A DNA stretch of 39,742 bases. Origin: Spirochaetales bacterium. GTDB lineage: Bacteria; Spirochaetota; Spirochaetia; Sphaerochaetales; Sphaerochaetaceae. This document shows, piece by piece, positions 1-39,742 of the stretch; the stretch's first letter is position 1, and each line of letters starts with the position of its first letter. A model generated the notes under the pieces. The model was given only the letters and a program-made list of their open reading frames with translations, ran no database searches and was not told the origin of the DNA. The position numbers and the translations under genes are program-made. The stretch lies in assembly GCA_018433865.1 (NCBI GenBank), contig JAHDQJ010000055.1, positions 1 through 39,742 on the forward strand, written 5' to 3'.

Positions 1-6
1 GAATGC

Positions 7-114
7 TATGCAAAGTTGTGGACATGGTTTCTTCTTTGAATGAAGAACATTATGTCCATCTTCTTTGCATAACATTTCACACAGAATAATAATCCTTATT
101 CGAAGCTTTGCATA
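7..114. repeat. Inverted-repeat leader with three copies of CTTTGCATA
   Basis: TATGCAAAG at 7-15 pairs with CTTTGCATA at 63-71. Inside it, TGGACAT (19-25) pairs with ATGTCCA (52-58), and TTCTTC (29-34) with GAAGAA (42-47), so 7-71 can form a long imperfect hairpin. A third CTTTGCATA lies at 106-114, enclosed by CCTTAT (94-99) and ATAAGG (112-117). The arms are seen directly. Possible roles are a transcription-factor site, a terminator of an upstream gene, or a recombination site; nothing decides between them. Confidence 0.6.
65..92 (+). promoter_or_regulatory. Weak sigma70-like promoter candidate upstream of the tail genes
   Basis: TTGCAT (65-70) and TAATAA (87-92) are separated by 16 bases and lie about 45 bases before the first tail gene. 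The -35 box overlaps one arm of the inverted repeat, so a factor binding the repeat could block it. The match is moderate and the region AT-rich, so this may be chance. Confidence 0.3.
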
Positions 115-137
115 AGGACTACTACGGGGTGACCTAG

Positions 138-1931
138 ATGGCCAGCATGCAGAATCCCTCTCTCACCCTCACCTTCCTCGCAGGCGACCTCGAGGCGGCT
201 CACCCATCGGTGCAGGCCATCGGGGATGAGCACATCGTGCGCCGCTCGGTCACCTTCCATCAGCAATTGCTCTCCGGCCTCAAAAGCGCATCGAACCAGG
301 TGGACCTGTTGTTGGAAAGAAGCTGCCCTGCGATCGAGGACATCATCTCCACCGAAGGTGATGTGAAGGCCGGCCTCGCCGATGGTGGCGGGACCTTGTT
401 CACCGGCTACCTGTCCACCAGCTACAGCTGGACGCTCACCGACAGCGGCACGCAGGCGCTGGCGATCACCATCGAGGACGTAGGCACACGCCTGTTGGGC
501 AAGGCCTTCGTCGAAAGCGGCCGCCACCTCTTCCATTGCCCGGCAGGCGAGGCGATCGAGGCGATCTGTGCGAGGGCGGGCATCACCGTATCACCGGCGT
601 GCATATTTCTTACCCCGCCGGTCACCCGGAGCGTGGATGGATCGGTGACCTGCCGCGAGCTGCTGGACCAATTGGTCTACGAGCTGGGCCATGTGTACCA
701 CTTCGATGCGCTGGGACAGCTGAGGCTGTTCAAGGTGGACTGCGCCTCCACCGAAGCCCTGCCCACCCTCGACAAGGACTCCCTGGTCGTGGTGGGAGGC
801 AAGGCGATCACCCTGGGCAAGAAGATCCGCCAGTACAGGAGCGCGCGCGTCTCGTTCACCCGCCTGGGCACGGCAAGCAACTACCTGGTGTACCGCAACA
901 CGAACGGACGAGGCGACGGGCATCCGTATTGCTACCTGAAGCTGGAAGGCGGATCCCACTTCGACGGTAATGAAATATTTACCGAAGGAGAGTGGACCGA
1001 GGCCCGGGCGGACAGCTTCCGCACTCCAGCCCTCATCGAAGCCTGCAATGCCGCCAGCGAGATCGACATGGTGGGATCGAGCAGGATCATCGCCGTCTCG
1101 AATGTACGGATGGAATTCACCGCCGAGAGCGGCTCGGTCACCGCGAGCATCGCCGCGGCCGGGGGCCCGTACCTCGAGGTGGCGGCGCACAACAGCGGCA
1201 CGCTCGCCTACCACATCACAAGATTCGATGCGTATGCCGACATCATCTTCGAGCGCGACGTGAACGTGGTGAGGACCGCCGATGCCCAGCTCGCTGCCGA
1301 AAGCTCGGACAATGTGCTCTCCGAGGAACTCTCGTTCGTGCACGAACGAAGCATCGCCCAGGCGCATGCGAACCTCTTGGGCCAGTACCACCGCCATGCG
1401 GGAAGCCTCTACACCTTCTTCTCCTCCGTCGACCTTCCCTGCGGCTCCCTGGTGCGCATCAATGACGATGCCTTCAGCCACCTGGATGTCGCGGTGCTGG
1501 TCACCGCGCGCACCTTCACCGACGAGAGTGCAGTGATCGCCTACCAGGCGGTGGGCATCTCGGCCTTCGACCTGGGGGCCCCCGCGTACCTCCAGGTGCT
1601 CATCCGGAGGAAGAACGACACCGTCGGTCCCGCGGGGCCTGCCGGGGAGGATGCGTACCTCGTGCAGGTCATCAGCGAGGGGGGCACCACCTTCCGTACC
1701 ACCGGACCCTTCGCATCCACCATGCGCGCCCGGGTGTTCAAGGGAGGCGTGGAGGTCACCGATTCGTTCACCGACGCCGATTTCCGCTGGAGCCGCACCA
1801 GCGCGGACGCGCACGCGGATGAGATATGGAACAGCGCTCACTACTCCGTCGGAGGCAGGACGCTGGCCATCACCGAAGACGACGTGGCGGGCAGGACCAA
1901 CTTCTTCTGCACGCTGCTCAGGAGGATCTGA
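138..1931 (+). CDS. Phage tail hub/tip-like structural protein
   Basis: 597 residues, starting at ATG 138 after a GGGGTGA ribosome-binding stretch. The first ~480 residues resemble tail hub or tip proteins in overall style (a short domain describing deviations from a reference, then an 'LLDQLVYELG' segment near residue 175 and a 'FDALGQLRLF' segment near 190), but I cannot name an exact family. Near residues 498-503 a short GPAGPAG collagen-like hinge leads to a C-terminal Ig-like domain ending in a short 'FFCTLL' strand. The same Ig-like ending (ending 'TFICTV') closes the next gene, which suggests domain sharing. It heads a compact tail operon, with the next gene 2 bases downstream. The tail assignment is inference from architecture and neighbours. 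Confidence 0.6.
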   Translation: MASMQNPSLTLTFLAGDLEAAHPSVQAIGDEHIVRRSVTFHQQLLSGLKSASNQVDLLLERSCPAIEDIISTEGDVKAGLADGGGTLFTGYLSTSYSWTLTDSGTQALAITIEDVGTRLLGKAFVESGRHLFHCPAGEAIEAICARAGITVSPACIFLTPPVTRSVDGSVTCRELLDQLVYELGHVYHFDALGQLRLFKVDCASTEALPTLDKDSLVVVGGKAITLGKKIRQYRSARVSFTRLGTASNYLVYRNTNGRGDGHPYCYLKLEGGSHFDGNEIFTEGEWTEARADSFRTPALIEACNAASEIDMVGSSRIIAVSNVRMEFTAESGSVTASIAAAGGPYLEVAAHNSGTLAYHITRFDAYADIIFERDVNVVRTADAQLAAESSDNVLSEELSFVHERSIAQAHANLLGQYHRHAGSLYTFFSSVDLPCGSLVRINDDAFSHLDVAVLVTARTFTDESAVIAYQAVGISAFDLGAPAYLQVLIRRKNDTVGPAGPAGEDAYLVQVISEGGTTFRTTGPFASTMRARVFKGGVEVTDSFTDADFRWSRTSADAHADEIWNSAHYSVGGRTLAITEDDVAGRTNFFCTLLRRI

Positions 1932-1933
1932 AC

Positions 1934-2947
1934 ATGGCAGTATCGATCGGACAGATCACGATCATGGATTTCAACGATGCGGTGACCCTCACCGGCTTCA
2001 TCTCGAGCAACCACACCAGGAATGTGCGCTACGACGGGAACAACGAGTTGTATACTCCCAACTTCGCATCCGCCCCCCTGGTCCTCACCCCGAGCCTGTT
2101 CCTCGCGGGCAGCGGGACCGACATCATGGTGGCCGGCACGAACGTACAGTCGGTCACCTGGAAGCGCAAGGCGAACAACCAGACGGGGGAGAACAACCTC
2201 AGCGCGGGCGAGGCGACGGGGGCGTCGTTCCCCAAGGCGCTCACGGTTGCCTCCCAGCCCTTCTCCGCCACCGTCTTCAGCGTCGAGTACATCTGCACGA
2301 TCGTCTACCGCGACCCGGCCACCGCCCTGGACCTCACCTACAAGAACTCGGTGACGATCCAGAAGGTCACCGAGGGCAACAACATTGCCATCGCCGAAGT
2401 CTCCGCCGACCCGGGCTTCGCCTTCAAGAACGGCCAGCCCGCCTCGATCACCCTCGCCGCACACCTGTACCGGGGGGCGGCCAAGGACACCACCAACCTC
2501 ACCTACGCATGGGAGAAGCTGGTCGCCGGCACCTGGACGGCCATCGGCGGGGCTACCGGCGCGACCTACACGGTCACAGGCTCCATGGTGGCGAGCCTGC
2601 AGCAGTTCCGGGTGAAGGTCAGCGACACGGTGGTGGGCGACACCTACACCAGCGATCCGGTGACGGTGCTGGACTTCAACGATCCCATCCAGGTGGTGAT
2701 CGAGTCCACCGGGGGCGAGGTGTTCAAGAACGGGGTGGGTACATCCACGCTAAAGGCCAAGCTGTTCCAGAACGGCGCCGAGATCGATGAGGCGGGAACC
2801 GGCTACACCTACACGTGGAGTGTGTTGAACAAGGACGGCACGGCGCGCAACTTCGCCGATGCGACAGCCTCCAAGACGGGCAAGACCGTCTCGGTGGGAA
2901 CGGCGGACGTGGACGTGAAATCGACGTTCATCTGCACGGTGAGCTAG
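1934..2947 (+). CDS. Phage tail protein with tandem Ig-like domains
   Basis: 337 residues. The start at ATG 1934 is chosen because AGGAGG of the preceding gene's end sits just upstream and because the N-terminus MAVSIGQITI matches MAIGIGQISI of the next gene. The open frame continues further upstream, but that part lies inside the previous gene. About three Ig-like repeats follow (roughly residues 1-140, 150-245, 250-337), each with YTW/YAW-type core strands. The protein probably decorates the tail or forms a baseplate/fibre adaptor. No catalytic motif is seen. The function is inferred from the neighbours. Confidence 0.6.
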   Translation: MAVSIGQITIMDFNDAVTLTGFISSNHTRNVRYDGNNELYTPNFASAPLVLTPSLFLAGSGTDIMVAGTNVQSVTWKRKANNQTGENNLSAGEATGASFPKALTVASQPFSATVFSVEYICTIVYRDPATALDLTYKNSVTIQKVTEGNNIAIAEVSADPGFAFKNGQPASITLAAHLYRGAAKDTTNLTYAWEKLVAGTWTAIGGATGATYTVTGSMVASLQQFRVKVSDTVVGDTYTSDPVTVLDFNDPIQVVIESTGGEVFKNGVGTSTLKAKLFQNGAEIDEAGTGYTYTWSVLNKDGTARNFADATASKTGKTVSVGTADVDVKSTFICTVS

Positions 2948-2957
2948 GGAGGATCGA

Positions 2958-5447
2958 ATGGCAATCGGCATCGGACAGATCAGCATAGCGGAAGTGCGCG
3001 ACGGGGATGTGGCCGAGGCGCAGTACGCCGCGAACACCTCGGAGACCACCGCCCCGACGACTGGCTGGGGACCGGCCGTCCCGGCTCCCCAGGTCGGATA
3101 CTACGTCTGGAAGCAAGAACGTACGAAACATGCGGATGGCACGGCATCCGCTTGGAGTGCGGCGATCCGGGTCACCGGCTCGAAAGGGAATACCGGGTCC
3201 CCGGGGGCGAAGGGAGACACCGGCGCCCAAGGACCGCAAGGCCCTCCGGGCAATCCGGGGCAGCTGGGCATCCATGCCGACGGCACGACGCTCCATGTGA
3301 AAGGCTATGCCGAGGACGGCACGCTGAGTGCGAGCCAGGGCTACATCCATGTGGGGATCGCAAGGATAACAGTCCCCGCTTATGCTGAGACCCTCCGGAA
3401 CGCAGGCCAGGGCTATGTGGTGTGGACCGGCTCAAGCGTCAGGTTCGCCAGGATGGCTCCGAACGGGAGCGCGCTGGAATGGAAGGATTATGAGAGTTCG
3501 GCTCCGATCGGCGAACCCGAGTACATCCTGGGCAGGTTCCGCAAGGAGGGATCCGTCTTGATCGATGTCCACGCGATGCAGCCGGTCGACCCGCGGGTGT
3601 TCGCGAAGGCGCGCTTCATGGATGTCCTTGCGAACGAGGGGTGGCAGGATATCCAAGCGTGGGCACAGGCCCTCGGCGTGACGCAGGTGTTCGAGAGCCT
3701 CGCCGTGTGGAACCTGTTCGCGAACAAGTTCATGGGAAACTTCCTGGAGGTAAGGAAGGCGATCTACGCAGGGTATTCCTACTCGGAGAGCGGACAACTG
3801 GTCCCTCCGGCCGACGGTGCGGGATTCTGGCTTGGCGCCTCGGGACTGCTCAGGGCAATGAATGCGCAGCTCACCGGCACGTTGCGCACCGGCACCGATG
3901 CACCCGATTCGGCCCGCGTCGGCATCAGGGACCAGTCGGGGATCCTCGGGGGCGTCGCCTTCTCGGGAACCGGGCCGAACGACATGATGATCGCCTCCGA
4001 GGGTGCCGTATCGGGAAACTTCACCGTGGAGATCGACGGCACGGAGGACCGTGCCGAGAACTTCAGCCCCCTGCTGTTTCCCTCGGAGACATCCGGCATG
4101 ACGATTACCGGGCTCGCACGACACCCGGGCGGAAAGCGGATCTTCTCGGCATCGAACGACTCGGGCGTCCACGTGGTTGACGACAGCATGGGCGGCTATG
4201 TGAACGTGATGTCCGCGACAAAGGTCGCCGGAGGCGGCTCGCAATCCCTCTCGGGCTTGTATTACCATGCGGTGGAACGCTGCCACGGAGGGTCGGCATA
4301 TCCCGACCGGGTGCTGGTCGGCGGAGTGAGGAACCTCGTGTACACCGACGACGGCTCGGCCTGGCATTACGTGGACCTGGGCACCTACGGCTTCGATCAT
4401 GGCGAGGCGGTCACCGCGATCTGTTCCGCCCCCTCGTCCGCGCCGACCCCGAACATCATCGTGATCGGCACCAACGCGATGCGCATGTTCCACTCCCTCG
4501 ACGGCGGCGTCACCTGGACGCATGGGCACGGCGCGATCCAAGCCGGGGGGAGGGTGTTGTCCATAGCCATCGCCTCGTCCGCCTCGATGCACCCCTACCG
4601 CTTCGTCGCCTCCACGGACGGGGACTTCCGCTATTCGGCCGACGGAAAGAGTTGGACGGTAAACGCCGGCAATATTTCCAGTTCCAATCTCTCGGTAATT
4701 CGTGCGTTGCCGTCGGGATTGTTCCTCGCCACCGGTGCCAGGCATTACCACAGGCGTTCCCCCGACGGTCTCACCTGGACTGCGGCCTCCTCCGACCCCA
4801 CCCCCCATACGCTGTATGACGACGCCCGTGTGCTCGAGGTGAATCAGGCGGGCAGGGCGTTCTCCGTCGATGTCGCGGGGCGGACCGCATGGTCGGACGA
4901 CGGCGACACATGGAACCTTCTTCCGGGCTCGACCACGAACTCAGCCAAGTGCGGACACCTCGGAGCGCAAGGCGAGTTCTGTTTCATCGCCTGGGAGGGC
5001 TCGTACAGTGTGCCGAGGCTGTTCAGGTCGATCCCCAATGACACCTTCCGCTGGAGGGAGGACAGCGGATCGTGGCATGAGCATGTCTGCATCGAGTACG
5101 GGGTGAACCATGCGCTGCAGGGCTACGATATCTCCATCACCTTCCTGGGCGTGAACGGGCATGTGCCGGGGGACACGTGGACGTTCACGCAAGGGGCCAT
5201 GCACGGCCTGGTGATCACCGACAGTTCCGGCAATACGTACCTGGTGGCAAGCTCGGGCGTGTTGAACATAAGGACGTTGCTGCCCCTGGTCGATGCCACC
5301 TCAGCCGCCACCGCGGGAGGCACGGACCTCGGCAGCACCTCGAGGAGGATCAGGAACATCGTCGGTGCCGGAACCATCACCGGGTTCAGCGAGGTCTCGG
5401 CGGATACCGTCAACGCCACCACCGTCTATGGAGCGAGGTTCAACTGA
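2958..5447 (+). CDS. Tail fibre / receptor-binding protein with collagen-like and BNR-like repeats
   Basis: 829 residues, preceded by GGGAGGATCG. The N-terminus MAIGIGQISI matches that of the previous gene and is probably a docking segment for the tail. Residues 74-103 are ten G-x-y triplets of a collagen-like shaft (GSK, GNT, GSP, GAK and so on). From about residue 455 to 660 there are at least five BNR/sialidase-like blade motifs of the pattern [YWHR]S.DG..W (for example YTDDGSAW, HSLDGGVTW, YSADGKSW, RSPDGLTW, WSDDGDTW), indicating a beta-propeller. The last ~100 residues resemble a fibre tip ending in a 'STSRRIRNIVG' segment of the kind seen before fibre chaperone or capping regions. A role in host or polysaccharide binding is inference. 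No sialidase active site was identified. Confidence 0.7.
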   Translation: MAIGIGQISIAEVRDGDVAEAQYAANTSETTAPTTGWGPAVPAPQVGYYVWKQERTKHADGTASAWSAAIRVTGSKGNTGSPGAKGDTGAQGPQGPPGNPGQLGIHADGTTLHVKGYAEDGTLSASQGYIHVGIARITVPAYAETLRNAGQGYVVWTGSSVRFARMAPNGSALEWKDYESSAPIGEPEYILGRFRKEGSVLIDVHAMQPVDPRVFAKARFMDVLANEGWQDIQAWAQALGVTQVFESLAVWNLFANKFMGNFLEVRKAIYAGYSYSESGQLVPPADGAGFWLGASGLLRAMNAQLTGTLRTGTDAPDSARVGIRDQSGILGGVAFSGTGPNDMMIASEGAVSGNFTVEIDGTEDRAENFSPLLFPSETSGMTITGLARHPGGKRIFSASNDSGVHVVDDSMGGYVNVMSATKVAGGGSQSLSGLYYHAVERCHGGSAYPDRVLVGGVRNLVYTDDGSAWHYVDLGTYGFDHGEAVTAICSAPSSAPTPNIIVIGTNAMRMFHSLDGGVTWTHGHGAIQAGGRVLSIAIASSASMHPYRFVASTDGDFRYSADGKSWTVNAGNISSSNLSVIRALPSGLFLATGARHYHRRSPDGLTWTAASSDPTPHTLYDDARVLEVNQAGRAFSVDVAGRTAWSDDGDTWNLLPGSTTNSAKCGHLGAQGEFCFIAWEGSYSVPRLFRSIPNDTFRWREDSGSWHEHVCIEYGVNHALQGYDISITFLGVNGHVPGDTWTFTQGAMHGLVITDSSGNTYLVASSGVLNIRTLLPLVDATSAATAGGTDLGSTSRRIRNIVGAGTITGFSEVSADTVNATTVYGARFN

Positions 5448-6061
5448 TGGCAACAACCGGGGATCTGATCAACAGGACAAACATAGGGAGCGGCGTGGCA
5501 TATTATGTGACAGCCTCGGCGGGAAACATCTGGACCTACGCGTTCGCCAACTCGATCTACTTCAAGGGATGGACGACCTCCCCTTCCGACATCTACCAGA
5601 AGAACCCGTACATGTCCCTTGAGTTCTGGAGGTATTCGATCTCTTCCCAAAGCTGGATCAACATCTACAGCTACAACATCCAGCAGAATTCGAACGTGAT
5701 CTTCCGCGTCCGGTGCGACCAGAATCCGTTGGGGGGAACCCTCCATGCCGAATACAACGGTGACGACTCATACCTGTTCGCGTTCAAGGCCCAAAGGACC
5801 CAGGGCGAGGTGGCGAAAGCGGCGGCAGGCATATATGTCTACAACATCGGAGCTGACACGCAATACGATACCACCGCGAAAGGCAGGCTCATCCACGGGA
5901 GAAGCGAGGACAAGGCCTATGATTTCATGGTTGCCACCGCACCATCCTCTTACTCGCTCACCCAGGACTGGCTCACCACCACCGGGATGCGGGGACAGCT
6001 CATCACCCCGGCCACCATCAAGCGGATGGTCAGCGTGAAGTCCGCGATATCGCTTACATAG
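5447..6061 (+). CDS. Phage structural protein of unknown fold
   Basis: 204 residues. ATG 5447 overlaps the stop of the fibre gene (TGATG), which indicates translational coupling and excludes the longer upstream frame. The sequence is rich in Tyr, Ser and Asn, with a predicted beta-rich character and no signal peptide or membrane segment. Its position directly after the fibre suggests a fibre-associated or distal tail protein. I do not recognise the family. Confidence 0.55.
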   Translation: MATTGDLINRTNIGSGVAYYVTASAGNIWTYAFANSIYFKGWTTSPSDIYQKNPYMSLEFWRYSISSQSWINIYSYNIQQNSNVIFRVRCDQNPLGGTLHAEYNGDDSYLFAFKAQRTQGEVAKAAAGIYVYNIGADTQYDTTAKGRLIHGRSEDKAYDFMVATAPSSYSLTQDWLTTTGMRGQLITPATIKRMVSVKSAISLT

Positions 6062-6070
6062 GAGGAAGAC

Positions 6071-6646
6071 ATGGTTCAAGCATTGCTGGCAAGGATCGAC
6101 AAGGACGCGATCAAGACGACGCTCGGTACTTTCAGGTGCGCGATCCCCGCGATCATCACGGATGCCGATCCCCACTTCAGTGAGTTCGTCGACAAGCCGT
6201 TTGTCACCATCGCGCAACTCAACTACATCGCCGAAGACGTGTACGACCTTGGCAAGCTCTATATCCATACCAGTCCCTACATGGAGATCGTGCTGAAAGA
6301 GGATTACACATTCCACGCGATCAACCTGACAAGAGACTTGGACGGCAGCTCCATCTACTCCTATGACAAGAATGGGAATCTCCTGGGAGACTATCTCATC
6401 AACAAGGATGTGCTGTACACACCTCAGGTCGGCCTGTGCATGGTCAAATCCACCGGTGATGTGTACCATCCCTCCTACCGGGTATCCTCCGATCCAGTCG
6501 TGGAGAGTGCAAGGCAGAAGTGGGAACGTGAGGGGCTGCTGCTCGGCTACTCGTTGAAGCTGGATAGAAGGAAGTCCCTGTACGTGAAGCTTGAGGAAGA
6601 AATCGACGAGCGGATTACTCCGGATCGATTCTTCACGACTGAGTGA
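6071..6646 (+). CDS. Hypothetical phage protein
   Basis: 191 residues, starting at ATG 6071 after a strong AGGAGGAAGAC site. The body is mixed alpha/beta with many charged residues and no recognisable motif, signal peptide or membrane helix. The C-terminus (from about residue 145) is a charged helix rich in Glu, Arg and Lys. It follows the tail genes after 9 bases and belongs to the same transcription unit. Role unknown: a fibre assembly factor would fit the position, but this is only a guess. Confidence 0.5.
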   Translation: MVQALLARIDKDAIKTTLGTFRCAIPAIITDADPHFSEFVDKPFVTIAQLNYIAEDVYDLGKLYIHTSPYMEIVLKEDYTFHAINLTRDLDGSSIYSYDKNGNLLGDYLINKDVLYTPQVGLCMVKSTGDVYHPSYRVSSDPVVESARQKWEREGLLLGYSLKLDRRKSLYVKLEEEIDERITPDRFFTTE

Positions 6647-6716
6647 TAGATTCACCGATACCTACTGTGCGATCGCCAAGGTTTCCTTCGGTTCACAGGG
6701 AGGGGATGGGTCGGTG

Positions 6717-6989
6717 ATGACATCGTTTGAGTTTGCTGCGTTTCCCAGCAGGGAATCGAAAAAAGCAACAGAGAGTTTTCAAGAAGCAACTTCGCTGCCA
6801 ACCTTCGGAGGACCGATACCTGGGATCGTCGATTCCTGTCTCTATCGTTGGGTGGCTATGTTTCGCGCTTCCGATATCTTCACGGAGGGGATACCCACCA
6901 CCACGACAGCGCAGTTGGCGGTCCTCTATCCTTTTGTGAAACAATATCTGGACCTGGTGGACGTCGTGGACGTGTTGGAGGAAGAATGA
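6717..6989 (+). CDS. Small hypothetical phage protein
   Basis: 90 residues from ATG 6717, chosen because AGGGGATG lies just upstream. The open frame extends back to 6591, but that part runs through the end of the preceding gene in another frame. The C-terminal ~35 residues form an acidic amphipathic helix (ending VVDVLEEE). No family is recognised. Its stop overlaps the next short frame (ATGA), as in coupled phage cassettes. Confidence 0.45.
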   Translation: MTSFEFAAFPSRESKKATESFQEATSLPTFGGPIPGIVDSCLYRWVAMFRASDIFTEGIPTTTTAQLAVLYPFVKQYLDLVDVVDVLEEE

Positions 6990-7051
6990 TGGATGAAATG
7001 GACTGGATGGAGATCACAAGAATTGTGGCGACTCTGATCAACATCCCATAG
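6986..7051 (+). CDS. 21-residue ORF, probably a truncated gene start
   Basis: ATG 6986 overlaps the previous stop by 4 bases and is preceded by GGAGGAAGA, so initiation is plausible. The product MMDEMDWMEITRIVATLINIP is 21 residues and ends just where a hydrophobic helix seems to begin and where the sequence becomes AT-rich. It looks like the start of a longer phage gene (a holin would fit the position) cut off by a rearrangement. That identity is speculative. Confidence 0.35.
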   Translation: MMDEMDWMEITRIVATLINIP

Positions 7052-7298
7052 TTTTTACATCTGGTCCCCGAGCATGATGTCATTCTTGTCAACATTGATA
7101 TTGTAATTCGTTTTATTATTGAAAGTATTTAAATCGACCAAGTATCGATGGTTGAAATCCTTCAGGATACAGTTGTTACAATTGGAGCATCTAAGGAATA
7201 ACTGCGGGCCCATATGCGTTCATCGGGGAATTGGAGAGGTTTGTGGAGTAACGGGTATCGTTCCATAGTTCCATTGAATTGTAATTACCCACATTCCT
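7052..7298. other. AT-rich junction region without genes
   Basis: This stretch separates the GC-rich tail cassette from the AlbA_2 gene. The abrupt fall in GC and the cut-off ORF at its left edge suggest a recombination junction. No gene or clear repeat was seen; short frames here lack ribosome-binding sites. Confidence 0.5.
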
Positions 7299-7327
7299 GC
7301 GACAACCTCAATGATGCATGGTATACT
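7299..7327 (+). promoter_or_regulatory. Sigma70 promoter of the AlbA_2 gene
   Basis: GCGACA (7299-7304, four of six matches to TTGACA), a 17-base spacer and TATACT (7322-7327). The bases TGG just before TATACT give an extended -10 element. Transcription would begin near 7334, followed by a GTGAGGAC ribosome-binding site and ATG 7359. Confidence 0.55.
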
Positions 7328-7358
7328 GGGGAAAATTGCATTGTGAGGACAATCCCGC

Positions 7359-8713
7359 ATGGAAGGCTTGACAGTAGAATACAAAAGAGAACTTTCAGAC
7401 GATTTCGAAAAAGAAGTTGTAGCCTTCTTGAATTCTTTGGGAGGAGAACTGTTCATCGGCGTGAACGATGATGGAGTTATCAAGGGTGTACAAGATCCAG
7501 ATCGGTTGTCCCTCGCGATCATAGACCGAATCAAGAATAATATACTGCCCGCGACATTGGGCCTTTTCAACGTCGAAGTAAAACAGGACGATGGCAATTC
7601 GTATATCCGCATCATCATCGCACAAGGTTTGGAAAAGCCCTACTATTTGAAAAAGTACGGGATGAGCGTAAAAGGTTGTTATACCCGGATTGGTTCGCAA
7701 TCTTCTCCAATGACTCACAAACTGATAGCTGAATTGAGTTCGCATCGGGTTGCGCATACGCTAACAAATGTTGTTTCCCCGAATCAGACCTCACATTCAC
7801 TCAGTTGAGAATCTATTACGCTGAAAAAGGGTTTGATGCCAGTAGCGAATTCTTTCTGAGAAATCTTGGTCTTTATACCGAAGATGATCGTTATAATTAT
7901 GCTGCCTATCTCATGGCGGACAACAATGGCAACTCGGTGAAAGTAGCCAGATTCAGGGGAACACAAAAACTTGATATCTTGGAGCGCAATGAATTTGGTC
8001 GGGGATGTCTGATTAAATCAGCTTATCAGGTTCTCGATAAACTGGAAGTCGTCAATACCACAGTGGTAAGAGTTGGGGGAGATGCTGCCAGAAGAGAATT
8101 CCGACTTATTGATAAGGATGCCATGCGTGAAGCGGTTCTCAATGCAATAATCCACAATGACTACATCAATGGTTCATATCCTGTATTCGAGATCTATGAC
8201 GACCGAATTGAAATTACTTCCACCGGTGGACTTCCGATTGGCCTGACTGAGGACGAATTTTTCAAAGGACGATCACATCCTCGGAACAGGGAGCTCATGA
8301 GAATATTTTCGGATATGGACTTGTGTGAGCAGCTCGGATCGGGAATGAAGAAGATTTTGAAAGCCTACTCCAAGGACATTTTCGATATCTCAGAACACTT
8401 CATCTCAGTACGTTTCCCTTACAACGAGGAAGCAGTTAGAATCCTTGATGAACAAGCAGCTGGCGGTGTAAGTGGCGGTGTAAGTGGCGGTGTAAGTGGC
8501 GGTGTAAACGATGTTGAAATGCACCTTTCAGAAAATGCAATACGTGTCCTACAGATGATCAGGAATGATGGAACCTTGACACAGAAACAGATAGCCGAGC
8601 GATCATCGCTTTCAATCAGGTCTGTACAAAGAGCAATGAGAGAGTTGAAAGACAATAAGATCATTGCACGGGAAGGATCGGATAAAAGCGGAATATATAT
8701 ATATTTAGGCTGA
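7359..8713 (+). pseudogene. AlbA_2/RecG-like ATP-binding transcriptional regulator, frameshifted
   Basis: Two frames together make one protein of about 450 residues. The first (7359-7808) is an AlbA_2 (Schlafen-type) DNA-binding domain, with 'EYKREL' at its start and a 'GCYTRIGS' core ending. The second (7805-8713) continues with 'LRIYYAEKG', then an HATPase_c_4 domain ('EAVLNAIIHNDY' and 'SGGLP'-like ITSTGGLPIG, 'EQLGSGM'), a GGVS repeat linker and a C-terminal winged helix-turn-helix. Reading LTFTQLRIYY across the junction requires one extra G near 7787 (CAGAC instead of CAGGAC), so a single-base deletion or a sequencing error splits the gene. Such proteins act as regulators, often near antitoxin or defence genes; the target here is unknown. 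Composition is more AT-rich than the neighbouring tail module. Confidence 0.75.
8462..8509 (+). repeat. Four tandem 12-base repeats coding GGVS
   Basis: GGCGGTGTAAGT occurs three times at 8462, 8474 and 8486; a fourth copy at 8498 ends AAC. They encode the flexible linker between the ATPase-like domain and the C-terminal winged helix of the AlbA_2 protein. Exact tandem copies are prone to slippage, which would alter linker length by four residues at a time. Confidence 0.9.
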
Positions 8714-9125
8714 TTTCGTTAATGCAAATCAAGTGAGGAGCTCGATTCTAGCAACGGTGATGATTTTCTGTCGTTCAAGTTGAGGGAATAAGGATAATTG
8801 TGGTTGTTGAAACGTAACTTGAATATGGGAAAGAGCTGGAACAAATGCTTTTCGGATTCAATGATTTCAAAATCACCTCAATCTGAATCCAATGGCGAAC
8901 ACATTGAAATCCTTACGCAAGCAAGGAGTCAGTTGATATAACATTCCCCGATCATGCGATCATCCAAAAATCGGAGAGTTTCTCATGCCTGGACAGAAGC
9001 CAAATCAAAACCGGGACGAAGAACTTCATGTTTCCCTTGAAAAACATTCAACGATACTCACGGAGCAATCGGTACGGCTTGTGATTATTCATGCTATCGA
9101 TATCGCTACAACATAGGCTGCAAGA
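8714..9125. other. Intergenic region without recognised gene
   Basis: About 410 bases between the AlbA_2 gene and the convergent stop of the XRE repressor. I saw no gene, tRNA, clear terminator or repeat. It could contain the left attachment site of the recombinase element, but no core was found by eye. Confidence 0.4.
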
Positions 9126-9473
9126 CTATTTGATGGAATAGTCCTTCAGGATCTTTATCAATTCGTTCATGGATCTCATGACTATGGCTGTTTCTTGAGG
9201 GTTGCAGTCCAATAGAGATTTCAGCAGGAGAGTGTTGCCCGACTCAGCGGTCTCCTCCAAGCTGTCTTCCAGCAACACTTCGCTGGACACCCTGAGTACA
9301 TTCGCAATACGAACCAAAGTCTCAAGGCCCAACCGTCTTGTCCCCGTTTCCAGATAACTGAGGTAGGTTCTGCTCACTGGGATTCGGGAGGCGAATTCCT
9401 CTTGGGATAAATCCAGTTGCAGCCTGTAAAATCTTATTCTTTTGCCGATACTTGCATAGTCGATTCCACTCAC
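9126..9473 (-). CDS. XRE-family (Cro/CI-type) transcriptional regulator
   Basis: 115 residues. The start is GTG 9471-9473 on the reverse strand, six bases after a strong AAGGAGG; the upstream frame is open but has no better start. Residues ~5-65 form a HTH_3 domain (IGKRIRFYRLQLDLSQEEFA, then a recognition helix near 'SRTYLSYLETG' and 'ETLVRIANVL'). The C-terminal ~45 residues are a leucine-rich helix that may dimerise. It diverges from the ATPase gene, and two palindromes lie between them, so it is likely the repressor of the recombinase operon (inference). Confidence 0.85.
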   Translation of the reverse strand: MSGIDYASIGKRIRFYRLQLDLSQEEFASRIPVSRTYLSYLETGTRRLGLETLVRIANVLRVSSEVLLEDSLEETAESGNTLLLKSLLDCNPQETAIVMRSMNELIKILKDYSIK

Positions 9474-9543
9474 AACACACCTCCTTGTATCACTTGAGAA
9501 TCCGCAAGGTGTCGCAATGGTAATCTCAGTACCAAGACATGGG

Positions 9544-9560
9544 CAAGGAATGTGTCCTTG
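9544..9560. repeat. Short inverted repeat in the divergent leader
   Basis: CAAGGA (9544-9549) and TCCTTG (9555-9560) are perfect 6-base arms around five bases. It lies about 70 bases upstream of the XRE start and may be a further regulator site or chance. Confidence 0.3.
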
Positions 9561-9625
9561 ATCTTCAAGAATGCAAGAATGCAATGGAATGGGGAGACCC
9601 ATACGGTGCACCCTTGCATGGTTCC

Positions 9626-9672
9626 GCAAACTGCCAGTTTGCATTCCAACTGCACTGCAAACCTGCGGTTTG
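9626..9672. promoter_or_regulatory. Twin palindromic operators between XRE repressor and ATPase operon
   Basis: GCAAACTGCCAGTTTGC at 9626-9642 is a perfect palindrome around C9634. CAAACC-TGC-GGTTTG at 9658-9672 is a second one centred at 9665. The centres are 31 bases apart, close to three helical turns, as expected for two repressor dimers on one face of DNA. Both share the half-site CAAACY. They lie about 60 and 90 bases before the ATPase start codon. Binding by the adjacent XRE protein is inference. Confidence 0.65.
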
Positions 9673-9734
9673 TGGAGCATTTCGCGGAAATGTCATAAGC
9701 TTTTTTTGATCCATCTATAAAAGGGAGGTCCCTG

Positions 9735-10727
9735 TTGCCCGCTGAATCAAAGGATGTCCTGATGCGGTATAGCGACATCAATGCCAACTCCGTGTCCTGG
9801 CTATGGAAGCCCTTCATAGCCTATGGGAAAATCACCACGATACAAGGCGATCCGGGTGAAGGGAAATCCTCCCTGATGCTCAACATTGCCGCGGCAATCT
9901 CAAGCGGAGGCACCTTGCCGGATGGTTCACGATGCTCGCAAGCCTTGAATGTCATCTACCAATGCTCTGAGGACGGAGCGGCGGACACCATCAAGCCGCG
10001 TCTTCTTGCCGAGCATGCGGACTGCAACAGGATCGCCTTCATCAACGAAGATTCGGGGTGCTTTTCCCTGGATGACGAAAAACTCGTGTTTGCGATCTCC
10101 GAGTTCAAGGCGAAGCTTGTGGTGATAGATCCCATCCAAGCCTATCTTGGTGACGCGGACCTGTCCTACGTCGGTGGCATGAGAAGGCTCCTGCATCGCC
10201 TGAGCCTTTGGGCGAGCGCCTATGGCTGTGCGATAGTCCTCGTGGGGCATCTCAACAAGAATGAGGGATCGAAGGGATTGTACAGGGGTTTGGGCAGCAT
10301 CGATGTCGTTGCGGCAGCGCGAAGCGTGCTGCAAGTGGATCATCTTGATGCCCGACCCGATATCAAGCGTGTCCGCCAGATCAAGAACAATCTCTCGACG
10401 AAAGGAGCCGATGTATATTTCAGGATACTCCCCCAAGGTCTTGCTTGGATTGACCATGAAAGCGAAGAAAGACCAGAGGATATCGATTCGCCTGAAGCTG
10501 GGGACATGGTCATGAGCAAGCAGGAAGCAGGGATAGAGGTTCTCAGGTTCTTGCTCGGGGAGGCCCCCATGAAGGCATGCGATGTCATCGGGCTGTTTGA
10601 AAAAAGGGGCATCAGCCGCAGGACGTTGCTCATCTCGAAAAAGATTCTGGGAGTCCAATCCAGCAAGCGAGCCGGGCAATGGTTCTGGGAACTCCCTGCA
10701 ACCAGGAGCGGCCATAGAGATGAATGA
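9735..10727 (+). CDS. RepA-like RecA-fold ATPase (AAA_25)
   Basis: 330 residues, starting at TTG 9735 with AGGGAGG upstream; the first ATG, at 9762, has no such site. Walker A is GDPGEGKS at residues 38-45, Walker B is LVVID at 128-132, and 'LVGHLNK' at 169-175 matches the sensor region of RepA/DnaB-like RecA-fold ATPases. The C-terminal ~60 residues carry a winged-helix-like segment ending 'QWFWEL'. It is smaller than a full replicative helicase and has no primase domain. It overlaps the first recombinase gene by eight bases (ATGAATGA), so the two are co-translated. Possible jobs are initiation of element replication or remodelling of recombination complexes. Confidence 0.8.
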   Translation: MPAESKDVLMRYSDINANSVSWLWKPFIAYGKITTIQGDPGEGKSSLMLNIAAAISSGGTLPDGSRCSQALNVIYQCSEDGAADTIKPRLLAEHADCNRIAFINEDSGCFSLDDEKLVFAISEFKAKLVVIDPIQAYLGDADLSYVGGMRRLLHRLSLWASAYGCAIVLVGHLNKNEGSKGLYRGLGSIDVVAAARSVLQVDHLDARPDIKRVRQIKNNLSTKGADVYFRILPQGLAWIDHESEERPEDIDSPEAGDMVMSKQEAGIEVLRFLLGEAPMKACDVIGLFEKRGISRRTLLISKKILGVQSSKRAGQWFWELPATRSGHRDE

Positions 10728-12522
10728 CAGGCAACTTATTAATAATCCTGCGGGTAACGGAACTCCGTTGAAGATCATCCCTGCCAGGGAGAAGGATGAC
10801 ATAAATTCAGCGAACAGGGCCTACAGAGCATGCGCCTATTGCCGTGTATCCACGGATGGAGAGATGCAGCAGTCCTCTTTCGAATTGCAGAAACTTCATT
10901 ATGAAAGACTTGCGCAATCCCATCCCAATTGGCACCTGCTGAAGATTTTTGCCGATGAAGGCATATCCGGCACTTCCGTGAAAAAAAGGAAAGAATTCAA
11001 TGAGATGATAGACGCATGCACGAGAGGGGAATACGATCTCATCCTCACCAAGTCGGTCTCAAGGTTCGCAAGGAACCTCGTCGACTGCATCACCATCGTC
11101 AGGAAGCTGAAAGCCCAGATACCCCCGGTGGGAGTGTTCTTCGAGACTGACAATCTCTTTACCCTCTCGGAGGACTCCGAGCTGAAACTTGCGATTCTTT
11201 CCACCGTTGCCCAGGGTGAATCCGAGAAGAAAAGCGAGAGCATGAACTGGTCGCTCAAGGAACGTTTCCGAAACGGCAGGTTGCTGATGCCTGAACTGCT
11301 TGGATATGCCCGGGAGAGGGATGCAATCGGTAGGTATGTGAAGGATGCGCCGCTTGTCATAGTCGAATCGGAAGCAAGGATCGTGAGATTCATTTTCAAC
11401 GCATTCACAGCCGAGTACCCGATGGAGAGCATCGTCGAAATGCTAAACGAGATGCAGGTGCCGACCAAGACGGGTAAAAGCAGCTGGAACTTGTCATCGA
11501 TCAGATACATCCTTGGCAACGAACGGTACTGCGGCAAGGTCCTGACCTGGAAGACGTTCACCGCTGATGTGTTCGGGCATACGAAACGGAACAATAACAA
11601 CAATGAGAGGGAACAATGCCTGTATCCGGACAGGCATGAGGCGATCATCACGGTCGGTCAATTCGAAGCGGCCCAGTTGCTCTTGTCAAACCTAGAGAAA
11701 GGGATCCATGGATATTCTGCCGCCCATGTCATCGATGCCGGCATGTTCCGCGGATATGTCCCGGTGAATCACAAGTGGATGAATGACAATCCGAATGTAT
11801 ATTTCGAGGCATCCAACAGCGTTGAGCAACAGGCAAAAAGCCAACAGATCAGAAAGGATCGCCTCTGCCGGTTCAATCTTGCGGGTTTCCAAGTCGTCCG
11901 GGGGCATTTCCTTACCGCTCGGCAGGAGTGCCCTTGCATCACGGTCACCGAGAGCAGGCTCAGCTTCAACACCGTCTGCGTCCGCAAGTTCGCGGGGGTG
12001 TCGTACATACAGCTGTTGATACATCCAGCTGAACGCAAGGTCGCCATCCGCCCTTGTTCGGAACATGACATCCATAGCATACGGTGGCGGGTGGATTCAG
12101 ATAAGCCAATCCAGATGAAAAGCATCAACACGCCATACTTCTCAAACGCGCTCTATAAGATTTTGGAATGGAACCCCGATTACCAGTATCACATCAGGGG
12201 AACGTGGTTGTGCCAGGACCACGAGGAGATAATCTTGTTTGACATCTCGAAGGCGATATCCGCCACGTATGTCGACTGTGAAACTGAGGAGGGGAAACGA
12301 AGAAGGGTCCTCCTTTGCCCCGAGGAATGGAATGATTCATTCGGGGAGGATTTCTACGATTTCTGCATCCAGAACAGTTTTTATTATATACGCTCGGGTT
12401 CAAGTTGGAATACCCAGGCAAAAGGCGTCGCCGCCTACAAGCCTGTCCAGCCAGTCATCATGACCGAGAAAGAACTCATGGCTGAAATGCATAAGATAAA
12501 GGCGGGAGTCAATAATGAATGA
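10720..12522 (+). CDS. Large serine recombinase LSR1 with novel C-terminal domain
   Basis: 600 residues from ATG 10720, which overlaps the ATPase stop. The resolvase domain has catalytic Ser44 in YCRVS, with conserved 'DEGISGTS' and 'SVSRFARN' further on. A Recombinase domain follows to about residue 290. Unlike LSR2 and LSR3, there is no CxxC zinc ribbon. Instead residues ~387-600 form a domain starting LAGFQV, with IQLLIHP, an IRPC motif, EWNPDYQY and ILFDIS; the same features appear in the three following genes. An Asn-rich stretch lies near residue 285. It probably catalyses integration or excision, with the C-terminal domain replacing or adding DNA or partner contacts (inference). Confidence 0.85.
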   Translation: MNDRQLINNPAGNGTPLKIIPAREKDDINSANRAYRACAYCRVSTDGEMQQSSFELQKLHYERLAQSHPNWHLLKIFADEGISGTSVKKRKEFNEMIDACTRGEYDLILTKSVSRFARNLVDCITIVRKLKAQIPPVGVFFETDNLFTLSEDSELKLAILSTVAQGESEKKSESMNWSLKERFRNGRLLMPELLGYARERDAIGRYVKDAPLVIVESEARIVRFIFNAFTAEYPMESIVEMLNEMQVPTKTGKSSWNLSSIRYILGNERYCGKVLTWKTFTADVFGHTKRNNNNNEREQCLYPDRHEAIITVGQFEAAQLLLSNLEKGIHGYSAAHVIDAGMFRGYVPVNHKWMNDNPNVYFEASNSVEQQAKSQQIRKDRLCRFNLAGFQVVRGHFLTARQECPCITVTESRLSFNTVCVRKFAGVSYIQLLIHPAERKVAIRPCSEHDIHSIRWRVDSDKPIQMKSINTPYFSNALYKILEWNPDYQYHIRGTWLCQDHEEIILFDISKAISATYVDCETEEGKRRRVLLCPEEWNDSFGEDFYDFCIQNSFYYIRSGSSWNTQAKGVAAYKPVQPVIMTEKELMAEMHKIKAGVNNE

Positions 12523-13114
12523 AGATCCGGGCCCTCTTTTCCAGGGGATCACGTCACCAGATGAAATGGAAGAACAGGAAATGGTGGATCTGGCAGGCTT
12601 CCAGGTCACGAAAGCCGAACTTTTTGCCCATTCGAGGGAGCCGGCGATTACGGTCTGGGGAGATAAGATCAAGTTCAACATGGCCTGTCTCAGAAGGTTC
12701 CCGGGTGCCACACATATCCAGCTGCTGATCCATCCTGATCAGAAACGGCTTATCATCAGGCCTTGCGAGCCCGACGCTCCGGACTCGCTCCGTTGGTCAA
12801 GCGGAGGCGGGGATAAGGAAATGAAGAACAGGGACATGATCTGCAAGCTCTTTGCAGCCAGGCTCTTTGATCTCATGCAGTGGGATAGCCATTATCGGTA
12901 CAAGATGCTGGGCAAACCGGCCGTATCGAATGGCGAGGTGCTCTATCTCTTCAGGCTTTCTGATTTCGAACTATTCTGCCAGATCGGGAAATCAAAGAAA
13001 AGCAGGGCTTATCTTCCTGAAGATTGGAGGAATTACTTCGGCGTACCGGTCGAAGATCATGAGGAGACTTATAAAATTGATTTGGCCGATGGTTATATCA
13101 CAACTCGGTCCTGA
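12515..13114 (+). CDS. Stand-alone LSR1 C-terminal-type protein, copy B
   Basis: 199 residues; ATG 12515 overlaps the LSR1 stop by eight bases (ATGAATGA). From residue ~25 it aligns with the tail of LSR1: DLAGFQV, then ITVW, HIQLLIHP, IIRPC, LRW, a QWDSHYRYK segment and LYLFRLSD. The end (PEDWRNYFG) also matches the PEEWNDSFG of LSR1. There is no resolvase domain or catalytic Ser, so it is probably a non-catalytic subunit. Similar proteins exist, as I recall, in Firmicutes annotated simply as 'integrase', which I could not check. Confidence 0.7.
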   Translation: MNEDPGPLFQGITSPDEMEEQEMVDLAGFQVTKAELFAHSREPAITVWGDKIKFNMACLRRFPGATHIQLLIHPDQKRLIIRPCEPDAPDSLRWSSGGGDKEMKNRDMICKLFAARLFDLMQWDSHYRYKMLGKPAVSNGEVLYLFRLSDFELFCQIGKSKKSRAYLPEDWRNYFGVPVEDHEETYKIDLADGYITTRS

Positions 13115-13124
13115 GGAGGAAGTC

Positions 13125-13574
13125 ATGATCAAGAATGAGACATTGATACAGAACATCACGCTTGAGGGTTTCCAGGTCGTCCAGGGACAACTGTTCAAGA
13201 ATGAACGCAGTCCGGTGATGACGGTCTATAAGAACGAGGTGGCATTCTCGAAGGAAGCCCATGCAGCCCTGAACAACTGCGCCGCAATCCAAATCCTGGT
13301 AAATGCTGATAAGAAAACCATCCTCATCATGCCATCGGCCTCAACGGATGAAAACGCGATTGTCTGGGAACGACAGCTGAAAGACACATATGTTCCCAGG
13401 TTCCGATGTCCCGGATTGACAAGACAACTATATGCACAATGGGATTTGAACATCAGATACCGATACAAGACCGATGGCCGCTTGGTGCGTTGCGAACGGA
13501 AGGTGGGACTCCTTTTTGATTTCAATGATGCCAAGCCGTTTGACGGATTGGTTGCGGTGAGAGAAGATGAGTGA
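13125..13574 (+). CDS. Stand-alone LSR1 C-terminal-type protein, copy C
   Basis: 149 residues from ATG 13125, behind GAGGAGGA; the frame is open further upstream but overlaps copy B. It keeps the LEGFQVVQGQLF start, MTVY, AIQILVN with KKTILIMP, the IVW turn, a QWDLNIRYRY segment and LLFDFND, but lacks the final PE(D/E)W section of copy B. It is a shorter and more diverged member of the same family. Confidence 0.65.
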   Translation: MIKNETLIQNITLEGFQVVQGQLFKNERSPVMTVYKNEVAFSKEAHAALNNCAAIQILVNADKKTILIMPSASTDENAIVWERQLKDTYVPRFRCPGLTRQLYAQWDLNIRYRYKTDGRLVRCERKVGLLFDFNDAKPFDGLVAVREDE

Positions 13575-13950
13575 AAAAACCCACATGTCATTCTATCTTG
13601 CCCACCATACCTTCCGTGTCTTCACTGATGCGGTGAGACGCATCGGCTGTCCCGGGCATGTACGTTTCTTGATGAATCCGGATGATCTTCTCATGGCGAT
13701 GGAATCACATGACAAGAAAGAGCTGACTTCCTTCAAGGTTCCACATAATTTGTTTACTGACACCAAGGATACCAGCATGAGAATCCACAGCAAACGCTTT
13801 TGTCAGCTCCTGGCCGACAAGATGGGCTGGGATATGACAAAGTCATACCGAGTTCCCGGTGAGATTTTCCCAAGGCAGCAGGTCGTCATATTCGATCTGT
13901 CACAAGCTGTTGCATTACCCAAGATGGAACCTGATTCCCGCACGCAATAA
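13567..13950 (+). CDS. Stand-alone LSR1 C-terminal-type protein, copy D (diverged)
   Basis: 127 residues; ATG 13567 overlaps copy C by eight bases (ATGAGTGA). The N-terminal LAGFQV motif is weak or absent. VRFLMNP corresponds to IQLLIHP, and the end keeps MGWDMTKSYRVPG followed by VVIFDLSQA, which match the WD..YR..G and IFDLS pattern of the other copies. The relation is therefore inferred from motif order and operon position rather than from overall identity. Confidence 0.55.
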   Translation: MSEKTHMSFYLAHHTFRVFTDAVRRIGCPGHVRFLMNPDDLLMAMESHDKKELTSFKVPHNLFTDTKDTSMRIHSKRFCQLLADKMGWDMTKSYRVPGEIFPRQQVVIFDLSQAVALPKMEPDSRTQ

Positions 13951-14137
13951 AATCCATGCGTGACATCGGCGAACTGTATCAGTTGGTGGACGCATGCACA
14001 AGAGAAAGAAAAGAGTTGACCCGACCCTATGGGGAGGTAGATCATGTGAGTGGATCAGCATGCGACCCGATGCTGCCTGTGCCATACCTGAAGAGGCTGG
14101 TCGGGTGCCAAGGTCCGCGAAGAAAGGACATATCCAT

Positions 14138-14566
14138 ATGGCGGAATTGAGGACCAGGCAACAAAACGGCAATGTATTCGAATTCATCGATACCTTCGCG
14201 GATTCCGATCAGAAGCGCGCGGACAGCCTCGAGCTGGTGAAGCTGATGGAGAGGGTGACCGGGCAGCCGCCCAGGATGTGGGGTCCTTCGATCATCGGCT
14301 TCGGCAGCTACCATTACAAATCGGAACGCAGCAAGCAGGAGGGCGATTGGTTCCTGGTGGGGTTCTCCCCACGCAAGGCGGCGATCTCACTCTATGTGTA
14401 CACGGGGAATCCCGAGCAGCAACATCTGCTCGACGCCTTGGGCAAGTTCACGATGGGAAAGGCCTGCATCTATGTGAAGCGCCTGTCGGACATCGACTTG
14501 GGAGCGCTCGAGCGGCTCATGCGCGCCACGATCGGATACCTCCAGGATAAGTACGGGCGGACTTGA
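14138..14566 (+). CDS. DUF1801-domain protein
   Basis: 142 residues from ATG 14138, with GAAAGGA upstream. The body matches the DUF1801 (YdhG-like) fold: 'FIDTFADSDQKRADS' start, 'MWGPSIIGFGSYHYK' core, a FLVGFSPRKAAISLY strand pair, and 'LGKFTMGKACIYVKRL' near the end. The family's biochemical role is not settled. It sits about 190 bases after copy D, in the same direction, and may be a passenger of the operon. A longer upstream frame exists, but the ribosome-binding site favours this start. Confidence 0.75.
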   Translation: MAELRTRQQNGNVFEFIDTFADSDQKRADSLELVKLMERVTGQPPRMWGPSIIGFGSYHYKSERSKQEGDWFLVGFSPRKAAISLYVYTGNPEQQHLLDALGKFTMGKACIYVKRLSDIDLGALERLMRATIGYLQDKYGRT

Positions 14567-14660
14567 TTGCTTCGCGCGGTGATACAGCAGCTATCTCAAG
14601 GTTGGAAAGAACGGTTCGAACGGATATAACCACCCACCCCTCATCAATGAAAACGATCCT

Positions 14661-14698
14661 CCCCGGTTATGTGGTCCGCTACAGTCCGGGGCTTTTCT
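14661..14698 (+). terminator. Possible rho-independent terminator of the left operon
   Basis: CCCCGG (14661-14666) pairs with CCGGGG (14686-14691), followed by CTTTTCT. The 19-base loop is long and the T-run short. It follows the DUF1801 gene by about 95 bases and precedes the convergent cargo genes. Confidence 0.45.
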
Positions 14699-14817
14699 CA
14701 TGCCTTGAGAGTAGTCCGATCTCAAGCAAAACGAACGCATTTTCAGTGGTCCCTTTGGGAATCCGTTGGAAATTGCACACCAAGAAGGGTACAGGATCCC
14801 TTCCCTCATGATATCCT

Positions 14818-15999
14818 TTACCCATCATCCTCGAGTTTTGTGCCGATCTTGACGAGCCAGTATGGGATCAAGACACATCCGTTGAGAAACATGAGAGTGC
14901 CAGCTCGGGTTATCAAAGGGGTGGAGAATATCTTCCATGACCAGTACCGATCTGACAAATCCCTGATGATCCCCCCGTATTTGTTGATCTCCCTTATCTC
15001 GGCCGGGGCGTCCTTGGTGACCGCCCGCAACAGGACCTCCGCAGTTTCCCTCTTGTTGCAGCGCTCGAGCAGGTCCTGGAGATCAAGCCGATACCACGCA
15101 TCATCCCTGAATTCCCCGGTGGCGGTCTCTATGAGGACATCCATCACCAGCTCGCGTTCCTTCGGGATGTGCCAAGCCCTGACCCTATGGACGCTCTCCG
15201 GCTTTCGCTCATCGGGAGCCGGATCCTTATTTGAACAAATGGTGTGCGTTTCAGGAAAGAGAGCGTTGTATGTCATCACCACCCTTACCCCATGATGTGC
15301 GATGCGAAAGCCTTCCCGGGTCGACAGGTTGAGCAGTGCCGGTTCATACCGTTGCCCGAAGGATCGCACCAACACAGGAGTGACATCCCAGATTTTCCGA
15401 TGCATGCGGACCAATCGATCCGCAAGATCTCCGTACCACGTATCCCCGGCATGGTTATACAGGTCCGATGCGTAGAAAAAATCGGCGTCAGCATAATACC
15501 ATTGCACTTTCTCGGGCAGCTCGTACCAGGATGATCTCCGTCCTTCATTGAACGCGCGGGCAATGGCATCGAGCATCGTCATTTGTTCACGGTCCTTTAC
15601 CCTGAGCAGCATGGCCGTCCCCTGGTAGACTGTCGCTTGCCAACAGTCGTCAGGATCGAACTCATGCTCCCGCTCGACAGCCCAGGACAGCAGCACCGGG
15701 ACCCCAAACCGTCGCTCTTCGTCCAGACACCAGCGGACGAACTCGACGGTCGTCCTGCTCGCATCGGGCATGCGTTCCGAACCCGGACGGATCCGGTACA
15801 ACCGGAGCCGGGGGACATGCCCAGGATCCCACGTTCCGTCCTGGAGGATGAGCGTCTTGCCGTATCTGCTGCGACCGACGATGTCGATCGCCATGGCCTG
15901 TCCATCCAAGGCCTCTGCCGACTCGACGCTCCAGAACATATTATCGTCGAAATGGCTCACGTATTCTTCGTTGGACCATGTCATTCCAGGTAGTAACAT
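14818..15999 (-). CDS. Hypothetical cargo protein 1
   Basis: 393 residues. ATG at 15997-15999 is preceded by GGAGGCGCG and is preferred to the earlier start, which would run deep into the neighbouring gene. The protein is rich in Trp, Asp and Arg, with several WYY/YYAD segments in the middle and a hydrophobic C-terminal segment ('LMFLNGCVLIPYWLVKIG') that could be a membrane helix or buried strand. No conserved enzyme motif was recognised. It overlaps the end of the upstream gene by 19 bases, so the two form one operon. Confidence 0.6.
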   Translation of the reverse strand: MLLPGMTWSNEEYVSHFDDNMFWSVESAEALDGQAMAIDIVGRSRYGKTLILQDGTWDPGHVPRLRLYRIRPGSERMPDASRTTVEFVRWCLDEERRFGVPVLLSWAVEREHEFDPDDCWQATVYQGTAMLLRVKDREQMTMLDAIARAFNEGRRSSWYELPEKVQWYYADADFFYASDLYNHAGDTWYGDLADRLVRMHRKIWDVTPVLVRSFGQRYEPALLNLSTREGFRIAHHGVRVVMTYNALFPETHTICSNKDPAPDERKPESVHRVRAWHIPKERELVMDVLIETATGEFRDDAWYRLDLQDLLERCNKRETAEVLLRAVTKDAPAEIREINKYGGIIRDLSDRYWSWKIFSTPLITRAGTLMFLNGCVLIPYWLVKIGTKLEDDG

Positions 16000-17087
16000 G
16001 ACGCGCCTCCATGGATCCCTACCGCTTCGTCGAGCCAGTCGAAGAAGTATTTGAGTGACGGCAGGATTACTTGCCATTCCTTTCCCTGCCTCACGTGCAC
16101 ATCCGAACATGCATTGCTGTTGAAGAACCAGAGCCAGGAATCGTCGATCGCGTGATACGGATATCGGGGCTTGCACATCTTCTCGAAGAAGCTCTCCCAA
16201 CTGTCATGGACCTTCATCCCATGCCAGAACTCGATCAGCTTGTGCCACCCGGCCTTGCGGACTTCCGGCTCCCAGGAATGCGTATCCCACCCCTCGTTCG
16301 CCTTCCAGCACAACGGCGTGATGATATCCATGACCGGGGCATACCCATAGATAGACATCAGGCAATCCCGGCTTTCCGAGGCAGTTGCCTTCGGCATCGG
16401 CTGATCCAAGCCAGGTATCACGATGAAATCCACCATCGAGAACCTTGCCAGCCGTGGCTCACGCACGAGATCCGGATGATGACTGTACCTCCACGTCGGA
16501 TCCATCACGGTCAGGCTCATCCATGTCAGGTCCAGGCATCCTTTGTAGCCATCCTTCGAGAACCCGATCGCCAATGCCTTGCACCGTTCGTCATCAAAGG
16601 ATTCCAATTGGAGCCGTTCGGGCAGGTGCTCGATGGGAGCCGCATGCCGCACCACGCAACTCTCAAGGAAATGCAGCTCGCTGATGCGCAAATCCACCAC
16701 TTCGTTATAGTAGAACGCATGCTCATTTTCCCCGTGTGTTTCCGTATGGATGTACAGGAGGCATTCCTCCAACAGCGGTGTCATATGGCCTTCCAACTTG
16801 GGAACCCAGAGGAGCGGGTAGCACGTTTCCTGATTATGGCCGCGCCACCACCCCTTTGGCTCCATCAGCAGAAGTCCGTCGTCCAAGAACATGTATTCGA
16901 GTGGCATAGATTCGAAATCAGGATCCCCGACCAGGTACACAAGATCTATCCTGACCCACACGCGGCCGTGGGCTCTCATGACCCGGCCGATCAGATGCAC
17001 ATCCTCACACAGGAACCGGGCGACGGCATGGGTGGCGTGGAAGATCCTCCACCCTTGTTGCCTGGGCACAGAGATTGCGTTTTTCAT
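15981..17087 (-). CDS. Hypothetical cargo protein 2
   Basis: 368 residues, starting at ATG 17085-17087 behind GAGGAGGA. The body is Trp-, His- and acid-rich, like cargo protein 1 in style, with no signal peptide, membrane helix or known catalytic motif. It is the first gene of a two-gene operon. The two proteins may act together; a defence or modification role would be typical of cargo in such elements, but nothing in the sequence proves it. Confidence 0.6.
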   Translation of the reverse strand: MKNAISVPRQQGWRIFHATHAVARFLCEDVHLIGRVMRAHGRVWVRIDLVYLVGDPDFESMPLEYMFLDDGLLLMEPKGWWRGHNQETCYPLLWVPKLEGHMTPLLEECLLYIHTETHGENEHAFYYNEVVDLRISELHFLESCVVRHAAPIEHLPERLQLESFDDERCKALAIGFSKDGYKGCLDLTWMSLTVMDPTWRYSHHPDLVREPRLARFSMVDFIVIPGLDQPMPKATASESRDCLMSIYGYAPVMDIITPLCWKANEGWDTHSWEPEVRKAGWHKLIEFWHGMKVHDSWESFFEKMCKPRYPYHAIDDSWLWFFNSNACSDVHVRQGKEWQVILPSLKYFFDWLDEAVGIHGGASCYYLE

Positions 17088-17240
17088 GAAAAAGTCCTCC
17101 TCAAATGTGAGGAGAACTAGGAGGAGTCATCTTGTTTGCGGAAGACAACCATGGATGAACATTACCACGGGTTTCGAGGATTGACCAGAGAAAAGTGTTC
17201 TTGGTTGATAGTTCCTCTAGTTGGTTATTTCGGAAAGCTC

Positions 17241-17801
17241 CTAACGCGGACGAACCTCGATGTGGGTCACATAGTAATTGTTCGTTTCTCCGTATCTTGT
17301 GCCCTCCTTGATCCGATAGCCCCAGAACCACTCATCCCCATACCCTGTCAGATTATAGCTATTTTGCGCACGAAATATTAGTGGAGCTTTCATGGGAAGC
17401 TTCCTGTTGATTTCGACAGTACCCTGGCGTGAATGATATCTGATGGTTCTTAACACAGGATAATATACGGACTTCGGAGGAACTTGAGTTGGGTCAGTAC
17501 CCGACATCTCTTGCAGAACTTTTGTAAGCTGACGCAACTCACTGAATGTCGTACTTGCTGGCGTCCCCTGCTCTAAAACCGGATAATCCTCAGTTCTGGA
17601 TTTTGCTATATAAAAAGAGATGGAATATTTTTGGTCAAATATTCTCGTAAATAATGCATTTTTCAAAAGCAACGATTCGTAGAAATAGTGACCGTCGTTC
17701 ACTCTGTCAAATTCATCCATGATCTCAACAGAACTATCCACGGTCCTTACATCAACCTCAAGATACTGCTTGCGCTGCATTGCTTTAAATACTTTACCCA
17801 T
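17241..17801 (-). CDS. Hypothetical cargo protein 3
   Basis: 186 residues from ATG 17799-17801, with AGGAAG upstream. It is more AT-rich than cargo genes 1 and 2 and separated from them by about 150 bases, so it was probably acquired separately. The sequence has many Tyr, Thr and Arg residues and a beta-rich C-terminus; no family was recognised. Confidence 0.5.
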   Translation of the reverse strand: MGKVFKAMQRKQYLEVDVRTVDSSVEIMDEFDRVNDGHYFYESLLLKNALFTRIFDQKYSISFYIAKSRTEDYPVLEQGTPASTTFSELRQLTKVLQEMSGTDPTQVPPKSVYYPVLRTIRYHSRQGTVEINRKLPMKAPLIFRAQNSYNLTGYGDEWFWGYRIKEGTRYGETNNYYVTHIEVRPR

Positions 17802-18273
17802 CAAACTCTTCCTATAACATGTTGTTGTCATATTGGGCGCGTATGAGCCACATAACAATTAGCGGATAATTCCTCTTCTTTCCTTTGTACCAGAGTAGAA
17901 CACCACGATGTCCTCAAGATCAAAAATATCTCTAGTCCCCTCTCAAAATTCCATTCTTCATTCAGTCTCATTCGCATGGCTAGACCTTACTGGCAATCCA
18001 ATACGAAAAGATTTTTTTACGTTAACACGAACCCCTCCCATTCTCAATTAAGAGATGCGAAGGCTATCAAAAGGGTACCACGGCTCGGTCAACACAATCT
18101 CTTCAAATTTCTATCGGTCAAATCCCATCTCGCATCCGGAAGGTATCGAGGCACCTAGAAGCCTTCAAGCGGGATCACCTACCCAAGACGCTATCTGCTC
18201 CGATTCCACCAAGGATGAGGAGAGCTTTGTGCATCGAGGGTACGGTTTTCCGGCAATAAGTATGGAGGACCCG
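17802..18273. other. AT-rich intergenic region between cargo and right operon
   Basis: This stretch of about 470 bases separates the reverse-strand cargo from the forward right operon. I saw no gene here; a promoter for the SHOCT-like gene must lie within it or just upstream, but no convincing -35/-10 pair was found. Confidence 0.4.
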
Positions 18274-18522
18274 ATGACCAAAACCGAGAAGGACCAAATC
18301 CACAGGATGCATATTCCAGAACATCACGGGAGCGTCGCTGAAAACCCTCCGCTGGACGACGATCTGTTCGCCAGGGAATTGGGATACCAGGTCAGCCTGG
18401 CCATCGCCGAAGGTTTGCTGCGACGGGGGCTCCTGACCGTCGGAGAGGCTCACAAAGCCAAGGGGCTCCTGCTTGCAAAGTATCGCCCGCCGATCGGCAC
18501 ATTGTTGGCCGAAGCCGGTTGA
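18274..18522 (+). CDS. SHOCT-like small protein, copy 1
   Basis: 82 residues from ATG 18274, with TGGAGGAC upstream. The C-terminal half has 'ELGYQVSLAIAEGLLRRGLLTVGEAHKAKGLLLAKYRPPIGTLLA' in outline: a helix pair followed by a KYRPPIG tail, the layout of SHOCT-type domains found next to recombinases. It is clearly homologous to the protein at 19043-19285. Its function is unknown; small helical partners of recombinases or regulators are possible. Confidence 0.6.
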   Translation: MTKTEKDQIHRMHIPEHHGSVAENPPLDDDLFARELGYQVSLAIAEGLLRRGLLTVGEAHKAKGLLLAKYRPPIGTLLAEAG

Positions 18523-18630
18523 CTATCGGAGCAACATGAGCGATTGATACGATACAATTCATTTCGAGGTATAAGATTACATAACTCCATATGCCAAAGA
18601 CGATTGACACATCCCCAGAGGAGGCAACAG

Positions 18631-19053
18631 ATGACTGACATCCAGAAGGACCGGATCCACGAGATGCGCCGCTTCGGCTGCACGTACAAGCACATCGCGA
18701 GCGCGCTCTCGCTGAACGAGGGCACGGTGAAGACCTACTGCGTGCGGGCGACCAGGAAAGGGATCATGCCCCCGCCCACCCCGCTGCCCGACAACCTATG
18801 CAAGCAGTGCGGAAAAGCGGTCGTGCAGATTCCTGGGCGCAAGAAGAAGATATTCTGTTCCAAGACCTGCAGCCAGAACTTCTGGAACTCCCACCTGTAC
18901 CTGGTGGACCGCTCATCCAAGTACCTTTACCACTTCACCTGCCCCACCTGCAAGAAAGAGTTCTCCGCCTATGGCAACCCAAACCGCAAGTACTGCAGCC
19001 ACGAGTGCTACATCAGCGGCCGCTACTACGGGGAGGCAGTCGATGGACAATGA
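18631..19053 (+). CDS. HTH / zinc-cluster regulatory protein
   Basis: 140 residues from ATG 18631, behind GAGGAGGCA. The first ~45 residues form a sigma-70 region 4-like HTH (KDRIHEMRRFGCTYKHIASALSL, then GTVKTYC). Then come cysteine pairs CKQCGKAVV, CSKTC, CPTCKKEF and CSHEC, arranged as two zinc-binding knuckles. In databases such proteins are often mis-called 'RNA polymerase sigma-70 subunit'. It overlaps the next gene by 11 bases, within the recombinase operon, and is probably a DNA-binding regulator or recombination accessory factor. Confidence 0.75.
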   Translation: MTDIQKDRIHEMRRFGCTYKHIASALSLNEGTVKTYCVRATRKGIMPPPTPLPDNLCKQCGKAVVQIPGRKKKIFCSKTCSQNFWNSHLYLVDRSSKYLYHFTCPTCKKEFSAYGNPNRKYCSHECYISGRYYGEAVDGQ

Positions 19054-19285
19054 GCTGTTCCCTTCGGAGCTCGACTACCAAGGTGCGCTCTCCCTCGCCG
19101 AAGGCATGCGCCGATCGGGATTGCTGAACGACGATGAATTGTCCAAAGTCCGAAGTCTGCTGGTCGAAGCCTACGACCCTCCCCTCGGCAGCCTGTTCGC
19201 CATCCCTGGCGGAACCGGGGATGGAGAAACACATACACCGAACCAACACATCCAGGAGGATCTCGATGCAACACGCACGATGTGA
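19043..19285 (+). CDS. SHOCT-like small protein, copy 2
   Basis: 80 residues from ATG 19043 (GGGGAGGCA upstream). 'ELDYQGALSLAEGMRRSGLLNDDEL' and 'YDPPLGSLFA' correspond to the helix pair and KYRPPIG tail of copy 1, so the two are paralogues flanking the HTH/zinc gene. It overlaps the start of LSR2 by 20 bases, indicating coupled translation. Confidence 0.6.
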   Translation: MDNELFPSELDYQGALSLAEGMRRSGLLNDDELSKVRSLLVEAYDPPLGSLFAIPGGTGDGETHTPNQHIQEDLDATRTM

Positions 19286-20699
19286 CCAGCATGATCGGGA
19301 TGCGATCCTTGGCAACCGCGACGCTTTGGGTGCGATGACAGGTCATTCAGAGCAAGTCACATCCCGAAACCCCAAGGTCATCAAGCTCGAACGGCCCGTC
19401 GCGTCCAAGCCATCGAGGATGCGGGTGGCCGCCTATGCCCGCGTCTCGGTCGACTCGGATGAGTTGATGCACTCCCTGGCAGCCCAGGTCAGCCACTACA
19501 GCGCGCACATCCAGACAAATCCCTCATGGGAGTACGCGGGGGTGTATGCGGATGCGGGGATCTCGGGTACCGCGACCAGGAACCGCATCGAGTTCCAACG
19601 CCTCATCGCCGATTGTGAGAAGGGGATGGTTGACATCATCCTCACCAAGTCCATCAGTCGCTTCGCCCGCAACACCGTCGACCTGCTCAAGACTGTCAGG
19701 CACCTGAGGGAGCGCAACATCTCAGTACGCTTTGAACGGGAGAACCTCGATTCCCTCTCGCCCGACGGGGAGCTCATGCTTTCGATCCTTGCCTCGTACG
19801 CGCAAGAGGAGAGCCTATCGATCAGCGAGAACGTCAAGTGGGGCATCCGCAAGCGATTCTCCCAAGGACGCTTCCTCGCCTACGCCATCTACGGCTACCG
19901 ATGGGTCGAGGACCATTTCGAGATCATCGGGGAGGAGGCCGAGGCGGTGCGGTTCATGTACCGCTCCTTCGCCGACGGCATGACGCTCACCGAGATCTCC
20001 GATGCCTTGGTCAAGCGGGGAATCTTCAACCGCAGGGGACAGCCCTTCGGAAAGTCCTCGATACTGCGGATCCTCGATCAGGAGAAATACCGTGGGTTCA
20101 GCGTCCTGCAGCGTACCTACGTGGAAGACCATATCACCCACCGGAAGAAGATGAACACAGGAGTGCTTCCGCGGTTCGAGGTGCAGGGAACCCATCCGGT
20201 GATCATCGACGAAGAATTGCACGAAAAGGTTGAAGCCGAACGCGAACGCCGGCGCCAAGCGGGTGCGGCCAGGTGGCGTCGTGCCACCTGCTTCACCGGC
20301 AAGATCGCCTGCGGCCATTGTGGCAGCACGTTCACCTATACCCCGAATACCTGGAGCGGAGAACTGACGCAGTTCCAGCAAGGCCACTACCAGTGTTCCC
20401 GTAAGCGCAAACACGGCGCTAAGTCCTGCCCCGCCAAGAGCTTGCCGGTCTATACCCTGCGGCAGGTATGCTGCTCACTTCTTGGTCCGATCATCGGAAC
20501 CTCTGATTGTGACCCATTCGAGGAGGCATGGATCGACAACCATGTCGATCATATCATAGCGTTTGCAGGCACCCTGGAGTTCCATCTCACGACCAAAGAG
20601 GTCCTCACCACACCCTGGAAGAACACCGCCAAGCGTGATATCTGGGCTCATCGGCGTGCAGTGGCACAGCAACATATCAACAGCGAGGTACTATCATGA
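19266..20699 (+). CDS. Large serine recombinase LSR2
   Basis: 477 residues from ATG 19266, behind CAGGAGGA. The catalytic Ser61 lies in YARVS, with DAGISGTAT and SISRFARNT following, then a Recombinase domain and a zinc ribbon with C349, C352, C377 and C388. It belongs to the second recombinase operon and is followed by LSR3 with a 4-base overlap. The product probably acts in integration or excision, perhaps as a partner of LSR3. It is shorter than LSR3 after the zinc ribbon and lacks its long coiled coil. Confidence 0.85.
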   Translation: MQHARCDQHDRDAILGNRDALGAMTGHSEQVTSRNPKVIKLERPVASKPSRMRVAAYARVSVDSDELMHSLAAQVSHYSAHIQTNPSWEYAGVYADAGISGTATRNRIEFQRLIADCEKGMVDIILTKSISRFARNTVDLLKTVRHLRERNISVRFERENLDSLSPDGELMLSILASYAQEESLSISENVKWGIRKRFSQGRFLAYAIYGYRWVEDHFEIIGEEAEAVRFMYRSFADGMTLTEISDALVKRGIFNRRGQPFGKSSILRILDQEKYRGFSVLQRTYVEDHITHRKKMNTGVLPRFEVQGTHPVIIDEELHEKVEAERERRRQAGAARWRRATCFTGKIACGHCGSTFTYTPNTWSGELTQFQQGHYQCSRKRKHGAKSCPAKSLPVYTLRQVCCSLLGPIIGTSDCDPFEEAWIDNHVDHIIAFAGTLEFHLTTKEVLTTPWKNTAKRDIWAHRRAVAQQHINSEVLS

Positions 20700-22276
20700 G
20701 AGAAGTGCGCGTAATCCCGGCGACCCGGGACCTGTCGACAGGTCAACAGACCAACCACTTCACACCCAAGCGCCGGGTCGCAGGCTATGCCCGCGTATCC
20801 ACCGACAGCGAGGACCAGTACGCATCGTACGAGGCCCAGGTGGATTACTACACCACCATGATCAAGGCGAACGCCGAGTGGGAATTCGTCGGCATCTACA
20901 CCGACGAAGGCATCAGCGGCACCAGCACCAACAGGCGCGAAGGCTTCAAGCGCATGATCGCCGATGCGCTCGCGGGCAAGATCGACCTGATTGTCACCAA
21001 GAGCGTCAGCCGCTTCGCACGCAACACCGTGGACAGCCTGCAGACCATCCGCAAGCTCAAGGAACACAAGGTGGAGGTCTATTTCGAGAAGGAATCAATA
21101 AAAACCTTTGACAGCAAGGGGGAACTCTTGATAACGATCATGAGCTCGCTCGCCCAGGAGGAATCGCGCTCCCTCTCGGAGAATGTCAAATGGGGTCTGC
21201 GCAAGCGTTTTGCCGATGGACAGGTCTCCGTGTGTTACACCCGATTCCTTGGATACGACAAAGGGACTGAGGGCAACCTGGTGGTGAATGCCGAACAGGC
21301 GAAGCTGGTGAGGTACATCTTTTCTTTGTACCTACAAGGCCTGACGTTCCACGGGATCGCAAAGCGCCTGGAAAGCGAAGGGCACACCACCGTGACCGGC
21401 AAGAGTGTATGGCATTCCTCCACCATCCAGCAGGTGCTCACCAATGTGAAGTACAAGGGCGATGCATTGTTGCAGAAGTATTACATCGCTGACTTCCTTA
21501 CCAAGAAGCCGGTGCTGAACTCCGGGGAGGTTCCCCAGTATTATGTCCAGGACAACCATGAGGCGATCATCAAATCCGAGGTGTTCGACCTGGTGCAGAA
21601 GGAGATTGCGCATCGCAAGGAGCATGTGGAGGTGACAAAGGGGGCTCACATCTTTTCCGGTCGGATCCGGTGTGGCCACTGCGGTGGTACCTACGGGCCC
21701 AAGGTATGGCATTCCAAGGATCGATACCGCAAGGTGATCTGGCAGTGCAATGAGAAATATGTCGACCGGTACCACAAGTGCGCTTCCCCCACCCTGACCG
21801 AGACCGAGTTGAAGGATTCGTTTGTCAGGGCAGTGAACATGCTGATGAGTGACAAGGACAGGATCATCAGGAGCTTCGAGGCGATCAAGGACAGGGTCTT
21901 CGATACTTCGGAGGATAAGGCGAAGCTAAGAAACCTCGAGGCGGAACGATTGGAGGTGATCGCTCTCGTGGATCAGCTCACGGCGGAAAATGCCTCGACC
22001 GCCATGGACCAGGAGGTGTATCGGAAACGCTATGAGAGGTTATCGGATCGTTACCACGAGGTTGAAACCCATATCTCAGGGATGAGGCATGCGATTCAGG
22101 ATCGCCGGTATCGCAAGACCAGGACCGAGCTGTTCCTCAAGAGTTTAAGAAAGCAGGAAGAGGTGGTGACCGAATTCTCCGAGCATCTCTGGCACTCGCT
22201 TGCCGATCATGCCGAGGTGCATGGGAAAGAAGATATCCGGTTCACGTTCATGAATGGGATGGAGATTCAAATCTAA
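20696..22276 (+). CDS. Large serine recombinase LSR3
   Basis: 526 residues from ATG 20696, overlapping the LSR2 stop (ATGA). Catalytic Ser35 lies in YARVS; 'DEGISGTSTN' and 'SVSRFARNT' are intact. A Recombinase domain follows, then a zinc ribbon (C326, C329, C351, C362) and a long charged coiled coil (residues ~390-480). This full set of domains fits the classical integrase-type serine recombinases. It is the last gene of the element, and its stop lies only ~30 bases from the radC remnant, as expected for an integrase next to its attachment site (inference). Confidence 0.88.
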   Translation: MREVRVIPATRDLSTGQQTNHFTPKRRVAGYARVSTDSEDQYASYEAQVDYYTTMIKANAEWEFVGIYTDEGISGTSTNRREGFKRMIADALAGKIDLIVTKSVSRFARNTVDSLQTIRKLKEHKVEVYFEKESIKTFDSKGELLITIMSSLAQEESRSLSENVKWGLRKRFADGQVSVCYTRFLGYDKGTEGNLVVNAEQAKLVRYIFSLYLQGLTFHGIAKRLESEGHTTVTGKSVWHSSTIQQVLTNVKYKGDALLQKYYIADFLTKKPVLNSGEVPQYYVQDNHEAIIKSEVFDLVQKEIAHRKEHVEVTKGAHIFSGRIRCGHCGGTYGPKVWHSKDRYRKVIWQCNEKYVDRYHKCASPTLTETELKDSFVRAVNMLMSDKDRIIRSFEAIKDRVFDTSEDKAKLRNLEAERLEVIALVDQLTAENASTAMDQEVYRKRYERLSDRYHEVETHISGMRHAIQDRRYRKTRTELFLKSLRKQEEVVTEFSEHLWHSLADHAEVHGKEDIRFTFMNGMEIQI

Positions 22277-22302
22277 AAATTTCCGGTTAAGAGCCCACGG
22301 AT

Positions 22303-22386
22303 ACATTATCCAAGCAGGCGAAATCCTCGGCAGCAGGGTTACCGGACCATCTTATCTTCAGCGACGGATTGTTCCGCTCGATGCTG
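22303..22386 (+). pseudogene. radC: radC (JAB/MPN-like) C-terminal remnant 1
   Basis: Read in two frames, the segment gives AGEILG (from 22314) and DHLIFSDGLFRSML (from 22345), the C-terminal signature of RadC. A frameshift lies between ~22331 and 22345, and everything N-terminal is missing. It matches the other radC remnant at 35049-35270, which has AGELLGIQVLDHLIFSD. RadC proteins are commonly found near mobile elements. The remnant ends where the G-tract starts. Confidence 0.65.
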
Positions 22387-22397
22387 GGGGGGGGGGG
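22386..22397. repeat. Twelve-G homopolymer
   Basis: A run of 12 consecutive G bases directly follows the radC remnant (after ATGCTG). Homopolymers of this length are hot spots for slippage and also for sequencing error. No intact gene is switched by it in this window. Confidence 0.9.
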
Positions 22398-22608
22398 AAT
22401 GGGTAGACCTAAGATTATCGCAAGAAATATTATTGTTTCTGTTTACTTCTAACTTCGTTGAGAAAAGGTAATCGGATTGTTTTTTAATGAAATTTGGCCA
22501 CGGTTGTTTGGATAGTCTTGCCCGAACATGTCAGAAGTACTCTGTATCAACGATTTCCGAGGATCATTTGGCAATCCCATCCAGAAGGGGACAACATGAG
22601 CTTTCTTA

Positions 22609-22743
22609 CTACAAGATCCCCATCTTTCGAGCTTCAGTAACGGCTTCCATCCTAGATGTCACTTGCAACTTTTCGTAAACCTTGGAAGCATGCCACTTAA
22701 CCGTTCGCTCGGTGATGTGTATCATTTGTGCAATCTCCTTGTT
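22609..22743 (-). pseudogene. LuxR-type HTH remnant
   Basis: The last ~44 residues of a reverse frame match the GerE/LuxR HTH: NKEIAQMIHITERTVKWH followed by VYEKLQVTSRMEAV. The first helix of the domain and all signal-receiving parts are missing, and the upstream frame is unlike any LuxR. It is a decayed fragment without its own start. Confidence 0.6.
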
Positions 22744-23045
22744 TAGGAATGAATAACTTTTCAAGATGTAAGCATTTGGCAATGAATTGTTGACAGTTCC
22801 CGATAAATGCATTATTTTTGACAGTAGTGTCAATATTAATATCCAGAGAGAAATTGATTGAAATGGGGTGAAAGTAGCCTTTCGTAAAATTCCCTCTCGC
22901 AGTAATCCGGGACTCCGGCAAATGGCATGGGCCTTAAATGGCAGGTGGAGGATGCCGCACTTATGGTATCTTCTCCGGCATTGGGAAAAAGAAACTGTAT
23001 CGTCAGAGCTTTTTGGGATTCGGGATTCATGGAGGTATCCAATAT
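22744..23045. other. Decayed region upstream of the LuxR remnant
   Basis: The stretch is rich in A and T, has an open reverse frame without homology to a known domain, and probably contains the degraded N-terminal part of the LuxR gene. No promoter or repeat was recognised. Confidence 0.35.
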
Positions 23046-23252
23046 ATGCGGAGTGATTGGCAAAAATATATGGATGATATAATCCTGTCATTGACTCATA
23101 TACAGGAAGATATTGATGCCATACCATTGTCACGCACTCACATCCTGACTGATACGCAACAACTGCTTTGGAGCATGAAGTCCAAGGCCGATCGTCTCAA
23201 GACCATGCTGGAGTATATCGAGGACTTGGGCCTCCATGAATCCAATGATTGA
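23046..23252 (+). CDS. Small hypothetical protein
   Basis: 68 residues from ATG 23046, with GGAGGT eleven bases upstream. The product is helical and acidic, with heptad-like Leu/Ile spacing, and no known family was recognised. The codon pattern and ribosome-binding site suggest it is real, but its shortness keeps confidence moderate. Confidence 0.4.
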   Translation: MRSDWQKYMDDIILSLTHIQEDIDAIPLSRTHILTDTQQLLWSMKSKADRLKTMLEYIEDLGLHESND

Positions 23253-23317
23253 TGTACAATGATACCGGCCTGATCCAAACCACAAGTCCAGAAACCTTCG
23301 TTCCTGCTGAAAGAGTA

Positions 23318-23360
23318 TTGACGATGCACTATTGTCGACTTATTATTGACACATGCGTCA
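23318..23360 (+). promoter_or_regulatory. Promoter and operator candidate of the first TetR gene
   Basis: TTGACG (23318-23323), a 17-base spacer and TATTAT (23341-23346) form a good sigma70 promoter. The near-palindrome TGACACATGCGTCA at 23347-23360 begins just after the -10 box and would cover the transcription start. It could be the TetR autoregulatory site (inference). The gene starts at 23433. Confidence 0.55.
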
Positions 23361-23432
23361 GAATAGATCCCAAAGTAATGGGTTGCCCATGACTCAATTG
23401 AAAATTGAAAGAGGAAAGCAGGTGAATATCAG

Positions 23433-24050
23433 ATGCCAAAGATTGTCAATCATGTAGATCGTCGTATTTTTATAATCGAGAAAGCTCTTGCCGTATTCGC
23501 TCAACAGGGTTTCTATTCCACCAATTATCATGAGATTGCGCAGGTATGCGGCTTGAGCAGGACTGGATTGTATCAGTATTTCCCCAATAAGGAAGCGGTC
23601 TTCAAGGAGACGGTGGAACATGTGGTGGATACAATTGCAGTGCGGGTGTTTTCAATTGTCCAGGATAACAACCTCTCTACATCACTTAAATTGCATAAGA
23701 TTTTGATGATTATCATCGGTGTGATGGAACACCAGGAGGATTCCGCAGTCCTCTTGGAATTTTTAATCTGCCTAAAACGCCAGAACCTACAACTTACGGA
23801 ATACCTCGAAGATTCCATCAAATCATTGATATGTGCAGTCAGGGAACTGTTCGAGAGCCTGGAAAACAAATCATCTTACTTGTCGTCGACCGCCAAGATG
23901 CTGTTTACATTCCTACAGAGCCAAATCCTACAGCCACTATTCGGTGACACTACGTCGATCGAGGATTGTATCGCGACATTGGGGAGATTGGTAGACCTCC
24001 CGAAAGAAGATCGAAGGTCAAGGGTTGTTATCACGTCAAATATAGGCTGA
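23433..24050 (+). CDS. TetR/AcrR-family transcriptional regulator
   Basis: 205 residues from ATG 23433, with an AAAGCAGGTG site upstream. Residues ~10-57 form the TetR_N HTH: 'AFAQQGFYSTNYHEIAQVCGLSRTGLYQYF'-type layout, with NKEAVF at the end of the domain. The remainder is the helical ligand-binding and dimer domain, which is unique to each regulator. It precedes the broken radical SAM gene and the acyl-CoA synthetase, so it may once have controlled them or lipid uptake (inference). The promoter region carries an operator-like palindrome. Confidence 0.85.
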   Translation: MPKIVNHVDRRIFIIEKALAVFAQQGFYSTNYHEIAQVCGLSRTGLYQYFPNKEAVFKETVEHVVDTIAVRVFSIVQDNNLSTSLKLHKILMIIIGVMEHQEDSAVLLEFLICLKRQNLQLTEYLEDSIKSLICAVRELFESLENKSSYLSSTAKMLFTFLQSQILQPLFGDTTSIEDCIATLGRLVDLPKEDRRSRVVITSNIG

Positions 24051-24097
24051 ATGTAAACTCAGACCATAGTAGGTTTTCACTATGAGGGGGAATAGAC

Positions 24098-24807
24098 ATG
24101 AACCAGATCACACATGGAATCAGTAACAGCGCACTCAAACTTGCCTTGCAGTATATGGAAGCAATCCCGAAGAAAATATACCGAAAGTTATCGATCTCCT
24201 GTTGACTTTCATAAAGACTGAAGATAGCCGAAAAAAGCTTATTGCGGCAAAACGTGTCTTCCTTATCGGACAAGGATGTATGTTCGGATGGTATTTTACC
24301 TATATCCCTCTTGGCAAGAATGCGGATCCTGACTTGATCGCCCGAGCGGACCAGCGATTCTATATGGCTCATTGGGTACGCGAGATGCGTTCAAGGAAAC
24401 CGGTATTCCTTATGGATTTCTGGAATGATGGACAATATGTGGAAGGGTGTATCGCGGGAGGTAGAAGCTATCTCCACATCAATGCGGCAGGTGACGTCGA
24501 GCCCTGTGCATTCATCCATTATTCGAATGCGAATATCAGATCCGTCTCGCTATTGGATGCATTGCGTTCACCCTTGTTCATGGAATTTAAGGAGAACCAA
24601 CCATTCAATGAGAACCATTTCCGTCCCTGCCCGCTTCTTGACAATACAGGAGCCTTGGCTGAAATGGTGAAAGCCTCGGGTGCACGATCGACGCAGCCGC
24701 TCGCCAAAGAGGATGTGGATGATCTCACAGCCAAATGCGCCCGAGCCGCAACCGAATGGATACCATCGGCTACCCATCTATGGGAAGAAAAATCGCCACA
24801 GCATTAA
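24098..24807 (+). pseudogene. Radical SAM protein remnant lacking its iron-sulfur core
   Basis: From ATG 24098 (GAGGGGG upstream), the N-terminus MNQITHGISNSALKLALQYMEA is followed by a -1 frameshift near 24165, then NPEENIPKVIDLLLTFIK. The protein then jumps to a C-terminal part with GCMFGWYFTYIPLG, DFWNDGQYVEGCIAGG, a GDVEPCAFIHYS segment and RPCPLLDN, which resembles the auxiliary (SPASM-like) end of radical SAM enzymes. The CX3CX2C cluster motif and the surrounding barrel are absent, so a large internal deletion joins the two ends. It cannot be an active radical SAM enzyme. Confidence 0.7.
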
Positions 24808-24961
24808 AGATGATATCCAATTGGAAGCAGGCATGAACACCAGATGAACAAATAATGAAATACTGAAGTGGATTGATTCGATAGTGGATTCCAATCGATA
24901 TGGTAGAATCTGTTTAATAACTTCATAATCGATCCAGCATAACCGGATAAAAGGACGTGGG

Positions 24962-25279
24962 ATGGCAAACGATTTCCGTTTGGACAAGGACGCGTGTGCC
25001 AGAGGTGCACTTTTGCATGACTTCTTCCTCTATGACTGGAGGGATAAGAAACATGCACATCATGCTGCGGCGCATGCCGGAATTCATTAGAGAACGCAAA
25101 CCAATGTTTCAATCTGGAAGATATAGAAAAAGGTAGCACTCTCACCCATATGTGGCCGCTCTCTGATTCATTCTTCAAATACCGGGAGTCATTCGCGTGT
25201 GGGTCTGGTTGATAAGATTGGATCCACGAAGGACATTTTCTCAATGATTAGTGGAATTAACGAGGATATCGCTAAGTAA
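24962..25279 (+). pseudogene. Degenerate HD-domain hydrolase
   Basis: Read across three frames, the segment gives ARGALLHDFFLYDW (24962 onward), NSLENANQCFNLEDIEK after a shift near 25078, THMWPLS, and GLVDKIGSTKDIFSM after another shift near 25198. These match, in order, the HD-domain protein at 27811-28287 on the other strand. The N-terminal third is missing. Two frameshifts and one in-frame stop make it non-functional. Confidence 0.7.
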
Positions 25280-25493
25280 TTAATCCATATTTGCTGGATT
25301 TGAAGTATCGACACGAGAACCCGTAACATTCTGGGCAACCGGTTTGGCTGGATCGTGATTTTGAGGATTTCTCCTTTTATGGCTAGAATAATTATGAGGC
25401 AATGCGCTTCCTTGACTTTCCCCTCTTCATCGCGCATCATATGAAAAGCGACATGGTCAATATTTACTAGGGAATCGGGAGGAAAAAAACAGA

Positions 25494-27245
25494 ATGGCAC
25501 GAGCATGGGATGTCTTGGAATCCTACCGGGGAACACTGTTCGAGGGAGACTGGCCTTCCATTCCCCATATGTTCCTCATCACGATGGAAAAGCACGCCGG
25601 GAACAAAGCCTTTACCATCATCAAGGGAAGCGAAAAGGTATCGTTCACTTACCAACAGGTCCACCAGCGTATCCTCGATGTCGCGACCTACCTCTTGTCG
25701 AAGGGCATCGGCGAGGGCGATCGCATCATCCTCAACGGCAAGAACTCTCCGGAGTGGGCGATCGCCTACCTGGGTATTCTCTTCTGTAAAGCCACGGTCG
25801 TCCCGCTCGACAACCAGATGCCGACCGAACGGGTCGATGCTCTCAGCGTATTCAGTGAAGCAAAAGGCATCTTCGCCGACCGCGATGTGGTCGAGAAACT
25901 CTCCAGCCGAGCTTGGCCCGGCTCGCAGGACATCATCATCTACCTTGATGCCGATGGCGATGAGCAAGGCATCGGGTTCGCGCAGATCCCCACTGGAGGC
26001 ACTCCGATCGAAGCCTCGGAGCTTCCTGGTGGTGAGGCTATCGCCGCGATACTTTACACCAGCGGAACCACTGACCATGAGAAGGGAGTCATACTCACCC
26101 ATGCGAACTTCACCAGCGATGTCTATCAGGCGGGAGACCCCGAGTTCCTCGCGATCACCAGCGAGGACATCTTCTACGCATTGCTCCCGTTGCACCACTC
26201 CTACACGATGACTGCCGTATTCCTCGAATCCATCATGCACGGGTGCGAGCTCCTATTCGGCCAAGGGATCGTCGTCTCCCGGGTGCTCAACGAGATGAAG
26301 GTGGGAAATGTGACGCTCTTCCTGGCGATCCCCCTCCTCTACAACAAGCTACTTGCCGGTTTGATGAAGAAGGTGCGGGAGAAGGGAATCTTCACCTACA
26401 TGCTCATCAGGAGCCTCATGTGGATAAACGGCAGGTTGCGCAAGAGCCTTCACATAAACCCCGGCCGAAGGTGGTTCCACCAGTTGCTCGACGGGATCGG
26501 AATGGTCGACAACAAGCTGTGCATTTGCGGAGGGGGGCCGCTCTCGCCGTCCACCTTCAGGCAGTATCAGCAACTGGGCCTCGACTTCATCCAAGGTTAC
26601 GGCCTGACCGAGACTGCACCGATCCTCACGCTCAATCCGGTGAGTAGGTTCAAGGTGACCTCGGTTGGCAAGGTCTTTCCCCTGGTCGACATGCGGATCG
26701 CCGATGCCGACCTGCTCGGCGTAGGAGAAGTCCAAGTCAAGGGACCGAACATCTGCAAGGGCTACTACAAGGATCCGGCGAACACCGCACAACTGTTCAC
26801 CGAGGACGGGTATCTACGCACCGGCGATCTCGGGGTTCTCGACAAGGAAGGATACCTCTACCTGAAGGGGCGTCTGAAAAACCTCATCGTCACCGAGGGT
26901 GGGAAAAATGTCTATCCGGAGGAGATCGAGGACCTCTTCCAGCCCTATCCGCAGGTCGAGCAGGTGCTGGTGCGCGCCTACATCGCGAACAAGTCGGCGC
27001 GCGCGGAAGGAATCGAAGCGGTCATCTTCCCCGATGCAGAGCACTACAAGCAGCTCGGCTACAATGCACGACAGATCTCCCAGGATATCGACAAGGTGGT
27101 CTCCGAGGTAAACAAGAAGCTGACGGCTTACAAGAGGGTCACGCGAACAACGATCATCGACAAGCCGATGGCGATGACGAGCACGAAGAAGATCCAACGG
27201 GGTAAGGTATCCCGTACATTCGAGCGGTTGCGCGGAAACGGTTGA
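25494..27245 (+). CDS. Long-chain acyl-CoA synthetase / AMP-forming ligase
   Basis: 583 residues from ATG 25494, preceded by GGGAGGAAA. The AMP-binding core motifs are present: A3 LYTSGTTDHEKGVILTH at 187-203, A5 GYGLTETAP at 368-376, A7 YLRTGDLG at 440-447, the 'GRLKNLIVTEGGKNVYP' region at 459-474, and a C-terminal Lys-rich TSTKKIQRGKV at 562-572, the usual site of the catalytic lysine. It should activate fatty acids to acyl-CoA through acyl-AMP. Exact chain length cannot be judged from sequence. It stands alone between two HD-domain loci. Confidence 0.85.
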   Translation: MARAWDVLESYRGTLFEGDWPSIPHMFLITMEKHAGNKAFTIIKGSEKVSFTYQQVHQRILDVATYLLSKGIGEGDRIILNGKNSPEWAIAYLGILFCKATVVPLDNQMPTERVDALSVFSEAKGIFADRDVVEKLSSRAWPGSQDIIIYLDADGDEQGIGFAQIPTGGTPIEASELPGGEAIAAILYTSGTTDHEKGVILTHANFTSDVYQAGDPEFLAITSEDIFYALLPLHHSYTMTAVFLESIMHGCELLFGQGIVVSRVLNEMKVGNVTLFLAIPLLYNKLLAGLMKKVREKGIFTYMLIRSLMWINGRLRKSLHINPGRRWFHQLLDGIGMVDNKLCICGGGPLSPSTFRQYQQLGLDFIQGYGLTETAPILTLNPVSRFKVTSVGKVFPLVDMRIADADLLGVGEVQVKGPNICKGYYKDPANTAQLFTEDGYLRTGDLGVLDKEGYLYLKGRLKNLIVTEGGKNVYPEEIEDLFQPYPQVEQVLVRAYIANKSARAEGIEAVIFPDAEHYKQLGYNARQISQDIDKVVSEVNKKLTAYKRVTRTTIIDKPMAMTSTKKIQRGKVSRTFERLRGNG

Positions 27246-27810
27246 GATCGGCCCGCCTTGCCGATACCCCTTGATGTTTGCGGCGAAGCGTCTTGGGACT
27301 TTTCTGGAAGATCTTTCCCATCACCATAAGTCTTCGCTTTTCCTTTTCCGCCTCTTTGTTTTTACGTGGACATTTGATACTACTCACACGCCGTTGTCAT
27401 ATTCACGCAAAGACTTTCTATCGTATGAATACCTGTGGCAATAGGAGAGCCCTCATCGGACTTTGTTTAGGAAGTGCCATCAAGAATCACCAGAAGGTGT
27501 TACGGTAAGAAAAATCAAAGGAAGGCGACACCTCCCCATGAGCCATATTTCTGATAGATGCATATCCGATTTCCCAGTGATACACTCTTGCAAGCATCAT
27601 GAGGATTTCGAAAAGAAGTAAACTTCTGCCTAGCCAGTATTTGACAACTGACCCTCGTAGAGTTATAGTTTTATCAATCCATCCCCCACGATCCGTGCTA
27701 TACAGGACGAACCATGCCGCATGATGAGAAACTCGTTTCCAGCATACACTCCCTCCCCGCTAGCAAACCGTTCGCCCATGCGTTTTCGGCCACCGCCATG
27801 TCGCCTTGTC
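27246..27810. other. Intergenic region after the acyl-CoA synthetase
   Basis: About 565 bases with no recognised gene. It holds a strong forward promoter (27641-27669) and, from ATG 27714, a 43-codon frame that runs into the reverse HD gene. No clear terminator for the synthetase gene was found. Confidence 0.45.
27641..27669 (+). promoter_or_regulatory. Strong sigma70 promoter without an obvious gene
   Basis: TTGACA (27641-27646), a 17-base spacer and TATAGT (27664-27669), nearly consensus. It points to the right, into the 3' end of the reverse-strand HD gene. The only downstream forward frame is short (ATG 27714 with AGGA upstream). It may drive a small RNA, an antisense transcript or a vanished gene. 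Confidence 0.6.
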
Positions 27811-28287
27811 CTACTTCAACACCCCCAAGCCCTTGCCTGCCTTGATAGTATTCCAGGATTCTCCCAGGGATACTGCTTTATCCACCAAGGAAACGATCAG
27901 GCTTTCGGGATAACGGGGCGGGACCGGTGTGAGTGGCCACATGTGGCGAAGAATGATGTCGCACTCAATAGTGGTGATATCACCGTACACATGCACTGCA
28001 TTCTCAAAAGCTTCTTGAGGATGGTCGAATCCATGCAATCCTCCAGACCGGGGTCTCCCGATTCTCCAGTCATAAAAAAAGAAATCATGCAACAATGCCC
28101 CTCGAATCAATTCAGGGAGCCTTTTTCGAAGCTTCAGTACCATCGCAACCTTATAGGAGTAATAAGCTACCGCAACACTATGGTCGGCAATGGAAGAATC
28201 ATGATGGTTCAAGTGGCGGATTATTTCGTATTCCCGGGACGTTATGGTGGAATGTGCCATCGCTGCGAATCTGAGATCCCTTGCCAA
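27811..28287 (-). CDS. HD-domain hydrolase
   Basis: 158 residues, with TTG 28285-28287 or ATG 28258-28260 as the start; the ribosome-binding site is weak for both. HD-fold motifs are visible: H in 'IADHSVAVAYYS', LLHDFFFYDW with the HD pair, HGFDHPQEAFENA, then HMWPLTPVPPRYPES and VDKAVSL. Members of this family are metal-dependent phosphohydrolases of uncertain substrate. It lies 40 bases after the CmpB-like gene and may be co-transcribed. A decayed copy lies at 24962-25279 on the other strand. Confidence 0.75.
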   Translation of the reverse strand: MARDLRFAAMAHSTITSREYEIIRHLNHHDSSIADHSVAVAYYSYKVAMVLKLRKRLPELIRGALLHDFFFYDWRIGRPRSGGLHGFDHPQEAFENAVHVYGDITTIECDIILRHMWPLTPVPPRYPESLIVSLVDKAVSLGESWNTIKAGKGLGVLK

Positions 28288-28324
28288 AAGACGTTTTTCT
28301 TTGGATACGGGAGAACGAATTGTT

Positions 28325-29065
28325 TTAATGAAAATATTTCCCCCCTATTATTGATTCGAGTCGGGTCCGTATCGACTTCGGTATCGCACTGAGGGGCGAC
28401 TTCAATTCCCTTGCCAACTGGGGAAAGGCTTTGAGGGGTTTCAGGATACGTCTGATTTCGGGAGGCAGTTTCTTGGTGCCCAAATCAATCGAAGGAATGA
28501 ACATGCTCCCTTTTTTTACCAATCGGTGCAGGTTTGCTACAAATGTCTTATAGAAAACAAGGGCACGGACTGAATCTATCGTATCGTGAACGTAATACAT
28601 GGAGAGGGCTCCAGCAACATAATACAAGACAGCACCGTCAATCAGTTTGATTTTCATGAGCAAGAAAGGTTGGATAAATTTGATGGTCATAATTGCCAGA
28701 ATTGCCCAGAAAAGTGAGTATAAAATACAAATTCGTCCATGGAGATTGAGAGGCTTCTTATAGTAATCCCAAAGCCGAATATCAAATAGCTTTTCCATGA
28801 ACCAGGATACAAAATACTCGATAATCGTTGGGACGAGAAGCATGACCCCCCAGAACAACATCCGGGGAGCCTGGGACAGCAGAGAGGACAAGATTGCCAA
28901 AGCCAAGGCTCCAAAACCATAGATGGGGATGAAAGGACCAGAAAGAAACCCCGAATTCACCAGGCGATGCTCAGAAAAACTTTTGATCGCAGATTCCAGC
29001 ATCCACCCTAAGAAAGCGGTTGCACTGAAGTACAGGAACCACATAAAGAAACTGTCGTATGGCAT
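28325..29065 (-). CDS. CmpB-like membrane protein (PF06541)
   Basis: 246 residues. ATG 29063-29065 has TTGGAGGAT upstream; the longer frame begins in unlikely DNA. About five hydrophobic segments fill the first 190 residues: FFMWFLYFSATAFLGWMLES, GPFIPIYGFGALALAIL, a 'GVMLLVPTIIEYFVSWFME' helix, and others. The SGFLSGPFIPIYGFGAL motif is typical of the CmpB family, sometimes called ABC-type IV permeases although the partner ATPase is usually missing. It is followed by the HD gene and has no ATPase partner nearby. Confidence 0.75.
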   Translation of the reverse strand: MPYDSFFMWFLYFSATAFLGWMLESAIKSFSEHRLVNSGFLSGPFIPIYGFGALALAILSSLLSQAPRMLFWGVMLLVPTIIEYFVSWFMEKLFDIRLWDYYKKPLNLHGRICILYSLFWAILAIMTIKFIQPFLLMKIKLIDGAVLYYVAGALSMYYVHDTIDSVRALVFYKTFVANLHRLVKKGSMFIPSIDLGTKKLPPEIRRILKPLKAFPQLARELKSPLSAIPKSIRTRLESIIGGKYFH

Positions 29066-29257
29066 CGCGATATCCTCCAAGGAGATTTTCCTTGAAACCG
29101 GATTGTAACTTCCGACAGGAAGCAAGATAGCCAAAAGCTCCGACGATGACAATCCTCTTTACCTTGGAATACCATATATCTCCGGCGTATGAGCTTCAGG
29201 ACTGTATAGCCGGATATCCCTTGAAAAAATTCCGACATGTGGATGAGAGCTCTCGGT

Positions 29258-30697
29258 CTAGAAGGCGTAAGCAGCCTTGAATTCTAAAAAATTCCTGGCA
29301 TGATATTGCCCAAATTGCCCGTTGGAATCCCCCCCGAAAAAATACCCGTTGATGCTGAGCGTTACATCATCCACAGGGGTTATGGTAAAACCGGGTATTA
29401 GCATCCAGTTCAGGTCCGGGATTGCAGCGGCACCAGCCAAAGTGACCTCCGTCTTTCCATTTTTCATCGTGTATCCGATTTGGCCCATCACCGTGCCATT
29501 CAGCTCATGAGCGGTTGATTCGATATCATAGACATTGTTTGCTTGATCCAGGTTTGTTATCCAGGTTCCCAAAGTCTGGAGATTCAATGAAACAGCCCCA
29601 AAATTCCTGTCGACACCCAATACCATGCTTGCGAACGGATTGCGGATAAGAGGGTCCGTTCCCTTCGTGTCAGAGGTCTGATGCCAAGCTGCTTCGGCCC
29701 GAAGGTTGTAAGGCCCCAGGACAAAAGCGGAATCGACCCCAATCTGATGGTACCGGTTGTAAGAAAGGACCAGATGCTGTGTTGCAGCAAGAACTGCAGG
29801 ATCGGCGTTGATCACAGGAGTCCTCAGGAATCCCGTATAGTATTGCATGCCAATATCTACGCCTTTGAAGGAATCGGTGTAACGGAGCCCCCCCTGTCCC
29901 CACTCCAACGACTTCGTATCAGGGTAGAGAAGCAGTTGCTCCATCAAGGCATCAGCCTGGGCTGCCGATTGGGAAGCTGCTATGGTCGCAGCGGCAGGGT
30001 CTGTAATTCCAGCTGCTGAAAGAATAGCATGATTGGTACCATATGCACCCGAGTAGAAACCGTTCCAAATTTCAGCGCGCATATCAGTGAATGCCTTCGG
30101 AGCCCAGATTCCTTCCAGAGGCAAGTAATCACCTTGGAAAAAAGGAACATAGACGGCTTCCAGCTTGCCCACCATACCGGTACGCCAGTCAACCTTGATC
30201 AAAGCCTGCGCGATTTTCCTCCCTTCAACATCAGTATTGAAAGGATCGCTGTAGTCCTGGGGATTCACCACGTCAAGAATGCGAAGGCTATCCCCTTTGC
30301 CCCACACAACCTTGGCCATGCCCACGGTTAGCTCAACGGAATCACCCCAGTAGGTTCGTAAGGTTGCCTCATCGATTATCCGAGCTGGCTTGTTGGCAAC
30401 AATCTCAGGGCTAAGACGCAGAGCGAACGAGAACTCGGAAGCAGGACTGGAAGACTCCATGCGCAGCAAGATCGAACTGGGGGTCTCTACAAACCCTGTC
30501 TCCGGATCATCGGCGTTGATGAAAAAGCGTGAAGAGAAACCGAATTCCCCTGAAAAGGAAAGTGCTGACGCATCTTCTGCATCGGAGAAGGATCCGGGAA
30601 ATCCGAAATCCCCAAAACCAAAGTCCTGGGCTCCTAGGGAAGCCAGAACCACCGTAAAAAGAATCAGCGATATCCACCAATTTTTATTCCCTTTCAT
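29258..30697 (-). CDS. Outer membrane beta-barrel protein
   Basis: 479 residues, beginning with a signal peptide (residues 1-23, basic start, hydrophobic core, cut near ASLGA-QD). The body is beta-rich, with alternating patterns and many aromatic residues, and the last residue is Phe in 'FKAAYAF', an outer membrane assembly signal. The family name is uncertain; it recalls DUF1302-type or exporter-linked barrels. It is the last gene of the TetR-RND-LolA operon, starting two bases after the lolA-like stop, and may form the outer membrane part of an export route. Confidence 0.7.
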   Translation of the reverse strand: MKGNKNWWISLILFTVVLASLGAQDFGFGDFGFPGSFSDAEDASALSFSGEFGFSSRFFINADDPETGFVETPSSILLRMESSSPASEFSFALRLSPEIVANKPARIIDEATLRTYWGDSVELTVGMAKVVWGKGDSLRILDVVNPQDYSDPFNTDVEGRKIAQALIKVDWRTGMVGKLEAVYVPFFQGDYLPLEGIWAPKAFTDMRAEIWNGFYSGAYGTNHAILSAAGITDPAAATIAASQSAAQADALMEQLLLYPDTKSLEWGQGGLRYTDSFKGVDIGMQYYTGFLRTPVINADPAVLAATQHLVLSYNRYHQIGVDSAFVLGPYNLRAEAAWHQTSDTKGTDPLIRNPFASMVLGVDRNFGAVSLNLQTLGTWITNLDQANNVYDIESTAHELNGTVMGQIGYTMKNGKTEVTLAGAAAIPDLNWMLIPGFTITPVDDVTLSINGYFFGGDSNGQFGQYHARNFLEFKAAYAF

Positions 30698-30699
30698 AA

Positions 30700-31458
30700 T
30701 TAGGGCCGTCCTGTTTCAAGAAATTTTGTGGTGAAGACTCCTGGAGGAATGGGTTTGCCGTATTCCAGGATTTGAAATTCCAATGTGGTCACATTTCCTT
30801 TCTGCACATTGGCCATCTGGATTTTCGTTGCTGACCAGATACCCTGAATTTCTTTGAATTCAAGCGTCTCCATCACTTTGAGCAACGTGTTCTGCCTGTC
30901 GAACATTTCAATCCTGACCGGCAACCACGTATCTTTGACCACATAGGTTACAACCCTACTGTATTCGCTTTTCGAAGAATCAACTGGAATTGATTCAATG
31001 ACATACACATCTTCGCCGTTTACCCGGTCTTCCCTGAGTAAGGTGTTTTCTCGTTCCTTTCCAACGAGAGCCATATCATCATAGGAAATCTCCCCAATAA
31101 ATGAACTGTCTCCCTCACTAGCGGCAATGCGACGTATTTTCTTCAATGCAGGGAGAAAGATCCAACGGTCATCATCGCGATCTTCGTTTTCGATCATGAG
31201 AAAACGGGTATTCCTCACGCTGGCGGGCTTTTGAAATACCACGACGGTTTTTGACAGCCCTTTTTCCGTTATTGAGTATTGGTCGATGAGCCGTTCTGAA
31301 GGAACTCCGCTTTTCTCTGCGATGGTAGCTGCAATCCGGGATTGGGTGGAACTGTGGCGATTCTGTTCTTCTACCCTGTCCATAATCTCATCAGCCGAAT
31401 ACGCCCATAGGAGAGACGTATGGATCAGGATGATAGCAATCAAAAAGTATTTTTTCAT
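30700..31458 (-). CDS. LolA-like outer membrane lipoprotein-sorting protein
   Basis: 252 residues from ATG 31456-31458, with a signal peptide (residues 1-19, ending LLWA). The remainder matches the lipoprotein-sorting protein family (PF17131, like treponemal TP0789): 'ADEIMDRVEEQNRH' start, 'FQKPASVRNTRFLMIE', WIFLPALKKIRRI and a 'SKSEYSRVVTYV' region. It should carry a lipid or lipoprotein across the periplasm. Start and RND stop overlap by one base (TAATG), so they are translated together. Confidence 0.85.
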   Translation of the reverse strand: MKKYFLIAIILIHTSLLWAYSADEIMDRVEEQNRHSSTQSRIAATIAEKSGVPSERLIDQYSITEKGLSKTVVVFQKPASVRNTRFLMIENEDRDDDRWIFLPALKKIRRIAASEGDSSFIGEISYDDMALVGKERENTLLREDRVNGEDVYVIESIPVDSSKSEYSRVVTYVVKDTWLPVRIEMFDRQNTLLKVMETLEFKEIQGIWSATKIQMANVQKGNVTTLEFQILEYGKPIPPGVFTTKFLETGRP

Positions 31459-34097
31459 TATTTGCCTCCAAGCAATTCATTGAGCATGGGCTTATCGAGG
31501 AACTTGGGTTTGACAAGATCCAACAATACGGGAAGAAGGGTAAGTGAAACAAAACTGGAAGTCAGCATGGTGATTGCGATGAGGAGGCCAAGGTTCCTGA
31601 GCGGGTTGAACGCACTGAAAACAAGTACTGCAAAACCAGCGGATACTGAAACGGCATTGAACATGATAGCTTTCCCAGTGGTCAAAATCGTACGTTCCAT
31701 CATCGAGTGGAAGTCTCCATTTATCCTTTTTCCCCGGTGGAAAGCTACCAGGAAATGAATGGTATAATCGATTCCTGTACCTATGGTGATTGCTGCAACC
31801 ATGCTGGTCGCTACATCAAGTTTGATGCCACTTACGCCCATCAAACCGAAGTTGACCAGGATGGAAACTGACAAGGGAACGATTGCCAACAAGCCGGCCC
31901 AAAGCGATCGGAAAAAAATGGAGACAACCAGAAACACCATGATCAACGAAGCAAAAATATTCCACATCTGGGTAGATACCACCAAATCTACCAACCCCTT
32001 CTCGATAAAGGCCAAGCCAGCCAGCTCCACGGTGACTCCAGCGGGAAAATTATCCGCCACATAGGTGTGTATGGCCTCGGCAATTTTCCCCGTTGCTATA
32101 TTTCCTGTAGAATTGAGTTGAACCGACATCCGGGCTTGGGACGGCTCCAACGCATCATCAGACCATTCCTCGGTTCCAGATCCTATCAAAATCAAATAAT
32201 TGCCAATAAGATTCTTCAATCCCTCATGATTCGCTTGGTTGTACCGTTGGGGATCCATAGGAATCTCATAATACGCGGCCCCCTCATAATTCACCGTGCG
32301 ATTGATCAGGGACAAGAGTTCCGAAACTTGGATATCCTGTCTGTCTGATAGGACATAGGCTTGGTTCAACAGTTCGAGCAGAGCTGCTCGAGTCAATTGG
32401 GGGGTGGAGTCATCAGGAATCACAGGATTTGAAGGCTCTGCTTCCGATGAGATATCTTCAAAACCAAATCCCAATCCCTCAATTTCAGTTGAATCGGCCG
32501 AGGTAGTCTCGACTGTTCCGCGTAGACCTTCGGCTGGTTCATCTGCATTGAGCACTTGGTTTATTCTCTTGATGAACTGCGAGTAGGAGACAACCTTGCC
32601 GACTTCTGGGAATTCGGACTTCAAATAGTTAGCCAGGTCTTCCATCGCAGCTAGTGTCTGAGGATCATTCAGATCACCTTTCTGTGTTCCCTTCACATTG
32701 ATATTGAATGTCTTCGTACCATTGAACTCCTTGCGGAGAAAGGCATCGGATCTGCTTACTTCAGTATCTCCCCTGAAAAACTCAATGATGGCACTGTCAA
32801 AAACCAGCATTGTCGTGCCAAAAATTGACACTGCCACCAAGAGGACCGACACAGCAATGGTAGTTTTCGGATGATGGATAAAGGGAGTAAAAAGGCGAAG
32901 CAGCCAACGTGACAACGGATCCTTGTCCGGCTTGTATCCGGTCGGACCCTTTATGGCATGGGGGCCACGGATGATCAAGAGAGCAGGAATCAACGTCATT
33001 GCTATCACAAGGGCAGAAAATACCCCAAAGGTTGAAAATAAGCCAAAATGACGAATTGGGGTGATGGAAATCAAAGACAATGACCCGAATCCGGCCATGG
33101 TGGTGAGCCCCGCCAAGGCAACAGGCATCCTGATGTTGCGCAAGACACCCAAGACCAATGCATCATGTTCAGGCTTGGTCAAGGGGTGTTTCTGAATCAA
33201 AATTTCATCGTAGTAATGGGTGAGGAAGTGGATGCCATACGCACAGCCGACAGCCACCAGGACAACAGGGGTGACGGTAGCCATCAAAGTCAGTTTTATA
33301 CCCAAAACAACCATGAGCCCAAGTGTCCAGATTGAAGTGATCACCACGGTGAGGAGGGGAAGGACTACCCCTCCCAACCGTTTGAAAGACAAATACAGGA
33401 ATACGATAAGCACCAGAAGAACCAAAGGAATGAGAAACATCAAATCCTTCGACATGTTCGTGCTCAACAATACGGCCATGACGGGAAAACCTGCCAGATA
33501 GACATCTTGGTTGCTTATTCCTGTTTCAACGAGAATTCTTTGGATTTCCTCATAGATGACCTGTTTATTGTCCACCTGAGGACTTTTCCCCTGCTTATCC
33601 TGATCATCAAAGTCCCTGATGCTCACCAGAATTTGCGTGGATCGGTAGTCATCCGAGACTAGGGAACCTTTATAGAGGTCCCAGCTGAGGAGACCTGTTT
33701 TTAGTGCATTGATTTCCTCAGAAGTACCCGTAAAATCATCGCCTACCAGTGGAGATACGACAATCGAATCCCCTTCCCCCCTGATGTAGTCGGTATTGGT
33801 CAACGAAGTGACCGTATCCGCTTGCGGCAACGCTTCAAGCCTTTTGGTAAGGTCTTGCAACTTCAAAAGAAAATCTTTCTCAAATACCGTCCCTTGTGGG
33901 TTCCTCAAAGCCATGAGCAAAATATCTGAACTGCCATAGAGTTCTTGTTGGGCTTCAAATGCCTTCATCTCGGCGCTATCGCTCGGGATGAAGTTTGAAA
34001 TATCATTGTCAAACACAGCCTTAGGTAGTTGGAACGCAAAGAAAACAGTGATAGCAGCAATGATACAGACGATTATCCAAGGAAAAAACTTCTTCAT
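31458..34097 (-). CDS. RND/MMPL-family exporter
   Basis: 879 residues from ATG 34095-34097, with GGAGGATTTCGA upstream. One membrane helix at the N-terminus (~5-25), a large periplasmic loop with 'FDNDISNFIPSDSAEMKAFE', then a five-helix block (~200-375), a second loop, and a last five-helix block (~720-860) with GIDYTIHFLVAFH. This is the two-repeat layout of RND exporters of the MMPL/Patched-like branch. With the LolA-like and barrel genes it probably exports a lipid or lipoprotein rather than a drug (inference). It starts within the TetR stop. Confidence 0.85.
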   Translation of the reverse strand: MKKFFPWIIVCIIAAITVFFAFQLPKAVFDNDISNFIPSDSAEMKAFEAQQELYGSSDILLMALRNPQGTVFEKDFLLKLQDLTKRLEALPQADTVTSLTNTDYIRGEGDSIVVSPLVGDDFTGTSEEINALKTGLLSWDLYKGSLVSDDYRSTQILVSIRDFDDQDKQGKSPQVDNKQVIYEEIQRILVETGISNQDVYLAGFPVMAVLLSTNMSKDLMFLIPLVLLVLIVFLYLSFKRLGGVVLPLLTVVITSIWTLGLMVVLGIKLTLMATVTPVVLVAVGCAYGIHFLTHYYDEILIQKHPLTKPEHDALVLGVLRNIRMPVALAGLTTMAGFGSLSLISITPIRHFGLFSTFGVFSALVIAMTLIPALLIIRGPHAIKGPTGYKPDKDPLSRWLLRLFTPFIHHPKTTIAVSVLLVAVSIFGTTMLVFDSAIIEFFRGDTEVSRSDAFLRKEFNGTKTFNINVKGTQKGDLNDPQTLAAMEDLANYLKSEFPEVGKVVSYSQFIKRINQVLNADEPAEGLRGTVETTSADSTEIEGLGFGFEDISSEAEPSNPVIPDDSTPQLTRAALLELLNQAYVLSDRQDIQVSELLSLINRTVNYEGAAYYEIPMDPQRYNQANHEGLKNLIGNYLILIGSGTEEWSDDALEPSQARMSVQLNSTGNIATGKIAEAIHTYVADNFPAGVTVELAGLAFIEKGLVDLVVSTQMWNIFASLIMVFLVVSIFFRSLWAGLLAIVPLSVSILVNFGLMGVSGIKLDVATSMVAAITIGTGIDYTIHFLVAFHRGKRINGDFHSMMERTILTTGKAIMFNAVSVSAGFAVLVFSAFNPLRNLGLLIAITMLTSSFVSLTLLPVLLDLVKPKFLDKPMLNELLGGK

Positions 34098-34675
34098 TCG
34101 AAATCCTCCAGAACCAATGAATGAAACATTGAAGAGACCCAAGTAGGCAGGAGCTGATAAATATCTTGCCGGCTATTCCAATCATGGCCAAGGATGTAGA
34201 TGATGAATCGTCCCAATAAGGAGAGGATGTATTCATTTGCATTCGCTTTCCTATCTTTGGTAGTGGACAACCCATGATCCGCAATAATCTTTAGAAGGTA
34301 GTCACTGGCTAGATCAATATAATTCTGGAACTTATTGTAGATATCCTGAATTTCTCGGCCCTCAACATTTTCAAATGACCCGAACATCAAGTCTCGCATC
34401 TTGAAAAGTTGCTCAATGATAATCCGGGAAAAGGTAACGACCTTACTGTCGAGCGATATTGAATCATCCGAGAACCATGGTTCATATTGGCCTTTGATTT
34501 CCTGTATGGAATCGTCAATCAAAGAGAAGAGAATATCATCCTTCGTTTTATAAACCAAATAGATGGATCCCTTACCGATCCCGGCTACCGAGGCGATATC
34601 CGCAACAGTGGTCTTAACGTAGGAATATTGGCTGAACAGCTTGAGTGCGGCACTTTTTATATCTTCCTGCGACAA
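34094..34675 (-). CDS. TetR/AcrR-family transcriptional regulator of the RND operon
   Basis: 193 residues from TTG 34673-34675, four bases after AAAGGAG. Residues ~5-50 form the TetR_N HTH (AALKLFSQYSYVKTTVADIA, then IGKGSIYLVYKTKDDI). The remaining helices form the ligand-binding domain. Its stop overlaps the RND start by four bases, so regulator and exporter are in one operon. The promoter carries a palindrome between -10 and start, so autorepression is likely. Confidence 0.85.
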   Translation of the reverse strand: MSQEDIKSAALKLFSQYSYVKTTVADIASVAGIGKGSIYLVYKTKDDILFSLIDDSIQEIKGQYEPWFSDDSISLDSKVVTFSRIIIEQLFKMRDLMFGSFENVEGREIQDIYNKFQNYIDLASDYLLKIIADHGLSTTKDRKANANEYILSLLGRFIIYILGHDWNSRQDIYQLLPTWVSSMFHSLVLEDFE

Positions 34676-34690
34676 TATATGCTCCTTTAT

Positions 34691-34743
34691 TGACCAAATA
34701 CAAAACTGGTCAGCAGTATATAGCTGGTAGGGTTTTTCGTCAA
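34691..34743 (-). promoter_or_regulatory. Promoter and operator of the TetR-RND-LolA operon
   Basis: On the reverse strand: TTGACG (34738-34743), a 17-base spacer and TATACT (34715-34720), a near-consensus sigma70 promoter. Between it and the start codon lie the perfect 6-base arms TGACCA (34691-34696) and TGGTCA (34707-34712), with a 10-base gap, covering the expected transcription start. This is where a TetR repressor would block transcription. Confidence 0.7.
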
Positions 34744-34746
34744 CAT

Positions 34747-34932
34747 CTGTCTGATAAGGAAAACCATCACCCTCCGATCATCGACAGGGAGACCTTCGAC
34801 CTTGTCCAGAAGATGAAGAAAATGAGATCAAACATCGAGCTCGATGAGCACGGAAACAAGGTAAGAAGGCGCACCCATTACAGCATGAAACGGAGTGGGA
34901 ACAATGCCGTCGAATCGGTCGAATATACATGA
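34747..34932 (+). pseudogene. Serine recombinase fragment
   Basis: A forward frame gives NHHPPIIDRETFDLVQ, then RSNIELDEHGNKVRRRTHYS, the typical segment that lies between the Recombinase domain and the zinc ribbon. Everything before and after is missing. It is not an obvious fragment of LSR1-3, so it comes from a different element. It overlaps the promoter of the RND operon and is followed by a radC remnant. Confidence 0.65.
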
Positions 34933-35048
34933 CTTAATGTATTTTATTACTTTACATATGTTTACTTGTTTGTAACAGTAAAACTAATGGTGTATCCTGT
35001 TTTAATCTTTTGTACAGAGGTACTTATTGTCTTACTGACACCGGCTAG

Positions 35049-35270
35049 AGGGAAGTATACAGCATTCCGCTTAGAGAACGAGCAACTGCGATCATCGTAG
35101 CCCACAACCACCCCAGTGGCATTCTCACTCCATCGCTTGATGACCTGATGGTCACCACAAGGTTGGTGAAAGCAGGCGAACTGCTGGGCATCCAGGTCCT
35201 CGACCACCTGATCTTCTCCGATGAATCGTTCAGATCGATGCTCGAGGAGAATGAGCTGTCAGGACGATGA
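35049..35270 (+). pseudogene. radC: radC C-terminal remnant 2
   Basis: From REVYSIPLRERATAIIVAHNHPSG, with the JAMM-type HxHPSG metal site, it runs through AGELLGIQVLDHLIF to the stop at 35270. The N-terminal half is absent, and an in-frame TAG lies directly upstream (35046-35048). It resembles remnant 1 at 22303-22386. RadC is not needed for radiation repair; its role in mobile elements is unclear. Confidence 0.8.
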
Positions 35271-35825
35271 AGGGGATGTTCTCTCACACCATGTGCTCAC
35301 TGAAACGGCAATCGATGCTGAGGATGTGAGCTCCCCTCTTCCGCTATTCCTTGCACCACCGGGGAGAAGGGTTTTCTTGATCAGCTTACTCTCAATGTGG
35401 ATAAGTTGGAATTTCTTCCTGGAACCCCGATTCCCGAAAACCCAGCAGAACCGCCAAATTTCGACTAGTTTTGTGGCCAACGAGGATTTTCTTCCTGGTT
35501 CCTATATAGTATTTTCGTTGCATTGGCAACATTTCCTGTGATATTACCGAGTTCATACGATTTGTGCAAGTCCACAAAACAACCAAATCCCATGTCATCC
35601 GCATCACCTCTCTGATGGACGCTACCATGAAAATCTGATACCATCTCATTATCCCACCAGACGGAGAATCGAAGAGCCGATGAAGAACTGAAGATCGAAT
35701 CGCTACAGGACATCCCACGTAAGAATAATTCCAGAGGGGTTTCGGTGCATTCGATCGACAGGTGACTCGTGTTTTTCCCGATCCTTGTCGTTGTGTGCCC
35801 ACCCCATGCCTCAGGGAGACACATC
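35271..35825. other. Decayed region between radC remnant and ABC-F gene
   Basis: The forward stretch 35325-35468 reads as GEKGFLDQLTLNVDKLEF and LPGTPIPENPAEPP before a stop, which looks like the end of a real but unrecognised gene. The remainder up to the ABC-F gene has no recognised product, although reverse frames are open. No clear promoter was found for the ABC-F gene. Confidence 0.35.
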
Positions 35826-37346
35826 ATGGGCATACAAACCATAGGATTCTCATCAATACATTTCCACTATCCCAACCAAAGCCAAACACTGTTTGAAGAT
35901 ATAGATCTCACCTTCGGTGTGGGGTGGACAGCAGTGCTCGGTGCGAATGGAGCGGGAAAATCAACACTGCTCAAGCTCGCTACAGGAGAGCTACGCCCCA
36001 CCTCTGGTCAGATAACCAGACCCGAATCGGTCTGGTATCTTGAGCAACGGACAGATGAACCTCCACAGAACTACGATGAGTTCGCCTTCGCGTATGATCG
36101 GGAAGCCTGTCGACTTCACGGTTCGTTGCGAGTTGAACGCGATTGGTTGTCCAGATGGGAGTCGCTGAGTCACGGAGAGCGAAAACGGGCCCAATTGGCA
36201 CATGCTTTGTGGAAAGAACCAGAAGTACTGGCAGTTGACGAACCAACTAACCATTTGGACACAGCTGCCGTAGAATTGGTAGCTAACGCATTGGCATCCT
36301 TTCGTGGTATCGGAATCATAGTCAGCCATGACCGCACACTAGCCGAATCGCTGTGTGAGAAGACGGTGATCGTTCATGCCCCCTATATCCGTATGCTAGA
36401 TTGCAAACCATCGGTCGCGTTGCATGAGGCGAGTCGTGCCGCCACGGCAACATATCAGATGATGGATACACAACGCCAACAACTTTCCCGCCTTTCGGAG
36501 GACCTCATCCGACGATCCTCAAAGGCATCCATCCAAGACAGATTGCGGTCAAAGCGGCATATTCCCAAAAAGGATCACGACGCCAAGGCAAAAATCGACG
36601 GCGCCCGGGTTTCGGGAGCGGATGGAAAAGCTGGGCGTTTGAAATCCCAATTGGAGAAGCGAATCGGACGGGACCAACAGAGAGTCGATACGTTACACAA
36701 CCAGCTCGTTATCGCTCGCTCACTCGATATCCAAGGACCTGTGGACGGTATCACCATCACCAGTGCTCCATTGAAGCGAAATACACTCATCCGTTATCCC
36801 GAGGGTTCCTTCCCAATGGGTCCAGAAAGGATGTTGCACCATGGTGTGTTGGAAATCGGTCCAATGGACCGGATAGCGGTCACCGGTCTGAATGGCAGTG
36901 GGAAGTCGACTTTGATGCGCCATCTTTTCGAGCAGTTGTCGGATCAAGACCTTCCTGTCGCATATGTCCCGCAAGAACAAGACAGAAGCTCGTGTGAAAC
37001 TTGCCTGCAGAAGCTCGATTCGCTCGATTCTGCCACCAAAGGTCGGGTGATCTCCAGCCTTGCCAGGTTGGGAACTGACTTGCATCTCATACGTTCTTCA
37101 GCCCTTGCCAGTCCTGGAGAAGCAAAGAAGTTGTTGCTGAGTATGCTGTTCGAAAATCCCATCTCCATTCTCTTGCTCGATGAGCCCACCAACCACATGG
37201 ACCTACCCTCCCGGATGGCACTGGAACAGGCGTTGGCAACCTATGAGGGTGCGTTGGTTTGTATCAGCCATGACCACACATTCATCGAACGTCTGTGCAC
37301 GATAAGGTGGCATATCGAATCCGATTGGATTACCATCCTTAGCTGA
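35826..37346 (+). CDS. ABC-F family ATPase
   Basis: 506 residues from ATG 35826, with CAGGGAGA upstream. Two ABC domains in one chain: Walker A GANGAGKST at 39-47 and GLNGSGKST at 354-362; signature LSHGERKR at 114-121 and a weaker ASPGEAKK at 428-435; Walker B LAVDEPTNHLD at 135-145 and LLLDEPTNHMD at 449-459. There are no membrane segments, and a charged linker (~205-300) replaces the usual P-site tip. Such proteins act on ribosomes (antibiotic protection or translation control). The role here is inferred from the family. Confidence 0.85.
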   Translation: MGIQTIGFSSIHFHYPNQSQTLFEDIDLTFGVGWTAVLGANGAGKSTLLKLATGELRPTSGQITRPESVWYLEQRTDEPPQNYDEFAFAYDREACRLHGSLRVERDWLSRWESLSHGERKRAQLAHALWKEPEVLAVDEPTNHLDTAAVELVANALASFRGIGIIVSHDRTLAESLCEKTVIVHAPYIRMLDCKPSVALHEASRAATATYQMMDTQRQQLSRLSEDLIRRSSKASIQDRLRSKRHIPKKDHDAKAKIDGARVSGADGKAGRLKSQLEKRIGRDQQRVDTLHNQLVIARSLDIQGPVDGITITSAPLKRNTLIRYPEGSFPMGPERMLHHGVLEIGPMDRIAVTGLNGSGKSTLMRHLFEQLSDQDLPVAYVPQEQDRSSCETCLQKLDSLDSATKGRVISSLARLGTDLHLIRSSALASPGEAKKLLLSMLFENPISILLLDEPTNHMDLPSRMALEQALATYEGALVCISHDHTFIERLCTIRWHIESDWITILS

Positions 37347-37376
37347 GCTATGATGGAAAAGACAGGAGGCAAGACC

Positions 37377-37844
37377 ATGCGTGATCGGCGTTTCATCACT
37401 GAACGGCGGGGAGGTCTTTTGCAGAGGGAGGATCATCGAGCACTCATGGATTGGGCTGTGGCCTGTTCGCTGCATATACTCCCCTATGCCACCGGACCGC
37501 TACATGGGACGGCACTACATGCCCTGGAGACTGCAAAGGATTGGGCGTCCGGTAAAGCGACGACCGGCGAGGCAATTGAAGCTGCGAGAGCAGTACACGC
37601 TGTGGCGAAGATAACGGTGGAGCCGTTGATGAAGCTGGTATACCGCTGCATAGGCCAAGCGGTATCCACGGCTCATATGGCCGACCATTGCCTTGGTCCT
37701 GCGTGGTACGGGAGGAAAATCGTACAGTTGATCGGAAGCGATGTAGCACAAGAACGGGAATGGCAACTGCAACGGCTTGCACAATTGCCACCTCATCTCG
37801 CCGACCTGGTAGCCAACGCTCCGAAATTCTTGGCCCAGCCTTGA
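37377..37844 (+). CDS. Putative immunity protein (Imm5-like)
   Basis: 155 residues from ATG 37377, just after CAGGAGGCA; an earlier ATG at 37350 lacks a good site. 'RDRRFITERRGGLLQREDHRALMDWAVACSLHIL' start and the helical 'AAHALGAAAYAIKA'-type middle (here 'VSTAHMADHCLGPAWYGRKIVQ') match the Imm5-like putative immunity family. No toxin gene is seen beside it. It directly follows the ABC-F gene (30 bases). Immunity function is inferred from the family only. Confidence 0.6.
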   Translation: MRDRRFITERRGGLLQREDHRALMDWAVACSLHILPYATGPLHGTALHALETAKDWASGKATTGEAIEAARAVHAVAKITVEPLMKLVYRCIGQAVSTAHMADHCLGPAWYGRKIVQLIGSDVAQEREWQLQRLAQLPPHLADLVANAPKFLAQP

Positions 37845-37848
37845 ATCT

Positions 37849-38568
37849 TTACCAATCCACCCGCGCGGCGAATTGGACCCCCATACGGAGACTATGATCC
37901 ATGGTCGTAGCGGGAACGAGTCCGATATCGAGCGAGAAGCGGTCCTCCATCTTTCTCGTCAAACCAAGCGTATTGCGCAGGTTCCTGTTGAAACGTGCAC
38001 CGTAGGACACCGGCAACAATGCCTGGATGATCCGACCGACACCGAATGCGATGCCACCAACCAACATCGTATCCAAAGCCAAGGTCACCAGTTGGTCAGA
38101 ATCCGAGAAGAACTGTTCATCTTGTAAGCTCGATCTGAATGGATAGATGAACATCAGATCTACGACAAGCATACCCATACCACTGCTGACCAAAGACAAC
38201 GTCGCCCAATCGGTGATGATACCGAACAATGAGGAAGCGGTGTCTCCCTGCAACTTCGAACCTTCACCGAAGCCCACTAACAGGTTCTTGAATGCCGGCC
38301 AGGTTAACGCGAGATGCGCTTCGTCGTACAGACGGATCCGTTCCTCCAAAGGAAGTGGAGAAAAATCGTGGTTGTTCATCACTTGCTTCAAAGAACGCAG
38401 GGAGATTCCCCCGAGATAGATGGTTTCTCCATCGATTTCGACTGCAATCGACTGGGTCCTAGAAGTCGCATCCAGACCTGTTTCGACCAACATCATTGCG
38501 GTTGATTTGCCAGCCAATGGCAGAAGCAACACCAAAAGTAGACCACATACGAAGTAAAGACGTTTCAT
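37849..38568 (-). CDS. P13-like porin / outer membrane protein
   Basis: 239 residues from ATG 38566-38568, with AAAGGGGC upstream. Signal peptide at 1-22 (MKRLYFVCGLLLVLLLPLAG). 'LALTWPAFKNLLVGFGEGSKLQGDTASSLFGI' recalls the G-x-G-S-x-x-QGD segment of the P13 family known from Borrelia and treponemes. Several hydrophobic stretches follow, and the protein ends in Trp (ARVDW), which suits outer membrane insertion. It converges with the immunity gene, with four bases between stops. Confidence 0.6.
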   Translation of the reverse strand: MKRLYFVCGLLLVLLLPLAGKSTAMMLVETGLDATSRTQSIAVEIDGETIYLGGISLRSLKQVMNNHDFSPLPLEERIRLYDEAHLALTWPAFKNLLVGFGEGSKLQGDTASSLFGIITDWATLSLVSSGMGMLVVDLMFIYPFRSSLQDEQFFSDSDQLVTLALDTMLVGGIAFGVGRIIQALLPVSYGARFNRNLRNTLGLTRKMEDRFSLDIGLVPATTMDHSLRMGVQFAARVDW

Positions 38569-38701
38569 GGTTTAGCCCCTTTCTGTTTTCCCCCATGATA
38601 TCACAGATCCGCCGATCCTGCAGGTATGCATGTGGCATGCCATACATGCTGGAAGAATTCAGAAGATATTCATGAAAATTAATTTTCAGACGTATAAACG
38701 A

Positions 38702-38737
38702 GAGCCAACCCACACGTGTATCAGTGTGAGTTGACTC
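38702..38737 (-). terminator. Hairpin terminator after the TRAP permease fragment
   Basis: The arms 38702-38715 and 38724-38737 pair along 14 bases in the reverse-strand RNA, including two G-U pairs, around an eight-base loop. TCGTTTAT follows. It lies 47 bases beyond the dctM stop. The T-run is short, so termination strength is uncertain. Confidence 0.55.
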
Positions 38738-38784
38738 GTCGGAAGTGGCCAAACTACAAAACTTTTCCATCACTTTCCGATCTA

Positions 38785-39324
38785 TCAGCCTCCATATCCC
38801 GTAAGACGTGGTAACCACAAAATTAAATCAGGGAACAGTGCCAAAATAATGGTACCACCGAACAGAATAGTCACGAATGGAATCACATGGTGCGCCGTAT
38901 CTTCTACAGTGGTTCCGGCAATTCCGGAAGCTACGAAGAGACATGTTCCGACAGGTGGTGTTAGAACTCCGAACGACAACGACATACAGAGGATCAACCC
39001 AAAATGAAGGGGATCGATTCCCAACAAGTTCGCTGCAGGGAGTAGAACCGGGCCAAGAATAATCAAAGCAGACAATGTGTCGATGAAGGTTCCGATGATA
39101 ATCATGAGTAGTACAATCCCAACCATGAACATGCTGGGAGTCTTCAACACAGATATCAGTCCCTTCGCAACGGTTTTCGGTATGTTTTCGAAAGCCATAA
39201 TCCACCCAAAGAGAGACGCCACACTCATGACCAACATCACAAACCCTGTAGTGATAGCCGCATCGACGAGAATTTTTGGAATATCTTTAACCTTTGAGCC
39301 CCTTGCAAAATGAGCGGTCGTCAT
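38785..39324 (-). pseudogene. dctM: TRAP transporter large permease fragment
   Basis: 179 codons of a protein whose family members are about 430 residues. It covers only the C-terminal half: 'KDIPKILVDAAITTGFVMLVMSV', then a GTFIDTLSALIILGPVLLPAANLLGIDPLHFG region, which is diagnostic of DctM, and GVLTPPVGTCLFVASGIAG. The N-terminal half is missing. The break near 39324 precedes an IS end, so insertion of the IS or a deletion beside it probably destroyed the gene. Transport of organic acids with a DctP/DctQ partner was the original role. Confidence 0.75.
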
Positions 39325-39441
39325 GAATCGGCATCAATGTAACGATACTGTTGACGATGATTGTGAGGGCTGAAATGCCCAATCGATTGCCTTGAGCGAA
39401 ACATCACGCCAAATCTACTGTCGATCAAGTATGAGAAGGCG

Positions 39442-39461
39442 CACCTGCCCCACGACAGGTG
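39442..39461. repeat. Hairpin near the IS end
   Basis: CACCTG (39442-39447) pairs with CAGGTG (39456-39461) around an eight-base loop, just beyond the transposase stop. It might be part of the IS end or a terminator; the T-run is missing. Confidence 0.4.
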
Positions 39462-39484
39462 AAATTGCTATCGTCTGTATGGTG

Positions 39485-39742
39485 CTACGCTGTCTTCTGT
39501 AAGCCCGGAAGGATGCAATATTGCAGTATCTTGATTGCGGCGAGACACAACACGTCGGTCATCAGGCAGTGGGCGACCTTGTCCGGTCCCCGTACCATGA
39601 TCTTCGAGGGGATCAGCCAATCCTTCAGATGGGCATTTGACCGTTCGACGGTGGAGCGTATCTTGAACCGTTGCTTTTCAGCGGGAGACAGCACCCGTTG
39701 TTGCTTGCGCCGCTTGTTCGGATCGATGATGGGGATCCTGCC
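39485..39742 (-). CDS. IS transposase, C-terminal part (partial)
   Basis: 86 codons open to the window edge. 'IPIIDPNKRR' is followed by STVERSNAHLKDWL, which holds the catalytic Glu of the DDE triad in IS5/IS4/IS1182-like transposases, then 'VARGPDKVAHCL'-type text (here VRGPDKVAHCLMTDVL). The beginning lies outside the window. It faces the truncated TRAP permease. Confidence 0.75.
   Translation of the reverse strand, partial: GRIPIIDPNKRRKQQRVLSPAEKQRFKIRSTVERSNAHLKDWLIPSKIMVRGPDKVAHCLMTDVLCLAAIKILQYCILPGLQKTA

Follow-up and report, generated by a model that had tools for sequence, protein, structure and literature searches.

A large serine recombinase with a tail domain repeated in stand-alone genes: a candidate many-part integration module of gut phages and mobile elements

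Large serine recombinases (LSRs) are valued as single proteins that integrate DNA in one direction and without helpers. The classical single enzymes (phiC31, Bxb1, A118 and TndX) carry a zinc ribbon and a coiled coil, the ribbon being usual, although not universal, among LSRs. Other elements carry three LSRs. In streptococcal ICEs, 10 of 42 serine integrases are without a zinc ribbon and nine elements hold triplets, which are grouped in a single orientation at the element end and associated with tiny (2-8 bp) direct repeats (Ambroset et al. 2016, PMC4701971). Because of these two counts, one member per streptococcal triplet may be ribbon-less. The gin element of Bacillus cereus also has three LSRs, two of them in an operon and the third apart; integration needs only one of the three and is carried out by GirC, with GirX as the RDF (directionality factor), and the roles of GirA and GirB are not known (PMC5595907).

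The window, that is, the whole stretch of 39,742 nucleotides from a Spirochaetales bacterium analysed here, resembles both systems in having three LSRs in one element, as identified with Pfam. As in gin, two of them are paired and the third stands apart. In the streptococcal triplets the three genes stand together and point the same way, whereas here LSR1 lies away from the pair and next to free copies of its own C-terminal domain; neither a shared domain nor free copies are reported for gin in the available sections of its description (PMC5595907). Compared with the classical enzymes, LSR1 has the same catalytic and recombinase domains, but carries another domain and free copies of it. LSR triplets and ribbon-less integrases are already known, and what is new is this tail together with its free copies, of which no description was found in the full-text literature (subscription papers lying outside the search), Pfam, NCBIfam, PHROGs or the PDB sequences. 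The host of the operon is a mobile element of a gut bacterium.

Table 1. Features of the window that belong to the recombinase operon, its regulator and the canonical pair
Feature	Position	Strand	Basis and remarks
AAA_25 (RepA/KaiC-like) ATPase	9735..10727	+	Pfam; first gene of the operon, overlapping the LSR1 start
LSR1, large serine recombinase: Resolvase (residues 38-187), Recombinase (217-323), without zinc ribbon	10720..12522	+	Pfam, homologues, model
LSR1 tail domain core, about residues 383-523, homologous to B, C and D	11866..12288	+	Profiles, model
B, free tail-domain copy, 199 aa	12515..13114	+	8-bp overlap with LSR1
C, free copy, 149 aa	13125..13574	+	Homology; confined to window-type elements
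D, 127 aa, core domain only, most divergent free copy	13567..13950	+	8-bp overlap with C
XRE (HTH_3) regulator	9126..9680	-	Pfam; divergent from the operon; true start probably inside this frame
Imperfect palindrome of two 26-nt arms with a 2-nt centre	9623..9676	.	Between the XRE gene and the operon
LSR2, canonical LSR that has the zinc ribbon and is paired with LSR3	19134..20699	+	Pfam; triplet in relatives
LSR3, canonical LSR that has the zinc ribbon, at the element's right edge	20696..22276	+	Pfam; sister-genome comparison

LSR1, B, C and D are consecutive genes on the + strand behind the ATPase gene (Table 1), and an AAA_25 ATPase gene is found at the equivalent position in 32 related loci. 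The start of C was set at 13125, the mechanical open reading frame beginning upstream at 12852. LSR1 is identified as an LSR by its Resolvase catalytic domain (PF00239, E 8.5e-26) and its Recombinase DNA-binding domain (PF07508, E 9.8e-21); both are present in all 62 homologues scanned, and the catalytic motifs and residues are invariant across LSR1 homologues. Residues 27-328 of the LSR1 model match LSR structures with Z up to 17, including the LSR-DNA complex 4kis at Z 11.4, and none of the matches listed covers the tail as a domain. LSR1 gave no match to the zinc ribbon PF13408 even at a threshold of E 1, and none of the 62 homologues did at E 0.01, in agreement with the preliminary description, which had noted an unusual tail in its place; LSR2 and LSR3 of the window have the ribbon as well as the Resolvase and Recombinase domains.

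The core of the tail spans about residues 383-520 and is followed by a C-terminal extension. That this domain is repeated in three stand-alone genes, as had been proposed from the sequence, is confirmed by tblastn for B and C and by profiles for D. Searched with B, the genome returned B itself, the LSR1 tail (E 3e-25, 34% identity) and C (E 6e-10), and no further match. D, too divergent for single-sequence search, was reached via profiles: it is matched by a tail profile built without any D at E 1.3e-11, by the B profile at E 1e-7 and by the C profile at 2e-4, and B-D profile-profile comparisons gave E 1e-10 and 2e-16. Two details of the earlier motif list have to be amended. C carries IQILVNA where it was said to keep IQLLIHP, and D is missing the entire N-terminal L-(A/E)-GFQV segment rather than parts of the core. 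The preliminary description took related proteins to go by the name 'integrase' in Firmicutes; the family is not represented by any model in Pfam, NCBIfam or PHROGs, and in three annotated phage loci with an intact LSR1-B-D set the products of LSR1, B and D are all labelled 'hypothetical protein'. Weak matches of some B proteins to DUF6128 were set aside, this domain being located in unrelated Clostridia reading frames of 286-496 aa; phrog_1799, at E 0.01-0.13 for the window proteins and 1e-4 at best in relatives, contributed no function, and neither did unnamed viral structure matches.

The AlphaFold model of B, calculated from a 71-row alignment, has a core pLDDT above 90 over most of residues 41-155 and the order beta-beta-alpha-beta-beta, short strands, alpha-beta-beta. 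Residues 406-508 of LSR1 are modelled with the same elements in the same order, so that the beta-beta-alpha-beta-beta arrangement appears twice in each model. Foldseek found no confident match in the PDB, and its sliding-clamp matches were rejected (TM-scores near 0.1, low probability). In structure alignment the MraZ chain 9r4j_D came first as a weak match that spans the entire domain (Z 3.4, 86 residues, rmsd 3.4), followed at Z of about 2 mainly by C2 domains. In profile comparisons with the AbrB/MraZ families (PF02381 and PF04014), the C, D and combined four-copy profiles reached MazE at E 0.03-0.05, aligned in the register expected for an AbrB unit, most decoys scoring 0.25-0.5; these matches are not significant, and neither is that of the known pair MazE-MraZ, at E 0.033 in the same test. 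As modelled, the domain would resemble MraZ and AbrB-MazE proteins in the order and spacing of strands and helices and, with regard to MraZ, in having two units per chain, but the sequence match is not significant and the structural one is weak. An AbrB/MraZ-like fold is probable. AbrB/MraZ-type proteins oligomerise, and we know of no link between them and recombinases.

Searches with B and B alignments yielded 80 loci in GTDB genomes, nearly all from gut and rumen Clostridia, 80 IMG/VR loci, 23 phage records, those opened being 'Ca. Heliusvirales', and one Subdoligranulum plasmid. In about 160 related loci from these gut Clostridia, phages and the plasmid, the genes overlap and follow each other as LSR1-B-(C)-D; by profile classification, phages have LSR1-B-D and window-type elements LSR1-B-C-D. 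One or two further LSRs are often nearby in the same stretch, giving layouts such as 'R R A L1 B C D' or, where the opposite strand encodes the pair, 'L1 B D' (A, ATPase; R, canonical LSR; L1, LSR1). The order holds in all related loci with an intact set; it is departed from at contig ends, where the LSR1 gene is damaged, and in a single genome with B-D-L1. This last relative comes from the same taxonomic family as the window and reads R R R ... B D L1, and the association therefore survives reordering. B, C and D are also retained in one locus with a broken LSR1. The tail profile found the domain exactly three times in each of eight whole Clostridia genomes of relatives and four times in the window's own genome, always in a single cluster, with no copy outside LSR1-B-(C)-D in these nine genomes. 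In a sample of 393 genomes from the window's phylum, it is present in two, its own genome counted.

Some loci deviate in the make-up of LSR1 itself. In three records, an Oscillospiraceae phage (PV036431, L008) and two IMG/VR contigs (L237 and L238), the tail is encoded as a separate gene: the tail-less LSR has 400 aa in the phage and 405 aa in L237, L238 showing only its end, and a free tail domain of 146-161 aa starts six bases after it. No further domain copy, neither B nor D, was detected in these three stretches, which indicates that the free copies are not all required everywhere. Two other phage loci (L138 and L074) have a short gene with a Resolvase-like domain ahead of LSR1, in which the YxRVST motif is replaced by YIRYFN; its product is probably catalytically dead. 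Further loci show the same R-L1-B-D pattern. The preliminary description suggested a multi-subunit recombinase whose small parts serve assembly or directionality, and this is supported in part: a catalytic subunit that bears an extra domain forms, together with the free copies, a conserved, co-inherited unit, and in three records the tail is a gene of its own.

The genes of this unit are tightly coupled. The median gap from the LSR1 stop to B is -8 nt, and B starts within 30 nt of this stop in 146 of 155 loci; the ATPase-LSR1, B-C and C-D junctions are as tight. A maximum-likelihood tree calculated for 142 domains resolves tail, B, C and D as one group each (support 100/99 for D, 99/95 for C, 94/92 for the tail and 82/52 for B), and the tail, B and D groups each contain both phage and window-type members. 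The duplications therefore predate the split between phages and window-type elements, and since the copies are old and have been kept apart, they are unlikely to be functionally redundant. Among phages, raw distance correlations, in which shared ancestry and linkage are still included, are 0.90 between the LSR1 catalytic part and B, 0.82 between this part and the tail, 0.47-0.49 between it and the two canonical LSRs, and 0.94 within the canonical pair; the respective values for window-type elements are 0.72, 0.89, 0.64-0.65 and 0.94. LSR1-B-D and the LSR pair would appear from these values to evolve as two units that are loosely linked to each other. Co-evolution and coupling are equally expected from a co-regulated set whose members make no physical contact, and linked genes co-evolve anyway.

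Both units travel in the same elements, a triplet that the preliminary description had not recognised. Four phage records annotated as complete have exactly three LSRs and no tyrosine integrase, and in many phages LSR1, set apart from the pair, is on the other strand. Comparison with a sister genome (G001, contig 77) places the element's right edge between 22276 and 22455, homology resuming at 22455, 179 bp after LSR3; the left side is rearranged, and the left end was not found. No core repeat, and no repeat longer than 10 bp, was found between the flanks tested.

Most phage-type loci have a further conserved feature upstream of the operon, a palindrome that measures about 44 bp and has a half-site near AAATAAACCAnAGGT and a constant 10-nt middle. 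In the 63 phage-type loci with this site, it precedes the start of LSR1, usually by 20-120 bp; in several loci the distance is 170-750 bp, mostly with another gene between, such as that of the putatively dead resolvase. Each of these loci has one palindrome, with hardly any match in the rest of its DNA. Its halves co-vary, with 98 two-sided changes against 44 in shuffles and a covariation score of 0.424 against 0.178 shuffled, which collapses on a one-column slide. For phages, its reading as an attP site was rejected, since a chromosomal prophage (L044) also has it intact, and hence not as an attL/attR hybrid. It may be the operator of the XRE regulator, since an XRE gene adjoins 46 of the 47 distinct sites, but in the 36 loci tested no second box precedes that gene. 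Site variation correlates alike with XRE (0.47), tail (0.47) and D (0.45), and either the XRE regulator or LSR1-B-D may be the binder. The imperfect palindrome of the window occupies the equivalent place, differs from the phage-type box and reaches 17/22 in its best arms, against a mean of 13.5 and a maximum of 16 when shuffled; it is a candidate operator or recombinase site.

The reading favoured here, with a probability of roughly one half, is that LSR1-B-C-D constitutes half of a three-recombinase serine-integrase module, in which B, C and D are DNA-binding or assembly subunits of LSR1. In LSR1, a domain of two beta-beta-alpha-beta-beta units, most likely related to the DNA-binding AbrB/MraZ proteins, would stand in for the zinc-ribbon part. 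For the tail and the free copies we infer mutual contacts, DNA binding and a role in integration: they would co-assemble into a mixed DNA-binding platform, in the way that AbrB/MraZ-type proteins oligomerise, either beside the operon or at the ends of the element. Such a platform would position LSR1 and supply the site recognition and synapsis otherwise provided by zinc ribbon and coiled coil, and the two canonical LSRs would perform the site-specific strand exchange in integration and excision.

For B, C and D, assembly or DNA binding is preferred to the role of a classical directionality factor because B overlaps the LSR1 stop in most loci, and known LSR directionality factors are, to our knowledge, expressed apart from the integrase. 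That B, C and/or D act as RDFs, binding LSR1 or the LSR pair through their tail-like domain and switching integration to excision, is therefore unlikely, the more so as two to three different copies are retained simultaneously and the B and tail profiles match no PDB chain by sequence, although that collection includes integrase-RDF complexes. It would suit proteins that are small, element-borne, adjoining an LSR and homologous to a recombinase domain, and gin, an element with three LSRs, does have an RDF, GirX, acting on GirC (PMC5595907).

The palindrome bears on two other explanations, both of them improbable. B, C and D could be AbrB/MraZ-like proteins that regulate transcription of the operon and either arose from the LSR1 tail or gave rise to it, with the upstream palindrome as operator. 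The MraZ-like fold order agrees with this, as does the 44-bp site of the phage-type loci, which is twofold, co-varies symmetrically, lies shortly before the operon and is absent in front of the neighbouring XRE gene; however, the same domain is fused to the catalytic subunit, three non-redundant regulators for one operon would be unusual, and the XRE gene beside nearly every site offers a simpler account of regulation. Alternatively, LSR1-B-D could be a separate recombination system, engaged for example in multimer resolution or inversion at its own palindrome, while the LSR pair integrates alone. The evolution in two units would fit such a division, as would a single conserved palindrome per phage-type locus that stays intact in the prophage, and gin needs only one of its three LSRs for integration (PMC5595907). 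Against it, all three LSRs are retained together in the complete records tested, a second site for inversion was not found in most loci, and the palindrome may belong to the XRE regulator.

The module with B, C and D as subunits of LSR1 can also be conceived in a stricter form, as an obligately multi-subunit LSR. Here LSR1 would work only in an assembly of tail, B, (C) and D, a MraZ-like hetero-oligomeric platform that wraps DNA would take over target recognition, synapsis and direction control from zinc ribbon, coiled coil and RDF, and a second, heteromeric pair of canonical LSRs would be added; this form is tentative and rather doubtful. As LSR1-B-D is conserved while the pair diversifies, the comparison suggests that the pair tracks the host target and LSR1-B-D serves a common task, which could be a shared integration/excision step or an independent one.

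The founding group of 'Ca. Heliusvirales' is a widespread gut phage family described from a metabolic-syndrome cohort (PMC9226167), and the LSR1-B-D set is carried by this order of phages. That the set is kept together in well over 100 phages and elements suggests a many-part machine for DNA integration that had not been described so far. If the favoured reading is true, a widespread natural set would demonstrate that LSRs can be heteromeric, account for the 'extra' recombinases of triplet elements by assigning them a function, and provide a new handle for controlling direction.

At L017, one of the related loci, LSR1 (the large serine recombinase with a tail domain in place of the zinc ribbon) is broken (9253-9965), and a search for its upstream catalytic part found none. 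About 270 bp of the tail are inverted there, flanked by 10-bp perfect inverted repeats (9632-9641 and 9904-9913). Despite this damage, the reading frames of the free tail homologues, namely B, C, and two D genes, are still open.

Two other related loci, L138 and L074, carry an additional short gene ahead of LSR1, apparently a dead recombinase paralogue within the LSR1 operon, as judged from its sequence. The gene order at L139, L140, and L142 looks similar. In L132, L155, and L159, the palindrome upstream of the operon has a weaker second copy, located ~940 bp upstream of the first one.

Additional reading frames in the window and at related loci
Locus	Position	Strand	Feature	Detail
Window	7359-8713		Schlafen AlbA_2 domain ORF, then RecG-C-terminal-like/HTH ORF	4-bp overlap
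Window	14818-17858	-	Three ORFs between D and the LSR pair	460, 368, 205 aa
L138	7258-8007		Short Resolvase-domain gene, 5' of LSR1	Catalytic YxRVST replaced by YIRYFNQ
L074	7470-8072		Short Resolvase-domain gene, 5' of LSR1	Catalytic YxRVST replaced by YIRYFNS

In the window, the overlapping ORF couple could be either one frameshift-split regulator or two genes. The three reverse-strand ORFs, none of which matched Pfam, are putative cargo. A 12-G run lies near the right edge of the element (~22385-22400).

Directly 3' of the LSR pair (the two canonical zinc-ribbon recombinases), past the last LSR stop, L091-L093, L096, and L098 share a conserved non-coding block, GCACCCC...GGAGTGCAGATGCGCCTTGGTGGCC, which is a candidate attachment site.
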